DNA of 64,000 bases from Winogradskyella psychrotolerans RS-3 (GTDB lineage Bacteria > Bacteroidota > Bacteroidia > Flavobacteriales > Flavobacteriaceae): assembly GCF_000427335.1 (NCBI RefSeq), contig NZ_ATMR01000091.1, forward strand, positions 124,001 through 188,000. Reading direction: 5' to 3'. This document shows positions 1 through 64,000 of this stretch, piece by piece. Position numbers and translations under genes: made by a program. Under the pieces are notes generated by a model, which was not told the DNA's origin, did no database searches, and saw nothing but the letters and a program-made list of their open reading frames with translations. Numbering within the stretch: the stretch's first letter is position 1; each line of letters starts with the position of its first letter.

Positions 1-283
1 GGTTTACAGTATTAAATATGCAAAAAATGCACATCCTGTTATTGGATTTTCAAAAACGTTTGATGATGAATTTAATCCGACTTCAGAATTTGCGGCCATA
101 ATGACCTGCTCTAGTGCAGATCAAGGTTGTCCTTTTATTGGTGGTGCTGAAAAACGCCTTCCAATTACTTATGACGACCCTAAAGCCTTTGATGACACTC
201 CACAGCAATTGGAAAAGTATAATGAGCGTAGCCTTCAAATTGCTGCAGAATTGAAATATGTGTTTTCTAACATCACAAAATAA
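1..283 (+). CDS. Arsenate reductase / low-molecular-weight tyrosine phosphatase-like protein, C-terminal part
   Basis: Only the last 93 codons are present. The frame is open from base 2 and the true start lies before the window. The visible part keeps the stretch around the Met-Thr-Cys-Ser motif, followed by a Cys-Pro-Phe-Ile-Gly segment and an Asp-Asp-Pro turn. This resembles the end of the phosphatase-fold arsenate reductases that Bacteroidota carry next to Acr3. The reaction would be reduction of arsenate to arsenite in the cytoplasm. The P-loop is outside the window, so catalysis cannot be confirmed. Only five bases separate its stop from the arsenite exporter start, which supports co-transcription and the arsenic role. 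Confidence 0.75.
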
Positions 284-288
284 TAACT

Positions 289-1341
289 ATGTCTGCAATC
301 AAGAAAAAATTAAGCTTTTTAGATAACTATCTTACGTTATGGATTTTTATCGCCATGGCAATTGGCGTTGGTATTGGCTTTTTTGTACCATCATTTCCAG
401 AGCTCGTTGAATCTTATAGTAGCGGAACGACTAATATTCCAATCGCAATTGGACTCATATTAATGATGTATCCTCCATTGGCCAAAGTCAATTATGCCTT
501 ACTCCCTAAAGTATTTAAGGATGTAAAAGTCTTATCTATATCTTTGGTTTTAAATTGGATTATTGGTCCTGTGTTAATGTTTGTTTTAGCGATTACATTT
601 TTACGAGATTACCCTGAATACATGGTTGGTTTAATATTAATTGGCTTGGCTCGTTGTATTGCTATGGTTCTAGTTTGGAATGATTTAGCAGAAGGCAGTA
701 GCGAATATGGTGCAGGATTGGTAGCCTTAAATAGTATTTTTCAAGTCTTTGCTTATAGTTTCTACGCTTACTTATTTATTACTGTACTTCCACCCTATTT
801 TGGTTTCGAAGGTGCTATTGTAGATATTTCTATTGCAACCATTGCAGAAAGTGTGGCGATCTATTTAGGTATTCCATTTTTATTGGGTATTCTGTCGCGT
901 TTAATTTTGGTAAAACTTAAAGGTGAAGATTGGTACACCAAAAAATTTATACCTACCATTTCACCAATGACTTTAATCGCATTGTTATTCACCATCGTAG
1001 TTATGTTTTCATTAAAAGGTGAATTGATTGTAGAGATACCAATGGATGTCTTAATTATTGCAGTACCGTTATTAATCTATTTTGCATTGATGTTTATTAT
1101 TGGATTTTTTGTTAGTAAAGCTATGGGAACAACTTACGACAAAACTGCAGCTATTGCTTTTACAGCTGCTGGTAACAATTTTGAACTAGCTATTGCAGTG
1201 GCTATTGCGGTCTTCGGGTTAAACTCAGGACAAGCATTTGCAGGAGTCGTTGGCCCATTAGTAGAAGTACCTGCTTTAATACTTTTGGTAAGGGTTTCTT
1301 TTTGGCTAAGGAAAAAATACTATTTACCTAAAAAAGCATAA
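289..1341 (+). CDS. acr3: Acr3-family arsenite efflux transporter
   Basis: A 350-residue inner-membrane protein with about ten hydrophobic segments, the usual Acr3 length. Around residues 119-130 it carries the family signature Gly-Leu-Ala-Arg-Cys-Ile-Ala-Met-Val followed by Val-Trp-Asn, containing the Cys that is needed for transport in characterised members. It would export the arsenite made by the reductase just upstream, driven by the proton gradient. Start ATG follows the upstream stop by five bases. No ArsR repressor is visible in the window, so the regulator probably lies to the left. Family assignment is secure. Substrate range (arsenite alone or also antimonite) cannot be told from sequence. 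Confidence 0.93.
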
Positions 1342-1377
1342 CCCATAATTTTTTTCTTGAAGTCTTGTTAAAGTTTG

Positions 1378-1394
1378 TTTAACTTTACGTTAAA
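1378..1394 (+). promoter_or_regulatory. Inverted repeat upstream of the TetR gene (candidate operator 1)
   Basis: TTTAAC and GTTAAA are perfect reverse complements separated by five bases. This lies 43 bp upstream of the TetR start codon. A second inverted repeat with the same 5-bp spacing follows at 1419-1439. Binding by the adjacent regulator is inference. Confidence 0.4.
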
Positions 1395-1418
1395 ATAATT
1401 AAACATAACGTATCTTTA

Positions 1419-1439
1419 CATTGTAAATCAATTACAATG
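1419..1439 (+). promoter_or_regulatory. Perfect 8+5+8 inverted repeat covering the TetR start codon (candidate autoregulatory operator)
   Basis: CATTGTAA, five bases, TTACAATG: both arms are perfect reverse complements, and the right arm contains the ATG of the TetR gene. A TATCTTTA element (1411-1418), close to the Bacteroidota -7 box TAnnTTTG, sits directly before it. A repressor bound here would block both transcript start and translation start. The dyad is seen in the sequence. The autoregulation is inferred. Confidence 0.5.
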
Positions 1440-2081
1440 GCAAAAAAGAAAAATACAACACAAGACGACCTTATCTCATACTATATGGATTATGTATTGA
1501 CACATAACCATAAACCAAACTCTGTCTACGCTTTTGCGAAAGACAATAATTTTGAAGAACAAAAATTCTATGAATATTTTAGCTCTTTTGAAATTTTAGA
1601 ACAATCTATATTTAAAATATTTTTTGATCATACTGTTGCAATATTAGAGAAAAGCGAGGATTATCAATCTTTTGATGCACGTAATAAACTGCTCAGTTTT
1701 TACTACACGTTTTTTGAGATATTAACGGCCAATAGAAGCTATGTTGTACAAGCCTTAGGTTCTAATAAAAACCAATTGAAATCTTTAAAAACATTGTCTC
1801 ATTTAAAGAAGAGTTTTACTAATTACATCGAACACTTAGACATAAAAACAATTGATCTTAAGGAAGAAAAACTTGAAAAATTAAAAAACAGAGGCCTCAA
1901 AGAATCTGCTTGGTTTCAATTATTAGTCACGCTTAAATTTTGGCTTGACGACAGTTCTACCTCATTTGAAAAAACAGATGTGTTTATCGAAAAATCAGTT
2001 CAGGCGAGTTTCGATTTAATAGATACCACTCCTTTAAAAAGTTTAATTGACTTTGGTAAATTCTTATACAAAGAAAAATAA
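1437..2081 (+). CDS. TetR-family transcriptional regulator
   Basis: A 214-residue cytoplasmic protein. Residues about 8-55 form an N-terminal three-helix DNA-binding region of TetR type, though weak: the recognition-helix area is around Lys-Phe-Tyr-Glu-Tyr-Phe-Ser. The rest is an all-helical domain like the C-terminal region found in Bacteroidota TetR proteins paired with AarF genes. It ends 11 bp before the AarF kinase gene and the three following genes share its strand, so it probably controls this operon. The start codon lies within a perfect inverted repeat, suggesting self-repression. The ligand is unknown. Confidence 0.75.
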   Translation: MAKKKNTTQDDLISYYMDYVLTHNHKPNSVYAFAKDNNFEEQKFYEYFSSFEILEQSIFKIFFDHTVAILEKSEDYQSFDARNKLLSFYYTFFEILTANRSYVVQALGSNKNQLKSLKTLSHLKKSFTNYIEHLDIKTIDLKEEKLEKLKNRGLKESAWFQLLVTLKFWLDDSSTSFEKTDVFIEKSVQASFDLIDTTPLKSLIDFGKFLYKEK

Positions 2082-2092
2082 ACTCCAACTAG

Positions 2093-3403
2093 ATGAAAAC
2101 AATAGACAGTATTCCAATGACTAAAATATCTAGAGCTTCAAAATTAGTTTCAACCGGAGCTAAAGTTGGTGTGAATTATTTAAAATATTACGGAGACAAA
2201 ATGGTAAACTCAAAAGAAGATGCCAAAGAACGCCTCGATCAAAATAATGCAGAAGATATATACGACAGTCTAAAAACATTAAAAGGTAGTGCGCTTAAAG
2301 TCGCACAAATGTTAAGTATGGAAAAAAGCATATTGCCACAGGCTTATGTTGAGAAATTTTCATTATCCCAGTTTTCCGTACCACCATTGTCTCCACCATT
2401 AGTCATAAAAACATTTAAAAAATACTTTGGTAAACATCCCGAAGATATCTTTGACACTTTCAATGCAACTTCAGTCAATGCTGCTAGTATAGGACAAGTC
2501 CATATCGCAGAGAAGAATGGGAAAAAATTTGCTGTGAAAATCCAATATCCTGGAGTTGCAGAAAGTATCGCGTCAGATTTAGCTTTGGTAAAACCTATTG
2601 CTATTAAAATGTTTAATATCAAAGGAAAAGACTCCGATAAATATTTTAAAGAAGTTGAAAATAAACTTACCGAAGAAACCAATTACATCTTAGAAATTGC
2701 CCAGAGTAAAGAAATTGCGGAAGCTTGTAAACACATTCCTAATTTAAAATTTCCTAACTACTACGAAGAGTTTTCATCTGAACGTATTATCACTATGGAT
2801 TTTATGACAGGCGAACACCTTTCGGAATTTACAGCATATAATACAGACCAAGACAAATCCAATAAGTTAGGTCAGGCTTTATGGGATTTTTATATGTACC
2901 AAATTCATAAGTTGAGAAAAGTACATGCAGATCCGCATCCAGGAAACTTTTTAATCTCTAAAGAAGCCAATCTTATTGCACTAGATTTTGGCTGTATGAA
3001 GATGATTCCTGATGATTTTTACGTTCCTTATTTTGAATTAGCAGACAAAGCATGTATTGAAAACCCAAAACGGTTTACCGAGAAACTTTATGAGCTCGAA
3101 ATTTTAAGAAAAGACGATTCTGAAGAAGAAATTAAATTCTTTAGTGCGATGTTTCATGAGTTGTTGAGTCTTTTTACAAAACCATTTCATGTTGAAGAAT
3201 TCGACTTTTCAAATCCTGAATTCTTTAATCAAATTTCAGATATGGGCCAACGTTACTCTAAAAGTACAGAACTTAGAAATATGAATGGCAACAGAGGATC
3301 TAAGCACTTTATTTATATAAATAGAACATTCTTTGGATTGTACAATTTAATGTTCGATCTTAAAGCTGAAAACGTACAAATAAATAATTTTAAAAATCTT
3401 TAA
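2093..3403 (+). CDS. AarF/ABC1/UbiB-family atypical kinase
   Basis: A 436-residue protein with all the marks of the UbiB/ADCK fold. These are the N-terminal Lys-Gly-Ser-Ala-Leu-Lys-Val-Ala-Gln motif (residues 64-72, the KxGQ-type segment), the Ala-Ser-Ile-Gly-Gln-Val-His loop (131-137), a Val-Lys nucleotide-binding lysine (148-149), His-Ala-Asp-Pro-His-Pro-Gly-Asn-Phe (278-286, catalytic loop) and Asp-Phe-Gly (298-300). Members act as ATPase/kinases linked to isoprenoid-lipid metabolism such as quinones. No C-terminal membrane anchor is obvious. It lies in an operon between TetR and an SDR. The exact substrate is unknown. Membership is secure, pathway is inference. Confidence 0.9.
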   Translation: MKTIDSIPMTKISRASKLVSTGAKVGVNYLKYYGDKMVNSKEDAKERLDQNNAEDIYDSLKTLKGSALKVAQMLSMEKSILPQAYVEKFSLSQFSVPPLSPPLVIKTFKKYFGKHPEDIFDTFNATSVNAASIGQVHIAEKNGKKFAVKIQYPGVAESIASDLALVKPIAIKMFNIKGKDSDKYFKEVENKLTEETNYILEIAQSKEIAEACKHIPNLKFPNYYEEFSSERIITMDFMTGEHLSEFTAYNTDQDKSNKLGQALWDFYMYQIHKLRKVHADPHPGNFLISKEANLIALDFGCMKMIPDDFYVPYFELADKACIENPKRFTEKLYELEILRKDDSEEEIKFFSAMFHELLSLFTKPFHVEEFDFSNPEFFNQISDMGQRYSKSTELRNMNGNRGSKHFIYINRTFFGLYNLMFDLKAENVQINNFKNL

Positions 3404-3417
3404 TTAAATATATATAA

Positions 3418-4860
3418 TTGAAAATACTCATCTCAGGCACCACAGGCTATATCGCGAGACGATTAGCGTTACAACTTCTTGAAGACAACCACGAGTTGGT
3501 GTGCTGTGTGCGAGATTTAAATCGTATTCCTGACGAAATTGAAGATAATCCACTGTGTTCATTTATAAAAGTTGATTTTCTGAAACCAGAATCTGCTGAG
3601 ATTCCAAAAGATATAGATGCAGCCTATTATTTAATTCATTCGATGTCTACAGGTTCTGAAGATTTTGAAGATTTAGAACGCCTATGTGCACAAAACTTTA
3701 AAAATCTTGTAGAACCAACGCACTGTAAACAAGTTATTTATTTAAGCGGTATCGTAAATGACACCTCACTTTCTAAACACTTAAAATCGCGATTGCAAGT
3801 AGAAAACACTTTAAAATCTGGGCGTTATGCACTCACAACGTTTAGAGCCGGAATAATAGTTGGTAGCGGAAGTGCGTCTTTTGAAATTATAAGAGACATC
3901 GTAGAAAAGTTACCATTTATGATTACACCCAAATGGCTAAATACAAAAACGCAGCCTTTAGCGATACGCGATGTGCTCAACTTTTTGGCAGGTGGTTTAG
4001 GTAAAGAAGAATTATACAACGGTGCTTTTGACATTTATGGTCCTGAGATATTAACCTATAAAGAAATGCTACTTCAATTTGCTGAAGTCAGAGGATTAAA
4101 ACGATATATTGTAACACTTCCTGTATTAACACCAAAACTATCATCGTATTGGTTATATTTTGTAACCTCTACATCGTTTCAACTGGCAGCTGCTTTAGTA
4201 GATAGTATGAAGGTTGAAGTTATTGGTAAACCGAGTAAAATTAATGAAATCATTGGTATTAAACCCATGGATTATAAAACGGCTGTGGATTTAGCGTTTC
4301 AAAAAACAGAACAAAATGCCGTGATATCCAGCTGGAAAGATGCCGTAAGTAGTGGACGCTTTAAAGATCAATTATCCAAACATATAGAGTTACCGCAATT
4401 TGGGTGCTTTACAGATGAAAGGCAAAAGCCTGTCATTGATGAAAATTTTACTTTAGATAAAATATGGGCTATTGGCGGTAGAAACGGCTGGTATAGCTTT
4501 AATGGCCTCTGGAAAATTAGAGGCTATATGGATAAACTTTTTGGTGGTGTAGGTTTAAGACGGGGGCGCACAAGCAATACCTATTTAGAAGCCGGTGACG
4601 CCTTAGATTTTTGGCGTGTTTTATACGCGAGTAAAGAAGAAAAAAGACTTCTACTTTTTGCAGAAATGCGCTTACCTGGTGAAGCTTGGTTAGAATTTAA
4701 AATCGTTAAAGGCCAATTACACCAAACTGCCGTATTTAGACCTAAAGGTATTTGGGGACGATTGTATTGGTATTCTGTATTACCGTTTCATGCCTTTGTT
4801 TTTAATGGAATGATTAACGCCTTGGTAAAAAATAAAATGCCTAAAGAAGAAAAATCTTAA
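3418..4860 (+). CDS. NAD(P)-binding SDR-type protein with C-terminal DUF2867 domain
   Basis: 480 residues beginning with TTG, 14 bp after the AarF gene. Residues 1-12 form a beta strand plus glycine loop (Gly-Thr-Thr-Gly-Tyr-Ile-Ala) typical of atypical extended SDRs. The Rossmann part runs to about residue 290. The C-terminal 150 residues, with Ala-Gly-Asp-Ala-Leu-Asp-Phe-Trp and Pro-Gly-Glu-Ala-Trp-Leu, match the DUF2867 extension, which is likely a START-like lipid-binding fold. No substrate is known. Co-location with AarF, FolE and photolyase suggests a role in isoprenoid or pigment redox chemistry, which is inference. Confidence 0.85.
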   Translation: MKILISGTTGYIARRLALQLLEDNHELVCCVRDLNRIPDEIEDNPLCSFIKVDFLKPESAEIPKDIDAAYYLIHSMSTGSEDFEDLERLCAQNFKNLVEPTHCKQVIYLSGIVNDTSLSKHLKSRLQVENTLKSGRYALTTFRAGIIVGSGSASFEIIRDIVEKLPFMITPKWLNTKTQPLAIRDVLNFLAGGLGKEELYNGAFDIYGPEILTYKEMLLQFAEVRGLKRYIVTLPVLTPKLSSYWLYFVTSTSFQLAAALVDSMKVEVIGKPSKINEIIGIKPMDYKTAVDLAFQKTEQNAVISSWKDAVSSGRFKDQLSKHIELPQFGCFTDERQKPVIDENFTLDKIWAIGGRNGWYSFNGLWKIRGYMDKLFGGVGLRRGRTSNTYLEAGDALDFWRVLYASKEEKRLLLFAEMRLPGEAWLEFKIVKGQLHQTAVFRPKGIWGRLYWYSVLPFHAFVFNGMINALVKNKMPKEEKS

Positions 4861-5065
4861 ACGTCTTAGTGAGGTTCTTTCGAACATAAAAACGGTTCCA
4901 GAAGTTGTAAGTGAAAGTTATAGACTATTAAAACGACTTACTATACAAGACAGAACGTGAATGCTAAAAAGTGATTAGCCACCCAACGCTTACAAAATGA
5001 ATTTTATACTCATAATTATCTGTTAATTTTTGTTTAGCAATATAATTAAATGCTTAAACATTTTG

Positions 5066-5073
5066 TATATTTG
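5066..5073 (+). promoter_or_regulatory. Candidate -7 promoter box (TATATTTG) before the 5081 gene
   Basis: TATATTTG fits the Bacteroidota -7 consensus TAnnTTTG exactly and ends seven bases before the ATG at 5081, so the transcript would be nearly leaderless. A TTTG at 5029-5032 is too far away to be a good -33 box. It probably starts a second transcript inside the cluster. Confidence 0.45.
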
Positions 5074-5080
5074 AGAAGCT

Positions 5081-5512
5081 ATGATATTAAACACTACACA
5101 TTCTAATACTGAACATAAAGAAATTATTGCAGACTTAGTTGGCAGTTCTTTTAGTTTGGTACAGAAGTTGACAATGAATGGTGTAGATTCTAAACGAATG
5201 ATTATTGACAAAGTGAGTCCAAACCTGCAATCCATAATGAATGTAGTTTCGGATAATAATTATGGATATATTGAGTTGAGACCTAAAGGAATTCTAATAA
5301 GAATTAATAAAAGACTCAAAAAATTTACTTGGGTTATTCCTTATTACCATCTCGTTATATATAAAATCAATGGGTCTAGTATACATGCACAAGGAAAATT
5401 TGTGCATTTTAGAGCTGACAAAACTTTTAAAGAAAACAAGACGTTTTTTGACAAGTTAATAGACGAAAAAGTAAAGTATGATATGCTTTACGCAATGCCT
5501 CAAGAACTATGA
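5081..5512 (+). CDS. Conserved hypothetical protein paired with TIGR03643
   Basis: 143 residues, with no signal peptide and no membrane segment. It is mixed alpha/beta in character, with a stretch rich in Ile and Arg/Lys around residues 85-100 and a Tyr-Tyr-His-Leu-Val-Ile-Tyr strand at about 108-114. I recognise no domain with a known function. Its stop overlaps the start of the TIGR03643 gene (ATGA), so the two are probably translationally coupled. A good -7 box lies just upstream. The 220 bp before it (4861-5080) hold no convincing gene, only a short open stretch of about 33 codons ending at 4960. Function unknown. Confidence 0.7.
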   Translation: MILNTTHSNTEHKEIIADLVGSSFSLVQKLTMNGVDSKRMIIDKVSPNLQSIMNVVSDNNYGYIELRPKGILIRINKRLKKFTWVIPYYHLVIYKINGSSIHAQGKFVHFRADKTFKENKTFFDKLIDEKVKYDMLYAMPQEL

Positions 5513-5781
5513 ATTTAGAACTTAATGACATTGACAGAATTATTGAAATGGCATGGGAAGATCGAACACCATTTGATGCTATTACGTTTCAATTCAAATT
5601 AAAAGAACAAGAGGTTATTAATTTAATGCGAAAAGAATTAAAACCAAGTAGCTTTAGATTGTGGCGAACAAGAGTTCAAGGCAGAGCGACTAAACACAGT
5701 AAAAAAAGAACGTTTGACGAAGGCAGATTTAAATGCTCTAGACAAAGAACAATAACAAATAACTCTATTTCAAAACGTTAA
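5509..5781 (+). CDS. TIGR03643-family small protein
   Basis: 90 residues. Residues 1-65 match the TIGR03643 pattern: an N-terminal Asp-Arg-Ile-Ile-Glu-Met-Ala-Trp-Glu-Asp-Arg-Thr-Pro-Phe-Asp helix-turn region, then Glu-Gln-Glu-Val-Ile-Asn-Leu-Met-Arg, then a basic Arg-Leu-Trp-Arg-Thr-Arg-Val segment and a Lys/Arg-rich tail. The layout resembles a small helix-turn-helix nucleic-acid-binding protein. In flavobacteria the family is often near photolyase/cryptochrome genes, as here. It overlaps the preceding gene by four bases. The role is unknown and DNA or RNA binding is inference. Confidence 0.8.
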   Translation: MNLELNDIDRIIEMAWEDRTPFDAITFQFKLKEQEVINLMRKELKPSSFRLWRTRVQGRATKHSKKRTFDEGRFKCSRQRTITNNSISKR

Positions 5782-5836
5782 CACGTGCTTTGATTTAAGT
5801 TTGGAGTACTTAAAGACAGCACATTAAAAAGATTCT

Positions 5837-6520
5837 ATGATTACAGAAAAAATTTCCAAAACAAATGGTCATAAACTCAGTATTGATGAGATAGGCGACG
5901 ACCATTTATTTTCAGGTTTAGACACACCTATGAAAGCTAGTGCTTTCGAAATGTCTGATACAGAGAAAAAAGAACGTATTTCAATTTTATTTTCAGAAAT
6001 TATGGATGTCTTGGGTCTCGATTTAACAGACGACTCGTTACAAGGCACACCAGATCGCGTTGCAAAAATGTATATTGAAGAAATATTTTCTGGTTTAGAC
6101 CCTAAAAATAAGCCTAAAGTCGCGCTTTTTGATAATAAATATCAATATAATCAGATGTTAGTAGAAAAAAATATTACCTTCTACTCAAATTGTGAGCATC
6201 ATTTTGTGCCAATCATTGGAAAAGCACATATCGCTTACAAATCATCTGGAAAAGTAATTGGACTTTCAAAATTAAACCGAATAGTTCAATATTATGCAAA
6301 ACGTCCGCAAGTACAAGAACGTTTAACAAACCAGATTGCAAACGAACTTAAAACAGTTTTAGAAACTGAAGATGTTGCTGTAATTATAGACGCAAAACAC
6401 TTATGTGTATCGTCTAGAGGTATCCAAGACGACACATCAACAACGGTAACAACATATTACGGAGGCGAATTTAATAATGCTTCAAAAATTTTAGAATTAC
6501 AAAATTATATAAACAATTAA
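5837..6520 (+). CDS. folE: GTP cyclohydrolase I
   Basis: 227 residues. Converts GTP to dihydroneopterin triphosphate, the first step to tetrahydrofolate, tetrahydrobiopterin-like cofactors and pterin chromophores. The zinc ligands are visible: Cys119 and His122 in Cys-Glu-His-His, and Cys190 in Lys-His-Leu-Cys-Val-Ser-Ser-Arg-Gly. The GTP-binding segment Gly-Leu-Ser-Lys-Leu-Asn-Arg-Ile-Val (142-150) is intact. The N-terminal 45 residues are a poorly conserved extension. Sitting inside a cluster with DNA photolyase, it may supply the pterin antenna (methenyltetrahydrofolate) for light harvesting. That link is inference, and the enzyme assignment is firm. Confidence 0.96.
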   Translation: MITEKISKTNGHKLSIDEIGDDHLFSGLDTPMKASAFEMSDTEKKERISILFSEIMDVLGLDLTDDSLQGTPDRVAKMYIEEIFSGLDPKNKPKVALFDNKYQYNQMLVEKNITFYSNCEHHFVPIIGKAHIAYKSSGKVIGLSKLNRIVQYYAKRPQVQERLTNQIANELKTVLETEDVAVIIDAKHLCVSSRGIQDDTSTTVTTYYGGEFNNASKILELQNYINN

Positions 6521-6523
6521 ACT

Positions 6524-6754
6524 ATGGAAACAGTAGAAAAAGCTATAGAATTTGAAAACAGAAAGTTTTCATTTAAAACTACAAGTGACAGAATTATGGC
6601 AGCTAGAGAGGCAAAAGATCTTATTCTAGAAGTCAACGAATTATACAAGGAAAAGAAAGATGCCAAGTTAATGGACTTAATGAAACGTCTAACAGTTATA
6701 AAGCAAAAAATTGAAAAACGCTTAAAGGGACGACCTTTAACTGCTACCTCATAA
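6524..6754 (+). CDS. Small conserved hypothetical protein, highly charged
   Basis: 76 residues, three bases after folE and six before the next SDR. It is rich in Lys and Glu and predicted almost wholly helical, with heptad-like spacing across residues 30-70 (Leu-Ile-Leu-Glu-Val-Asn-Glu-Leu). No signal peptide or membrane span. The tight spacing and shared strand make it a real operon member rather than a chance frame. The antisense frame over it (6517-6816) has no such support. I do not recognise a family with known function. Confidence 0.65.
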   Translation: METVEKAIEFENRKFSFKTTSDRIMAAREAKDLILEVNELYKEKKDAKLMDLMKRLTVIKQKIEKRLKGRPLTATS

Positions 6755-6760
6755 TAATTT

Positions 6761-7447
6761 ATGAAGCGATTAATAGTAATTGGAGGAAGCAAGGGTATTG
6801 GCAAGGCAATTGTCATAGCTTTGCTTTCTTTTTATGATGAAATTATAAACATTAGCAGAACAGCACCAGAAGAATCGCATCCTAACTTAAAACATTACAG
6901 TTGCGACATTCTAACAGATGACTTACCAGAAATAGATAAAGCCGATGGCTTAGTGTATTGTCCTGGAAGCATCAATCTTAAACCAATTAATCGTTTAACT
7001 GTAGACGATTTCAAAAATGATTTTGAAATCAATGTCATTGGCGCTGTTAAAGCGATTCAGAAATACATACCAGCTTTAAAAAATGGAACACACCCCTCAA
7101 TTGTACTTTTTAGTACAGTTGCAGCTAAACTCGGTATGCCTTTTCATGCTAGTGTAGCGGCTTCTAAATCTGCAGTTGAAGGCTTAACAAAATCCTTAGG
7201 CGCAGAATTAGCACCTCTAATAAGAGTTAATGCCATTGCACCAACAGTTACAGATACAGAGTTAGCTTCAAAATTATTACGTAACGAACGTATGGTTGAA
7301 AATATGAATGAGCGACATCCGCTTAAGAAATATTTACAACCAGAAGAAGTCGCAGGTATGGCGGCATTTTTATTGTCTGAAAAAGCAGCATCGCTATCAG
7401 GTCAAATATTTGAAATGGATTGTGGCATTGTAAGTTTCAAATTGTAG
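6761..7447 (+). CDS. SDR-family protein lacking the catalytic tyrosine
   Basis: 228 residues, classical short-chain dehydrogenase size. Gly-Gly-Ser-Lys-Gly-Ile-Gly (8-14) is the cofactor loop. Residues 68-70 (Pro-Gly-Ser) stand where most SDRs have NNAG. Ser118 is at the catalytic serine position and Lys136 is present, but the residue four before the lysine is Val132 instead of the usual Tyr. This should impair classical hydride transfer unless another residue replaces it. The C-terminal Gly-Gln-Ile-Phe-Glu-Met-Asp-Cys-Gly end is typical. It lies between a small charged protein and glutathione peroxidase. Substrate unknown. Confidence 0.85.
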   Translation: MKRLIVIGGSKGIGKAIVIALLSFYDEIINISRTAPEESHPNLKHYSCDILTDDLPEIDKADGLVYCPGSINLKPINRLTVDDFKNDFEINVIGAVKAIQKYIPALKNGTHPSIVLFSTVAAKLGMPFHASVAASKSAVEGLTKSLGAELAPLIRVNAIAPTVTDTELASKLLRNERMVENMNERHPLKKYLQPEEVAGMAAFLLSEKAASLSGQIFEMDCGIVSFKL

Positions 7448-7496
7448 AATTCGCTTTACTTAAAGCCACTAGATTTATCATTAACACCTTAACAAA

Positions 7497-7985
7497 ATGA
7501 TGACGACAGCAATACAACCACTTTACGATATAAAAATTAACAGCTTACAAGGAAATCCAATAGATTTACAACAATTTCAAGGCAAAAAAATCCTATTTGT
7601 AAATGTCGCTTCCAAATGCGGATTTACATCACAATATAGAGATTTACAAAATTTACAAGACACCTACAAAGACACATTAATTATTATTGGTGTGCCTTGT
7701 AATCAGTTTGGAAAACAAGAACCGGGAGACGCTAGCGAAATACAAGAGTTTTGCGAAATCAATTATGGTATCACATTTTTAATTACTGAAAAGATAGAGG
7801 TTAAAGGAGAAAATCAACACCCTTTATATGCTTGGTTGACTCAGAAATCTAACAACGGTAAACAGAACTCTACTGTGAAGTGGAATTTCCAGAAATATTT
7901 AATAGACGAAAATGGTGAATTTTTAAATTACTACTACTCTATTACAAGCCCTACGAGTTCTAGACTATTAAAATATTTAAAATAG
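7497..7985 (+). CDS. Glutathione peroxidase family (thioredoxin-fold peroxidase)
   Basis: 162 residues, normal length. Cys41 in Ala-Ser-Lys-Cys-Gly-Phe-Thr is the peroxidatic position (a Cys codon, not selenocysteine). Gln74-type Pro-Cys-Asn-Gln-Phe-Gly and Val-Lys-Trp-Asn-Phe supply the Gln, Asn and Trp of the catalytic tetrad. The additional Cys in the Pro-Cys-Asn motif may act as resolving cysteine. Bacterial enzymes of this type usually use thioredoxin. It reduces hydrogen peroxide and lipid hydroperoxides in the cytoplasm and fits the oxidative-damage theme of the cluster. Start could be the first or second of two adjacent ATGs. Confidence 0.93.
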   Translation: MMTTAIQPLYDIKINSLQGNPIDLQQFQGKKILFVNVASKCGFTSQYRDLQNLQDTYKDTLIIIGVPCNQFGKQEPGDASEIQEFCEINYGITFLITEKIEVKGENQHPLYAWLTQKSNNGKQNSTVKWNFQKYLIDENGEFLNYYYSITSPTSSRLLKYLK

Positions 7986-7991
7986 ATTGTT

Positions 7992-8155
7992 ATGTTCGGA
8001 TTATTTAAAAAACATCGGAGGTCCAAAAACTTCAAAAGCAATATGAAAAACTTATGGCAGAATATCATAAGCTTTCTACAAGTAACAGAGCTAAAAGCGA
8101 CAAAAAATATGCTGAAGCTCAATTAATAGCTGATAAAATTGATACATTAAAATAA
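7992..8155 (+). pseudogene. Lacal_2735-family small protein, broken by a one-base deletion
   Basis: An ATG at 7992 opens with Met-Phe-Gly-Leu-Phe-Lys-Lys. After the A run at 8007-8012 the expected reading jumps frame. From 8015 the next frame gives Ser-Glu-Val-Gln-Lys-Leu-Gln-Lys-Gln-Tyr-Glu, then a charged helix ending Asp-Lys-Ile-Asp-Thr-Leu-Lys, stop at 8155. One missing base, consistent with loss of an A, joins both parts into a 54-residue protein of the Lacal_2735 type. Function of the family is unknown. It follows glutathione peroxidase by six bases and precedes TspO by seven. The break may be real or a sequencing error. Confidence 0.7.
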
Positions 8156-8162
8156 TCATAAG

Positions 8163-8627
8163 TTGAAAAAAATATATCTTTTCATACTGTTTCTAATTAT
8201 CAATTTTGGCGGACTTGCGCTTGGAAGTTGGTTTATGGGTGATGCCATTACAGGAGCGTGGTATTCTAATTTAAACAAAGCACCTTGGACACCTCCAGGC
8301 TGGGTTTTTGGCGCGACTTGGACGCTTATAATGATTTGTTTTTCGGCATACCTTAGTTATTTATTCACGATTAGAAATTCAAAATTTGTAATAAGTGTTT
8401 ACGCTATAGCAGTGGTATTGAATATAAGTTGGAATTATCTGTTTTTCAATCAACAACTGCCAAACTTAGCTTTTATCAATATCATATTATTAACGCTGGT
8501 AATTATTTACTTTTTTATAACGTTTGGAGACGATAGATTAAGTCGATTAAAATACCTATTGCTCCCTTATATTATTTGGCTTTGCATTGCCACGTCTTTA
8601 AATGGATATGTTGTTTTTAACAATTAG
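8163..8627 (+). CDS. TspO/MBR-family tryptophan-rich sensory protein
   Basis: 154 residues with five predicted transmembrane helices. The start is TTG at 8163. The N-terminal Leu-Asn-Lys-Ala-Pro-Trp-Thr-Pro-Pro segment with Val-Phe-Gly-Ala-Thr-Trp-Thr after it is the TspO signature, and Ser-Trp-Asn-Tyr-Leu-Phe-Phe in helix 4 is also typical. Family members bind porphyrins and are tied to light, oxygen and stress responses, which fits a cluster with photolyase, folE and peroxidase. It would sit in the outer or cytoplasmic membrane. Confidence 0.92.
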   Translation: MKKIYLFILFLIINFGGLALGSWFMGDAITGAWYSNLNKAPWTPPGWVFGATWTLIMICFSAYLSYLFTIRNSKFVISVYAIAVVLNISWNYLFFNQQLPNLAFINIILLTLVIIYFFITFGDDRLSRLKYLLLPYIIWLCIATSLNGYVVFNN

Positions 8628-8650
8628 TTTCGACTTCGCTCAACTACCAA
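8628..8650. repeat. Short dispersed-repeat-like sequence (CGACTTCGCTCAAC)
   Basis: The sequence TTTCGACTTCGCTCAACTAC, just after the TspO stop, resembles a short intergenic element that I know as frequent in Bacteroidota genomes. Only one clear copy is visible here, so its repeated nature is from general knowledge rather than from the window. Confidence 0.35.
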
Positions 8651-8725
8651 TTTTTAGCTTTGCTAACCCTCTTTTTTATGCTTTTATCTACTGAGTCGCC
8701 ATTCATTTTGAATACATAATATGTT

Positions 8726-9196
8726 ATGAAAATATACACCTTACACAAAAAACAAAAACTTCCTATTTCAGTTGAACAAGCTTGGGAGTTTTTATCTAGT
8801 CCAGCTAACTTAAAAGTAATCACGCCGGATTATATGGGGTTTAATATCCTTTCTGGAGCAGACAAACCTATGTTTCCGGGACAAATCATTCAATATATTG
8901 TCACGCCAGTTTTAGGCATTAAAACCAAATGGGTTACAGAAATCACGCACGTAAAAGATCTTGAGTATTTTGTAGATGAACAACGTTTTGGACCTTATGC
9001 ACTTTGGCATCACAAGCATTTTATAAAAGAGATTGAAGGTGGTGTTGAAATGGAAGATATTATTGACTATAAGTTACCAATGGGGATTTTAGGACAACTC
9101 GTACATCCGTTTTTAGTGCAACCAAAATTGGAAGAAATATTTAATTATAGAACGACTAAGTTGGAGGAATTGTTTGGGAAATATGTGTCTCGCTAA
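8726..9196 (+). CDS. SRPBCC (START-like) family protein
   Basis: 156 residues with no signal peptide. The opening Thr-Leu-His-Lys-Lys-Gln-Lys-Leu-Pro-Ile-Ser-Val-Glu-Gln-Ala-Trp-Glu-Phe-Leu, the Asn-Leu-Lys-Val-Ile-Thr-Pro turn and the Trp-His-His-Lys-His segment are those of the SRPBCC proteins that accompany photolyase or SDR genes in flavobacteria. Similar proteins are sometimes annotated as cell-division inhibitors, but nothing here shows that. The fold binds hydrophobic ligands. It lies 98 bp after TspO and 122 bp before photolyase. Confidence 0.8.
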   Translation: MKIYTLHKKQKLPISVEQAWEFLSSPANLKVITPDYMGFNILSGADKPMFPGQIIQYIVTPVLGIKTKWVTEITHVKDLEYFVDEQRFGPYALWHHKHFIKEIEGGVEMEDIIDYKLPMGILGQLVHPFLVQPKLEEIFNYRTTKLEELFGKYVSR

Positions 9197-9243
9197 GGCG
9201 CAAAGATTGAAAGTTTCAAAGTTGCAGAGTCACTGAGATTCCA
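9188..9243. repeat. Dispersed-repeat-like sequence (CGCTAAGGCGCAAAG)
   Basis: CTCGCTAAGGCGCAAAGATT followed by a degenerate AAGTTTCAAAGTTGCAGAG stretch looks like the GGCGCAAAG-rich element widespread in Bacteroidota intergenic regions. It begins inside the end of the SRPBCC gene and so supplies the stop-proximal codons. Only one copy is visible here. Confidence 0.35.
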
Positions 9244-9318
9244 AAAGCAGAATATATTAAGCTACACTTTTTACTTTCCACTAATTGCAAACAACCACAA
9301 ACTAACAACCAAAGACAC

Positions 9319-10623
9319 ATGAGTAAAAAAACAAATATATTTTGGTTTAGAAGAGACTTAAGGTTAGATGATAATCTTGGGTTTTATGAAGCTCTAAGAG
9401 GAGAACATCAAGTGCTTCCAATTTTTATTTTCGATACTGAAATATTAGAACGGTTACCTAAAGACGATGCTCGCGTTGCATTTATTCATCAAACGCTTCA
9501 AAATATGAGGCAAACATTACAAGATGAACACGACAGTAGCATCGCTTTTTTTCAGGGGAAACCTAAAGCCGTTTTTAAGCAATTAATAGAAGATTATGAG
9601 ATTGAAACGGTTTATACCAATCACGATTACGAACCGTATGCTACAGAACGTGATACTCAAATTAAAACGCTATTAGAAAAGCATAGTATTGAATTCAAAA
9701 CATTTAAAGACCAAGTCATTTTCGAAAAAAATGAAGTCGTAAAAAAAGATGGAAATCCGTATTTGGTCTACACCCCGTATATGAAAACTTGGAAAAAACA
9801 GTTTCAGACTACTGAGTTAGAAATTTTCTATACCAATTCATATTTAAATAATTTAATTGCACACAGCAGATTACCTAATCTTAGCTTATCAGATATTGGA
9901 TTTGAAAAATCGAATCAAGAAATTACAGATTATGAGGTCACCCCTACTTTGATTCAGACTTATGAAGCTACGCGAAACTTCCCGGCTAAAGACTCTACAT
10001 CGCGTTTAGGTCCACATCTGCGTTTTGGAACTGTTAGTATTCGTAAAATGGTAAAAAAAGCAATTGCAGAACAAAATGAAATCTTTTGGCAAGAATTAAT
10101 CTGGCGCGAATTTTTTATGCAAATCCTTTGGCATTTTCCACATACAACAGACGAGGCCTTTAAACCTAAATACGACCGTATTGAATGGCGTAATAATGAA
10201 GATGAGTTTAAAAAATGGTGCGAAGGCCAAACAGGGTATCCCTTAGTAGATGCAGGCATGCGGCAACTAAATAAAACAGGTTTTATGCATAATCGTGTTC
10301 GTATGCTTGTTGGTAGTTTTTTATGCAAACATTTATTAATTGATTGGCGTTGGGGAGAAGCCTACTTCGCTGAGAAATTGCACGATTATGATATGGCAAG
10401 TAACGTCGGTAACTGGCAATGGACTGCAGGCTGCGGAGTGGATGCTGCTCCATATTTTAGAATTTTTAATCCCACCACTCAGATTCAGAAATTTGACAAA
10501 AATCACGATTACATAAAACAATGGGTTCCAGAATATCAGGAACTCACCTATCCACAGCCCATGGTGGATCATAAAGAGGCAAGAGAACGCTGTTTAGAAA
10601 CCTACAAAACAGCATTGAATTAA
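9319..10623 (+). CDS. phrB: Deoxyribodipyrimidine photolyase (class I cryptochrome/photolyase family)
   Basis: 434 residues. The N-terminal alpha/beta antenna domain opens with Phe-Trp-Phe-Arg-Arg-Asp-Leu-Arg-Leu-Asp-Asp-Asn. The C-terminal FAD domain carries Thr-Ser-Arg-Leu-Gly-Pro-His-Leu-Arg-Phe-Gly, Trp-Gln-Glu-Leu-Ile-Trp-Arg-Glu-Phe and Asn-Val-Gly-Asn-Trp-Gln-Trp, followed by Gly-Cys-Gly-Val-Asp-Ala-Ala. These are the FAD-binding and electron-transfer Trp residues of CPD photolyases. It repairs cyclobutane pyrimidine dimers with blue light. The length and residues favour a true repair enzyme over a DASH cryptochrome, but the two are hard to separate by eye. It ends the co-oriented light/redox cluster. 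Confidence 0.92.
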   Translation: MSKKTNIFWFRRDLRLDDNLGFYEALRGEHQVLPIFIFDTEILERLPKDDARVAFIHQTLQNMRQTLQDEHDSSIAFFQGKPKAVFKQLIEDYEIETVYTNHDYEPYATERDTQIKTLLEKHSIEFKTFKDQVIFEKNEVVKKDGNPYLVYTPYMKTWKKQFQTTELEIFYTNSYLNNLIAHSRLPNLSLSDIGFEKSNQEITDYEVTPTLIQTYEATRNFPAKDSTSRLGPHLRFGTVSIRKMVKKAIAEQNEIFWQELIWREFFMQILWHFPHTTDEAFKPKYDRIEWRNNEDEFKKWCEGQTGYPLVDAGMRQLNKTGFMHNRVRMLVGSFLCKHLLIDWRWGEAYFAEKLHDYDMASNVGNWQWTAGCGVDAAPYFRIFNPTTQIQKFDKNHDYIKQWVPEYQELTYPQPMVDHKEARERCLETYKTALN

Positions 10624-10734
10624 TCTAATTTTAAAAATAATTCAGTTTAATTACAATAAACCTAAAGAAGTTGCGTTGCTATATATAAGATTGTTAACGT
10701 CTTAACTAAAATAACCATTTCAACAAACAATTTT

Positions 10735-10768
10735 AAAAGCTCTGATTAGTCTTCAGAGCTTTTTTATT
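10735..10768 (+). terminator. Rho-independent terminator after photolyase
   Basis: AAAGCTCTGA and TCAGAGCTTT arms around a short loop, followed by a T run. It lies 112 bp after the photolyase stop and closes the cluster. Confidence 0.75.
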
Positions 10769-10857
10769 TTAATAGGTTAAAGATGCAAAAACCATATTTT
10801 ATCAAAGACAACAAACTTTTTCTTAACTTTAAAGCACGAATCAATAATTGAAACATT

Positions 10858-11212
10858 ATGAATACTTGGGGAGTTGCAAAAAAATGGAAAGAAATGTGCG
10901 AGAAAGGTGAAAATCTAGAATGCATTAACGAGCTTTATGCTGACAACGTTATTAGTAAAGAAATGCCAGGAATCCCTGGAGATGTTGTTACTGGCAAACA
11001 AAATGTTTGGAACAAAAGTAAAGCATGGATAGATAGTGTAGAAAATATTCACGCAAGCAGTATCAGTAATCCTCTTGTAGCTGGTAACTTTTTTTACGGC
11101 TAAAATGGATTTCGATTGCACTTTTAAAGATAAAGGCAGACAAAAAATACAAGAAATCTGCGTCTATGAGGTTATAGATGGTAAAATAACTAGTGAGCAG
11201 TATTTTTATTAG
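10858..11212 (+). pseudogene. SnoaL/NTF2-like protein broken by a frameshift in a T7 run
   Basis: The first frame (10858-11103) gives 81 residues of a SnoaL-type protein (Trp-Gly-Val-Ala-Lys-Lys-Trp, then Ala-Asp-Asn-Val). At 11089-11095 seven T occur. With six, the reading continues Thr-Ala-Lys-Met-Asp-Phe-Asp-Cys-Thr-Phe-Lys-Asp and ends Glu-Gln-Tyr-Phe-Tyr at 11212, giving 117 residues, the usual length of this family. The ORF in the observed frame stops four codons after the run. Members are small cone-shaped ligand-binding or enzyme folds, and no specific role can be named. Confidence 0.72.
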
Positions 11213-11296
11213 ACATAGTGATTCTCCTAATTAAAATAGGTTTTTAAAAATAAGTGTCCGCGGACTAAAACACTGAAATAAAAAATGTAACGCATA

Positions 11297-11332
11297 AAAA
11301 AAGCTTCAAGATGTAACTTGAAGCTTTTAAAA
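11297..11332. terminator. Bidirectional terminator between the SnoaL-like gene and murA
   Basis: AAGCTTCAAG and CTTGAAGCTT are perfect arms (11301-11310 and 11317-11326) with a six-base loop, flanked by A residues on the left and T/A residues on the right. It can serve the convergent genes on both sides. Confidence 0.75.
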
Positions 11333-11385
11333 TATCTATATGAAACTTTACACCTCGTGCTACGAGTTTCATACTGTAATCTATA

Positions 11386-12702
11386 TTAATTTCCTTCTAC
11401 GCGCTCAATCTTAGCACCAATGGCTCTTAAGCGTTCATCAATATTTTCGTAACCCCTATCGATTTGTTCAATATTATGAATAGTAGAGGTTCCTTTTGCA
11501 GATAATGCAGCAATTAATAAAGAAACACCTGCTCTAATATCTGGAGACGTCATGGTTGTTGCTTTTAATGTCGATTTAAAATCGTGCCCAATAATAGTGG
11601 CTCTATGTGGATCACAAAGAATAATCTTTGCTCCCATATCAATCAATTTATCAACAAAAAACAAACGACTTTCAAACATTTTCTGGTGCACAACCGCTTC
11701 TCCTCTAGCTTGGGTTAAAACCGTTAAAATAATACTCAATAAATCTGGAGTAAATCCTGGCCATGGTGCATCGGCAATGGTTAAAATAGAACCATCAATA
11801 AAGTTTTGCACTTCGTAACCATCAGTATGTGCAGGTATGTGGATATCATCACCTTGACGCTCTACAGTAATTCCTATTTTTCTAAATACGTTAGGAATTT
11901 GACCTAAATCATCCCAACTTACATTCGTAATAGTCAATTCACTTTTTGTCATAGCAGCCAAACCAATCCAGCTACCAATTTCAATCATATCTGGTAACAT
12001 TCTATGTTCTGTTCCACCTAAAACATCAACTCCTTCTATAACTAATAGATTAGAACCAACTCCGGATATTTTAGCTCCCATACGATTCAACATCTTACAA
12101 AGTTGTTGTAAATACGGCTCGCAAGCGGCATTATAAATAGTGGTTGTTCCTTCTGCTAAAACAGCAGCCATAACAATATTAGCTGTTCCTGTAACCGAAG
12201 CTTCATCTAAAAGCATATAAGCACCTTTTAACTTTTTTGCTTCTACGCCATAGAATAACTCTTCCTTGTTATAACGGAATTTAGCTCCAAGATTAATAAA
12301 GCCTTCAAAGTGTGTATCTAAACGACGACGACCAATTTTATCACCACCTGGCTTAGGAATATACCCTTTTCCAAAACGTGCTAATAAAGGGCCTACAATC
12401 ATAATAGAACCTCTTAGACCTTTACCGTCTTCTTTAAACTCTTCAGATTCTAAATACTTTAAATTGAGGTCATCTGCTTTAAAGGTATAAGACCCTTTAC
12501 CTAGCTTATTAATTTTAACACCCAATTTTTTTAATAAAGCAATCAGCTTATTAACATCAATAATATCTGGAATGTTATCTATCTTAATTTCTTCTGCAGT
12601 TAAAAGCACTGCACATAAGATTTGTAAAGCTTCGTTTTTTGCTCCTTGAGGTTGAATTTTACCTTTTAGTTGGTGACCTCCTTCAATTTTAAATGTACTC
12701 AT
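11386..12702 (-). CDS. murA: UDP-N-acetylglucosamine 1-carboxyvinyltransferase, with Asp at the catalytic Cys position
   Basis: 438 residues. Transfers enolpyruvate from PEP to UDP-GlcNAc, the first committed step of peptidoglycan synthesis, in the cytoplasm. N-terminal Gly-Ala-Lys-Asn-Glu-Ala-Leu (20-26) is the substrate lysine motif. The catalytic loop reads Gly-Gly-Asp-Lys-Ile-Gly-Arg-Arg-Arg-Leu-Asp-Thr-His. Asp121 aligns with E. coli Cys115 at identical spacing to the Ile-Gly, Asp and His. This Cys-to-Asp form is known from Mycobacterium and Chlamydia and is not alkylated by fosfomycin. The gene follows the DUF4290 gene by six bases, an arrangement common in flavobacteria. Confidence 0.96.
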   Translation of the reverse strand: MSTFKIEGGHQLKGKIQPQGAKNEALQILCAVLLTAEEIKIDNIPDIIDVNKLIALLKKLGVKINKLGKGSYTFKADDLNLKYLESEEFKEDGKGLRGSIMIVGPLLARFGKGYIPKPGGDKIGRRRLDTHFEGFINLGAKFRYNKEELFYGVEAKKLKGAYMLLDEASVTGTANIVMAAVLAEGTTTIYNAACEPYLQQLCKMLNRMGAKISGVGSNLLVIEGVDVLGGTEHRMLPDMIEIGSWIGLAAMTKSELTITNVSWDDLGQIPNVFRKIGITVERQGDDIHIPAHTDGYEVQNFIDGSILTIADAPWPGFTPDLLSIILTVLTQARGEAVVHQKMFESRLFFVDKLIDMGAKIILCDPHRATIIGHDFKSTLKATTMTSPDIRAGVSLLIAALSAKGTSTIHNIEQIDRGYENIDERLRAIGAKIERVEGN

Positions 12703-12708
12703 ACGTTT

Positions 12709-13368
12709 TTAGTAACGTTTTCTGTTGTTAGTATATTTTTTCTTATTCGAAGATATATTCTTTTTATTGGTACTGCTTTTACTACCATACTTAGATTTGG
12801 TACGCAATAAACTTGTAGAATCACTAAGATCTTCTTCAGTATTCTTTAGATCAATTTTACCATCTGAAAGCTCGAATAAATGCTTGTAAATCACATCATC
12901 TTCAACCGTGTCCTTGTTCCAATTAAGGAAACACTTTTTCATGTGGTTAGCAATGGTGTATGTTAGTGCTTCTTTTAAATCTCCATCATCCCAACCTACA
13001 GCAACATCGATCATGGTCTTTATATTATTTCCATAAAAACGATATTTCGGGAAATTCTGAGGATATTTTAAAGGCTCTGGTCTGGCTTGTATTTCTTCTT
13101 GCGATGGTTCACCATAAGGTGCATCAACATCAATTTCAAAATTTGCCATTATAAATAACTGATCCCATAGCTTGTGTTGAAAATCTGGCACATCTCTTAA
13201 ATGTGGTTGTAGATTTCCCATTACAGCAATAATCGCCTTAGCTATTTTATTACGTTCTTCTTTGGTTTCGCGAGTCTTAGCGTAATTGATCATCTTTTGT
13301 AGATGACGTCCATATTCTGGTATAATTAAATGCTCGCGCTCTGTGTTGTATTCTAAATCGTCAATCAA
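12709..13368 (-). CDS. DUF4290-family protein
   Basis: 219 residues, no signal peptide. Residues 1-165 have the features of DUF4290: an N-terminal Tyr-Asn-Thr-Glu-Arg segment, Leu-Ile-Ile-Pro-Glu-Tyr-Gly-Arg and, later, Ala-Asn-His-Met-Lys-Lys-Cys-Phe-Leu-Asn-Trp-Asn-Lys-Asp. The C-terminal 45 residues are a low-complexity Ser/Lys/Asn/Arg tail ending Lys-Arg-Tyr, probably disordered and basic. The family is almost confined to Bacteroidota and sits next to murA. Function is unknown, and cell-wall coupling is only suggested by the conserved neighbour. Confidence 0.88.
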   Translation of the reverse strand: MIDDLEYNTEREHLIIPEYGRHLQKMINYAKTRETKEERNKIAKAIIAVMGNLQPHLRDVPDFQHKLWDQLFIMANFEIDVDAPYGEPSQEEIQARPEPLKYPQNFPKYRFYGNNIKTMIDVAVGWDDGDLKEALTYTIANHMKKCFLNWNKDTVEDDVIYKHLFELSDGKIDLKNTEEDLSDSTSLLRTKSKYGSKSSTNKKNISSNKKKYTNNRKRY

Positions 13369-13458
13369 AATTGTAAAATGTGTGTAGTATATAGTTTTAA
13401 CCTGAAGTCTCTAGGTTTTGTTGCAAAGTACAAAAAAATACGAAGTTTAAAAGCATTT

Positions 13459-13752
13459 TTATAAGGAAATTACACCTTCAACATTTTCGGCGACATCCTT
13501 ATATTTAGCAATGACTGCTTCAGGATTTTTCATATTGACATTAATAGAAACACTAGTGTATTTTCCGTTCTTAGATTCTGTAGTAGTAATAACAGCTCCT
13601 AAATTATCAAAAAGCGCCTCTATATGATTCACTCCCGAACCTTCAGAAAGCACAATAAATTTGTATAAATACTCCGATGGCCAAAGGGCTGTATCGTAAA
13701 GTTGTGATTTTAATTTTTCGTAAAATTCGTCTGTTTTTTTAGAATTATCCAT
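13459..13752 (-). CDS. DUF493 (YbeD-like) family protein
   Basis: 97 residues, matching the small ferredoxin-like YbeD fold: Glu-Phe-Tyr-Glu-Lys-Leu-Lys-Ser-Gln-Leu, then Trp-Pro-Ser-Glu-Tyr-Leu-Tyr-Lys-Phe-Ile-Val, then a Ser-Lys-Asn-Gly-Lys-Tyr-Thr-Ser-Val-Ser strand and a Val-Ile-Ala-Lys-Tyr-Lys-Asp helix. A regulatory ACT-like role is often guessed for the family, but no partner is visible. It is transcribed divergently from the NTPase gene at 13831. Confidence 0.85.
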   Translation of the reverse strand: MDNSKKTDEFYEKLKSQLYDTALWPSEYLYKFIVLSEGSGVNHIEALFDNLGAVITTTESKNGKYTSVSINVNMKNPEAVIAKYKDVAENVEGVISL

Positions 13753-13830
13753 AATGAAATTTTTCAGTTGTAAAGATACGTTTAACTTTACATTTTTATC
13801 TGTTATTTTTACATCAAAAATTTTGCCAAT

Positions 13831-14374
13831 TTGAATCCGAAAAAAGTCGTTATCGCAGGTGGACCAGGAACTGGAAAAACCACAATCATCAATAAATTAA
13901 AAGAACGTGAGTTTTTATGCTACGATGAAATCTCTAGGCAAATCACTTTACAAGCCCGAGAAGATGGCATAGAACAACTCTTTTTAACAGAGCCGCTTTT
14001 GTTTAGTGAAAAACTTTTAGAAGGCAGAGCTAAACAATTTATTGATGCCGAAAATGAATCTGAAAGCGTTGTTTTTTTAGACAGAGGTTTACCAGATGTT
14101 ATTGCCTATATGGATTATATTGGAGATACGTATCCTAAGCATTTTGTGGAAACTTGTGAAAGTCATAACTACGATGCTATTTTCATTTTAGCTCCTTGGC
14201 AAGAGATTTTTTACAAGTGATAGTGAGCGTTATGAAAATTTTGAAGAAGCTATTGAAATCCACCATCATTTATTGGATACTTATAAGCGTTTTGGATATC
14301 ATTTAATTGACGTACCTTTTGGAAGTGTAGAATCTAGGGTTGATTTTATTCTAGAGTCCTTAAATTTGCAGTAA
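13831..14374 (+). pseudogene. AAA-type NTPase, frameshifted in a T6 run (likely intact gene with an indel)
   Basis: The TTG start at 13831 gives Val-Ala-Gly-Gly-Pro-Gly-Thr-Gly-Lys-Thr-Thr, a clear Walker A P-loop, and a Walker B-like Val-Val-Phe-Leu-Asp-Arg-Gly-Leu-Pro-Asp. After Trp-Gln-Glu-Ile at a six-T run (14205-14210) the frame stops at 14220. Removing one T restores Ser-Asp-Ser-Glu-Arg-Tyr-Glu-Asn-Phe-Glu-Glu-Ala-Ile-Glu-Ile-His, through to a stop at 14374. The result is 180 residues, the family norm. The restored stop overlaps the recQ ATG. It is a small nucleotide-binding protein of unknown substrate. Confidence 0.8.
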
Positions 14375-16269
14375 TGCATCCTATAGAAGTTTTAGAACGG
14401 TATTGGCATCATACGTCTTTTAGACCGTTACAAGAAGAGATCATCACTTCGGTTTTAAACCGTGAAGATACCTTTGCCCTTTTACCAACAGGCGGTGGTA
14501 AATCGGTTTGTTTTCAAATTCCGGCGCTCATACAAGATGGTATTTGTATTGTTATTTCTCCTTTAGTTGCTTTAATGAAGGATCAAGTGAATACATTAAA
14601 AGCAAAAGGCATAAAAGCCATTGCACTAACTTCTGGTATGTCTTATAAAGATCTAGACACACAATTAGATAATTGCATTTACGGTAATTATAAGTTTTTA
14701 TACCTCTCACCAGAACGTTTACAACAGCCTTTGGTACAAGAACGCATTCAGCAAATGCGTGTAAATCTAATTGCAGTCGATGAAGCGCATTGTATCAGTC
14801 AATGGGGAAATGATTTTAGACCCGCTTATAAAAACATTTCTGTATTACGACAAATGCATCCTCATGTTAATTGTATTGCGTTAACAGCAACAGCAAAACA
14901 TAATGTGGTTGATGATATTGTTGAAAATCTCGATTTTATAAATCCCAAAATTTACAAAGCTTCTTTTGCTAGACCAAATATTGCCTATAACGTTATCCAT
15001 ACAGACGATAAGTTATTTCAGTTAGAGCATATTTTAAAAAAATACGCTGGCTCTTCCATTATATATGTAAGAAATCGCAGAGCTACATCGGATATTCATA
15101 ATTTTATTAGTGCGAAAGGCCTATCCTCTACATTTTATCATGGAGGTATTACCAATAAAGAAAAGCAAGAACGTTTATATCAATGGACCAATGGTCAGAA
15201 GGAAATTATGGTCGCTACGACGGCTTTTGGAATGGGAATTGATAAAGCCAACGTAAAAACCGTTATTCATATTAATTTACCAGAAAGTTTAGAAAGCTAT
15301 TACCAAGAAGCAGGAAGAGCAGGTAGAAACGGAGAATTAGCACATGCTATTATTTTAAAACAACATGTAGATGAAGATCATCTTCGTAATCAATTTTTAA
15401 GCACCTTACCTTCGGTGGCTTTTGTAAAGACGGTTTACAATAAGTTGTGTAACTATTTTCAAATCTCTTATGGTGAAGGCGAAAACACAATGCATCAATT
15501 CGATTTTAAATCCTTTTGTAGTCATTATAAACTAAACGCAAGTATTACTTACAATGCGTTACTGTTGTTAGATCGCAATGCCATTATTACACTCACACAG
15601 CATTTTAATTTTAGGACTAAAATTCAATTTATCACAACGAATACGGTCTTATTTCAGTACTTAGAAACGCATTTAGATTTAAATATTTTGGTCAAAGTAC
15701 TATTAAGAACTTATGGTGGTATTTTTGATTATGAAACTAAAGTGAATCTCAGTCTGGTGGTTGATAAAGTGAATCTTCCAGAAAAGCAAGTGATTGCCCA
15801 ATTGCAACGCTTAGAAAAAGATGAAGTCATTAGTTTACAAATGGCCAATACAGATTCTGAAATCACCTTTTTAAAACCTCGGGAAGATGACATTACTATC
15901 AACCCAATTGCAAAAACAATTAAACAACAACACACCCTAAAGCATCAACAAATTGAATCTGTTTTACACTATGTTAAAAATGATTCAATTTGTAGAAGTC
16001 AACAGCTCCTACTCTATTTTGGTGAAAAGACGAATAAAACTTGTGGCATATGCTCAGTATGCATAGCTAAAGCTTCAAGTTTAACTACGAATACCAATGA
16101 AGCTATTACATTTCAAATTATAAAAGCATTGCAAGATGAAGCGCTATCTTCGCGCCAATTATTACAGCATATTCAATGTTCTGAACAAGTGCTTTTAAAA
16201 AGCCTTTCAGAACTTATAGAAGTCAACAAAATAAAATTAACACACGCTAATACTTACACACTTGTATGA
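14374..16269 (+). CDS. recQ: ATP-dependent DNA helicase RecQ
   Basis: 631 residues. 3'-to-5' DNA helicase acting in recombination repair and replication restart. Walker A Gly-Gly-Gly-Lys-Ser at 40-44, Asp-Glu-Ala-His at 136-139 followed by Cys-Ile-Ser-Gln-Trp-Gly (aromatic-rich loop), and Gln-Glu-Ala-Gly-Arg-Ala-Gly-Arg for motif VI. The RecQ zinc-binding region is partly reduced: Cys-Arg-Ser-Gln-Gln at about 542, then Cys-Gly-Ile-Cys-Ser-Val-Cys. There is no clear HRDC domain, so this is a shorter RecQ. It overlaps the preceding stop by one base and fmt by four. Confidence 0.95.
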   Translation: MHPIEVLERYWHHTSFRPLQEEIITSVLNREDTFALLPTGGGKSVCFQIPALIQDGICIVISPLVALMKDQVNTLKAKGIKAIALTSGMSYKDLDTQLDNCIYGNYKFLYLSPERLQQPLVQERIQQMRVNLIAVDEAHCISQWGNDFRPAYKNISVLRQMHPHVNCIALTATAKHNVVDDIVENLDFINPKIYKASFARPNIAYNVIHTDDKLFQLEHILKKYAGSSIIYVRNRRATSDIHNFISAKGLSSTFYHGGITNKEKQERLYQWTNGQKEIMVATTAFGMGIDKANVKTVIHINLPESLESYYQEAGRAGRNGELAHAIILKQHVDEDHLRNQFLSTLPSVAFVKTVYNKLCNYFQISYGEGENTMHQFDFKSFCSHYKLNASITYNALLLLDRNAIITLTQHFNFRTKIQFITTNTVLFQYLETHLDLNILVKVLLRTYGGIFDYETKVNLSLVVDKVNLPEKQVIAQLQRLEKDEVISLQMANTDSEITFLKPREDDITINPIAKTIKQQHTLKHQQIESVLHYVKNDSICRSQQLLLYFGEKTNKTCGICSVCIAKASSLTTNTNEAITFQIIKALQDEALSSRQLLQHIQCSEQVLLKSLSELIEVNKIKLTHANTYTLV

Positions 16270-17225
16270 CAAATAAACGTGATTTACGCATTGTATTTAT
16301 GGGCACACCCGATTTTGCGGTTGCCACACTAAAAGCACTTATTGATAACGATTATAAGGTTGTTGGAGTTCTTACAGCTCCAGATAGACCCGCAGGACGT
16401 GGTCAAAAATTAAGAGCTTCTGCAGTAAAAGAGTTTGCTTTGGAACATCATCTAAATATATTGCAACCCACTAATTTAAAATCAGAAACCTTTCTTGAAG
16501 AACTGAAAACTCTAAATGCCAATCTACAAATTATAGTAGCTTTTAGAATGTTACCAAAAGTAGTTTGGCAAATGCCAGAATATGGAACATTCAACCTTCA
16601 CGCGTCATTACTTCCTCAATATAGAGGAGCAGCTCCAATTCATTGGGCAATTATTAATGGAGAAACTAAAACAGGAGTCACGACCTTTTTTATAGATGAG
16701 AAAATAGACACAGGAGCCATCATTCAAAGTGTAGACATACAAATACAACCAACCACAACCGTTGGTGACTTACACGATAAATTAATGGCTATAGGAAGCG
16801 AATTGGTTATTAAAACGGTAGCACAAATTGAAACGGATTCGGTAACTACAACAATTCAACCGCAAACCGAAGATTTAAGAACAGCCTATAAACTTAATCG
16901 TGACAATTGTAAAATAGATTGGACACAACCAATAGATACGATATATAATAAGATTAGAGGCTTAAATCCTTTTCCGACGGCTTGGTGTTATTTGGATAAT
17001 GACAAAAACAAACCTGTATCTGTAAAATTATATGGTGTAGAAAAACAAGAAGCGCATCACAAACATGCTTACGGATTTATAATGACTTCTAAAGATGAAG
17101 TAAAAGTCGCATGCCAAGGAGGTTACATAAAAATATTAGAAATTCAGCTTCCAGGAAAGCGAAAAATGGAAATAAAATCCTTATTAAATGGGTTTAATTT
17201 TTCAGAATCAGCAAAACTGCTGTAA
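16266..17225 (+). CDS. fmt: Methionyl-tRNA formyltransferase
   Basis: 319 residues. Formylates initiator Met-tRNA using 10-formyltetrahydrofolate. Gly-Thr-Pro-Asp-Phe-Ala (13-18), Asn110 and His112 in Phe-Asn-Leu-His-Ala-Ser-Leu-Leu-Pro, and Asp148 in the Glu-Lys-Ile-Asp-Thr-Gly segment form the catalytic triad, spaced as in E. coli. The C-terminal tRNA-binding domain (from about residue 205) is present. ATGA overlap with recQ indicates coupled translation. Confidence 0.96.
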   Translation: MTNKRDLRIVFMGTPDFAVATLKALIDNDYKVVGVLTAPDRPAGRGQKLRASAVKEFALEHHLNILQPTNLKSETFLEELKTLNANLQIIVAFRMLPKVVWQMPEYGTFNLHASLLPQYRGAAPIHWAIINGETKTGVTTFFIDEKIDTGAIIQSVDIQIQPTTTVGDLHDKLMAIGSELVIKTVAQIETDSVTTTIQPQTEDLRTAYKLNRDNCKIDWTQPIDTIYNKIRGLNPFPTAWCYLDNDKNKPVSVKLYGVEKQEAHHKHAYGFIMTSKDEVKVACQGGYIKILEIQLPGKRKMEIKSLLNGFNFSESAKLL

Positions 17226-17329
17226 ACCCTTATTACCATTGGTTTTACAAAAAGTCCGATGAAATACATTGGCTTTATTAACAAATGCCCTAAGTTATTA
17301 ACAATAAGCCGTATTTCCCTTGCTATTAC

Positions 17330-17359
17330 TTGCGTAGCTTAATATTCCTAATAATTTTG
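17330..17359 (+). promoter_or_regulatory. Bacteroidota-type promoter of the HU gene (TTG - 19 - TAATTTTG)
   Basis: TTG at 17330-17332 and TAATTTTG at 17352-17359 are separated by 19 bases and match the -33/-7 pattern of Bacteroidota sigma-A. The start codon is 63 bp further on. Confidence 0.55.
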
Positions 17360-17421
17360 TGTACGGATTTTAAAGAACTCTTATTTTAGAATCAAAATTT
17401 TAACAATTTAAATTTAATATT

Positions 17422-17694
17422 ATGAACAAAACAGATTTAATTAATGGAATGGCAGAGAATGCTGGAATTACTAAGGCAGCTGCTAAAAAAGCATTAGACT
17501 CTTTATTAGTTGACATCGAAGGATCTTTACAAAAAGGTAACAGAGTATCTTTAGTCGGGTTTGGTTCTTGGTCAGTTTCAAAAAGAGCTGCAAGAGATGG
17601 AAGAAATCCACAGACAGGAAAAACTATAAAGATCAAAGCTAAAAATGTAGTAAAATTTAAGGCAGGTTCTGACTTAAGTAGCGCTGTAAACTAA
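17422..17694 (+). CDS. HU-family DNA-binding protein
   Basis: 90 residues. Histone-like protein that binds and bends DNA as a dimer. Residues 1-40 are the helical dimerisation part. The signature Gly-Phe-Gly-Ser-Trp-Ser-Val-Ser-Lys-Arg-Ala-Ala-Arg-Asp-Gly-Arg-Asn-Pro-Gln-Thr-Gly spans the beta arm with the Arg-Asn-Pro intercalating tip, and the C-terminal helix follows. It is monocistronic: own promoter upstream and a strong terminator at 17718. Confidence 0.97.
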   Translation: MNKTDLINGMAENAGITKAAAKKALDSLLVDIEGSLQKGNRVSLVGFGSWSVSKRAARDGRNPQTGKTIKIKAKNVVKFKAGSDLSSAVN

Positions 17695-17717
17695 GACATT
17701 TTTTGTTTTACATACAT

Positions 17718-17745
17718 AACCTGCTCATTGAGCAGGTTTTTTTTA
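17718..17745 (+). terminator. Rho-independent terminator of the HU gene
   Basis: AACCTGCTCA, a three-base loop, and AGCAGGTT followed by eight T. It lies 24 bp after the HU stop. Confidence 0.88.
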
Positions 17746-17986
17746 TGCTTTAATTTAAAAATTTTATAGCACCTAAATTCTACAATGCGGTATAAAAATA
17801 TCATTACTTTTTTTTCTATATCGCTGTATTCGATTCACATAACGCTATAATTAATAAAATTATAAACTTAGAAAAAGAACATAAAGTCAACATATATAAA
17901 TAAGACATGCTATAATATTATGCGTATTAGTTGCTTTTTTAACAAAAAAACATAGATTTAGTAATATTAAAACAATAAAAACCAAA

Positions 17987-18541
17987 ATGAACAAGCCCGA
18001 AAAAGGCAATTTACTAATTGCCGAGCCATCTATTATCGGTGATATTTCATTTAATCGCGCTGTGATTCTTTTAGCAGATCACAATGCCTCAGGTTCAGTT
18101 GGTTTTATTTTAAATAAGCCTTTAAATTATAATCTCAAAGATCTTATAGAAGGTACAGAATCAGAATTCCCTGTTTATAATGGTGGACCAGTAGAACAAG
18201 ACAACCTTTATTTCATCCATAAATCACCAGAACTCATACCAAATAGCATTGAGATATCTAATGGTATTTTTTGGGGAGGCGATTTTAGTATTGTGTTAAA
18301 CTTAATTAATAAAGGTAAAATTTCTAGTAATGATATTCGTTTCTTTTTAGGCTATTCTGGTTGGGACGAACAGCAACTAGATAATGAACTAGAGTCTAAT
18401 GCTTGGTTGATTTCTGAAAACATCTACAATAAAGAAATCATTTCTAAGTCTTGTAATTCTTTTTGGCGCGAAAAAATGTTAGAACTTGGTGGCGATTATA
18501 GTATATGGTCTAATGCACCTGAAAATCCTAGTTACAATTGA
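17987..18541 (+). CDS. YqgE/AlgH-family protein
   Basis: 184 residues. Opens with Gly-Asn-Leu-Leu-Ile-Ala-Glu-Pro, then Phe-Asn-Arg-Ala-Val-Ile-Leu-Leu, Gly-Ser-Val-Gly-Phe-Ile-Leu-Asn-Lys-Pro and Tyr-Asn-Gly-Gly-Pro-Val, all hallmarks of YqgE/UPF0301. The Phe-Phe-Leu-Gly-Tyr-Ser-Gly-Trp motif is near the C-terminal third. The molecular role is unclear. In flavobacteria it is normally next to a class IV aminotransferase and a START-like gene, and this order is kept here with a 460-bp gap. Confidence 0.92.
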   Translation: MNKPEKGNLLIAEPSIIGDISFNRAVILLADHNASGSVGFILNKPLNYNLKDLIEGTESEFPVYNGGPVEQDNLYFIHKSPELIPNSIEISNGIFWGGDFSIVLNLINKGKISSNDIRFFLGYSGWDEQQLDNELESNAWLISENIYNKEIISKSCNSFWREKMLELGGDYSIWSNAPENPSYN

Positions 18542-19001
18542 AGTTGAACTAACTTCCAAATAACGTTTTCCATTCGTAGGACTATGCTACAAAACACAAT
18601 AATCAAAGATAACAAATCATCAATGAGATATTCCGACAGCGCAGGACTCAACGATTTACAGAGATAACGTGAATTATTAAAGTTGAGATACCAATTCAAG
18701 GACATCAAAAATAGACAACACCCCAATTTCGACACAGTCGAAAACCGCAACCTTCAATTATTTAGCGTAAAACATACAGTGAAGCGAAGGAAAGAGTAAA
18801 AATCAATGGTAGATTTAATAATAAATGAAACTAATTATATATTAGGGAAACGTCAATATTAACGCAACTACTACCCATCATTTTTACGCCGTAGCAAGCA
18901 ATTTGTTTAGCTAAATAATTGGAAGTCTCGATCTTTTGGTTCGTTTTACAATAAGGCAAAATGAACAAATAAGAAACAGTTCTAATAGCTGACAAACACC
19001 T
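18542..19001. other. 460-bp gene-free stretch between yqgE and the aminotransferase
   Basis: No reading frame with protein-like composition is seen. A minus-strand frame (18532-18750) overlaps the end of yqgE and has no recognisable motif. The segment 18922-18970 (GGTTCGTTTTACAATAAGGC, then AATGAACAA) looks like decayed repetitive intergenic DNA. No tRNA, hairpin terminator or promoter is clear. Confidence 0.5.
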
Positions 19002-19856
19002 CTACGATAACAATCGCAACTTAGCATTAAGCTTATTCACTAAACTCTGTGCAAAATCACTATTATAGGCCTTTTTACGGTAGTTTGTAACAGGAATAAT
19101 CCCTTTAACAACATTAGTGATAAACAACTCGTCTGCTTTTTGAAGTTCAAACGGACTTATAGAAGCTTCTTCTACAACCACATTAACATCTTTTGCCAAT
19201 AGTTCTAGTATTTGCTTTCTCATAACACCTTTAAGACAACCCTCTTCTAAAGGAGGTGTTTTAATTTTACCATCTTTCATCAAGAATAAATTACCATTTA
19301 AAGCTTCAATAACACTTTTATCGGTATTTAATATCAAACAATTATCTAAATCATTTTCTTTAGCATAAATACTTCCAATAACGTTAATAGCCTTATTATT
19401 AGATTTTAATCCCGACAATAATCCAGGCGCAACAAAGTAATCTTTATATAAATCGACGACGCAATTGGCTTTAGCATCAATAGTGTAAAACGGGTTATCG
19501 TGCGGTTCTGCACCGATATTAAAATGCACCTGAGCCGAATCAGAAGGTAAATACTTACCACCTTCTCCTCTATCTACATTTATCCTAACGCGTGCGGAAG
19601 CATGTAATAAATCATTAGCTTCTAGGGTCTTCAGAATTTCGGACTCTAAGAACTCCATAGTAAAATTCATAGGTATATCCATTCTAAGAATTCGCATAGA
19701 AGCCATCAATCTAAAATAATGATCTTCCCAAAAGAAGATTTTACCATTAACCACTTTTAGGGTTTCAAAAAGGGCATCACCATATTTATAACCTCTATTT
19801 TCAGTGTTGAGTTTAGAATCTGATTGTGAAAGTATTGTACCGTTAAAATTTACCAT
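19002..19856 (-). CDS. Aminotransferase class IV (branched-chain / aminodeoxychorismate lyase-like)
   Basis: 284 residues, typical length. A PLP-dependent fold: Asn-Arg-Gly-Tyr-Lys-Tyr-Gly-Asp-Ala-Leu-Phe-Glu-Thr-Leu near the start, Arg-Val-Arg-Ile-Asn-Val-Asp-Arg-Gly-Glu-Gly-Gly-Lys, the Ser-Gly-Leu-Lys-Ser-Asn-Asn-Lys-Ala segment containing the probable PLP lysine, and Asn-Gly-Asn-Leu-Phe-Leu. It could be a D-amino-acid or branched-chain aminotransferase or PabC. Family is certain, substrate is not. Its strand and position next to the START-like gene are usual in flavobacteria. Confidence 0.9.
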   Translation of the reverse strand: MVNFNGTILSQSDSKLNTENRGYKYGDALFETLKVVNGKIFFWEDHYFRLMASMRILRMDIPMNFTMEFLESEILKTLEANDLLHASARVRINVDRGEGGKYLPSDSAQVHFNIGAEPHDNPFYTIDAKANCVVDLYKDYFVAPGLLSGLKSNNKAINVIGSIYAKENDLDNCLILNTDKSVIEALNGNLFLMKDGKIKTPPLEEGCLKGVMRKQILELLAKDVNVVVEEASISPFELQKADELFITNVVKGIIPVTNYRKKAYNSDFAQSLVNKLNAKLRLLS

Positions 19857-19945
19857 AAAAAAAACACTCTAAAGTCCTCTCGAGAGGATAACCTTATATA
19901 AAATTGTAATAACTATAGTAGTCTCTTTGGAACTATAGCATAGAA

Positions 19946-19982
19946 AAAAAAATCTCGATTTAGTTTAAAAACTAAATCGAGA
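19946..19982 (-). terminator. Terminator of the START-like gene (minus strand)
   Basis: TCTCGATTTAGTTT and AAACTAAATCGAGA are near-perfect arms with a tiny loop. On the minus strand they are followed by a run of nine T. It separates the START-like gene from the aminotransferase transcript. Confidence 0.8.
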
Positions 19983-20012
19983 CAAAGATATGATAGATTA
20001 TGTTCTTAGCGT

Positions 20013-20405
20013 TTATGCCGAACCTAAAACTTGTTTTAAGCTAGAGATTTGATTTGCCCAAAGCATTTTTCCTTCTTCAATTTCATCGTCCTCAGCAAAG
20101 TCTGTAACCATTAAAGAGACATCTTTTGTGATCTCATCGACCTGTATACGTATCTCAAAATAGCAAGATGCGCCCTCTTCGTCGTCATTTAACCAACGAA
20201 ACTTAATACGTTCGCCACTTTTCTTACTTAGCAATTTAGCCTGTTCTTCTGAGCCATCCCAGATAAAAGTAAACAATTCCCCACGGGAATTGACGTTGTC
20301 GGCAAACCATTCTGATAAGCCTGAAGGTGTTGATATATAGGTATATATTAGGGCTGGTGATGCTTGAATCACAAACTCCATTTCGTATTTTTCTTTATCG
20401 TCCAT
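20013..20405 (-). CDS. START-like domain protein
   Basis: 130 residues, acidic. Begins with Lys-Tyr-Glu-Met-Glu-Phe-Val-Ile-Gln-Ala-Ser-Pro, then Tyr-Ile-Ser-Thr-Pro-Ser-Gly-Leu-Ser-Glu-Trp-Phe-Ala-Asp, the entry of AHSA1/START-like folds, and a C-terminal helix Ile-Ser-Ser-Leu-Lys-Gln-Val-Leu. No ligand known. A conserved neighbour of the aminotransferase and YqgE in this family of bacteria. It is divergent from tRNA-Met, with 179 bp between. Confidence 0.85.
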   Translation of the reverse strand: MDDKEKYEMEFVIQASPALIYTYISTPSGLSEWFADNVNSRGELFTFIWDGSEEQAKLLSKKSGERIKFRWLNDDEEGASCYFEIRIQVDEITKDVSLMVTDFAEDDEIEEGKMLWANQISSLKQVLGSA

Positions 20406-20489
20406 AGTGCATTGTATTATGTGCTCAATATATACAATTATCCTTGAGTTTTAAACTTTAAATTAAAATTATTTTTTTACTTTTTATTG

Positions 20490-20520
20490 TTTGCTGTCGT
20501 AGAAAATGTTTTTATATTTG
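20490..20520 (+). promoter_or_regulatory. Strong Bacteroidota promoter of tRNA-Met (TTTG - 19 - TATATTTG)
   Basis: TTTG at 20490-20493 and TATATTTG at 20513-20520 with 19 bases between, an exact fit to the -33/-7 consensus. The tRNA begins 65 bp after the -7 box. Confidence 0.75.
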
Positions 20521-20584
20521 CAGCCGCAATAACGCACATGTTCAGATTGCTTATTTGATCCTTTATATGTGAATTGCAAATTAT

Positions 20585-20658
20585 GGCGAGGTAGCTCAGT
20601 TGGTTAGAGCGTTGGATTCATAACCCAGAGGTCACGAGTTCAAATCTCGTTCTCGCTA
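20585..20658 (+). tRNA. tRNA-Met (anticodon CAT)
   Basis: Acceptor arms GGCGAGG and TCTCGCT pair over seven positions (two G-U). D arm GCTC/GAGC, anticodon loop TTCATAA with CAT, and T arm ACGAG/CTCGT around TTCAAAT. Discriminator A at 20658, and CCA is not encoded. Base 31-39 is an A-C mismatch, which I recall as usual in Bacteroidota elongator tRNA-Met. The T arm and acceptor argue for the elongator rather than the initiator. Confidence 0.94.
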
Positions 20659-20665
20659 CAACAGT

Positions 20666-20698
20666 AAAAGTCTAGCACGGAAGTGCTGGACTTTTTTT
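20666..20698 (+). terminator. Terminator of tRNA-Met
   Basis: AAAAGTCTAGCAC, loop GGAA, GTGCTGGACTTTTTTT: long stem with one G-T pair plus a T run. Confidence 0.85.
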
Positions 20699-20746
20699 AT
20701 GCGTTGCGCTGAAGCTCGCTTCAAAGCGCAAAAGCATAAAAAAAGT
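20692..20746. repeat. Large inverted repeat joining the tRNA terminator to the tandem array
   Basis: TTTTTTTATGC and GCATAAAAAAA form the outer arms, TTGCGCT/AGCGCAA the middle and GAAG/CTTC the inner arms around CTCG. It ends on the first base of the 99-bp array. Confidence 0.7.
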
Positions 20747-21104
20747 CCAAAGCAATGCCCTAGCATTGCAGACTTTTAATATTGTACAGCTCACCCGCGA
20801 AGATTCTATAAATCTAAATAAAACAACTAAGACTTATCTAAAACCTCAAAGCAACGCCCTAGCATTGCAGACTTTTAATATTGTACAGCTCACCCGCGAA
20901 AATTCTATAAATCTAATTAAAACAACTAAGACTTACCTAAAAGTCCAAAGCAATGCCCTAGCATTGCGGACTTTTACTATTGTGTAGCTCACCCGCGAAG
21001 ATTCTATAAATCTAAATAATATAACTAAGACTTACCTAAAAGTCCAAAGCAATGCCCTAGCATTGCAGACTTTTAATATTGTATAACTCACCCGCGAAGA
21101 TTCA
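20740..21104. repeat. 99-bp tandem repeat array, four units, each with a terminator-like hairpin
   Basis: The palindrome GCAATGCCCTAGCATTGC (one C variant in unit 2) starts at 20752, 20851, 20950 and 21049, an exact 99-bp period. Each unit reads AAAGTCC-AAA-hairpin-AGACTTTTA, then ATATTGTACAGCTCACCCGC, GAAGATTCTATAAATCTAA and AACTAAGACTTACCTAAA. The outer AAAAGTC/GACTTTT arms extend the hairpin. The fourth unit decays after 21100. Because 99 is a multiple of three, a 73-codon frame runs through three units, but its 33-residue period simply mirrors the DNA, so I do not call it coding. Confidence 0.9.
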
Positions 21105-21388
21105 GCAAACCTAAACCGATCAAACACATGAGTTAAATGAAATACCGAATACATTTTTAAATACCAACAACCTCTCCTTCTATAAATTTTCAATCCTTTT
21201 TATTAAGTTAACCAATTAAGTATATATAAAGCCTAAATAGGTACAATGAACTTAAACAAAAATCAATATTAGAGTCTTTATATTCTACCATTCAATTATC
21301 TATTGCGTTAGAATTTATTTCAAATGAGAAACTCTATTTATCTAATTAGATCTATTTTCGAATGTATAAATTTAAAAACCAAAGCATT
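21105..21388. other. AT-rich stretch between the array and the next gene
   Basis: No gene or RNA recognised. Probably holds the promoter of the 21389 gene; no clean -7/-33 pair is seen. Confidence 0.4.
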
Positions 21389-21745
21389 ATGAAAAATCCA
21401 GACTATAGCGATCCAAAAGCGAAGCATGAATTAGACTTCTTAAGTCAATACCAGAAAAAGGGATACACCAATAATTTTAGAGTGGAAGACCATACACTCA
21501 TAGCATCAGGTGAAGACACAAATTATAAACCTGAGGAAGTGTTCATTGTTGCTGAACATCGCTATGAGGGCATGAGCGATCCTTCAGACCAATCTATTCT
21601 TTATGTGATTACAACTGAAAATGATAAAAAAGGAACAATCCTTAATGCTTATGGTCCTTCAGCTGATCTAGACATACACGAATTTATAAATGCCATTCCT
21701 GAAAAGAATAAAAGTCATGATGACAGTATCTTAAATATAGAATGA
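21389..21745 (+). CDS. Conserved hypothetical protein (family often labelled phosphoribosylpyrophosphate synthetase-like)
   Basis: 118 residues from the ATG at 21389; an in-frame ATG at 21362 would add nine residues of poor quality. Features: Phe-Leu-Ser-Gln-Tyr-Gln-Lys-Lys-Gly-Tyr-Thr-Asn-Asn-Phe, then Val-Ala-Glu-His-Arg-Tyr-Glu-Gly-Met-Ser-Asp-Pro-Ser-Asp and Leu-Asn-Ala-Tyr-Gly. This pattern belongs to a small Bacteroidota family often given a PRPP synthetase name, which its size cannot justify. It opens the stress-related accessory region. Function unknown. Confidence 0.75.
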   Translation: MKNPDYSDPKAKHELDFLSQYQKKGYTNNFRVEDHTLIASGEDTNYKPEEVFIVAEHRYEGMSDPSDQSILYVITTENDKKGTILNAYGPSADLDIHEFINAIPEKNKSHDDSILNIE

Positions 21746-21909
21746 TACTAGTCATAACGAAAAAAGCATTTATATATTCATGTCGAATGAATTGAGCAAA
21801 AGTCTTATGCAATTCGATTAATAGGGATAAAACGTTATAATTAATTTTAGACTATAAATTAATAACCACAGTGAATAATAAATTAGCACTGTACTAAAAC
21901 GAAATAATT

Positions 21910-22362
21910 ATGGCACTATTTGATAAAGAAACAGAAGAAAAACTTAACGACCTAATTGAAAAAGCTTACGATGCTGAAAAAGGGTTTAAAAAGGTGGCGG
22001 AAAACGTAGACAATCCTAGATTAAAAACATTTTTCCTTAATAAATCTAGAGTGAGAAGTGGTTACGTAAACGAACTAACCGATACGCTTCGAAAAAGCGG
22101 TATGGAAGTTACTGAAAGAGATGGAAGTTGGTCGGGTTCGTTACATAGAGCTTGGATAGACACCAAAGCATTCTTTTCTATGGATAATGATGAATCTATG
22201 TTAGAAGAGGTTAGAAATGGTGAGAAAACAGCCATTGAAGATTACAATGATATTCTTGACAATTACGAATTAAATCCTACGGTTAGAGCCTTGCTATTAA
22301 AGCAAAAAAGTGAGATACAAGCGAGCTACAACAAAGCTGATTATTTAGAGGGTATTCAGTAA
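21910..22362 (+). CDS. PA2169-family four-helix-bundle protein (DUF2383)
   Basis: 150 residues, wholly helical. Leu-Asn-Asp-Leu-Ile-Glu-Lys-Ala-Tyr-Asp-Ala-Glu-Lys-Gly-Phe at the start, Gly-Ser-Trp-Ser-Gly-Ser-Leu-His-Arg-Ala-Trp in the middle, and Glu-Lys-Thr-Ala-Ile-Glu-Asp-Tyr-Asn with paired Glu/His residues placed as in ferritin-like bundles. Often found in stress or envelope-stress regulons of Bacteroidota. Exact function unknown. Followed by a strong terminator. Confidence 0.88.
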   Translation: MALFDKETEEKLNDLIEKAYDAEKGFKKVAENVDNPRLKTFFLNKSRVRSGYVNELTDTLRKSGMEVTERDGSWSGSLHRAWIDTKAFFSMDNDESMLEEVRNGEKTAIEDYNDILDNYELNPTVRALLLKQKSEIQASYNKADYLEGIQ

Positions 22363-22388
22363 TTTTTTTTATGAAATTAATTTAGTTG

Positions 22389-22437
22389 TCAAAGGTTTGA
22401 TGTACACTTTTAAGTGCTGTACATCAAACCTTTTTTT
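22389..22437 (+). terminator. Terminator after the PA2169-family gene
   Basis: AAAGGTTTGATGTAC and GTACATCAAACCTTT arms (15 bp), loop of 13, then a T run. Confidence 0.88.
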
Positions 22438-22483
22438 GAAAAATTAATTGAGAACCTAGTAATGAAATACCATAAATTCAATT

Positions 22484-23335
22484 ATGATGAGTAAACCAAA
22501 AAAATTCCCAAATCAAGATCAAGAATTGCCCGGAAAAGAAAGCAAAATGCAACCTCAACCAGAAGTGATCCGAGATGATTATAAAGGAAGTGATAAATTA
22601 AAAAATAAAGTCGCACTTATTACTGGTGGCGATAGCGGTATTGGAAGAAGTATTGCAGTCCATTTTGCACGAGAAGGTGCTAATATTGCTATTGTTTATC
22701 TCTCAGAGACAGCGGATGCGAATGAAACTAAAGCTTTGGTAGAAAAAGAAAATCAATCGTGCCTATTAATAAAAGCAGATTTACAACATACTGATCAATG
22801 TGATAAGGCCATAGAACAGTGTATCCATACATTTGGTAAACTTAACATATTGGTTAATAATGCTGCTGTTCAATTTCCAAAGGACACTATTAAGGATATT
22901 TCAATGGATGATTTTAATACGACATTTAAAACCAACATATACCCTTATTTTTATTTGTCAAAAATGGCATTAACACATCTTCAAGAACATGATTGTATCA
23001 TAAATACAAGTTCGGTTACAGCTTATAGAGGAAGCGAGCATTTAGTAGATTATGCGAGTACTAAAGGGGCAATTGTCAGTTTTACAAGATCGTTATCTAA
23101 ACAATTGGCGTCATCTAATATTAGAGTCAATGGTGTGGCACCTGGTCCTATATGGACACCATTAATTCCTGCAACTTTTGATGATGTTAGTGATTTTGGT
23201 CAAGACACTCCGCTAGGCCGCGCCGGACAACCGAGCGAAGTCGCGCCAGCTTATGTGTTTTTAGCGTCTAAGGATGCAAGTTATATTACAGGACAATTCA
23301 TCCATGTTAATGGTGGTGAAATTATAGGTGGCTAA
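22484..23335 (+). CDS. SDR-family oxidoreductase (general-stress YdaD/YhxC type)
   Basis: 283 residues. An N-terminal tail of about 45 hydrophilic residues (Pro-Gln-Pro-Glu-Val, Asp-Tyr-Lys-Gly-Ser) precedes the Rossmann core, as in Bacillus general stress SDRs. Gly-Gly-Asp-Ser-Gly-Ile-Gly-Arg, Asn-Asn-Ala-Ala, and a complete Ser/Tyr/Lys triad (Asn-Thr-Ser-Ser-Val then Tyr-Ala-Ser-Thr-Lys) are present. C-terminal Gly-Gly-Glu. Substrate unknown. Its place among PA2169 and catalase genes supports a stress role. Confidence 0.92.
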   Translation: MMSKPKKFPNQDQELPGKESKMQPQPEVIRDDYKGSDKLKNKVALITGGDSGIGRSIAVHFAREGANIAIVYLSETADANETKALVEKENQSCLLIKADLQHTDQCDKAIEQCIHTFGKLNILVNNAAVQFPKDTIKDISMDDFNTTFKTNIYPYFYLSKMALTHLQEHDCIINTSSVTAYRGSEHLVDYASTKGAIVSFTRSLSKQLASSNIRVNGVAPGPIWTPLIPATFDDVSDFGQDTPLGRAGQPSEVAPAYVFLASKDASYITGQFIHVNGGEIIGG

Positions 23336-23375
23336 GCTATTAGAAAAAAAATGGCACTATCGCTTCTTTTTTTAC

Positions 23376-23522
23376 CTAGAAATCATGTTTGGCTTTCTCC
23401 CTAAAATATATTAGACCAGATACATAGTAATAATAATTCATTTTGAATACTCCTGTTAGAAATAGTCTATCATCATCTGGTGTAGCTTCAAAAGGCTCAG
23501 TAACACATTCAACATAGCGCAT
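23376..23522 (-). CDS. Possible small minus-strand protein, 48 residues
   Basis: An ATG (complement of 23520-23522) opens a 48-codon frame with normal-looking composition and several tyrosines in a row near the middle (Asn-Tyr-Tyr-Tyr-Tyr-Val-Ser-Gly). It fills most of the 213-bp gap between two plus-strand genes. No homologue comes to mind. It may be a real short gene, a remnant or chance. Confidence 0.3.
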   Translation of the reverse strand: MRYVECVTEPFEATPDDDRLFLTGVFKMNYYYYVSGLIYFREKAKHDF

Positions 23523-23548
23523 TTAACTAGACATAAGACATTCACAGT

Positions 23549-25351
23549 ATGAAAATTTCAAAATTAGCAATCATCGGATCGGGGCCAACCGCCATATATG
23601 CTTTACAGCACATTCTCGAAAATTCCGAGGTACTACTTAAAGAATTTAATGCGATTTCTATTTTTGAGAAAAATTCTAAAATGGGCTATGGCATGCCTTT
23701 TAATCCTGAATTTACAGATAAATATAACCTCTCTAATATAACGTCTGAAGAGATTCCTAAATTACCGCAAACATTAGCAAATTGGCTAAGAGAACAGGAC
23801 CATGATTATTTAAAAGAACTGAATATCATCGAGTTCCCCATAAAAGATACAGAAGTATACAGTCGCATTGCTTTAGGAGAATATTTTAGAGCGCAGTTAA
23901 AAATCGTAGTTCAAAACCTTAGAAATAATGGTTTTACTATTAATGAATATAACAACCACAACGTTCTCGACATTAAGCCTATTAGTAACACCACCACCGA
24001 ATTAATAACCGAAACCAAACACTTTAAATTTAATAAAATAATCATCGCCACAGGGCATCATTGGAAAAAAGAGAACAACGCAGAAGCTGGATATTTTGAT
24101 TCTCCATGGCCAATTTTTAAACTGCTCAATAATAACAATGACTATTATAACTTTAACATCGGAATTTTAGGCGCTTCACTTAGTGCCTTTGATGTGGTAA
24201 CGTCCCTAGCGCACCGCCATGGTAAATTTTCACGCAAGAAGAATAAACTTCATTTTGAATTAGACCCTAGAGCCATCGGTTTTAAAATCACATTGCACGA
24301 TGCTAACGGATGGTTACCTCATTTACAATATGAGCAAGAACAGCCCTTCAGAGAAATGTATAGACACACAACGCGCGAAGCTCTATTCGAACTTAAAAAT
24401 GATAAGGATAATCTTTTTATAGAAACGTATTTTGATAAGATTTGTAGACCTGCATTACTAAAAGCATTAGAAAAAGACCAAATAAAAGAGGTTATAGATC
24501 TGCTTAAAAATAAAAGCTTCGATTTTAAACAGTTTATAGACACGATGGCAAAAAAGCATGAGTATGTAAATTCTTTTGTTGGTATGCGTAAGGAATTAGA
24601 ATTAGCAGACAAGTTGTTAAAACGGAATAAACCAATCCATTGGATGGAAACACTAGACGACTTAATGTATAGCCTAAATTTTCATACAGAATTGTTTTCA
24701 GCTGAAGACCATCTTTTTTTCAATAATGAAATAAAGCCATTTTTAATGAACGTCATCGCTGCACTACCATTACAATCGGCGGAAATTTTATTAGCGCTTT
24801 ATGATGCGGATTGCATAGAACTCGTTAATGGAAAGGTTGAAATTGAAGATAAAAAGGAGAATGGTACGCAAATAAAAGTTTTTGACGACCATGGAAACGA
24901 AACCACAAACACCTACAAACGTTTTATAAATTCATCTGGTAATGATACCATTGAATTTGATAACTTTCCTTTCGAAAGCCTAAGAAAAGAAGGTGAAATT
25001 TCGATAGCGCAAGCTAAATTTGAAACCCTAACTCATATTAAAGATGCCCCCTCTTCAATTCCCGAAGACGCTATACTATCTAAGGACGAAAAATTATATC
25101 TTAAATTAGGAGGCATAGCAATAGATAGTGTTTATCGGTGTATTAATAAAAACGGCAAACCTTCAAAAACTATTTACGATTTAGCATTCAATCATATTTA
25201 TGGATTAAGACCGTATTCTTATGGACTGCAAGCTTGTAACACCACAAGCCTAATTATGGTTAACTCATTATTAGATTCAAAATTACATAGCGATAAGCCA
25301 ACAGAAATACGAGCAATTACTAAAACTTACGATAAGAAGAATGCGCTATAA
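23549..25351 (+). CDS. FAD/NAD(P)-binding protein (PF13454-type)
   Basis: 600 residues. N-terminal Ala-Ile-Ile-Gly-Ser-Gly-Pro-Thr-Ala (FAD loop, residues 8-16) and Ile-Phe-Glu-Lys (adenine-ribose Glu), a second Gly-Ile-Leu-Gly-Ala-Ser-Leu-Ser-Ala-Phe-Asp nucleotide loop at about 213, and Ile-Ile-Ala-Thr-Gly-His between them. Such proteins are flavin-dependent oxidoreductases with unknown substrate. Neighbours are a stress SDR and catalase, so a role in redox stress is likely but not shown. No signal peptide. Confidence 0.85.
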   Translation: MKISKLAIIGSGPTAIYALQHILENSEVLLKEFNAISIFEKNSKMGYGMPFNPEFTDKYNLSNITSEEIPKLPQTLANWLREQDHDYLKELNIIEFPIKDTEVYSRIALGEYFRAQLKIVVQNLRNNGFTINEYNNHNVLDIKPISNTTTELITETKHFKFNKIIIATGHHWKKENNAEAGYFDSPWPIFKLLNNNNDYYNFNIGILGASLSAFDVVTSLAHRHGKFSRKKNKLHFELDPRAIGFKITLHDANGWLPHLQYEQEQPFREMYRHTTREALFELKNDKDNLFIETYFDKICRPALLKALEKDQIKEVIDLLKNKSFDFKQFIDTMAKKHEYVNSFVGMRKELELADKLLKRNKPIHWMETLDDLMYSLNFHTELFSAEDHLFFNNEIKPFLMNVIAALPLQSAEILLALYDADCIELVNGKVEIEDKKENGTQIKVFDDHGNETTNTYKRFINSSGNDTIEFDNFPFESLRKEGEISIAQAKFETLTHIKDAPSSIPEDAILSKDEKLYLKLGGIAIDSVYRCINKNGKPSKTIYDLAFNHIYGLRPYSYGLQACNTTSLIMVNSLLDSKLHSDKPTEIRAITKTYDKKNAL

Positions 25352-25533
25352 AATATTACAAATCATTATGCCATATTATGGTTTTACAGTGCAATAGCTA
25401 TAAACTGAATTACGACGCGTTTTAAATAACTAAAAACAGCATGTTATAGGGTTATAGATTTTTGTGGATGAGTTAATGAATGGTAGCGGATTGCGTAATT
25501 TTAAGTGATTGTAGAATTTTAAAAATCAATACG

Positions 25534-27668
25534 ATGGCAAAGCAAAAATCCTCCACTAATGACAAAGTAAAAGACTTAAAGCAATTTGAAAAAAGCGCTG
25601 AAAATAAGGTGATGACGACTAACCAAGGTCTAAAGGTTAACGACACCAATAATTCTCTAAAAGCTGGAGAACGCGGCTCTACCCTTTTAGAAGATTTTCT
25701 ATTGCGAGAAAAAATAACCCATTTTGACCATGAGCGTATCCCAGAACGTATTGTGCATGCAAGAGGAAGTGCCGCGCATGGTTACTTTGAGCTCTACAAT
25801 AGCATCGAAAAATATAGTAAAGCTGGCATTTTTACGGATACCGAAAGGATAACACCCGTATTTGCACGATTTTCTACCGTGGCGGGCTCAAAAGGTTCTG
25901 CCGACTTAGCTAGAGATGTTAGAGGATTTGCCGTTAAATTTTATACCCAAGAAGGCACATGGGATTTGGTTGGTAATAATATGCCCATATTTTTCATTCA
26001 AGATGCAATGAAGTTTCCAGATTTAATTCATTCTGTAAAACCCGAGCCTAACAAAGAAATTCCACAAGCAGCGTCTGCTCACGATACCTTTTACGATTTT
26101 ATTTCGCATTCTACCGAAACATTACACAATCAAATATGGGTGATGAGTGATCGAGCGATTCCTAGAAGTTTACGTATGATGGAAGGCTTCGGTATACATA
26201 CGTTTCGATTGATAAATAAAAAAGGAGAATCACACTTTGTAAAATTTCATTGGAAACCCCTATTAGGAGTGCATTCTGTAACCTGGGATGAAGCTGTAAA
26301 AATCAATGGCGCAGATGCCGATTTTCATAGACGGGATTTATGGGATGCTATCGAGGCCGGACAATATCCGGAATGGGAATTAGGCATCCAGGTGGTAGCC
26401 GAAGAAGATGAACACAAGTTTGAATTTGACCTACTCGATCCTACAAAGCTAATTCCAGAAGAATTGGTGCCTGTTGAAATTATCGGAAAAATGACCTTAA
26501 ATAGAAATCCAGAAAATTTCTTTGCCGAGACTGAACAAGTCGCCTTTTTACCAGGACATATCGTTCCGGGAATAGACTTTACAAATGACCCGTTACTTCA
26601 AGGTCGCTTATTCTCTTATCGCGACACGCAGCTATCACGTTTAGGTGGTCCCAATTTTCACCAAATTCCAATAAATAGACCTATTGGAGAGGTTCATAAC
26701 AATCAACGAGATGGTCATATGCAAATGGATATACCTAAAGGCCAAACTGCTTATTTCCCCAATACTTTAGGTGGTGGCTGTCCTCATTTGGCTAAAATGA
26801 GTGAAGGCGCATTCACCTCCTATGAAGAACGTATTGACGCAAATAAAATAAGAACACGCAGCGAGAGTTTTAACGATCATTTTTCGCAACCCGCACTATT
26901 CTATAGAAGTTTAGCAGACTGGGAAAAACAACATGTTGCCGACGCCTATACTTTCGAGCTTGGTAAATGCAATCAAAAGCATATAAAAGAACGGATGCTG
27001 TGGCTAATCGCACAAATAGATAAGGATTTAGCCAAAAAAGTAGCAGAAGGTTTAGGTCTTAAAATTCCTAATAAAATTGAACAACCTATTAATCAAGCCA
27101 TTGGAGCGGATGCAGATGTTAAAAAACATCAACCTCCAAAAAAGAAAAACTATTTAGATAAAGATAAAGCGCTAAGTCAGGCAAACACAAAGTTTAACAG
27201 CATTGCTACAAGACAAATCGCAGTGTTAATCAGCGATGGTTTTTCAATGAAGGATTATAAGACTATGAAGAAAGCTCTAGAAAATGAGAACGCCATGGTA
27301 AAATTAATAGCTCCTCACGGTGGAACGGTAGTATGTGACGAGAATATGGAACACCAAGTTGATGCCGCCATCATGACTACAGAAAGTGTATTATTCGATG
27401 CCGTATATATTCCTGGTGGTAAAAAAATCTATCGACAAATTATTAAAAGAAGCTAAATATAAGAAGTTTGTAAACGAAGCTTTTTAAACACTGTAAAGCT
27501 ATTGCGGTAGATAACGAAGGTGAAGATTTTATTGATAAAACATTCGTAGCAGACTATAAAGATGATAAAGCCGTGTTTATAAATAAGAATCCTAAAGCGT
27601 TTATTGACGCCATTTCAAAACATCGAAATTGGGATAGAATGGAAATAGCTGCGCTGGTCCCAGCCTAA
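25534..27668 (+). pseudogene. katE: Large-subunit catalase with C-terminal DJ-1/class I GATase-like domain, two frameshifts near the end
   Basis: Decomposes hydrogen peroxide. From ATG at 25534 (an ATG at 25480 is in frame but adds 18 odd residues) the core is complete: catalytic His in Val-His-Ala-Arg-Gly-Ser-Ala-Ala-His-Gly, Asn in Gly-Asn-Asn-Met-Pro-Ile-Phe-Phe, and haem Tyr in Arg-Leu-Phe-Ser-Tyr-Arg-Asp-Thr-Gln. The C-terminal domain starts at about residue 555 (Ala-Val-Leu-Ile-Ser-Asp-Gly). An A7 run (27421-27427) and a T5 run (27480-27484) each carry one extra base. Corrected, the protein has 710 residues, typical of HPII-type catalases, ending at 27668. As read it stops at 27456. Confidence 0.88.
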
Positions 27669-27686
27669 ATAAAATATAAGTAGTCT

Positions 27687-28937
27687 ATGATAGATGGTTA
27701 TTTTATTATTTTACTAATTATTGGGGTGACGACGTTATTGGCAAGTTTTCTACCGATAGTATTGAAACGCTTTAAAATTAGTTTTACAATACCTGTACTT
27801 ATTTTGGGTGGCACGTTTTATTATTTAAGCGTTCCATTACCTTGGCCAGATCCCACATGGGATATCGATTTAACCTTGCACTTTTCTGAATTGGTTGTTA
27901 TTATCAGTTTGATGGTCGCAGGACTTAAAATTGGCTTGAACTATTCTTGGAAGGAATGGCTAAATCCACTACGCCTGTTAGGAATCACAATGCCTCTATT
28001 TATGGCTGTTGTATTCATAGTGGCCTATTATGTTCTCAATTTTTCGGGTGAACTTGCGCTGTTATTGGCTGCTGTGCTTGCTCCTACAGATCCTGCACTA
28101 GCTTCCGAAATTCAATTGAATAAAAAACAGTCAGAATCATCCAAGAATTTAGGGGCACAATACAACTTAACTGCAGAAGCGGGTTTAAATGATGGATTAG
28201 CATTTCCATTTGTATACCTGGCCATACTATGGTCTAAAAGCGATGGGTTAAATTCGGATGTTTGGTTAGAATGGCTATCATTCTATGTACTTTTTAAAAC
28301 CGTGGTAGGCATTATTGTCGGAATAGCGGTTGGCTTCCTTTATAGTTATTTTACAACACGACTTTCCGAAGGAAATACGCATAGAATTCATCTCGCTTTC
28401 GTGGCGCTTTCGCTCACCCTTATCTCGTATGGTTTGGCAGAAGTTTTAAATTCTTATGGTTTTTTAAGTGTGTTTTTTGCTGGTTTATTTGCACATTACC
28501 ATCAACATAAAAATAAGACGAATAATACAGGTCATCCAAGTTTAAGCTTTATTTCAAACATTGAAAAATTCCTTATTGTGTTTTGGATGTTGTTTTTTGG
28601 TGGCTCTATAATGGCCGGAATTATGAATTTTATCACTGTTGAAATTGTCGTATTTAGTATTTGTTTAGTCTTAATAATTAGGCCAGTCTTGGGTTATATC
28701 TCACTTTATGGTTCTAAGTTGAGTAAACGACATAAAATGGCGATTTCCTTTTTTGGGATTAAAGGCATTGGGTCTGTATTTTACTTAACCTATGCTATAA
28801 AAAACGGAGAATTTACCAATACAGATCAATTATTCTCCATTGTTGCATTAGTCATTCTAGTATCCGTTCTGATGCATGGCTTAACCGCTAAACGTTCTAT
28901 GGCTGCTATAGAAGATGATAATACATTAATAGAATGA
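27687..28937 (+). CDS. Cation:proton antiporter (CPA1/NhaP type)
   Basis: 416 residues with about 12 membrane segments. The signature Ala-Pro-Thr-Asp-Pro-Ala-Leu-Ala-Ser-Glu in the middle is the cation-binding Asp region of CPA1 exchangers. A later Glu-Ala-Gly-Leu-Asn-Asp-Gly-Leu-Ala segment is the second conserved site. Exchanges sodium or potassium for protons at the inner membrane. Starts 19 bp after the restored catalase stop, so the two may share a transcript. Confidence 0.93.
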   Translation: MIDGYFIILLIIGVTTLLASFLPIVLKRFKISFTIPVLILGGTFYYLSVPLPWPDPTWDIDLTLHFSELVVIISLMVAGLKIGLNYSWKEWLNPLRLLGITMPLFMAVVFIVAYYVLNFSGELALLLAAVLAPTDPALASEIQLNKKQSESSKNLGAQYNLTAEAGLNDGLAFPFVYLAILWSKSDGLNSDVWLEWLSFYVLFKTVVGIIVGIAVGFLYSYFTTRLSEGNTHRIHLAFVALSLTLISYGLAEVLNSYGFLSVFFAGLFAHYHQHKNKTNNTGHPSLSFISNIEKFLIVFWMLFFGGSIMAGIMNFITVEIVVFSICLVLIIRPVLGYISLYGSKLSKRHKMAISFFGIKGIGSVFYLTYAIKNGEFTNTDQLFSIVALVILVSVLMHGLTAKRSMAAIEDDNTLIE

Positions 28938-29101
28938 AGCATTCCATACACATTATAGTGTCAGAGCAATCCATCATGAATTTTTATAGCATTGCTAATA
29001 TCTAAAAAGATGAAGGCAAAGACTTAGAGGCTCATTGCTTATAACCAACTTACTACATGTAATGAGCAAAGTTTTAGATGAATAGTATTAAATATTAAGT
29101 T

Positions 29102-29371
29102 ATGAATTTGGAAGAATTAATAGGAATTTCGGCTGGGATATTTACAACAATTGCTGTATTACCGCAAATTCACAAAGCTGTGAAGACAAAAAAAATAGAG
29201 GACGTCAGTCCAACTATGTTCGTTATCTTATGTCTTGGTGTAGGATTATGGGCGATCTATGGCATATTAAAAATGGATTGGCCCATCATTATAACGAATA
29301 GCATATCGTTTATCTTAAATGGAATCATGTTAAAAATTGTATGGTTTCAAGGCAACAATAAATCGAGTTAA
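29102..29371 (+). CDS. SemiSWEET-type sugar transporter
   Basis: 89 residues, three membrane helices with a PQ-loop motif: Val-Leu-Pro-Gln-Ile-His-Lys-Ala in helix 1 and Trp-Ala-Ile-Tyr-Gly in helix 2. This is the single triple-helix bundle of bacterial SemiSWEETs, which dimerise to move sugars by facilitated diffusion. Substrate not known. Confidence 0.9.
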   Translation: MNLEELIGISAGIFTTIAVLPQIHKAVKTKKIEDVSPTMFVILCLGVGLWAIYGILKMDWPIIITNSISFILNGIMLKIVWFQGNNKSS

Positions 29372-29398
29372 AATAGATTAACATAAATCAAATTAAGG

Positions 29399-29962
29399 TT
29401 AAGAGTGCGTCTCCTCTTTTTCTTTCTCTATCTCTTCGCTTACGTTTTCTTTAGATAGCATCGGGTGATCTCTACCGAGCCCTATAATTGCTATAAGATT
29501 AGTAACCGCGCGGTATAACATTAGAATAACGGTAATCATCATGCCACTGATCACAGAAGTAGATCCTAAGGTGATCCAGTAAATTACGGAATACCAATTG
29601 GTGGGTACATTATCCGATTCTACAATAGGAATATTAAAAAACTGAAATAGAATAAGAGCCGCAATAAATAGTATCACATCAAATTTAGCAATACTAAGCA
29701 CTTGTTTGTAATGAATTTCTTTTAACGATAGCTCAGAACCAAAGCTCACACTCAATAACGTAAGCAATAAAGCCAAAATGGTTGCGGATGCTAAAACAAT
29801 AGTGTTACATAACATGTTGAGTCCGCTTAAAGATTCTTTCAGTAAATGCTTAGCTTCGTACCCAGACACATTTCCTAATAAAAAAATACCAACACCAGTA
29901 AACAGCGTCGCAATTAAGCCACCATAAATGGCATTTTTATTTTCTTCTAAAAAATCAAACAT
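29399..29962 (-). CDS. Hypothetical four-helix membrane protein, partner of DUF421
   Basis: 187 residues from Met at 29962; a start at 30055 would add 31 residues that lie over the end of the upstream gene and lack composition of a signal. About four membrane helices (residues 12-30, 45-70, 88-110, 126-150) and an acidic tail Glu-Glu-Ile-Glu-Lys-Glu-Lys-Glu-Glu. It overlaps the DUF421 gene by eight bases, so the two are likely co-translated. I know no function. Confidence 0.7.
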   Translation of the reverse strand: MFDFLEENKNAIYGGLIATLFTGVGIFLLGNVSGYEAKHLLKESLSGLNMLCNTIVLASATILALLLTLLSVSFGSELSLKEIHYKQVLSIAKFDVILFIAALILFQFFNIPIVESDNVPTNWYSVIYWITLGSTSVISGMMITVILMLYRAVTNLIAIIGLGRDHPMLSKENVSEEIEKEKEETHS

Positions 29963-30473
29963 ATAAATCTTGGGTATCAACGTCTTGTAATAGTCTTGGC
30001 GCAACGTCCTTATCAGAACTGTTATGAATAACGGACACATCACCAGTACTTTCAAAAATAACGGCCTTTACCTCACTAAAATCGTGCACATTAGCTTCTC
30101 TAAGTTTAGCAATTAAATCACTCTCACCCACATTACAGGCCTTAAGACGGTTGTGTAAAATTTTACCATTCCACATAATAATTTGTGGCTTATTTGTAAA
30201 CCAGCGTTTAAAAAAGGAATTCTTACGCACTACATATGAAAACAAGGTTTGAAACCCAATAATAGCGGTTAATACAATCCCTCCTTTTAAGAGTGAGTAA
30301 TCCGAATTAAGAATAATTGAGGCCAATACGGAACCGACGGCAATAGTAGATGCAAAATCAAAACTCGACATCTTTGCAAAGGTTCGCAGTCCAAAAACTC
30401 GGGTGATAAGGATAATAATAGTAAATATGCCCAATACCGAAGCAATTAGCCATACTATATCTTCAATAGTCAT
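29955..30473 (-). CDS. DUF421 (YetF-like) membrane protein
   Basis: 172 residues. Three N-terminal helices, then a soluble domain. Leu-Ile-Thr-Arg-Val-Phe-Gly-Leu-Arg-Thr-Phe-Ala-Lys-Met-Ser-Ser-Phe-Asp-Phe and Ala-Ser-Thr-Ile-Ala-Val-Gly-Ser are the DUF421 signature. A Gly-Lys-Ile segment and an acidic end follow. YetF-type proteins are membrane proteins of unknown function, some sporulation-linked in Bacillus. Here it lies in a stress region. Confidence 0.88.
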   Translation of the reverse strand: MTIEDIVWLIASVLGIFTIIILITRVFGLRTFAKMSSFDFASTIAVGSVLASIILNSDYSLLKGGIVLTAIIGFQTLFSYVVRKNSFFKRWFTNKPQIIMWNGKILHNRLKACNVGESDLIAKLREANVHDFSEVKAVIFESTGDVSVIHNSSDKDVAPRLLQDVDTQDLYV

Positions 30474-30681
30474 AATATAATAGTTTAGTTATAGTATAAA
30501 ATTACAAGCATTTCAAAACATACATTAATGCAATTGCCAAAAAAGCTAACTTAATTAATGGTCTCACTTTTAAGCCTTGTAGCCGCTAATCTATTGAGCT
30601 AAGGAAAATTCTAATAGAGGAAACCCTTTGATTTTATCCCTATTAAATTTGATACCATCGTATAATTAATAACACTTAATT

Positions 30682-31365
30682 ATGAATCCAATTACGCCAA
30701 CACACCCATTATATCAAACTATTGATGAGGATTATAAAGATTTTATATTAACGCAAAAACACCCTTGTGTTATGGCTAAAACTTTATTTATGACCGACAA
30801 TTACCATCTCAATGTTTACAAATCATCAAAACATACAGAAGATTTAAATGCCTTATTAAAAGACTTAGAAGCGTTTATTAATCAATATGATTTTGAGTCT
30901 AATGTATTTGAATCCTTTTTAGCTGTTTTTCCCTTTGAACATTATGAGTCTGAGTTAGATTTTGAAAATAGCTTATGGCAAAGCCTCCAACAGTTACATG
31001 AATTAGACGACTGCGACTGGGACGCTACGGTCAGTGATGATCCTGACGATCCTAATTTTAGTTTTAGCTTAAAAGGACATGCCTTTTATATTGTAGGCCT
31101 TCATCCTCATAGTTCTCGGATGGCACGGCAGAGTCCCTACCCTACTATTGTATTTAATTTGCATGTGCAATTTGAACGCTTACGACATATGGGCAGTTAT
31201 AAAAAAGTCAAAAAACGTATTAGAAAACGAGACGAAAAATTACAAGGACACATTAATCCTGTGCTAAAAGATTTCGGAAAAGATTCTGAAACCAAGCAAT
31301 ACAGCGGCAGAGCTGTAGACAGTACTTGGAAATGTCCCTTTCATAAAACCTCTAATTTTATATGA
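30682..31365 (+). CDS. YqcI/YcgG-family protein
   Basis: 227 residues. Signature elements: His-Pro-Cys-Val-Met-Ala-Lys-Thr-Leu-Phe at about residue 27, and Gly-Leu-His-Pro-His-Ser-Ser-Arg-Met-Ala-Arg with Pro-Thr-Ile-Val-Phe-Asn-Leu-His. I recall that some members of this family are haem-dependent amine oxygenases acting on amino acids such as arginine; that is knowledge from the family, not from this sequence. The conserved Cys and His residues fit a metal or haem site. It overlaps the DUF1989 gene by four bases, so the pair acts together. Confidence 0.85.
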   Translation: MNPITPTHPLYQTIDEDYKDFILTQKHPCVMAKTLFMTDNYHLNVYKSSKHTEDLNALLKDLEAFINQYDFESNVFESFLAVFPFEHYESELDFENSLWQSLQQLHELDDCDWDATVSDDPDDPNFSFSLKGHAFYIVGLHPHSSRMARQSPYPTIVFNLHVQFERLRHMGSYKKVKKRIRKRDEKLQGHINPVLKDFGKDSETKQYSGRAVDSTWKCPFHKTSNFI

Positions 31366-31982
31366 AACCATTAGTTAATATTATTCAGAAACAATCTGGA
31401 GCAGCCTTTACACTCAAAAAAAATGACATCCTTACGGTTATAGATCCTATGGGAGAGCAAGTGAGTGATATGGTTTTATTTAATGCTGAAGATCACAAAG
31501 AAAAACTGTCCTCTGGTAAATCCTTAGATTTTGAAGAGTGTATGCTACTGACCAAAGGCCATTATTTATGGTCTAATCGGTCGCGTAAAATGATAGAAAT
31601 TTTAGAGGACACTAATGGACGGAACGATTTTCTCTTAGCCCCTTGCAGTCCAGAAACCTTTAAAATCATGTACAATTACAAAGAAGAGCATCCAAGTTGT
31701 TTGGGCAATTTACAGCAGCATTTAAAACCCTTTGGTATTGGTGTTGATGATATACCAACGGCCTTTAATATATTTATGAATGTACAGTTTGATCTTAACG
31801 GTAAACTATCCGTGCACCCACCGACTTCCAAAGCGGGAGATTATATTCGGCTACAAGCACAAATGGATCTTTTAGTGGGGCTCACCGCTTGTTCTGCGGA
31901 AGACAGCAACGGGGGGACATTTAAACCCATTCATTACCATATTGAAACGGAACCCCAGCATATAAAGCGAAAGCGATCATAG
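31362..31982 (+). CDS. DUF1989 (urea carboxylase-associated) family protein
   Basis: 206 residues. Thr-Val-Ile-Asp-Pro-Met-Gly-Glu-Gln-Val-Ser-Asp-Met near residue 26, Asn-Ile-Phe-Met-Asn-Val and Pro-Pro-Thr-Ser-Lys-Ala-Gly-Asp-Tyr, and C-terminal Ala-Cys-Ser-Ala-Glu-Asp-Ser-Asn-Gly-Gly match DUF1989, which contains guanidine/urea carboxylase-associated proteins. Often paired with YcgG in Bacteroidota. Possible role in amino- or guanidino-nitrogen chemistry, which is inference. Confidence 0.85.
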   Translation: MKPLVNIIQKQSGAAFTLKKNDILTVIDPMGEQVSDMVLFNAEDHKEKLSSGKSLDFEECMLLTKGHYLWSNRSRKMIEILEDTNGRNDFLLAPCSPETFKIMYNYKEEHPSCLGNLQQHLKPFGIGVDDIPTAFNIFMNVQFDLNGKLSVHPPTSKAGDYIRLQAQMDLLVGLTACSAEDSNGGTFKPIHYHIETEPQHIKRKRS

Positions 31983-32047
31983 TGTAACTCTACAGTTCCT
32001 CAGCATATATAAATGAAAAATAGTTACTAATTAAAACACCTAGTATC

Positions 32048-32209
32048 ATGAAAAATGACAAGAAAGACAAACCAAAAACAGAACATAAAAAAAGGTTACA
32101 TCAAAATGCAACCGATGATAAAGGGCCGTTAAAAGACGACCACTACAACCAATATGGCAAGCAGAATGAAACACGCCGCGAACGGGCAGAAAAATTAAAA
32201 GAGGATTAG
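32048..32209 (+). CDS. Small very hydrophilic hypothetical protein, 53 residues
   Basis: Encoded by an ATG at 32048, with almost half of residues charged (Lys, Glu, Asp, Arg), no hydrophobic core and probably disordered. It lies 65 bp after DUF1989 and is followed by a clear terminator at 32248, which supports a real short transcript. Resembles hydrophilic stress proteins only in composition. Confidence 0.55.
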   Translation: MKNDKKDKPKTEHKKRLHQNATDDKGPLKDDHYNQYGKQNETRRERAEKLKED

Positions 32210-32247
32210 AAACCATAACCTCTTATAGCAAGAACTGTAATCACAGA

Positions 32248-32283
32248 AAAAAGTCCAACCTCACGAGATTGGACTTTTTATTA
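32248..32283 (+). terminator. Terminator closing the stress region
   Basis: AAAAAGTCCAA and TTGGACTTTTT arms around a ten-base loop, with U-run sides both ways. Confidence 0.85.
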
Positions 32284-32360
32284 GGACTTAAGGTTTTCAA
32301 ATTTACGCTTTCCGGAATTTGAGATTCTGGTATGAAACAAAACTAGTCATATCAATTCAC

Positions 32361-32655
<295 letters not shown>

Positions 32656-32686
32656 CGCATTACAATTCAAGATTAATAATTACAAC

Positions 32687-34495
32687 TTATTTTTCAATAA
32701 AATCAGCATCGGTTAAAGTTTTCATAAACGCCACCAAACTCTCTTGCTCTGCTATGGTTAGGTTTAATTCATCGAAAGGTAAGGTTTGAAATTCTTCATG
32801 GATCCCAATGCCTTTTCCACCACCACGATTATAGAAATCAACAACGTCTTCCAAAGTCGTGTAAACTCCATTATGCATGTAAGGGCCGGTTACATTTACA
32901 TTCCTTACCGTAGGTGTTTTAAAAAAGTGCTTCCTCTGTTTGGTACCAAACACGTTATAACGTCCTAAATCACCACTAATAACAGCATTAATAGTATCAT
33001 TTGCTCCTGGTACTCCAAGTAATTCTACCTCAGTATCATTATAATGAGGTGGTACCGTACCATTAAATAATGGAGGAAAATGACAAGTGGCACAAGCAGC
33101 CTTCCCCATAAACAGATTAAACCCTTGCTTTTCTTCTGCTGTTAAAGAGGATTCGATGCCTTCTATATTCTTATCAAATTTAGAATCATAACTATTTAAA
33201 CTACGCACGTAACTCGCAATAGCATGTCTGATGTTAAAATCAATACGTTTGCGACCATACAAACTGTCTATAGCCACTTGGTATGTTGGATTTTGTAATA
33301 CACGACGCACTATAGAATCCATTGGTAAATTAAATTCATCATGATTTTCGGCGACACCTACAACCTGTCCTTCTAAACTTCCTGCTCGTCCATCCATAAA
33401 AAACGATTGTTGATAAGCACTGTAGGTAAGTGTTGGTGAATTTCTTACTTGTCGGGCATCAAATGTCTTTTTACCATCAGTAAACGCCTTATCTTTAATA
33501 TGACAACTGGCACAAGCCATATCGTTATTTCTTGAAAGTACTTGGTCATTAAAAAGGGCCTTTCCAAAGATCTCCTTTTGTTTTAAGTAAAGGGTATCAC
33601 TTTTATAGTCTGAAAAATATAGCACATTCACCGTATTGGCACCAAAAAAAGATGAAGTATTATTAGAAATAGCCATTTCAAATGGAAACGAAACATTCCA
33701 GTCTTCCTGAGTTTTCAATACTAATTTTAATTGCGGATCGGTGTAATTTTTTATAAACCCAAAGCGGTCAAACGTATCAAAATCAGAATCAAGTGCAGCA
33801 ATCCCTTCTTTAAAAGACGCCCTCAAGTCTTCATAAATAGCTTTAGAGCTAAACTTGTCTTTACAAATATCTATCAACGCTATAAGCGTCTGGGTGGTGT
33901 ATTGACTTTCGGTTAAGGCTTGTCCTAAAACAGGGGAATCAAATCCTGTGATACCTGTGGCTGCGGTTCTCATAATCTGATCTCTAAGTAACCAAATAAG
34001 ATGATAATCCTTTAATTTAATATGTGTATTACGCTGTAACAACTTCAATCGATCAGATGTAATTGTTAAGGCATTACGTAAGGAAGCTTCATCTTCGTCT
34101 TCGTCGTGCAACAACTCTTCGATGACCTGAAAACCAAATGGGTTTCTAATCTTCACATCTGTTAAATCCTCTTCCTGAACTTGTAGAATATTTGGTGCAT
34201 TTAGAGATTTATAGTTGTTTTTATCTATAGAGGCCAAAATAGGCTCCATGGCTTTAAAATGCTGACGTGCTTTTTTATAATAAGAAATACGCTCCGCTGT
34301 AGTATTTGACATAGCGATAGAATCTAAAAACGTGATGCAGCGCTCTAGTTCTGAATTATAAAACAAGGCTATGTTCTGATCCGTAGCGTCAACGTTTACC
34401 GTTTCCGTCTGCTTTTTACACGACACTGTAATTAAAAGCAGAAGACATATACAAAATGTATATGTCTTAGCTTTCATAAATAGGCTAGTATTCAT
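32687..34495 (-). CDS. Dihaem cytochrome c peroxidase-type lipoprotein with N-terminal helical domain
   Basis: 602 residues. Lipobox Ile-Thr-Val-Ser-Cys26 anchors it in the envelope; a second start at Met7 is possible. Residues 30-290 are an all-helical domain without cofactor motifs. The C-terminal MauG/CcpA part carries two haem sites, Cys-Ala-Ser-Cys-His (328-332) and Cys-Ala-Thr-Cys-His (468-472), and the Met-His-Asn-Gly-Val-Tyr motif after. Reduces hydrogen peroxide or oxidises a periplasmic partner. It starts 12 bp after the lipoprotein at 34508 ends, so they form a pair. Confidence 0.9.
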   Translation of the reverse strand: MNTSLFMKAKTYTFCICLLLLITVSCKKQTETVNVDATDQNIALFYNSELERCITFLDSIAMSNTTAERISYYKKARQHFKAMEPILASIDKNNYKSLNAPNILQVQEEDLTDVKIRNPFGFQVIEELLHDEDEDEASLRNALTITSDRLKLLQRNTHIKLKDYHLIWLLRDQIMRTAATGITGFDSPVLGQALTESQYTTQTLIALIDICKDKFSSKAIYEDLRASFKEGIAALDSDFDTFDRFGFIKNYTDPQLKLVLKTQEDWNVSFPFEMAISNNTSSFFGANTVNVLYFSDYKSDTLYLKQKEIFGKALFNDQVLSRNNDMACASCHIKDKAFTDGKKTFDARQVRNSPTLTYSAYQQSFFMDGRAGSLEGQVVGVAENHDEFNLPMDSIVRRVLQNPTYQVAIDSLYGRKRIDFNIRHAIASYVRSLNSYDSKFDKNIEGIESSLTAEEKQGFNLFMGKAACATCHFPPLFNGTVPPHYNDTEVELLGVPGANDTINAVISGDLGRYNVFGTKQRKHFFKTPTVRNVNVTGPYMHNGVYTTLEDVVDFYNRGGGKGIGIHEEFQTLPFDELNLTIAEQESLVAFMKTLTDADFIEK

Positions 34496-34507
34496 GCTGT
34501 TATTTTA

Positions 34508-36037
34508 TTATCTATCTAAACCTTTAATAACGAAAAGCATTGAACCTTCTTTAGCATTAGATAAGTTAGGATTCGCTAATGGATCTGTAAAAGAGGTGCC
34601 ATCAGCAGGATTCCAACCATGATTTTGTGTCATCACTAAAAATGTGTTTTCGCCATTATTAACAACATCAGTAACATCAATCATACCTGTAATTTCCCAA
34701 GTACTAGAAGTTGAACCGTACCCTAAACTTTCAGCTCTGGCTTGGTCTGCTTCTAAAACGGTTTTTACCTCGCCTGTATTTAGGTTGTACTGGTAAAGCT
34801 TAGCATACCCATTGATTGACGTATCTAAGTATCCGTTAGGATCTTCTTGAATGTAAGCATAGTTTTCAGTCACTAAAATATTATCTGGTGAATGGAATCC
34901 ATCTGCAGCACCACCTACAATATCACCATCTAATACACACATAATTGTTGCAGGACCTGTTGGGTCTGTTTCATTTAATGTGACTTTATATACACGACCT
35001 AAAGCAGATCCTTTGCCTGTTAAACTCGCAGAGATACGCCCTGTAACACAAAAATATATTTCTCTTTGGTTCGCTGCAGAACCTCTTCTCCAATCAATAT
35101 CTTCTAATCTAGAGAATCCCATAACCCCTTTAGTTTTTGCCTCAGCATCTAGAGCATCAATTTCTGTTTCATTTAATTGTACAAATTCAGCGCTGTAAGG
35201 AGTACCTTCTTCCATATCCATTTCAAAATCAACACCTGCAGCTGTCACTTTTAATCCGTATAATTGACCACCATATAAATCTCCACGGTTACCAACATAC
35301 ATTCCCAATTGACCAGAAGGCACTGAGTTATCTGCATGATCATCTCCAATAAACACCACCGTTTTATCTGGGTATGCATCTTTTCCGATAGGCACAGCAT
35401 TTTCTGTAGACCACTGTCCTAAAGCGGCTAAAGTTTCCCCTAAACTAGCATCCTCAGCACTTTTAGTAGGATCTACTGCAAAGACTCCTTTTGAAGCACC
35501 ACCCCATTCTCCTCCAGATAGGTATAATGGTCCAAAGCCATGTTCTTCTGGCGTGACTAAAGTACCAGAACACATTGCTGTTTCTGCCGTTGCAGTTGCA
35601 TTTAATATATACTCACCATTATATGGTCTTAAGTTTTCGTTTAACAAAATTCTAGCGATAGAATAATCCGCTTCAATATTATTAATTAAAGTAAAGGTAT
35701 TATCACCATTATTAATTAATCCGGCACCATCTGCCATAGACCCATAAATAAAGTTAGGAGTATTTGGAATGATATCTTCTGAAGTTAAAAGCGTAGAAAT
35801 TCTTAGGTTTATAAACTGATCCGTAACCTTTAATAAGGTAGGCGTCTTAGAGGCCGTTAAATATACAGACGCATCGCTACCATTTTCTCCGTCTAAGCCG
35901 TCTGATCCGTCTGAACCATCCGATCCGTCAACACCATCGATGCCGTCCTTTCCATCTTCAACGTCACAACTCACTGCCAGTGCGCCTGATGCTGTAATAA
36001 TAAATGCTAATAAAAATAGTTTAATAATCTTGTTCAT
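34508..36037 (-). CDS. Envelope lipoprotein with collagen-like Gly-X-Y stretch, PhoX/DUF839-like body
   Basis: 509 residues. Signal peptide with lipobox Ala-Val-Ser-Cys24. Residues 28-52 form Gly-X-Asp-type triplets (Asp-Gly-Ser-Asp-Gly repeated), a collagen-like linker. The rest includes Gly-Phe-Ser-Arg-Leu-Glu-Asp-Ile-Asp-Trp and several Gly-Asp-rich loops, reminiscent of beta-propeller PhoX-type alkaline phosphatases (DUF839), but I cannot trace all metal ligands. Operon with the dihaem peroxidase. Function inferred only weakly. Confidence 0.7.
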   Translation of the reverse strand: MNKIIKLFLLAFIITASGALAVSCDVEDGKDGIDGVDGSDGSDGSDGLDGENGSDASVYLTASKTPTLLKVTDQFINLRISTLLTSEDIIPNTPNFIYGSMADGAGLINNGDNTFTLINNIEADYSIARILLNENLRPYNGEYILNATATAETAMCSGTLVTPEEHGFGPLYLSGGEWGGASKGVFAVDPTKSAEDASLGETLAALGQWSTENAVPIGKDAYPDKTVVFIGDDHADNSVPSGQLGMYVGNRGDLYGGQLYGLKVTAAGVDFEMDMEEGTPYSAEFVQLNETEIDALDAEAKTKGVMGFSRLEDIDWRRGSAANQREIYFCVTGRISASLTGKGSALGRVYKVTLNETDPTGPATIMCVLDGDIVGGAADGFHSPDNILVTENYAYIQEDPNGYLDTSINGYAKLYQYNLNTGEVKTVLEADQARAESLGYGSTSSTWEITGMIDVTDVVNNGENTFLVMTQNHGWNPADGTSFTDPLANPNLSNAKEGSMLFVIKGLDR

Positions 36038-36070
36038 AATTAAAGGTTGTTAGTGGTTATAATGTGTCCA

Positions 36071-36078
36071 CAAAGCTA
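36071..36078 (-). promoter_or_regulatory. Candidate -7 box (TAGCTTTG) of the lipoprotein-peroxidase operon
   Basis: On the minus strand the sequence is TAGCTTTG, matching TAnnTTTG, 33 bases before the ATG at 36037. No clear -33 TTTG is seen at 19 bp. Confidence 0.4.
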
Positions 36079-36364
36079 CTTTTAGCCTTCTATAACCCTG
36101 TTAATTAATAAAAACCGTTTTATTAAGTTACCGCTACCTAAGCGTTAACGGTATTACGACACTATTACTAACACCTTCCATTTTAAACCTTAGTGTTATC
36201 TTAAAATTAAGACTAAACGCTATAACTTTTAGTGTGCTTATCTCTCCTAAAAACTCTAATTTATCCTTTAAAGCTTTTGTATTAGGGTTTGTTATGCTAT
36301 TATGGGTTTGACTTTGCTTCGTTCCTGGTTTCAGCTTTAGCCAACGCAATCGGCTCATCTTTAA

Positions 36365-36947
<583 letters not shown>

Positions 36948-36958
<11 letters not shown>

Positions 36959-37676
36959 CCGCAAACAAAAACTCATGGATTCTTATCAAATCACCACGAC
37001 CCATTTGCACTAAATCTTTGGTGGCTTTTAAAAAAATACCAAGAGACCGTTCGTTATAAACCAATTTCATATCCTCAGAATAATCCGTAACCACATACAT
37101 GTCTCCATGTAATTTAAAAAATGGAATCACTAACTTACTCTTAACCTTCACACCTTTGTTCACTACTCGTCCTTCTTTTAAAGTGCTTTCTAAAGTAGAC
37201 TCGTCTTTTTCGCTTGAAGATACTTTAACATAGGCCACCATCATATGCATCCATTCCTCTTTATCAATTAAGTACCACGTGATTTTGTCAAAATCAATAC
37301 CGTTCTGATTTATCCATCCTTGACTCGTAAAAGCGAACAACACTTGCTTTTTGCCATTTAACTCAGGCTTATCCTCTGGCGTAAATTCTTGTATTTTATA
37401 AGAAATAACAGAAACGGCAGACATATCTTTAAGTTTCTTACCATCAAAATCTAAGGTTTTTAAAGAAAAACTTGATAACTCTGGGTGATTTGCTAGAATG
37501 TATTGTGTGGCTTTAAGCTCGGCTTGTTCTTCCATTTGTTTTATAGCAGCAATTCCTGCACCAATAGCAAGCAACCCTCCTGCAATACCTGCTGCAACGG
37601 CGCCATCATTTTGTGCCTTTAATTTAGTTGGTAATACCATGAAGCAGATGATGGTAAAAAGTAATGGTTTTTTCAT
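36948..37676 (-). CDS. Exported hypothetical protein, 242 residues
   Basis: Signal peptide Met-Lys-Lys-Pro-Leu-Leu-Phe-Thr-Ile ... Leu-Lys-Ala-Gln from Met at 37676; a start at 37763 would add 29 residues with no signal character. After the signal comes a glycine/alanine-rich hydrophobic stretch (Gly-Ile-Ala-Gly-Gly-Leu-Leu-Ala-Ile-Gly-Ala-Gly), then a soluble alpha/beta domain. No known motif. Function unknown. Confidence 0.75.
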
Positions 37677-37778
37677 TTTAAATGTATTTATATGATAATG
37701 AGTGTTCTTAGTAAACAAACATAATTTAAACACTACTATAGACCTTACGGTAAACCATAACACTAACCATTAAACACA

Positions 37779-37810
37779 CAAAAAGGCAATTATTTCTAAT
37801 TGCCTTTTAT
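37779..37810 (-). terminator. Terminator after the response regulator
   Basis: AAAAGGCAATTA and TAATTGCCTTTT arms with a small loop. On the minus strand a T run follows, ending the two-component operon. Confidence 0.8.
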
Positions 37811-37892
37811 CACCACACGCACTTACGATTATAGTATTCCCTAAAATATTAAATTACGATAAGTGCAGGGCTGTAACGTGTATGTCATTGTA

Positions 37893-38557
37893 TTATATCA
37901 CTCCTAAATCTTTAGTAATCGCGACCAAATGTATGGCATTGTTGGCTTTAAATTGTTCGCGAAGTTTATTTAAACGTTTTTCGATAGTGCTTAAGCTATT
38001 TGGCGTAATTCCTTTTAATTTAAGGTTACTACTAATTTCGTCTTGAGATTGGCCTTGAGATATCATTTTTAGTAAGGTGATATCGTAATCGTCTATCTCT
38101 AATTGCGACTTAGGACTCAGTGCCTTTTTGACCTGTGGAGAAACGTAAATCTTATTATTGTACACTGCTTTTATAGCCGCTGTTAATTCAATACTACCTT
38201 TTCGATCTTTACAAACATAGCCATTAATATGATAGGTATTGAGTAAGCCTCTAATCTTTTGAAGCTGATCTTTCATAGAATACACTATAATTGGTAAATC
38301 TGGAAATTCTTCCCGCAGCTTTTCTATAAGCGTCTCGCCAGATGCTATGGTTGTATCTCTATGATCCTTTTTAAAGGAGAGGTCTGTGATTAATAAATCA
38401 AAATGATTAGCTTCTAAAACTCCTTTTTTATTTTTAAATACGCTTCATCACAGTATTGTGATTTCTCAATCGATTCCACATGCAAATCTCGTAATATTTT
38501 AGTGATATTAGCAAGAATAGCATCATGATCTTCATTAATTAAAACGTTCTTAAACAT
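37893..38557 (-). pseudogene. LuxR/NarL-like response regulator, frameshifted in an A6 run
   Basis: From ATG at 38557, two bases after the kinase stop. The receiver part reads to Tyr-Leu-Lys-Ile-Lys-Lys, then a run of six A (38424-38429 region) needs one more A to give Gly-Val-Leu-Glu-Ala-Asn-His-Phe-Asp-Leu-Leu-Ile-Thr-Asp59, the phosphorylation site. The rest (37893-38285) is in frame and includes Leu-Leu-Lys-Met-Ile-Ser-Gln-Gly-Gln-Ser-Gln-Asp-Glu-Ile, a LuxR-type helix-turn-helix. Restored length 221. Confidence 0.82.
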
Positions 38558-38559
38558 TA

Positions 38560-40215
38560 CTACATGGTTATTTGGGCTTTAAACCCTTTATTAGGATATG
38601 TTACAAAAGTAATAGTTCCGTTAATAGATTGAATACGGTTTTCCGTATTCTGGAGTCCATTTCGCTTTTTTAACATAGTACCGACTCCATTATCACTGTA
38701 ATTAACCTGAATACCATTGCTTTCTTTTATAAATATAACAACCACTATTGAAGCGCTACTATGTTTTTTCATATTAATTAATAGCTCTTGCAAAACGCGA
38801 TATAGCGTAAGCTGCTTTAACTGCGGTATGGTATCCCAAGTGATTTCGGAAAGTCCTTTAATAATGATATTGGTGTGGGCATCATTAAAACTTTCTAATA
38901 ATTCTTCTAAGTACTCTATAAACGGATAGTCGGCATTTAAAACGCTGTGCTTTTTAGAGATATCTCTTGTTTTGAGATATAAATTATGCAGTTCATTTTT
39001 AAGTACGTTATGTTTTACCTCCTTATTTTCGAGTCTGGTCATTACCTGAAAGACATCACTTGCTATTTCATCATGAATTTCTTTTGAGATGCGCGATTCT
39101 GTATGAAACACCTGTTGCAACTTTTCTTTTCTATGTCTTGCTCTCAATATAAAATATAAGGATACCGATGCTAAGGCAATAAATAACGCTATTAAAAGCG
39201 CATAGAGGGTTCTAAACTCTTGCTTTTCTTTTTCGAGTTGACTTTCTAAAGCGTCTCTTTTATATTCTGAATTATCATATCTAAGTAAAGCATATTGGTT
39301 TAAACTCTCTTTTTCTGCCGCGTACAGACTATCATTCAACTTTTTATAAGCTCTAGCTATAGGATCATCACTTAGCTTGACTAACAACCCTAAGGCTCTA
39401 TTTTTATAAGATGCTGAATTTAGTGATTCGGCAAGTTGAAGCGACTTTAACGCATATGCTTTAGATGCTTCATCATCATTTATACGGTAATAATAATCTG
39501 CTAAATGCGAATAACTAGTGTAAATTGTAGAGCTGTCTTTTTGGGATGCTCTCAGCTCTAAGGCTCTCGTCATTAAGGTTATGCCATTCGCATTATTTAA
39601 TTGAGACGCAATAACACCATAATTATCTAGTACAAGTGCCTGCGTAAGAGTATGGGCTATTCTAGGTAATAATTGATAGGCTTTTAGTATTTCTTTTTCT
39701 GCATTAGCAATGTCATCAAACTTAAGATACACAATAGATAGATTGTTGTAGATCTTAGCACTATCCGCCGCCGATTTAGATATTTTAAAAGCACTGTTAT
39801 ACAATTCTATGGCTTTTGGTTTATTCTTTTGCTCTGAGTACATCAACCCTAAAAGGTTATAGAAACTTTTCCTGGTTGCCTCTGTATAAGCGGACCGTGT
39901 CATTTTATCTAACAGACTTAGGGCTTTTACAGCGGTTTGCTCACTCTTAATGTACTCTCCTTCCTTATAGGCGATACTCGCTAAATAATATAAATGATTA
40001 GTCGCCCTTTCAATATCTCCTCGTTTTAGTGCTTTGTCATAACTATTATTAAAATAGTGTTGAGATTTAAATAAATCCGATGCATTTTGAGGTTGTAACG
40101 CTAAGGCTCTATAATAGTATAAGCTATCTTTTGTGGATTGTGCAAATGCATTTTGAAGACATACAACTAGCAATAGACTATAAAGAAAGAGGAATGAACT
40201 ATGGTTTTGTTTCAT
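38560..40215 (-). CDS. TPR-containing sensor histidine kinase (HisKA_3-like)
   Basis: 551 residues. Signal-like N-terminus, TPR repeats to about residue 310, one membrane helix at 338-358 (Leu-Leu-Ile-Ala-Leu-Phe-Ile-Ala-Leu), then a dimerisation/H-box Ser-Lys-Glu-Ile-His-Asp-Glu-Ile-Ala and a degenerate HATPase (Asp-Asn-Gly-Val-Gly, Asn-Gly-Leu-Gln-Asn). NarL/LuxR-type kinase with periplasmic TPR sensor. Two bases upstream of the response regulator. Cue unknown. Confidence 0.85.
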   Translation of the reverse strand: MKQNHSSFLFLYSLLLVVCLQNAFAQSTKDSLYYYRALALQPQNASDLFKSQHYFNNSYDKALKRGDIERATNHLYYLASIAYKEGEYIKSEQTAVKALSLLDKMTRSAYTEATRKSFYNLLGLMYSEQKNKPKAIELYNSAFKISKSAADSAKIYNNLSIVYLKFDDIANAEKEILKAYQLLPRIAHTLTQALVLDNYGVIASQLNNANGITLMTRALELRASQKDSSTIYTSYSHLADYYYRINDDEASKAYALKSLQLAESLNSASYKNRALGLLVKLSDDPIARAYKKLNDSLYAAEKESLNQYALLRYDNSEYKRDALESQLEKEKQEFRTLYALLIALFIALASVSLYFILRARHRKEKLQQVFHTESRISKEIHDEIASDVFQVMTRLENKEVKHNVLKNELHNLYLKTRDISKKHSVLNADYPFIEYLEELLESFNDAHTNIIIKGLSEITWDTIPQLKQLTLYRVLQELLINMKKHSSASIVVVIFIKESNGIQVNYSDNGVGTMLKKRNGLQNTENRIQSINGTITFVTYPNKGFKAQITM

Positions 40216-40622
40216 TCTTCAAAAATAATAACAAATTATTACTTAATCACCTTTTTCGGATGGAGGTGGTAGCAGTGATATGTCACGTCGTTCACCGCAA
40301 CAGGCTTGTGGTATGACGTCGTCTACTATAGGCTTTGGATTGCATGAAAACAGGACTATATTGAAGAAAATGATAGTATTAAATATGCTACGGAAAGAAT
40401 GAGATTACTTTACAACCTTAGGTTTACATCCCGAAACAGGAAAAACACTTTAGCCAATGGCGCAATACATGATAATACCCATATTTGTAAATAAGAAACC
40501 TGAAATAGGACTCAGGATCTATTTTGAAATAACAAACCACTATTACCTACATGATAAGCAAAATAAAACACCCCGGAAACACCCAGAACAATTAAAGAAT
40601 GATTAATACAACGACACGCTAT

Positions 40623-40769
40623 TTATATAAACATAAACGTGTCGTCGTCCTTAGTAAATGTTCTTTCAATCATCGTTTTAGATGTAATTTCGTTAAGCGA
40701 TGTTTTTACATTAGCCTGTTGTGGCTTTGAACGAAAGAATTGCTTTTTTAATATTTGTAGTAGTCTCAT
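40623..40769 (-). CDS. Possible small basic protein, 48 residues
   Basis: From an ATG at 40769, rich in Lys/Arg and Thr, beginning Met-Arg-Leu-Leu-Gln-Ile-Leu-Lys-Lys-Gln. No family known. The longer frame to 40814 has a weaker start. Confidence 0.35.
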   Translation of the reverse strand: MRLLQILKKQFFRSKPQQANVKTSLNEITSKTMIERTFTKDDDTFMFI

Positions 40770-41039
40770 AGCACATGTTATTTGGTGTTTATAAAGATAC
40801 GAATCAAAATACAATTACGGATCTCAAGAATCCACATAAATCACCTAAAAACAAAGGTTTAGCAATTATTTAACAATGCCTTTTACTTGAGGTAAAATAC
40901 AGCCAAGAAGAATGTCTGTATAGCATTAATAAAACCTTTACCAATCCTGTAAAAAACCATATAATGAATAAATCGCCTTTAATTATAGGTCGTGCTAATC
41001 GACTAAAGAAAGATGGTTCTATGTTGCACAATTTAACAA

Positions 41040-41077
41040 CAAAAAAAGCCTTCGGTGTCAATTACCAAAGGCTTCAA
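41040..41077 (-). terminator. Terminator of the 41098-42558 gene (minus strand)
   Basis: AAGCCTTCGGT and ACCAAAGGCTT arms; on the minus strand a T7 run follows. Confidence 0.85.
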
Positions 41078-41097
41078 ATTATAGTTTAGAAATGAAT

Positions 41098-42558
41098 TTA
41101 GTTCAGAATTAAGTTATATGAAGAAATTAAAATCTGTTCATTGCTAGCGGATGTTTTTCTAACATATAGTTCAATGTAATCATTTTTCTCAACCGTTACA
41201 GTACCAATTACAGAAACCGATTGTCTCTCATTAATATTTAACACATTAACAATCGCTTCAGTTCCTATCACTTTAACTCCGTTTTTATAAATTGAAAAAG
41301 CAAATTGCGTACCATCAGTTGTTGTAAACGATATTGAAGCAAATACATTGACAGCCCTTGCTTTTTCTCCCTCATAAATGATACGATTTTCACTATCACC
41401 GCCTGTACCTTCTGCTGTTCTAAACAGTCTAATTGCGCTTGTATTAACTGGCAGTTTAAAAGGTGTTGAATTTGTTACACTAACAGCACCAAATGTATCT
41501 AATTCATCGTAATATAAATTCGCTGTAACCGAATCATCACTCTCTCTTGGTATACCAGGCGCATCTACCTCCCATGAGGTGCTAAAATTATAACCGTCAT
41601 AAGACCCTGTTGTATAACCGTCAATATAGCCTGAAGGATTCAATGTTGTACCAGAAAACACGGTACCTTCTATAATACCAGTCCCTACGCTAAGACTACC
41701 ACTACTAACGTCCATTGCCACATCTGATCCCTCTACGGTACTAAAACCACTCACTTTTTCTATTAAGCCGAAGTCACCAGTAAAAGTTTCAAAAGTTCCG
41801 TTGTTACTACTTAACCATGCTTGGGTATTAAGTAACAAATTACCAATATTAGAAAAGGTAATTCCATTCGTATTATTTATAAATTGATTGATATTACCAA
41901 AATATAATCCTAATCCTGAAACACTTCCTACACTTGAAGTCATACCATCAATAACCACATTTTGAACTAAAAGCGTTGCAGTGGTTGAGATTCCTGGACC
42001 AGTAATTTCAAAAGCTTTAGTTCCTTTCAGCGTTACATTTCTAACACCTCCTCCTGTACTACCTTTGAATACAACTCCTGCTGCAGAGAGCACATCTTCA
42101 TTAGCATCTAAGCCAGAAATGTAGGCGTTATTTAAATCAATAGGAGATGCTAATGTTATCGTTCCGTTGATTTCATAATAGGTGTTTTCTTTTAGTTGAT
42201 AACTAGAGCCTCCACCTGCAACTAATTCTGCGGCTAAATCGTCAGCAGATTTTATGAGTTTGTAATTGTTTCTTTTAACAGCGTTGTTATTCGCTAATTC
42301 TACCCACGTGCTCGTTGTAGTATTATAATAATAAAAGGCATCTAAGTCGGTGTCAAAAACTAATAAACTTTCTGCAGGACTTGCAATAGCATCGCGTTCT
42401 AAGGTTGTCATACGTGGGGCCAACAAACCTTGAGAGTTTGATTTTAAATCTAATAGCGATGAAGCATCTGGAGCATCTGTACCGATTCCTACTTGTGCAG
42501 TGGATATTCCGGTAACTGTAAGTAATAAACTAAAAAGTAATGTTTTAAAATGTCTCAT
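41098..42558 (-). CDS. Exported surface protein with head-fibre-like N-terminal motif
   Basis: 486 residues. Signal peptide Leu-Leu-Phe-Ser-Leu-Leu-Leu-Thr-Val ... Ser-Thr-Ala-Gln. Directly after, Val-Gly-Ile-Gly-Thr and Leu-Leu-Asp-Leu-Lys-Ser-Asn-Ser-Gln-Gly-Leu-Leu-Ala-Pro-Arg-Met-Thr are the head of Bacteroidota surface proteins. The middle is a run of beta-helix-like Gly/Asn/Ser repeats. The C-terminal 110 residues form a C1q-like or jelly-roll region. No T9SS tail is visible. Probably secreted or outer-membrane; function unknown. Confidence 0.75.
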   Translation of the reverse strand: MRHFKTLLFSLLLTVTGISTAQVGIGTDAPDASSLLDLKSNSQGLLAPRMTTLERDAIASPAESLLVFDTDLDAFYYYNTTTSTWVELANNNAVKRNNYKLIKSADDLAAELVAGGGSSYQLKENTYYEINGTITLASPIDLNNAYISGLDANEDVLSAAGVVFKGSTGGGVRNVTLKGTKAFEITGPGISTTATLLVQNVVIDGMTSSVGSVSGLGLYFGNINQFINNTNGITFSNIGNLLLNTQAWLSSNNGTFETFTGDFGLIEKVSGFSTVEGSDVAMDVSSGSLSVGTGIIEGTVFSGTTLNPSGYIDGYTTGSYDGYNFSTSWEVDAPGIPRESDDSVTANLYYDELDTFGAVSVTNSTPFKLPVNTSAIRLFRTAEGTGGDSENRIIYEGEKARAVNVFASISFTTTDGTQFAFSIYKNGVKVIGTEAIVNVLNINERQSVSVIGTVTVEKNDYIELYVRKTSASNEQILISSYNLILN

Positions 42559-42799
42559 AAATTTAGGGTTGTGAGGTTAATGAATATTTGGGGTAAATGA
42601 ATAGTGTTCATCCTTACGATGACTATTTTTATTAAAATTTTGTGTACTAGTTAATGGTGTAGGACCAATTGAAAGGGATCTTAAAAAGAACGTACTTTGT
42701 TGTTTTTTATTTAAATAATTAAACCACCGTGTTACAAACATATAATCGTATCGCGTGAATAGTGCTATACCTAAAATGTGTAGAACCGTGAATTAAAAC

Positions 42800-44377
42800 T
42801 TATTTAAAAATCACCTTCTTAGTTTGCTGTTGTACTTTATTATTTAACTTAACGACATAGATGCCTTGGCTTAAGCTTGCCGCATCTATAGTGTTTCTGT
42901 CTGACGCTTCCTTTAAGAAAGAAGAAAGCACTAAACGGCCTTGAATATCGTAAACTGAGACTTCTGTATCGGCCAAAAGTGATCCGTTGATAAAAAGGGC
43001 CTGCTCGCTTGCAAAGATTTGTAAGCTTTCGCTATTTAGATCTATAGTTGATAATGAACTAGTTTCAAATCTAAGGTAGAACCGTCCGGTACCAGAAATA
43101 GCATTATTAGGGGTAAATGAATAGCTATTCGTATTCAACAAGGTAAACGTATTAGTTTGGCTATCTTCTAAATAGACCTCAACCTCATCTGGCAAAGTAG
43201 ATGCTTCAATAGTGAATGTAATCTGCTGTCCCTGCGCTGCTTTTAGCCCTAGAGGAATACTAATATCATTTTGATTGTTAAGTCCAAGACTTTGAATCGC
43301 CATATTTTTGCCAAGGTTGTTTTCTACCAAATGAGAATACAAGCTCAAACTATAACCCACTCCATTATAAAGTGCAGCATCATAGCCAGGGTCTAGACCT
43401 AAGGTTGAATTGGCATTAAAGTAAATTTCTGTTGCAAAATCTTCCGTACCATTTTCAACTTGAAGGCGTAACATTTGATTTTGATTGGCATCTCTACCTA
43501 ATATAAAATCATCTGTTCCCTCATAAGTTCTCATAGCTGTAGTGAAGCTTATTAGGTTCGTCGGATCGGCAGGATCATTTGCAACTAAGAATGCTTGTCC
43601 TGGTGCAATATTTACAACTGTTTCGGTTAATCCATTAATAATTGTAAAGTTTCCAAAGGTTCCAGCACCTATATCGGTATCAGCACCATTATTATAAGCA
43701 TAGATTGCTACTGCATTAGGATCTAATACTGCAGAATTTGCAGATAGAAAAGCTTGAGAATCTATGAATGTTGGGTAAGGATTACCTATGGAGTTCCATG
43801 CATTATTAGTTGTAGATATCTCAACAGATTCTGATACCGTAGATACTGCACCCGTAAATCTTACGGTCTGTCCGCTATAACTAGCGGCTCTGTACCCAAC
43901 TCCTCTTTTAAGTATAACATCTCCATCTGTAGTTGAGTTATAATTGGTGTAGGATTGATTAGTGTTGTTATAAGGTCCAAAAGCAAATAATGTTGGCAGT
44001 GATGGTGCATTTGGTATAATCACTGAATTGGCGTTTGTACCATCGGTATAGGTTAAGAAATCGGAAAAAGTAGCATCTGCTACTGTCTTTACCGGTAACG
44101 ACACTAAATCGTTACCTCCGTTTTCACCGGACGTACCAATAATATTAACATAACGGTCATAATTCACAACTGTAGATGTCTCTAAATCGTCGTTTAGAAA
44201 TAAGCACGCAAAGCTGTCTGATGTGGATTTAAGGTTTACTTCTGATGCAGAAAGTGTAGTGCCTGATGACACGGTAACTGTTGTCCCTGCACTTATGTGC
44301 ATGGTGGTAGATAGTTCTTGGGCTTTTGTTGTACAACAAAAAGCCACAGCCAATGCTGTAAGGTAAAATAGTTTCAT
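42800..44377 (-). CDS. Secreted protein with T9SS type A sorting domain
   Basis: 525 residues. Signal peptide Leu-Thr-Ala-Leu-Ala-Val-Ala-Phe-Cys-Cys-Thr-Thr-Lys-Ala-Gln. The C-terminal ~75 residues (Val-Tyr-Asp-Ile-Gln-Gly-Arg-Leu-Val-Leu ... Gly-Ile-Tyr-Val-Val-Lys-Leu) are the type A T9SS sorting domain that leads to export and surface anchoring. The body is beta-rich with no enzyme motif. 241 bp separate it from the 41098-42558 gene, so the two may be co-transcribed or separate. Confidence 0.85.
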   Translation of the reverse strand: MKLFYLTALAVAFCCTTKAQELSTTMHISAGTTVTVSSGTTLSASEVNLKSTSDSFACLFLNDDLETSTVVNYDRYVNIIGTSGENGGNDLVSLPVKTVADATFSDFLTYTDGTNANSVIIPNAPSLPTLFAFGPYNNTNQSYTNYNSTTDGDVILKRGVGYRAASYSGQTVRFTGAVSTVSESVEISTTNNAWNSIGNPYPTFIDSQAFLSANSAVLDPNAVAIYAYNNGADTDIGAGTFGNFTIINGLTETVVNIAPGQAFLVANDPADPTNLISFTTAMRTYEGTDDFILGRDANQNQMLRLQVENGTEDFATEIYFNANSTLGLDPGYDAALYNGVGYSLSLYSHLVENNLGKNMAIQSLGLNNQNDISIPLGLKAAQGQQITFTIEASTLPDEVEVYLEDSQTNTFTLLNTNSYSFTPNNAISGTGRFYLRFETSSLSTIDLNSESLQIFASEQALFINGSLLADTEVSVYDIQGRLVLSSFLKEASDRNTIDAASLSQGIYVVKLNNKVQQQTKKVIFK

Positions 44378-44639
44378 TTTTAGTAGATTTGGGATTACAA
44401 AGGAACAGTATAAACATCAATTATTCGAATTAAAGCTAAAAAGTTATCATTTATTTTTAGCTGAATTTCAATTACTTAACTCTAAAAAGTAGGAAAAATT
44501 ACACCTTTTATTTAACCGCCTAAATTGAAATATCGAGATAATACAATACCTTACAGCTAGAATTTCACCACAAAAGAAATTCAATAAAAAATAGGAAAAT
44601 TAGCACCTTAAATATTATGAACCATTCGTTATAAAACTT

Positions 44640-46081
44640 ATGAAATCGACAAAACAGAAAATAGGTCTCGTTTTAGGCCCATTATTATTTATACTTATTA
44701 AGCTTTTTTGTCATCCTGAAGGTTTAGGTGAGTCCGCAAATGCGATTTTAGCTTCTACATCTTGGGTCGCCGTTTGGTGGATTACTGAAGCGATCTCTAT
44801 ACCTGTAACCGCTTTATTGCCTATTATACTGTTTCCGTTATCTGGTGGCTTAGCCCTAAGCGGTACTACAGCGGCTTATGGGCATAAATACATTTTCTTA
44901 TTTCTAGGTGGCTTTATACTCGCCATCGCCATTGAAAAATGGAACTTACACAAACGGATAGCCCTAAACATCATTAAAATTGTTGGGACTAATGTTAGTC
45001 GCATCATTCTTGGATTTATGGTGGCTACTGCCTTATTATCCATGTGGATTTCTAATACCGCCACAGCAGTAATGATTTTACCTGTGGGAATTGCTATTGT
45101 TTTACAGCTACAGGATAATCCTAAAACTAACTCCAATGAGAATTTAATATTTGGAAAAGCCCTAATGCTAGCTATTGCCTATAGTGCGTCTATAGGAGGT
45201 ATGGCCACACTAATAGGTACACCGCCGAATTTAGTATTAGCTGGCGTGGTTGAAAGCACTTATAATACCGAAATTACATTTTCGCAATGGTTTATGTTTG
45301 GCTTTCCTATAAGTGTTATTTTACTGATTATCTGCTGGTTTTATTTAACCCGATTTGCCTTCAAATTTGAACAAAAAGAGTTTCCTGGTGGTCGAAAAGA
45401 AATTGAAAATCAGCTGAATGCTTTAGGAAAAACATCTCACGAAGAAAAAGTGATTCTCGTAGTCTTTACGATTACTGCCATAGCATGGATTAGCAGGTCA
45501 TTTTTACTAACTAAATGGTTACCCGCAATTGACGATACTATTATTGCAATGATGGCCTCTATTATCTTGTTTTTAATTCCTAATAAAAAGGGAACCAGGC
45601 TTTAATTTCTTGGGAAGACGCTGTAAAGTTACCTTGGGGTATTTTGTTACTTTTTGGTGGTGGTATGGCTTTAGCAAATGGTTTTGAGTCTAGTGGTTTA
45701 GCCATTTGGATCGGCAACCAATTAACTTCTTTGATTGGGGTATCTCTTTTTATTCTCTTACTAGTCTTAATTGCCTCGGTTAACTTTTTAACTGAAATTA
45801 CATCGAATATGGCAACTACAGCCATGTTATTACCCGTTCTAGTATCCTTGGCTGCCGTTATTAATGTGCATCCTTATATATTACTGGTCAGTGCCACTTT
45901 AGCGGCCTCATGTGCATTTATGCTTCCTGTTGCCACACCACCAAATGCTGTGGTTTTTGGCTCAGGCTATTTAAAAATAGAAGATATGGTTAAAAAAGGC
46001 ATTTGGATGAATGTGATTTCTATTTTACTCATCACGTTAATTGTGTATTTTGTGTTGCCTTTAATTTGGGATTTGAATTAA
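44640..46081 (+). pseudogene. DASS/SLC13-family transporter, frameshifted at a G3 run (likely intact gene with an indel)
   Basis: First frame 44640-45605 (321 residues), second 45644-46081. At Pro-Asn-Lys-Lys-Gly near 45587-45593 the run GGG needs a fourth G: then Asn-Gln-Ala-Leu-Ile-Ser-Trp-Glu-Asp-Ala-Val-Lys continues seamlessly into the second part, giving 480 residues. Ser-Asn-Thr-Ala-Thr-Ala-Val-Met-Ile-Leu-Pro and Ile-Gly-Thr-Pro-Pro-Asn-Leu are the sodium-binding SNT motifs of sodium:dicarboxylate/sulfate transporters, and the second SNT-like motif (Thr-Ser-Asn-Met-Ala-Thr-Thr) is in the second part. Confidence 0.9.
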
Positions 46082-46084
46082 ACA

Positions 46085-46813
46085 CTAGATATTTAAGCGA
46101 CTATACACCATAGATTTATAGCTTTCACCTATTGGAATACGTTCTTCTTTAATAATAATTCTATTTTTTTGAATAGAGGTGATTTTATTGACATTAACCA
46201 GATACGAGCGATGCACTCTTATAAACATCGTTTCGGGTAACTTAGATTGCATTTCCTTAAAGCTCATTAAGGTTAATATGGGTTTCGCGTTTTCAGAATG
46301 AATTTTTAAATAATCTTTTAAACCTTGAATATGCTTAATTTCCTTGATGTCTATTTTTAAGTTTTCGTACTCCGATTTTACAAAAATGAAATCATCTTCG
46401 TGTGTAGGCGCCTCACCACCTGCAGAAGAAATATGGACAGATGTGCTTACTTCATTTAGCTTCATCATCTCTTTAACGCGGTTTACCGCTTTTAAAAACC
46501 GTGGAAATGGAATGGGTTTCATTAAGTAATCCACAGCATTAAGGTCAAAACCCTCTAAAGCATATTCTGGGTAAGCAGTTGTAAAAATAAAGTAAGGGAC
46601 TTTGCCTTCTAAGGATCGTATGAGTTCAATACCCGAAATGTTAGGCATTTCAATATCAGAAAACACCAAATCTATACGGTTGTTATTTATAAAATCTAAA
46701 GCTTCAATGGCATTAGTAAACGTGCTAATCACCTCTACTGCTCCTAGAGCCTGACAATAAGACTCAATGACACCTATTGCTAAAGGTTCGTCATCAATTA
46801 TTATGCATTTCAT
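46085..46813 (-). CDS. LytTR-family response regulator
   Basis: 242 residues. Receiver: Asp-Asp-Glu (7-9), phosphorylated Asp53 in Val-Phe-Ser-Asp-Ile-Glu-Met-Pro, Thr/Tyr and Lys switch residues in Phe-Thr-Thr-Ala-Tyr and Met-Lys-Pro-Ile. The C-terminal LytTR DNA-binding domain ends with Phe-Ile-Arg-Val-His-Arg-Ser-Tyr-Leu-Val-Asn. Start overlaps the kinase end by 20 bases. Partner of the LytS-type kinase and head candidate of the locus up to 52995. Confidence 0.95.
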   Translation of the reverse strand: MKCIIIDDEPLAIGVIESYCQALGAVEVISTFTNAIEALDFINNNRIDLVFSDIEMPNISGIELIRSLEGKVPYFIFTTAYPEYALEGFDLNAVDYLMKPIPFPRFLKAVNRVKEMMKLNEVSTSVHISSAGGEAPTHEDDFIFVKSEYENLKIDIKEIKHIQGLKDYLKIHSENAKPILTLMSFKEMQSKLPETMFIRVHRSYLVNVNKITSIQKNRIIIKEERIPIGESYKSMVYSRLNI

Positions 46814-47846
46814 TGTCGGTTAAATTTAAGGTTAAATGCACTCTATAATAGGAACTATCTTCATTTATTGTCAACTCATGATTGTTTTTATACAAATAAT
46901 TAAGTTGATTCTTTATGTTCTCTAATCCTACTCCAGAGTTTTTATCGTCACGTTTATATAAGCCTATTATATTTTCTACGTTTAAGCTTAGTTTATTATT
47001 GTCGACTACTATTTTTATGTCTATATGCGTATTTCCTTTGTAATCTGTTCCGTACTTAAAAGCATTTTCGATAAAGGAAATTAATAACAAAGAATAGATT
47101 TTTAAATTTCTTGTCTCTCCTTTTATGTTAAGTTTAACAGCTTCAGTATTTTTAAGCCGCAACCGCTGTAACGCAATATAATTCTTAATATAATTTATTT
47201 CCTTCTCTAATGTGACTTGCTCATTTCCTGCTTCATAAAGCATATAGCGCATTAACTCCGACAACGTAATAACAGCTTCTGGTGCATCATCGGATTTGCT
47301 TCTCACTAAAGCATAAATACTATTTAATGAATTAAATAAAAAGTGTGGATTTAGTTGATTTCTTAAAAACTGTAACTTAATCTCTTTTTGTTCATTTTCT
47401 AATTCCTTAGACAACCGATCGCGTTTATAAAAGTCCACCACCAAACTAAAAATACCACCTAAAAGAAAAATTGTTAGTGAAAACACAACAGGAATGGCGT
47501 GTCGTATACCAAAAGGTCCTCCTGGTCTATTAGGACGCATACCCATATTTCTAAACTCATCTCTTATTGGGTTTGGAATTAACACTTCACTCACATAATT
47601 ATAGAGTGCCAAAAATAAAATGGACACTACAATGTAGAAAAATAGTTGGCGTTTTAGTAAAATGTAAGGTACGAGAACTAAGTAGTTAACATAAAACAAG
47701 ATGGGATTCATTAATTGCTTTAAAAACACTTCATAAGGAATTTTACCTAAATTTAGATAAGCCGTTAATAAAGGAAATATACTAATGCAAAGCCAAACAA
47801 GGATATGTACAATAAATTCTTTATAAGATATGTTTTTAGTTAGCAT
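46794..47846 (-). CDS. LytS-type sensor histidine kinase
   Basis: 350 residues. Four membrane helices in residues 10-137, then the His_kinase (PF06580) block Leu-Arg-Asn-Gln-Leu-Asn-Pro-His168-Phe-Leu-Phe-Asn-Ser-Leu-Asn and the HATPase Asn box (Glu-Asn-Ala-Phe-Lys-Tyr-Gly) with Gly-Val-Gly-Leu-Glu-Asn. No extracellular domain, so it may sense within the membrane or through a partner. Twenty bases after DUF4907. Confidence 0.93.
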   Translation of the reverse strand: MLTKNISYKEFIVHILVWLCISIFPLLTAYLNLGKIPYEVFLKQLMNPILFYVNYLVLVPYILLKRQLFFYIVVSILFLALYNYVSEVLIPNPIRDEFRNMGMRPNRPGGPFGIRHAIPVVFSLTIFLLGGIFSLVVDFYKRDRLSKELENEQKEIKLQFLRNQLNPHFLFNSLNSIYALVRSKSDDAPEAVITLSELMRYMLYEAGNEQVTLEKEINYIKNYIALQRLRLKNTEAVKLNIKGETRNLKIYSLLLISFIENAFKYGTDYKGNTHIDIKIVVDNNKLSLNVENIIGLYKRDDKNSGVGLENIKNQLNYLYKNNHELTINEDSSYYRVHLTLNLTDNEMHNN

Positions 47847-47866
47847 GTACTATTTAATAAAGTCGA

Positions 47867-48217
47867 TTATATTCTCTTAAAATGTATGGCATTAGCATCT
47901 AAATCTTTAATACTAACTACTGGTATTTTATTTTCTATAAGTTTACGCATTACAAGATTTCCGATTTTTTCAGCATCTGCTTTAGAAGTAAAAACTTGTC
48001 GTCCTTTCACTGCAGGAATGTATTCTTGACGAATGAATAAATTATCATCATTATACACCTCATAGATCCAAAAGCTATCTTGTTCTATTACCTGTAATGC
48101 AAAAGATGTTTCATTTACGGCATTCTTTTCAACATCTCCGGGTTGGAAATAAAAGAACGCTACACATAAAATTATAATCCCTAAAAATACAGCTTTACTG
48201 TTATAATTATTTTTCAT
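47867..48217 (-). CDS. DUF4907-like small exported protein
   Basis: 116 residues. An N-terminal hydrophobic helix (Ala-Val-Phe-Leu-Gly-Ile-Ile-Ile-Leu-Cys-Val-Ala-Phe) acts as signal or anchor. Then Ile-Pro-Ala-Val-Lys-Gly-Arg-Gln-Val-Phe and Phe-Thr-Ser-Lys-Ala-Asp-Ala-Glu-Lys-Ile-Gly, which I recognise as DUF4907. It is 20 bases before the LytS gene. Possible sensor partner of the kinase. Confidence 0.7.
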   Translation of the reverse strand: MKNNYNSKAVFLGIIILCVAFFYFQPGDVEKNAVNETSFALQVIEQDSFWIYEVYNDDNLFIRQEYIPAVKGRQVFTSKADAEKIGNLVMRKLIENKIPVVSIKDLDANAIHFKRI

Positions 48218-48231
48218 CTCATTTTATTATT

Positions 48232-48279
48232 AAAAAAAGAGTCAGAATTAATGAAGGATATCAACATTATCCTGACTCT
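48232..48279 (-). terminator. Terminator between the kelch gene and DUF4907 gene
   Basis: AGAGTCAG and CTGACTCT outer arms; on the minus strand followed by a T7 run. It partly separates the kelch/outer-membrane genes from the regulator genes. Confidence 0.75.
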
Positions 48280-48345
48280 AAGTTGGCTACTACCCTCAAT
48301 CACTAAAGTAAAAGCCCATCAACCAATCTAATCAATCTTTATATT

Positions 48346-49353
48346 CTAGTTATCGTCGTCGTCTTGTTCTGCATTAGGGAAAAACTCCATATTATCATCT
48401 AAATACAAAGTTCCGTTTCTACCTAAAGCGACAAACGCACGCGCACCATCACTGAATGCAATAGCATCTCGTCTTGCATACAACTCAAATGGTGTTTTTT
48501 CTTCCCAAGTTTCGGTTGAAGGTGTATATTCATAAACCGTACTTAAACTCCCTGAATATTCACCACATGCAATATATCCTTTACCATCCATTGTAAACGC
48601 TACAGCATTAGATCGGTACACATAATCATCGTCATCGTCGTCTACGTCTGTAAGTTGCGTCCAAACTTCAGTATCTAAGTTAAACGACCAAAAATCGGTT
48701 TCATAAACTCCATTGCTTACACCTGTTGCCAAATAAACCTCGTTGCCCAATGTAAAAGTGACACCATCTCTTCTTTTGTCTCCACCAAAACCGAACACTT
48801 CTTCCCATGAATCTGAAACTGGGCTGTATTTCCAAAAGTCTTTTTTATCACTTCCATCATTTCCAGTGCCCACATAACCAAAGGAATCTGAACCAAACCC
48901 AACAGCTCCATACCTTGCTGAACCTCCAAAATCTGCAATGGTTGTCCAGCTATTAGTACCCACTTTGTATTTGTAAAAATCAGATAACTCATCATTAGTA
49001 TCTCCATTATAGCCTGTTCCCATATACCCATCGCTACCGATAACAAATGATACTGCAGAACTTCTCTCTACACCAGGAAAATCTGACAATTGTTGCCAAG
49101 AATTGGTATCCATATTATAACCCCAAAAATCGTTATAGTAATCACTACCATCATAACCAGTTCCCATATAGCCAATATTACCAATGGTAAAGGCCGAAGA
49201 ACTACTTCTTGATTCCTCATTAAATGTCGATTTCTTTACCCAGTTCCCTAAGGTTTCTTCATCGTCGTCATCACTATTACAACTATAAAACAACGCCAAC
49301 AGGGCACCTAAATAAAGCAATCTTATGGCTGATTTGTTATTCATTTTTCTCAT
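48346..49353 (-). CDS. Kelch-repeat lipoprotein (beta-propeller)
   Basis: 335 residues. Lipobox Leu-Phe-Tyr-Ser-Cys25 followed by an acidic Asp-Asp-Asp-Glu-Glu linker. About five kelch blades, each with Gly-Tyr-Met-Gly-Thr-Gly or similar, then Asp-Phe-Trp-Gly-Tyr and Trp-Gln-Gln-Leu: see Ala-Phe-Thr-Ile-Gly-Asn-Ile-Gly-Tyr. An Asp-rich C-terminus. Anchored at the outer membrane as a binding platform. Two bases between it and the outer-membrane protein gene. Confidence 0.9.
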   Translation of the reverse strand: MRKMNNKSAIRLLYLGALLALFYSCNSDDDDEETLGNWVKKSTFNEESRSSSSAFTIGNIGYMGTGYDGSDYYNDFWGYNMDTNSWQQLSDFPGVERSSAVSFVIGSDGYMGTGYNGDTNDELSDFYKYKVGTNSWTTIADFGGSARYGAVGFGSDSFGYVGTGNDGSDKKDFWKYSPVSDSWEEVFGFGGDKRRDGVTFTLGNEVYLATGVSNGVYETDFWSFNLDTEVWTQLTDVDDDDDDYVYRSNAVAFTMDGKGYIACGEYSGSLSTVYEYTPSTETWEEKTPFELYARRDAIAFSDGARAFVALGRNGTLYLDDNMEFFPNAEQDDDDN

Positions 49354-49354
49354 T

Positions 49355-50254
49355 TTACTTCTTATTTATATTAAAACTAATTCCTATGTTTAAGGATAAT
49401 GATTCCTTAGAATCAAAATCATATATGGTATTATCGCTTTCACTTACCGTAAGCTCACTTCCTAATAAATAGCCCATATTAAAATTTGTTGACCAATTAT
49501 CATCAAAACGAAATTGATAACCCAATCCTAATTTCAACGCTTTAAATTCTAATTCAGAATTATAGATAACCGCTTCATTTGCCAAGCTAAAACCTGAAGT
49601 ATTATTCGCATAAATGGATTCGGGTTGTGCTTTAAAATCAAAACTACTCTGCTCGTTTAGTTTGTAAAACACACCTGTGACTGGTATTCCTATTTCGTAT
49701 CTCAATTTTTCATTTACATTTTTAGAATACGATATTAAAGGGTAAAAGTTAGGCTTACCAAATAATGAACCGTAACCCGCACCTATTTTTAAGGATGATT
49801 TAAGTCCGTCTTTATCCCAAGTCTTCGTAAAGTTTGCGGCGTAACTCAATATAAAATCATCGCTAGAAATTTCTTCATTAAATGTTGAAGACAAATACGG
49901 TGCAATGGTGAAGTTTACATCCCAATTATTACGTAGTGCTTTTTTATATCTAGCAAACAGTTCTATACTGTGTAATTCTTCAAATGCACTGTAATCATGA
50001 TACCGATCATACGCATCAAAATCTAAACTATTATTAGTGTAGCTCATACCAAAACCAATGGTTGGCTTATCTAATACAGATGTAAAATCTATAGTTACTG
50101 ATTTAGTGTCTAATTGAACCTCGTTCAAATTAAAATAACTACTATACTCTAATGCCATTACATCTCCGGCATCTGTAGTAGTGAACATTTTTTGTCCATA
50201 CGACACCATAGAGACTAAGCTAAAGGTTAAATAATGTAATGTCTTTTTTCTCAT
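49355..50254 (-). CDS. Outer-membrane beta-barrel-like protein
   Basis: 299 residues. Signal peptide Leu-Thr-Phe-Ser-Leu-Val-Ser-Met-Val-Ser-Tyr-Gly-Gln. Alternating Tyr/Leu/Asp strands and a terminal Leu-Asn-Ile-Gly-Ile-Ser-Phe-Asn-Ile strand suggest an outer-membrane barrel of ten to twelve strands. No specific family. Same transcript as the kelch gene. Confidence 0.7.
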   Translation of the reverse strand: MRKKTLHYLTFSLVSMVSYGQKMFTTTDAGDVMALEYSSYFNLNEVQLDTKSVTIDFTSVLDKPTIGFGMSYTNNSLDFDAYDRYHDYSAFEELHSIELFARYKKALRNNWDVNFTIAPYLSSTFNEEISSDDFILSYAANFTKTWDKDGLKSSLKIGAGYGSLFGKPNFYPLISYSKNVNEKLRYEIGIPVTGVFYKLNEQSSFDFKAQPESIYANNTSGFSLANEAVIYNSELEFKALKLGLGYQFRFDDNWSTNFNMGYLLGSELTVSESDNTIYDFDSKESLSLNIGISFNINKK

Positions 50255-50468
50255 CGGGTGCTAACTTACTACCACAATCTTTTACAACAATTACAAAATA
50301 TACCTAGACCCTTTTTTTATAGACAGACACCAAATTTTAATCTACAAAACCAATTATAAACTTTAAACGTATAAATCTGCCTTTCTGTAGATACATATAA
50401 GCCATAGGTATATTAGACTTTTTATTAGATCAATTGGTTAGTTGATTTGTAGAAATTATACAAAACAA

Positions 50469-51767
50469 ATGTTGAAATCATTTCTAAAATTATTGACAGT
50501 CATTATCACTTTAATGGTCATAATATCGTGTTCTACAGACGCTGAAGATGCAAACTTAGTTGCAGGTGAAGACTTCACAGGCACCAATATAAGAGTTCTA
50601 TCTATTGATACCTTTTCTGTAAAATTATCTACAATGAAGTTTGATTCTATTACAACCTCAACTAGTGATCGCTTATTAGTTGGTAAGTATCAGGATAACG
50701 ATATGGGAATTGTAAATACCTCTACTTATATACAGATTAGTCCTTCTTCTTTTTACTTAGATAATGATGCCGTTTTAGATAGCGTTGGTTTAGTTCTAGG
50801 ATATGACACCTATTATTACAACGATACCACCCAAGTTGCCACACTTAATATTCATAAGCTCACCGACAAAATGAGTTCTGATGATACGTACTTCTATAAC
50901 ACCACAGAAACCGCTTACGAAACAACTCCTTTAACGAGTAAAACCTACTTCCCTACTCCAAGTAAAGATTCAGTTTTTGTAACGCTGCCCTACAGTTTTG
51001 GTGAAAATCTATTTAATGATATTAGAGATAATACTATTACGGATCAAGAATCCTTATACCAACAACTAAAAGGGTTAACCATAAAGCCTGGCACTGACGA
51101 TAATGCCTCTATCATTGGTTTTTCAACGGATAGCGGTACAAGTTACCTGCGGTTTTATTATACTATTCCAGATGAGTTAGAAACCGATGAATACACCTAT
51201 GACATGACGATTAATACATACTATAATCATATAGAAAGTGACGTTACCGGTTTACCTCTAGAAGCTATAGTTGACCAAGAATACAACCTAGCGTCATCTG
51301 AAAGTGGAAACATAAGTTATAACCAAGCTGGCACAGGTTATGTGACTAGAATTGAATTCCCAACAATTAGAGACTTGTATAATCTAGGCAACGAAGGCAC
51401 CATATTAGATGCCACCCTCTATATAGAACCGAATTCTGCATCGCATTCTGAGATTCAACCCTTAAGCGAAACCTTACTGCTTTATACTATAGATCAAAAT
51501 AATGACTTGGCCAGCCAAATTAGTAATAGTGTTGATGTGGTCTCAGCAACCACAACCAATGTTAGTTCAGAATTTAATCAAATTGTATTTACAGTACCTG
51601 TTATAGATTTTATAGATCAGAAATTGAATGAGAGTCCGGTAACTAAAGATGCCCTTATTTTAATTCCAACAGACTATAACTCTACCATAAATAAAATCAT
51701 TTTTAATGACAGTCAGCGATCTGGCTTTAACACCAAATTAGTTATAACCTATGCATCATATGAATAA
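50469..51767 (+). CDS. DUF4270-family lipoprotein
   Basis: 432 residues from the Met at 50469; a start at 50442 would put nine extra polar residues before the signal. Lipobox Ile-Ile-Ser-Cys. Leu-Val-Gly-Lys-Tyr-Gln-Asp-Asn-Asp-Met-Gly, then repeated beta structure with Leu-Asp-Ser-Val-Gly-Leu-Val-Leu and a C-terminal Ile-Ile-Phe-Asn-Asp match DUF4270, a Bacteroidota surface lipoprotein family. Divergent from the kelch operon. Overlaps the next gene by 17 bases. Confidence 0.82.
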   Translation: MLKSFLKLLTVIITLMVIISCSTDAEDANLVAGEDFTGTNIRVLSIDTFSVKLSTMKFDSITTSTSDRLLVGKYQDNDMGIVNTSTYIQISPSSFYLDNDAVLDSVGLVLGYDTYYYNDTTQVATLNIHKLTDKMSSDDTYFYNTTETAYETTPLTSKTYFPTPSKDSVFVTLPYSFGENLFNDIRDNTITDQESLYQQLKGLTIKPGTDDNASIIGFSTDSGTSYLRFYYTIPDELETDEYTYDMTINTYYNHIESDVTGLPLEAIVDQEYNLASSESGNISYNQAGTGYVTRIEFPTIRDLYNLGNEGTILDATLYIEPNSASHSEIQPLSETLLLYTIDQNNDLASQISNSVDVVSATTTNVSSEFNQIVFTVPVIDFIDQKLNESPVTKDALILIPTDYNSTINKIIFNDSQRSGFNTKLVITYASYE

Positions 51768-52995
51768 ATATCCATCTCTAATTATTGTCGCACTACTGTT
51801 TGGGTTACAAGCCTACTCTCAGTCTAGTAATCTTACTGGCTCACCGTATTCACTTTTTGGTTTGGGAGTAGAAAGCAATTCTGGCACTGGTAGAAATAGT
51901 GGACTTGGTAGCACAGGTATTTCCTTAGACGCTAGCTATGGTATTAATCTATATAATCCGGCAGCTTTTGCAACCTTAAAAGAAAATGAAATTACATTTG
52001 ATTTTGGTGGTTCCGCGGAACTGAACAATCTTATAGGAGATGACATAAGTGAGCAAAGAACAACCTATAATTTTACCAACATCTCATTAGCTTTTAATCA
52101 TAATAACGATTACGGTATTGGATTAACCTTAAAACCAGCGACTACTGTTGGGTACTCCCTAATTGGTATAGAAAATAATATTGAAGGCAGTTCTGAGCAA
52201 TTCACAACTAACATTGGTGGTAATGGTGGTATCAGTGAATTACGATTGGATTATGCCCGAACAGTCTTCGAAAATTTAAATGTTGGCCTGAAAGCATCGT
52301 ATTTATTTGGTAAAATAGAAGAAAGTGAATCCATCGTAACCTCAAGCAGTTACTTAGAAATTAACGAAACTAATTATTATAGTGGTGCACAATTAGGCAT
52401 CGGTTTACAATACAATTTATTAGACAAGCATAATTTTGGATTTACAGTAGATTTTCCAACCGTATTAAAAGGCACAAAAGATGTTGTAGTTGGTAAATAT
52501 TCAAATGCCGCTTATACCACACTCGAAGAAACAGAAGACGAATCTATTGATAGTTTTTATCTCCCTTTAAAACTTGGATTTGGCTATAATACTAAGTTCA
52601 AGAATCTCCTTTTAACTGCTGATTATAAGAAAAATTTCTGGGGCACTACGAATCAGTCTGATGCTATAGGTAATTATACTGATCAAAATATTTTTGGCTT
52701 AGGAGCGTCGTATGCTGTGGATCCTACAAGTTATAAATTATGGAAACGTGTAGACTTTAGAATGGGATTAAACTACAATTCGGGCTACCTTAAAGTAGAT
52801 GACACGAATATAGATACGTATTCCGCTTCCTTTGGTGTTGGTTTGCCAATTGGTAAAAGATCATTGTTAAACATTTCTTATACGCTAGGTAAAAAAGGAA
52901 CTACGGAGAGTATTCTAATTAAAGAATATGTAAACACCTTAAACATTAATATTTCATTATCTGATTTATGGTTTCAAAAACGTAAGTTTAATTAG
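51751..52995 (+). CDS. Outer-membrane protein, possible transport-like barrel
   Basis: 414 residues. Signal peptide Leu-Ile-Ile-Val-Ala-Leu-Leu-Phe-Gly-Leu-Gln-Ala-Tyr-Ser-Gln. Ser-Pro-Tyr-Ser-Leu-Phe-Gly-Leu-Gly near the start of the mature protein, Asn-Pro-Ala-Ala-Phe-Ala-Thr and many Gly-Tyr/Phe strands suggest an FadL- or PorV-like barrel of 14 or so strands. Overlaps the DUF4270 gene, so the two form one module. Confidence 0.72.
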   Translation: MHHMNKYPSLIIVALLFGLQAYSQSSNLTGSPYSLFGLGVESNSGTGRNSGLGSTGISLDASYGINLYNPAAFATLKENEITFDFGGSAELNNLIGDDISEQRTTYNFTNISLAFNHNNDYGIGLTLKPATTVGYSLIGIENNIEGSSEQFTTNIGGNGGISELRLDYARTVFENLNVGLKASYLFGKIEESESIVTSSSYLEINETNYYSGAQLGIGLQYNLLDKHNFGFTVDFPTVLKGTKDVVVGKYSNAAYTTLEETEDESIDSFYLPLKLGFGYNTKFKNLLLTADYKKNFWGTTNQSDAIGNYTDQNIFGLGASYAVDPTSYKLWKRVDFRMGLNYNSGYLKVDDTNIDTYSASFGVGLPIGKRSLLNISYTLGKKGTTESILIKEYVNTLNINISLSDLWFQKRKFN

Positions 52996-53007
52996 TCTAT
53001 AATTGTT

Positions 53008-54009
53008 TTAGCGTTTTCGACTACGATTCGTTTTACAACGCCTACAAGGTGATAAATAGGTTACTGACACCTCATAAACTCCATTGGTGCGACCGATTTT
53101 AGAGGTATTCATATCATAAGATAATCCGAATCTAAACTCCGTAAATTCTAAACCAAAGAAACCATTAACAGACGTTAAAATGTGACTATTTTCATCATTT
53201 TGAGCAGGATTGGTCGCAGCAGTCACACCAATAAGAAAGTGGTTGACAACAAATAACGACCCAATATCTAAACGATTATACTCTCCTTGTTGCATGTAAT
53301 TAGCGGTCATCATGATGCTGTAATCATTCATAAATGGAAATCTAAAATTACCATGTAAAGAATAGAAAATATCTAAGGGGACTTCTTCTCCATCTACAAA
53401 TGAAATATTAGGACGATTCAAATGCTTTGCCGATGCCCCAAACCAATAGGTTAATCCATTAAATTCTTCTCTCTCAAACACAAAGCCCGCAGAAATATCT
53501 CCAAAAAAAACATTATCTACAGTATTACTTAGAGGATCTACAGACACAGGATTAACGACTCCCGAATTAATATTAATCTGATCTGCCAAAGTGAGATTAC
53601 TAAAGCCTGCATCCTTAAATCCAAGACCGACTTCTAAAGCTGGTCTAAAATACCAACCACCATCGAGATTAACACGGTGTGCATAATTGACATTAAGTTG
53701 ATAATAATTGTAATTGCTAAATGCTTCGTGTTGTCTTAAGAAATTTACGCCCACTCCGAAACCCAAACTTGGTCCATAATCAAACGATTTGTTAAGATAG
53801 GCATATTGAGTATCAACTCTTAAATCTAAATTTGGCCACTGTGTTCTGCTTAAGACTCCGGCAGCTATTCTATCACTATCTTCAAAACCTGAAAACCCAG
53901 GATTTATCGTTTCTTGTATATAGTTAGATTGTGTAAAAATAGGGTCTTGAGCTTGTGCTTGAATCCCCATCAAAACCGCTATAATACTTATAATTCTTTT
54001 CAATGTCAT
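53008..54009 (-). CDS. PorP/SprF-family T9SS membrane protein
   Basis: 333 residues from Met at 54009; a start at 54057 would overlap the adhesin by 41 bases. Signal peptide ends Ala-Gln-Ala-Gln, then Asp-Pro-Ile-Phe-Thr-Gln-Ser and Asn-Pro-Gly-Phe-Ser-Gly, the PorP/SprF signature. It is an outer-membrane protein that helps export and surface-anchor the adjacent adhesin. The basic end Arg-Cys-Lys-Thr-Asn-Arg-Ser-Arg-Lys-Arg is slightly unusual. Confidence 0.92.
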   Translation of the reverse strand: MTLKRIISIIAVLMGIQAQAQDPIFTQSNYIQETINPGFSGFEDSDRIAAGVLSRTQWPNLDLRVDTQYAYLNKSFDYGPSLGFGVGVNFLRQHEAFSNYNYYQLNVNYAHRVNLDGGWYFRPALEVGLGFKDAGFSNLTLADQININSGVVNPVSVDPLSNTVDNVFFGDISAGFVFEREEFNGLTYWFGASAKHLNRPNISFVDGEEVPLDIFYSLHGNFRFPFMNDYSIMMTANYMQQGEYNRLDIGSLFVVNHFLIGVTAATNPAQNDENSHILTSVNGFFGLEFTEFRFGLSYDMNTSKIGRTNGVYEVSVTYLSPCRRCKTNRSRKR

Positions 54010-54016
54010 TTCGGTT

Positions 54017-57000
54017 TTATTTGATAAATACAAAAGCTCCTTGTTCCTTAATTTCATGGCCGTAAAAAGTCTTGGCCGTTAATGTGTAATAGTAATTTCC
54101 ATTTTCTGCTTCCTCATCTTTCACCTTACCATCCCATCCGCGTATTGCATCACCCGACTCTTTATAAATAAGACTTCCCCAAGTATCAAAGACCGTCATT
54201 TCTAAACTATTGAGTCCGATGTAAACAGGTCCAAAGAAATCATTTATACCATCATCGTTTGGTGTAAACGCATCTGGCATTATTAATTTATAGCCTTCCT
54301 CTATAATTAATGTTATTGTTTTTTCGTAAACACAACCATAAGGATAGGTAACGGTTTGTTTTACCACATAACTACCCGGCGTAAAATAGGTATGAAATGG
54401 ATTTTCTTCACCCGAAAAACTACCATCTCCAAAATCCCACAGTATGGTTTCGTAATGCCCTGTGGCTTCGTTTATAAATTCAATAGGATCTTGAATGGCA
54501 TAAATACCATAATTTAAATAGCCAAAAGAAGAGGTATCGAAATCAGCATCACCTAATGTGGTTAACTCCACATTTAATGTGTAATTAATTGAACACCCAA
54601 AACTATCTGTAACTTCTAAAATCACTAAACCGTTTTCATCAGTCGTCATAAATTCATTGTTAAGACCACTAACTGTTCCGCTAGACCAGTTATATTGAAA
54701 TGGTGGTACTCCTCCACTTGCTATGGCTATAAACGTTTGGTCTATAGTTCTTGCCTCACAATTCACATCAACTTGCTCTTCAACATTTAAAACTAAAGGC
54801 TCAAATCGTGTGACTTCCCAACTGCCTTCAATACTACAGCCATTGGCATCTGTAACTGTAGCTACGTACGTGTTTGGTGGTACATCAACTAAATCTTCAG
54901 TCGTTGCACCATTAGACCAAACCACATTGAAAGGTTGCGTTCCTCCTTGTATAAGTAAATTAATGGCGCCACTATTAGGGTCTTCACATTCTAAAGCATT
55001 AGTAATTGTTGTAGATAAGGCTAATGGTAAAATATTATGAATGGTAAAACTCTCTTGAATAACACAAGGCACACCATCTGTAATCGTCACCTTATAGGTT
55101 CCTGGCGCTAAGTTATTTCGTTCTGTACCAGCTGTAGCATCATCGTCCCAAACAAGAGTTACAGGATCGATGCCTCCTACAAAATTTAAGGTGATGCTGG
55201 CATCGTTTTCACCAGCACAAGTCATTTGTGTGACTTCCGGATCAATTAAAAAGACCGGAGGTTCATCGATTATCACAGGAAACTGACGTTCACAATTTTC
55301 AGCATCTGTAATGGTTATTGTATAAGTTCCACCCGATAAATTAGTCTGACTATAACCTGATCCTAAATTACTCCATGTAACTGTATACGGTGAAACACCA
55401 CCTGAAATTGAATTAATAAGTATCGACCCATCATTGTCACCATAACACACAATTTGTGATACACTCAAATCGATGTCAATTTGATCATTTTGAAGAACCT
55501 CAACCTCTAAAGTATCGATACAACCAGAATCATCTGTAACTGTAAGATTATAAATTCCTGCGATTAATGTGTCTATATTTTGATTTGTACTTGAAAAACC
55601 ATTCGGTCCTGACCAAGCATATGTGTAATCTGTTCGACCTCCAATGACATTTATAGAAATTATTCCTGTAGCATCACCAAAACATAAGACATCTGTTTTA
55701 GAATCTAGTGTCACTTCTAATTCATCGGGTTCTTCCACATTAAAATTGAGTGCTATTGGTCCACAAGAATTAACATCCGTCACAGAAATGGAGTAATCTC
55801 CTGGTCCAAGATCAGATAAATCTTCACCTGTAGAAAATGGAGCTCCATTTAGACTCCAAGTATAAACATAAGGAGGAGTTCCTCCTAAAACCTCTATACC
55901 TATTTCACCGTCATTTGCTCCGAAGCATGAAATAGTTTCTACATCAAACTCTACGGCACTAAAGAGTAGTTCTTCTGGTTCTGTTATCGTTATGATTTCA
56001 GAATATGGACAGCCACCATCATCTATAATGTCTAAGGTATAGTCTCCAGCTTCAAGATTAGAAATATTTTGGTCTGTGCTTGAAAATCCATTTGGTCCTG
56101 TCCAAATGATGTTATAGGCGTTTCCTGTTGAAAATGGAATACCACCAACAATTGTAATATCAATAGTTGCGGTATTCACTTGATAACATAAATTATTCGT
56201 CACGCTTGACATTACTGAAATGGATGGATTCACCGTAACCACAACTTCAAAATCCATACCAGGACAATTTCCTGAAACAGGAGTGACTGTATATGTTACA
56301 GTTGCAGAATTTGTCGTTGTGTTTTCTAAAAACTGAGATACTGTCGCAATTGGTGTTAACTGCTCTGTGGCTCCTGTTATGCTTCCTGCCGGACTCACTA
56401 CTGGTGTTGTCCACGTGTATAATGTATTTAGTGGTACAATATCACCTGTGTTACTGGTGTCTGGTAAAAATGTGAACGTATTACCACTACAAATCAATAT
56501 ATCAGCATCATCAATAATAGGAGTTTCATTGACGATGATTTCTGCAGTTGTTGATATGATTTCGGTACAACCACCAGAGCTAAACGTGATGACCACATAA
56601 TAGTACGTCGTTCCAATTGAAGTCACTTCCGGGTTGTATGTATCTGAATTTGCACCTGCAATAGCAGTACCAGTTGTGATATCGTCTATACCGTTTTGAT
56701 ACCATTGGTACGTTGCTGTACCTGTGCCATTGGTATAACCTATTGTTAAAGCCGAAGTAGTTTCACCTAAACATAATTCATCAGAAATAGGTTGTGCATT
56801 AAATTGTGCTCCTGCACTAATTTCAATCTCAGAGACCGCACTAGTGACTTCACAGCCTGAAACATCTTGAGTTATCTCAACGTAATAAAACAGCGTACCT
56901 ACTGCAGTTGCTGGAGGTGTATAAATGCTTGATGTTGCTCCTGCTATTGGTGTTCCGGAAGTGGTATCGTTAATAGTATTCACATACCATTGGTAAGATA

Positions 57001-59767
57001 AAGTACCTAAACCACCAGAAACCGTTACGTCTAAATCTTGAACTGCAGAATTCTGACATAAACTCTGAAAACCTATAGGTTGTGTTGTTATCACAGGATC
57101 TTCAACGACCACTATTTCGGAAACGTCACTTAAGAGCATTGAACAGCCATTAGAGACAAAAGAAATTTCTGCATAATAATAAAATGTCCCAACCGTATTA
57201 AATACAGAAGGTGTATACGTTGACGCTGTAGCGCCAGAAATTAATGTGCCACCAGAATTACTATTGGTGGTATTGCTAAACCATTGGTAGGTTGCATTTC
57301 CAGATCCTCCAGAAATAAGGACTAAAAGTTCCTCTGAACGACCACCAACACATAAAGATTGTGTATCAAAGGGTTGCGTATCGATTTGTGGAGCATTTGC
57401 GACTTCAATTTCTGCTGTATCAGATATAATTTCATTACAACCACCAGAGGAAAACGTAATACGAACATAATAATACGTAATGCCGACCGTGTCTGTTGGT
57501 GGAGAAAAGGTGGCTGAGGTTGCTCCTGTAATCGCACTTCCAGAAGTGGTATTGTTTACTGTATTTTCATACCATTGGTAAACGGGGGTTCCTGTACCTT
57601 GATAGACAACCGATAAATCATCTGTTGTACCATTTTGGCAGACACCATTAGAAATAGGTTGCGTTGTAATTAATGGCGCAGGCTCTACAATAATCTCAAA
57701 ATCAACCGGCAATCCTTCACAACCATCAATTTCTGGTGTTACCGTGTATATTAAAGTAATTGGAGAGGTTATAGAATTAATTATGGTTTGTACCGGAATA
57801 GTGTTAGATGTTCCACTTGGCGTATAACCTGTAAGTCCTGCTGGATTATTAGACACCCAACTAAACGTTGTACTCGCCTCGTCTGACGTTAATATAATCG
57901 CAGCTGTTGAAGCACCAGAACAAATCGTTTGAGAAACATCTGTATTTGTAATTGTGGGAGAATCATTCACTGAAAATGTTTCCGTTTCTGTCGTTGTGCC
58001 ACAACCATTTGTGACACTAAAGGTAATTGTATAATCACCAACGGTTGTATAATTTATGATTCCTGGATCTAATTGATCTGATGTTGCAGGTGAACCTCCA
58101 GGAAACAACCAACTATACGTTATCGTATCTGATATTGGCGCGCAAGTACCAACCGTAGCTATGGGATTAAAAGTTAACGAACCACAAGCATCATCAACAG
58201 GATCTATTACTGCTGTTGGTGGTCGTTTGACCTCAATAAGTTGAGACGTTGAAACATCTCCACAAGAATTTGTAGCTGTCATGACAATTTCATAAGTTCC
58301 TGCGGTATCAAATTGAAAGGAAGGATTTTCAGAGTTCTCGTCTGTACCATTTGTAAAACTCCAGGATTCTGAAGTTCCACAAAACTCTGAGGTGTAGATG
58401 ACTTCCCATGCATATGTTGGAGAAGTACAACTATTAGACTCATCTGTAGTGTTTGATGTAGATATAGCTAAAGGTGAACATCCTTCATTTAGGTTTGTTG
58501 TAAAAACAGGAACCAATGGAGCTTCTATACAAATTTGCTGCGTAACAGGATCTGTTGTTCCACAACCATTTACAGCATACAGTGAAATTGTATATGTGCC
58601 AGGCGACGTATAGAAATGCGCAGGTTCAAAATCTGTATAAGTGGTACCGTCACCCATGTCCCAAAACCAATTGGCATCTGTGTTACAACCCGTATTATAT
58701 CCACTTACTGATGTATTATTAATTGGTATATTAACATTCACACAGGCATTATCATCAATACTAAAATTAACTTCTGGTTTTTTAAGAACTGTGATAGGAC
58801 CAGCTGTCAAATTAGATGTTCCACAAGAGGTAATGATATCTAAAAGAATTGTATAACTAGAATTAGGACAATTAGACTCTGTGTACGTGTGTGGAATTGG
58901 GAAATTAGTAGATGCAGAAGGATTAGAACTATTATAATAAGATGAAGATTCTAAGTCGTCTTGTGTTAAAACAAATGTTGTACCATCGCCAAAATCGATA
59001 TCATATAATGTATCAGGAGGGTTTTCACCCCACGTACTAATTGCAAATTGTAAAGGACTAATTGGTAAACATAAATCAACCGTACTTCCTGGTGTCACAA
59101 TACCTCCGGTAGGATTACTTGAGTTTTTTACTAAATATGTTTTCTGTGAATTACAACCATTAGCACCAGTTGCGCTTATCACCATATTAAATGAACCTAA
59201 GTTCTGATAGGTATGAGAAAGAGGGAATATTATATTATTTTCAATATTTCCGTCCCCCCAATTTATGGAATACGATGTCACACAACTATTTGATGCCGAA
59301 TCATTCTCTACTACAATTGTATATTCTACATCAATAGCATTACAATTAGCAAATGGAGTTCCAAAGTTAGCGTTAGGATCTATAAAATTAATATCTGGTC
59401 TTTGCTTTACAGTGATTGATTGAGAAGATGAGCTATCCTCTCCATTATCATCGGTTACCGTAAGTGAAATATTAAAATTTTGTGTTCCACATCCGAATGA
59501 CTGAAACGCATGATTTGGATTAGATTGTGTAGAAGTGCCACCATCACCAAAATCCCAAAGATATTCAAATGGACCATCACCTGTTACTGTAGAAGTAAAA
59601 GACACACTTTGACCAGAGCAAACATTATTGTTAAAAGTAAAACTGACTGCCGGTGATGCACTATTATTAGTAAGTTTTTTATACGTTATAGTATTATTCA
59701 GCGCAATAGCAGAACTAATAATAACAAAAAAAATTATAAAAAAATTGATATACTTTTTATTCTTCAT
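54017..59767 (-). CDS. Giant SprB-like surface adhesin with PKD, Ig-like and SprB repeats and gliding-motility C-terminal domain
   Basis: 1916 residues. Signal peptide, then PKD-type domains (Trp-Asp-Phe-Gly-Asp-Gly), four Ig-like repeats of about 90 residues (each with Tyr-Gln-Trp-Tyr or Phe and Gly-Thr-X-Tyr-Tyr-Tyr-Val), seven SprB repeats of about 75 residues (Val-Gly-Gly-X-X-Pro, Gly-Thr/Asp-Tyr), another PKD and the C-terminal type B sorting domain Pro-Asp-Ala-Phe-Thr-Pro-Asn-Asp-Asp-Gly-Ile-Asn-Asp. It would be secreted by T9SS and act in adhesion or gliding. The SprF gene follows after seven bases. Confidence 0.92.
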   Translation of the reverse strand: MKNKKYINFFIIFFVIISSAIALNNTITYKKLTNNSASPAVSFTFNNNVCSGQSVSFTSTVTGDGPFEYLWDFGDGGTSTQSNPNHAFQSFGCGTQNFNISLTVTDDNGEDSSSSQSITVKQRPDINFIDPNANFGTPFANCNAIDVEYTIVVENDSASNSCVTSYSINWGDGNIENNIIFPLSHTYQNLGSFNMVISATGANGCNSQKTYLVKNSSNPTGGIVTPGSTVDLCLPISPLQFAISTWGENPPDTLYDIDFGDGTTFVLTQDDLESSSYYNSSNPSASTNFPIPHTYTESNCPNSSYTILLDIITSCGTSNLTAGPITVLKKPEVNFSIDDNACVNVNIPINNTSVSGYNTGCNTDANWFWDMGDGTTYTDFEPAHFYTSPGTYTISLYAVNGCGTTDPVTQQICIEAPLVPVFTTNLNEGCSPLAISTSNTTDESNSCTSPTYAWEVIYTSEFCGTSESWSFTNGTDENSENPSFQFDTAGTYEIVMTATNSCGDVSTSQLIEVKRPPTAVIDPVDDACGSLTFNPIATVGTCAPISDTITYSWLFPGGSPATSDQLDPGIINYTTVGDYTITFSVTNGCGTTTETETFSVNDSPTITNTDVSQTICSGASTAAIILTSDEASTTFSWVSNNPAGLTGYTPSGTSNTIPVQTIINSITSPITLIYTVTPEIDGCEGLPVDFEIIVEPAPLITTQPISNGVCQNGTTDDLSVVYQGTGTPVYQWYENTVNNTTSGSAITGATSATFSPPTDTVGITYYYVRITFSSGGCNEIISDTAEIEVANAPQIDTQPFDTQSLCVGGRSEELLVLISGGSGNATYQWFSNTTNSNSGGTLISGATASTYTPSVFNTVGTFYYYAEISFVSNGCSMLLSDVSEIVVVEDPVITTQPIGFQSLCQNSAVQDLDVTVSGGLGTLSYQWYVNTINDTTSGTPIAGATSSIYTPPATAVGTLFYYVEITQDVSGCEVTSAVSEIEISAGAQFNAQPISDELCLGETTSALTIGYTNGTGTATYQWYQNGIDDITTGTAIAGANSDTYNPEVTSIGTTYYYVVITFSSGGCTEIISTTAEIIVNETPIIDDADILICSGNTFTFLPDTSNTGDIVPLNTLYTWTTPVVSPAGSITGATEQLTPIATVSQFLENTTTNSATVTYTVTPVSGNCPGMDFEVVVTVNPSISVMSSVTNNLCYQVNTATIDITIVGGIPFSTGNAYNIIWTGPNGFSSTDQNISNLEAGDYTLDIIDDGGCPYSEIITITEPEELLFSAVEFDVETISCFGANDGEIGIEVLGGTPPYVYTWSLNGAPFSTGEDLSDLGPGDYSISVTDVNSCGPIALNFNVEEPDELEVTLDSKTDVLCFGDATGIISINVIGGRTDYTYAWSGPNGFSSTNQNIDTLIAGIYNLTVTDDSGCIDTLEVEVLQNDQIDIDLSVSQIVCYGDNDGSILINSISGGVSPYTVTWSNLGSGYSQTNLSGGTYTITITDAENCERQFPVIIDEPPVFLIDPEVTQMTCAGENDASITLNFVGGIDPVTLVWDDDATAGTERNNLAPGTYKVTITDGVPCVIQESFTIHNILPLALSTTITNALECEDPNSGAINLLIQGGTQPFNVVWSNGATTEDLVDVPPNTYVATVTDANGCSIEGSWEVTRFEPLVLNVEEQVDVNCEARTIDQTFIAIASGGVPPFQYNWSSGTVSGLNNEFMTTDENGLVILEVTDSFGCSINYTLNVELTTLGDADFDTSSFGYLNYGIYAIQDPIEFINEATGHYETILWDFGDGSFSGEENPFHTYFTPGSYVVKQTVTYPYGCVYEKTITLIIEEGYKLIMPDAFTPNDDGINDFFGPVYIGLNSLEMTVFDTWGSLIYKESGDAIRGWDGKVKDEEAENGNYYYTLTAKTFYGHEIKEQGAFVFIK

Positions 59768-60349
59768 TACCCAATAATTAATTTATTATCATTCTTAACT
59801 GATATCATAAAACAGAATAAATTTTAATAACTATTATATTATTGAGTATAAAACTATAATAAAGACCGATGCTTAAATGCAAACAACCCGGTATTTTCCC
59901 CATAAATACGTAATAGCTAATTACTTAAAAGCGAACAATGTAATTAAATTCTTTCTATGGTGTCTTTAAATTCCACAAATTTTCGACAAGACCATTGAAA
60001 TTACCATGAATGACACTTGTAGCAAAATAATTGCGTGTAAATTATAATGTTTCTTTAGTATTTAAAATACACGTTAGCGGGTATTTTTTTACTCAAATTA
60101 TATTCATTGATTATAAAAACTTTTAATCTAGGTATTTACAGAACTTTAGCTTTTTTTTTCAATGTCAAACGTTCAATTCTCCACAATCTAGAGGTCGTAA
60201 TTATAACATTAAGGCATCGACCTCATTCCAATTTCAAGCTGTAATCCTTCACGAAAAAGCATTTCGTCGGATTTTTTTGCGTTTTATGGATGAAAATCGA
60301 AAAATAATATTATATTCGCCTCATAATTATTTCATTCACCCCAAACCTA
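59768..60349. other. Divergent promoter region between the adhesin and LamG genes
   Basis: Very AT-rich, no gene seen. A TATATTCG near 60311, close to TAnnTTTG, may be part of the LamG promoter, but the spacing to any TTTG is not standard. Confidence 0.45.
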
Positions 60350-63300
60350 ATGAAAAGAATTACATCAACTTTTTACCTTTTAATACTATTTATCTTCTCT
60401 AGTTACGCTCAGCAGTTAGATAGGTCAAAAAAGGTTTATTCTAATACTTTTGACCAAAGGACTTTATCGCAATTAGATAATTACAATTATAACATCTCGT
60501 CAATACAAAATGATAACAATTCAAGCTTATATTCATCAGTTACAATGAGTACATCTTATTATCATAGCTCTGATGATGTACTTATCATTAGTTTAACCGA
60601 CGCGCATACTACAAATAACTTCAATTCTTCAACGAGTAGCATTAATAATTCTTTCTTATGGGGACATAATGGTCGCAGTTTAGATGCAACACCTTTACCT
60701 GTAATTATTGATCTTAGTTCTGAAACTCCATCAGAAATCACAACCAATGTTTCATACACGACTATGCAACGTATTTGGAAAATTGCTAAAAATGGTGAAA
60801 TCATTCCAACACTAAATCTTAAAATACCACAAGACGCTATTGTTAGCACCACTGATTTAGGTAGTTACTATATGCTTATTTCTAATTCGGACTCCTTTGA
60901 TTCTAATGTCGATTTTAGAATTTTAAACTTAGATGACAACGGGTATTTAGAAACCGATTACAACTTTACCAGAACATCCTATATAACCTTTGGATTTTCA
61001 CCTCAGATTACGGAAGAACGCTCCATCTATTTTAATGGTTCTGATAGTTATATCGATATGCAAAATACATTAGATTTAAATCCTACAGGTTTTACAATCT
61101 CTGCATGGATAAAACATGATTCAGCTAATACTGGTGATGTTTCTATACTTTCTAAAAGAGACATTGCGTTTACCGAAGGTTATGATTTAACATTGACCGA
61201 TACCAATAAAATCAATATTAAGTGGAAAAATGATAGTAGTCAATCGCTTACATCTTATACTTCTATTCCAGATAACAAATGGCATCATGTTGCTGTTACT
61301 TATGATGGCTCACAAGTCTCAATATTCATTGATGGCGTATTAGATAATGCTGCTGAAAAAACAGCTCCTACAGCTACAAATGAATCATTTCACATTGCAG
61401 CTGCCGGAAAAAGATTACCTATCCAGTATTTTAAAGGTCATATCGATGAGGTCCGTATTTGGAATACTTTTTTAATGGAAGACCAATTGCGTTTTATCAT
61501 GAATCAGGAAATTTCTAATGACTCTGGAAAAGTAAGAGGAAAGGAATTACCAATTTCAGTTACTAAAAATGAAATCAAAAGAATTCCTTGGACAGATTTA
61601 GCGGCGTATTACCCAATGTCTCATTTCACCTATAGAAATACCGTTGATGCTTCTGGAAATAACAATAACGGGTATCTAAAACATATCTTAACTGCAGATT
61701 ATGAAACAGCTCCCATACCTTACACATCAAAGCAAGATGGATATTGGAGCAATGACGCATCGTGGCTCAATGGAAACCTACAATATATTCCTGGATCTAA
61801 ATCCATCGTAAACCCGGAAGAAACCATAGATTGGAATATCGTTAAAACCTCCCATAAATTAACTATGGATAATGCGTATTTACCAACAGACAAAAACAAT
61901 ACGAGAACTATCCTTGGATTATTTGTTGACGCTAATGAATTAGTACTTAAAGGTGACACAGAGACATCTGTTGGAAATGGCGTATCTATTACACATCATT
62001 TAGGCCTTACTGGAACTATAGATTTGAAAGGTGAATCACAATTAATTCAAACACTAGAAAGTGACTTAGAGGTTATTGCTAATGGTAAAATTGAACGCGA
62101 CCAACAAGGAACTGCTGATACCTATACTTATAACTATTGGTCCTCTCCTGTAAAACGTATAAATTCTGAAGCTGAAAATTTTAGAGTTATGGATGTTTTA
62201 AAAGACGGTACAAATCCAAATACCCCTATAGATATTCAATTTATGTCTTCAGGTTATAATGGAGCAGCCACTCATCCTATTAAAATTGCAGATTACTGGA
62301 TTTGGAAATATACCAACCTGCCGAGTAACAACTATTCCGCATGGCAACATATTAGACGCACTGGCACAATCTTACCAGGAGAAGGTTTTACAATGAAAGG
62401 TCCAGGAACAGGTTCGGTCTCTTCACCTCAAAATTATGTATTCTCAGGAAAACCAAATAATGGAGATATTAATCTGCCATTGCTTTCCAACAGTGATTAT
62501 TTAGTGGGTAATCCTTATCCTTCTGCTTTAGATGCCTTACAATTTATTAAAGATAATGGTCCGGAAGCAACTAATGATGGCTCGCCATTAATTAGTGGAA
62601 CCTTATATTTTTGGAATCATTGGGGAGGAGGTTCTCATGCAACACAAGACTATGATGGAGGTTATGCCACATTTAATTTTTCTGGTTCCGTTGCTGCAGC
62701 TTATAAAGGCAATAATTTGTCTGTTTCAGAATTGGATGGAGAACCAACGAAAGCACCACAACGCTATATTCCTGTTGGACAAGGCTTTTTTGTAATTGGA
62801 CAAAACACAGGAACCATTAATTTTAATAACGGACAGCGTGTTTTTAAAAAAGAAGGAAACGCTTCTGTATTTATGAGGAATTCTAATTCTTCAACTACAG
62901 AAAACGAAGAACCCATCGAAATTGAAGATCAACGCATGAAATTTAGAATAGGTTTCAATTCTGTAAATACGATTCGTCGTCAGTTATTATTGACCATAGA
63001 CGAAAACGCATCATCAGGAGTAGATTGGGCTTATGATGGAGAAATTAACGAGACGCAAATTGATGATATGTTTTGGCTTATTAATGATGAAGCCTACATT
63101 ATACAAGCCAGTAATGAGTCCGACATTTCCGCAATATATCCTTTAGGTCTAAAAACGAAAACGGATGGTATCAGTTCTATAATGGTTGATGCCTTAGAAA
63201 ATGTTCCTGATGCTATGAACGTGTATTTACATGATAATGAATTAGGCATATATCATGATTTAAGAACAGGTAGTTACGATATTTTCTTAATTAAGGGTAA

Positions 63301-63613
63301 CCATTTAGATCGGTTTGAAATTACATTCGGTACACAAGATGAAGTATTAGGTATTGATGACTACAGCAAAAATCCTATTGATGTCTTGTATTCTAATACC
63401 ATTAAAAAAATTGTCGTTGTCAATCCCAATCAAATCGATGTAAAAATGATTGTTGTCTATAATATGCTAGGACAATCCGTTTACAACATCGACACTGTTG
63501 AACACCATAAATATTCAGAATACAATATAAAGAACTTAAGCACTGGCACCTATATCGTTAAATTACAAACGACTGCAGGTTTCACAATAACCAAAAAAAT
63601 TATAGTAGATTAG
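60350..63613 (+). CDS. Large secreted LamG-domain protein with T9SS type A sorting domain
   Basis: 1087 residues. Signal peptide ends Ser-Tyr-Ala-Gln. A LamG/concanavalin-like domain at about 222-390 (Ile-Tyr-Phe-Asn-Gly-Ser-Asp-Ser-Tyr, then Trp-His-His-Val-Ala-Val-Thr-Tyr-Asp-Gly and Gly-His-Ile-Asp-Glu-Val-Arg-Ile-Trp-Asn). Middle beta-rich region with Trp-Ser-Ser-Pro-Val, seen in many Bacteroidota surface proteins. The last ~75 residues (Val-Tyr-Asn-Met-Leu-Gly-Gln, then Leu-Ser-Thr-Gly-Thr-Tyr-Ile-Val-Lys-Leu) are a T9SS type A sorting domain. Probably binds glycans on the cell surface. Confidence 0.9.
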   Translation: MKRITSTFYLLILFIFSSYAQQLDRSKKVYSNTFDQRTLSQLDNYNYNISSIQNDNNSSLYSSVTMSTSYYHSSDDVLIISLTDAHTTNNFNSSTSSINNSFLWGHNGRSLDATPLPVIIDLSSETPSEITTNVSYTTMQRIWKIAKNGEIIPTLNLKIPQDAIVSTTDLGSYYMLISNSDSFDSNVDFRILNLDDNGYLETDYNFTRTSYITFGFSPQITEERSIYFNGSDSYIDMQNTLDLNPTGFTISAWIKHDSANTGDVSILSKRDIAFTEGYDLTLTDTNKINIKWKNDSSQSLTSYTSIPDNKWHHVAVTYDGSQVSIFIDGVLDNAAEKTAPTATNESFHIAAAGKRLPIQYFKGHIDEVRIWNTFLMEDQLRFIMNQEISNDSGKVRGKELPISVTKNEIKRIPWTDLAAYYPMSHFTYRNTVDASGNNNNGYLKHILTADYETAPIPYTSKQDGYWSNDASWLNGNLQYIPGSKSIVNPEETIDWNIVKTSHKLTMDNAYLPTDKNNTRTILGLFVDANELVLKGDTETSVGNGVSITHHLGLTGTIDLKGESQLIQTLESDLEVIANGKIERDQQGTADTYTYNYWSSPVKRINSEAENFRVMDVLKDGTNPNTPIDIQFMSSGYNGAATHPIKIADYWIWKYTNLPSNNYSAWQHIRRTGTILPGEGFTMKGPGTGSVSSPQNYVFSGKPNNGDINLPLLSNSDYLVGNPYPSALDALQFIKDNGPEATNDGSPLISGTLYFWNHWGGGSHATQDYDGGYATFNFSGSVAAAYKGNNLSVSELDGEPTKAPQRYIPVGQGFFVIGQNTGTINFNNGQRVFKKEGNASVFMRNSNSSTTENEEPIEIEDQRMKFRIGFNSVNTIRRQLLLTIDENASSGVDWAYDGEINETQIDDMFWLINDEAYIIQASNESDISAIYPLGLKTKTDGISSIMVDALENVPDAMNVYLHDNELGIYHDLRTGSYDIFLIKGNHLDRFEITFGTQDEVLGIDDYSKNPIDVLYSNTIKKIVVVNPNQIDVKMIVVYNMLGQSVYNIDTVEHHKYSEYNIKNLSTGTYIVKLQTTAGFTITKKIIVD

Positions 63614-63633
63614 TTTAGTTAGTTAGTGATGAT

Positions 63634-63676
63634 TAGAAAGTCTCAGTTTGTAAAAAGCTGAGGCTTTCTTTATTTT
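63634..63676. terminator. Bidirectional terminator between the LamG gene and hisS
   Basis: AGAAAG-T-CTCAG and CTGAG-G-CTTTCT arms, loop of about ten, T run on the plus side. Confidence 0.75.
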
Positions 63677-64000
63677 AATAAGTCTAAAAGCGCATCAAAA
63701 TCTACTTTATGCTGTTCGCCTGAAGCCATATTTTTTAAGGTGAATACCTCTGATTTTAATTCTTCCTCCCCCATGATTACAACAAAAGGAATGTTACGAC
63801 GATTCGCATAATTCATTTGTTTTTTCATTTGTTTACCAGAAACAGCAGCATCTGGAAACAGCTCCGCTGTTATATGAGCTTGTCTTAACTTAGTTACCGC
63901 TCCCAAACTAAACATGGCTTCTTTATCTCCGAAATTAATGAAGAGTACTTTTGTAGATTCGGCTATGGTTGATGGAAATAAATTTAATTCCTCTAAAACC
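63670..64000 (-). CDS. hisS: Histidyl-tRNA synthetase, C-terminal part
   Basis: The frame runs off the window end; 109 codons are present before the stop at 63670. The visible part is the anticodon-binding domain: Val-Leu-Phe-Ile-Asn-Phe-Gly-Asp, then Leu-Phe-Pro-Asp-Ala-Ala, Gln-Met-Asn-Tyr-Ala-Asn-Arg-Arg, Pro-Phe-Val-Val-Ile-Met-Gly-Glu-Glu-Glu and Lys-Asn-Met-Ala-Ser-Gly-Glu-Gln. Charges tRNA-His. A Met at 63915 is internal, not the start. Confidence 0.9.
   Translation of the reverse strand, partial: VLEELNLFPSTIAESTKVLFINFGDKEAMFSLGAVTKLRQAHITAELFPDAAVSGKQMKKQMNYANRRNIPFVVIMGEEELKSEVFTLKNMASGEQHKVDFDALLDLLK

Follow-up and report, generated by a model that had tools for sequence, protein, structure and literature searches.

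The window, a 64,000-nucleotide stretch of the Winogradskyella psychrotolerans RS-3 genome, carries at positions 46085 to 52995 seven open reading frames, five on the reverse strand and two on the forward strand; the ORF list, Pfam and NCBIfam agree with the gene positions and families given in the original prediction. On the reverse strand, a response regulator made of a receiver and a LytTR domain (46085 to 46813; PF00072 and PF04397 above cut-off) adjoins a LytS-type membrane histidine kinase (46794 to 47846; PF06580 above cut-off), as in LytTR two-component systems. Pfam reports no 5TM-LYT sensor domain in this kinase. The same strand encodes a DUF4907 protein with a hydrophobic N-terminal segment (47867 to 48217; PF16250, 76 bits for a cut-off of 25), a kelch propeller lipoprotein (48346 to 49353; several kelch families above the Pfam cut-off) and an outer-membrane-like protein of 299 residues (49355 to 50254). 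The kelch lipoprotein has the lipobox C-NSDDDDEE, whose cysteine is invariant in all nine aligned sequences, and is probably surface exposed. Among the relatives of the DUF4907 protein, a lipobox pattern is present in 10 of 101 and is followed by acidic residues in none; this protein probably faces the periplasm. The 299-residue protein matches no Pfam family above cut-off (the best, Autotransporter, has an E-value of 0.0094, below cut-off), and that it is a barrel is therefore something we only infer.

The two forward-strand genes encode a DUF4270 lipoprotein (50469 to 51767; PF14092, 75.5 bits for a cut-off of 27) and a barrel (51751 to 52995; NF053685, 361.9 bits for a cut-off of 250), and they do share the 17 bp (51751 to 51767) that had been noticed at the outset. 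The DUF4270 frame is open from a TTG at 50442, but the ATG at 50469 is the likelier start, since it is in frame and precedes the lipoprotein signal IISC-STDAED.

By homology, the barrel is a paralogue of BamG and the lipoprotein a paralogue of BamH, two subunits of the BAM complex published in 2025 and essential in Flavobacterium johnsoniae (Liu et al. 2025, PMC12611786). Better-scoring BamG and BamH copies are encoded elsewhere in the genome, and the pair at the locus is therefore BamG2-BamH2. BamG2 matches the solved BamG chains 9hjm_F, 9hiv_F and 9n2d_B and retains SPYSxFGxG in its extended N-terminal tail and WFxKxK at its C-terminal end. The P-Y-S..G.G residues, invariant in nine of nine BamG2 sequences and nearly invariant in core BamG, align with the solved chains. 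In the F. johnsoniae structure, the BamG tail lies near BamA and the C-terminal end near BamD (PMC12611786); both elements are present in BamG2, for which contacts with BamA and BamD are thus predicted. BamH2 combines the DUF4270 domain with the surface lipoprotein signal and matches the core BamH profile with a probability of 99.9. This core profile itself matches the solved 'Bam H' 9n2d_C (E-value 4.6e-84). However, when BamH2 was compared directly by sequence with solved structures, no BamH was found (one search was empty, the other returned only SilC, with an E-value of 0.76), and at 432 residues the protein is shorter than the core BamH proteins measured. In the tree, the BamH2 sequences (23 rows) form a single clade of their own, with an SH-aLRT of 99, which argues that BamH2 is an old paralogue. 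The placement of BamH paralogues at such loci was surveyed in the family sample of 60. The BamG tree requires two changes of the core/locus label and is poorly supported at depth.

The names BamG2 and BamH2 had already been given in F. johnsoniae (PMC12611786) and in Bacteroides thetaiotaomicron (Silale et al. 2025, PMC12578637), in both cases with no function, so that of the original description of an uncharacterised system only the function part holds. The F. johnsoniae BAM is composed of BamA, D, G, H, M and P (PMC12611786), and that of B. thetaiotaomicron and Porphyromonas gingivalis of BamA, D and G to K (PMC12578637). The window pair belongs to the same BamG and BamH families as the F. 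johnsoniae subunits; however, the core bamG and bamH of that species are essential genes at two separate loci (Fjoh_1412 and Fjoh_0823), whereas here the two genes are adjacent and accompanied by kelch, DUF4907 and LytS/LytTR genes. Adjacency is common to the window and to the B. thetaiotaomicron bamG2-bamH2 genes, BT1785-1786, which are a putative operon (PMC12578637). F. johnsoniae BamH2 is devoid of the BamM-binding hairpin, and in that species bamG2 and bamH2 can be deleted and are barely expressed on rich medium (PMC12611786). In B. thetaiotaomicron, BamG2 was easily deleted, neither protein was detected by proteomics, and a bamH bamH2 double mutant fared no worse in SDS than the bamH mutant; the paper makes the case against there being an alternative complex (PMC12578637).

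Could these genes then have come to lie side by side by chance, or be passed on together passively with no joint function, as the mutant phenotypes in both species might suggest? Gene order makes this very improbable. Among 88 loci fetched from relatives with the kelch protein as query, BamH2 stands divergent beside the kelch lipoprotein in all 88, more than expected by chance and in keeping with the conservation that the original prediction had called for, and BamG2 is present in 87, LytTR in 86, DUF4907 and LytS in 85 each. Around the locus, six families recur in 92 to 103 of 103 loci, against only 29 for the next one, and they do so across families in which BamH2 has diverged to 31 to 43% identity with the window protein. 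Taking DUF4907 as the entry point, 29 of 395 Bacteroidota genomes contain it; kelch adjoins it in all 29, BamH2 is at the locus in 26 and BamG2 in 24 (two genomes have BamH2 without BamG2), and the genomes with this gene order are spread across the phylum. The 299-residue protein, in contrast, is an optional member, with a relative in only 37 of the 88 loci; the lipoprotein-plus-barrel arrangement that had been seen twice is therefore not a conserved symmetry, although it exists in some lineages.

The conservation of an operator-like motif also argues against chance. The promoter region common to both operons contains direct repeats phased by 21 bp and conserved across loci, in the very stretch (50255 to 50468) where LytTR sites had been proposed. 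Upstream of the operon running from the outer-membrane-like protein through kelch, DUF4907 and LytS to LytTR, an array at 50297 to 50353 (forward strand) consists of half-sites 21 bp apart, with overlapping 36-bp motif matches at 50297 and 50318 (30.5 and 24.6 bits); a second, weaker direct repeat (15.2 bits) lies upstream of bamH2 at 50379 to 50414 on the reverse strand. In cross-validation, 58 of 61 held-out loci exceeded the 99th percentile of shuffled sequences, and three strong matches occur elsewhere in 1.4 Mb. These repeats are a candidate LytTR operator, to which the LytTR protein of the locus may bind, and through which LytS/LytTR would control both divergent operons.

In 5 of 26 genomes, BamG2 and BamH2 of the locus are the only detectable BamG and BamH, and the syntenic sites of the core bamG and bamH genes are intact but lack them. 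One genome, a single contig, has lost both core genes from such sites and retains a scrap of bamG. In some lineages, the spare pair appears to have supplanted the standard one. This bears on the possibility that BamG2-BamH2 serves solely to fold or display the kelch lipoprotein (and the 299-residue putative barrel where present), with no general BAM role. Other surface lipoprotein-barrel pairs are likewise encoded together, BamH2 keeps company with kelch in every kelch-queried locus and in nine-tenths of the DUF4907 genomes (26 of 29), and kelch is the best conserved among the partners of the pair. Yet genomes with the locus pair only require a general function if BamG and BamH are essential there too, and kelch occurs without BamG2-BamH2 in 3 of 29 genomes, so that we hold a dedicated assembly role to be rather improbable.

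We favour, with moderate confidence, the view that the locus encodes an alternative extracellular (canopy) module of BAM in Bacteroidota, regulated and capable of standing in for the standard pair. This view is built on homology, the old BamH2 clade, gene order, the operator-like motif and the sole-pair genomes. BamG2 would dock on BamA, and on BamD via its C-terminal end, instead of BamG, and would carry the BamH2 arch above the site where barrels are released by BamA; the kelch propeller lipoprotein might be an extra surface subunit of the lid, or its preferred client, with DUF4907 as a partner from the periplasmic side. B. thetaiotaomicron BamI, a six-bladed propeller surface lipoprotein, contacts BamH (PMC12578637). 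BamI has an N-terminal Ig-like domain in addition to its propeller. In the 335-residue kelch protein, Pfam reports kelch repeats from about residue 46 and no other domain; the kelch profile, among the best 60 of 102 matches, hits kelch propellers in general, the designed SAKe6 first, and is not discriminating. More tentatively, BAM may possess two interchangeable lids, a housekeeping BamG-BamH and an inducible BamG2-BamH2-kelch-DUF4907 answering to some inducing signal under a surface-reading LytTR, the latter having replaced the former in several lineages, where essential BAM function would therefore depend on it. Speaking against the module are the F. johnsoniae and B. thetaiotaomicron results given above, kelch and DUF4907 without BamG2 and BamH2 in three DUF4907 genomes, BamH2 without BamG2 in two, the lack of a sequence match of BamH2 to solved BamH, and the weak BamG tree. 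As to the initial proposal of a regulated assembly or uptake system, the BamG and BamH relatives, the gene order and the repeats speak for assembly; for uptake, nothing was found.

Alternatively, the locus may be a surface-stress sensor, with kelch and DUF4907 as the sensing arm of LytS. In E. coli, the lipoprotein RcsF feeds the phosphorelay of Rcs, an outer-membrane stress pathway. RcsF is exported by BamA, as cited in PMC12578637, and the likeness, if the sensor reading is right, would be that of a BAM-handled lipoprotein feeding a phosphorelay, an analogy for which we claim no sequence relation. BamG2-BamH2 would then export the sensor, or else be a reinforcement that the sensor switches on. 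Kelch, DUF4907, LytS and LytTR do lie on one strand in one order in most of the 88 loci, the kinase has no sensor domain reported by Pfam, and kelch is more conserved than BamG2 and BamH2 (50 to 61% identity to the window protein, against 36 to 51% for BamG2 and the range given above for BamH2). However, kelch, DUF4907 and BamH2 persist with no LytS/LytTR pair nearby in four cases (L133, L138, L139 and L142), and sensing alone leaves the replacement of core BamG and BamH unexplained; we therefore regard this as unlikely.

The BAM lid of Bacteroidota has been described only since 2025, and the paralogues BamG2 and BamH2 were left without function. The locus supplies them with candidate partners (kelch and DUF4907), a regulator with candidate sites, and natural genomes in which they may work alone. 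It also raises the question of whether the make-up of BAM is switched according to conditions or to the client, in Bacteroidota, where surface lipoprotein-barrel complexes dominate the outer membrane. In the literature, we found no description of the locus, of its operators or of the replacement; the main text of PMC12611786 contains none of the terms kelch, operon, synten, LytTR and two-component. Two leads were discarded. BT1785-86 is listed with a 3.6-fold increase on iron depletion, but the P value is 0.437 and many other rows have the same value, 3.551 (PMC10434189). In a coevolution study of F. johnsoniae, all five lines have a single mutation each in a LytTR gene and a kinase gene that lie side by side, FJOH_RS09515/09520 (PMC10197871); a rough reading of the tag numbers relative to bamA (Fjoh_1690) would put this pair elsewhere than the kelch locus. 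In favour of the canopy module, the locus lies near bamA in one genus (g61): murI adjoins it in 12 of 13 genomes, and bamA is within the fetched stretch in 11.

All seven genes claimed in the original prediction are present in the window as open reading frames (ORFs), where it had placed them. Their domains are those of a LytTR response regulator, a LytS-type kinase, DUF4907, a kelch propeller, a DUF4270 lipoprotein and a barrel; the 299-aa outer-membrane-like protein was assigned to no family in the domain search. The barrel is BamG according to NCBIfam (361.9 bits, cut-off 250) and matches solved BamG chains from B. thetaiotaomicron, P. gingivalis and F. johnsoniae. BamG and BamH, subunits of the Bacteroidota outer-membrane barrel assembly complex (BAM), were defined in 2025, as the main texts of PMC12611786 and PMC12578637 describe. 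DUF4270 is the BamH family, because a profile of core DUF4270 proteins (the standard copies, encoded elsewhere in the genomes) matches the solved F. johnsoniae Bam H chain 9n2d_C (E 4.6e-84) and the P. gingivalis BAM chain 9hjm_G, labeled 'DUF4270 domain-containing protein' (E 1.2e-22). The window's DUF4270 protein found no solved BamH when used alone as query; its ties to the family are the Pfam domain and a match between profiles (probability 99.9, E 1.8e-34).

Outside the locus, at window 44640-46081 (+), a sodium:sulfate/dicarboxylate-type transporter is broken into two ORFs of 321 and 145 aa, by frameshift or sequencing slip; its neighbour family in relatives is a single ORF of about 480 aa. 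Adjoining the locus at 53008-59767 (-), a PorP/SprF-family gene overlaps that of a 1916-aa surface protein, a pair judged by family to be type IX secretion-related.

The genome encodes, outside the window, a second BamG and a second DUF4270 protein that score higher than those of the locus (435.8 versus 361.8 bits and 215 versus 75 bits, respectively). These core copies lie at coaX-bamG-TPR-lptC and glgA-bamH-glmS, as in G018, a genome of the same family; in G349, of another family (f4), the sites read coaX-bamG-lptC and glgA-bamH-metK. In a BamH tree of 42 proteins, built by a quick method and with our core BamH trimmed to 384 aa, the 23 locus copies all group in a single clade that excludes the 19 core copies (SH-aLRT 99). 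The BamG tree (42 proteins) needs two label changes for its 21 locus copies, and its deep branches are weak. Given the better-scoring copies and these trees, the window pair is therefore BamG2-BamH2, and for BamH2 at any rate the duplication is old. The frame of the core bamH (1489-3230 of L004, a stretch of the same genome) is open across the lipoprotein signal, with no in-frame ATG, GTG or TTG before it and an A run at the expected start, which may reflect a sequencing slip, an unusual start or a real lesion.

Conservation of gene order, proposed as a check in the original prediction, was borne out. Nine of 60 sampled Flavobacteriaceae, own genome included, carry the locus, spotted by a low-scoring second DUF4270 or by DUF4907. 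The window and eight fetched relatives from eight other genera share the order LytTR-LytS-(DUF4907)-kelch, divergent from BamH2-BamG2, G049 being the sole one without DUF4907. A kelch-alignment scan of named genomes gave 241 relatives, and in 88 loci (these eight plus the best 80 of the 241, kelch being present by construction and two contigs counted twice) BamH2 is divergent from, and adjoins, kelch in every case, with BamG2 in 87, LytTR in 86, and DUF4907 and LytS in 85 each. Gaps in L108 and L129 (L-numbers denote fetched stretches) are contig ends; away from these, DUF4907 is absent from L049 and L067 and LytS from L092, and BamH2 is broken into two ORFs in L102. An open survey comparing 1590 ORFs in the surroundings of 103 loci placed each of these six locus families in 92 to 103 loci, followed by the optional 299-aa family (40/103) and the next commonest (29/103).

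Among 395 Bacteroidota genomes, 29 encode DUF4907, and these represent 17 of the 170 genera. Kelch adjoins it in all 29 loci, with BamH2 at 26 and BamG2 at 24. In a set of 14 loci with BamH2 among these genomes, BamH2 is divergent in 11 and on the kelch strand in three (L135, L139, L144). Outside Flavobacteriaceae, the presence of LytS/LytTR is variable: the pair is adjacent in L132, L140 and L144, differently placed or lower-scoring in L135 and L137, reduced to LytTR in L143, and not found close to the locus in L133, L134, L136, L138, L139, L141 and L142. In one genus, g61, the locus adjoins murI in 12 of 13 genomes, and the fetched stretch extends to bamA in 11 of these; BamA, PorG, UppS and MurI were verified by family model in one of the genomes.

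An expectation-maximisation search of 61 non-redundant divergent promoter regions, from loci having both LytS and LytTR, yielded a 36-bp motif in which two half-sites resembling ATAGACCAA lie 21 bp from one another, separated by an A/T tract (log-likelihood 747, versus 120 to 127 in three shuffled sets). Motifs trained on half of the loci exceeded the 99th percentile of shuffles in 28/31 and 30/30 held-out loci. Scoring 69 loci (1.40 Mb) by the full matrix gave, at 20 bits or more, 87 matches in the divergent region versus 3 elsewhere, the 87 being spread over 53 loci, most of them used for training. In the window promoter, matches lie at 50297 (30.5 bits), 50318 (24.6) and 50379 (15.2). LytTR proteins recognise direct repeats spaced by about two helical turns, and we infer that the locus LytTR binds those of the promoter. 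Some loci without the kinase pair still score (L143, 23.4; L138, 17.6); L133, also without it, gives -2.1, and L137, whose pair is differently placed, gives 8.0. The best window match outside the promoter, a 19.6-bit direct repeat at 47496 (-) within the LytS gene, is either chance or an internal site.

Twenty-six genomes were searched with both family models, BamH2 of G029 and G033 being assigned by synteny only. In each, both BamG and BamH are represented at least once; G016 (91% complete, 220 contigs) was the sole genome of the 60-member family sample without a DUF4270 match. Both pairs are present in 16 genomes, the locus pair only in five (G014, G066, G310, G447, G295), core BamG with locus BamH2 and no BamG2 in two (G306, G339), and the core pair only in three (G100, G181, G318). 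The five locus-pair-only genomes may hold core proteins too diverged for profile detection. Core-protein profiles recovered both copies in the controls G018 and G349, and in the five nothing beyond the locus copies except, in G295, a 34-residue scrap next to coaX. Core sites were also compared, in stretches with no masked runs. G014, a single 3.93-Mb contig, has coaX-TPR-lptC and panD-panC/glgA-glmS intact with bamG and bamH missing there, and keeps a 79-residue remnant resembling the end of core bamG (E 7.5e-5). G310 has coaX-lptC and glgA-metK with neither gene between; G447 has coaX-lptC without bamG, glgA not being found near panD; G066 has glgA-metK without bamH, coaX not being found; and G295, compared on the coaX side only, lacks a full-length bamG between coaX and TPR. 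The core genes are unlinked, and both are absent from the same 5 of 21 genomes having the full locus pair, for which our own arithmetic, ignoring kinship, gives 1 in 20,349 if losses were independent. In both locus trees G310 is sister to G349, yet the two differ in having the core pair, so that repeated loss of the core pair is likely.

We propose that the locus would provide an alternative, regulated BAM lid. BamG2 retains the SPYSxFGxG tail and the C-terminal end, which in the F. johnsoniae structure thread towards BamA and touch BamD, respectively (PMC12611786, main text). BamH2 aligns with core BamH along almost its full length in a profile match, but is shorter, and the F. johnsoniae protein is described there as lacking the BamM-binding hairpin. 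A simple lipobox pattern, which misses some sequences, the window kelch included, matched 81/104 kelch, 92/101 BamH2 and 10/101 DUF4907 proteins; at least two acidic residues follow, as in surface lipoproteins, in 72 kelch and 72 BamH2 but no DUF4907 proteins. Kelch may occupy the place held by the subunits BamI or BamM in solved complexes. Against a lid, kelch and DUF4907 occur without BamG2 and BamH2 in 3 of the 29 DUF4907 genomes (G100, G181, G318). According to the main text of PMC12578637, B. thetaiotaomicron BamG2 is readily deleted, proteomics detected neither G2 nor H2, and a bamH bamH2 mutant equals a bamH mutant in SDS; that of PMC12611786 reports F. johnsoniae bamG2 and bamH2 as deletable and barely expressed on rich medium. 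Such nulls, the inducer not being known then, are also expected for an inducible module. In the open-access literature we found BamH2 described in these two papers, DUF4270 in a single paper, no description of DUF4907, and no kelch with LytTR in a Bacteroidetes outer-membrane context; the two main texts mention neither kelch, synteny nor LytTR, and PMC12611786 includes a figure on bam gene organisation.

Some loci depart from the common pattern. L134 (6041-9614) has three kelch-like genes in tandem ahead of DUF4907 and lacks BamG2/BamH2, as does L141 (6169-9835), where DUF4907 and a shortened kelch gene lie by IS21-type-like transposase genes (named by eye), possibly a broken locus. The commonest extra neighbours are efflux adaptor genes, about 5 kb out on the BamG2 side in 29/103 loci, accompanied in fewer loci by ABC-type and TolC-like genes (also by eye); in L144 an OEP/TolC gene adjoins BamH2. 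A second, lower-scoring LytS-LytTR pair lies directly past BamG2 in eight loci (for example, L100, L109, L112, L113 and L115). Finally, an intradiol-dioxygenase-like secreted lipoprotein (PF00775) is encoded within the locus in L049 (8015-8713) and L145 (10986-11699) according to Pfam, and, assigned by similar start only, between LytS and LytTR in L246, L247, L251 and L252.
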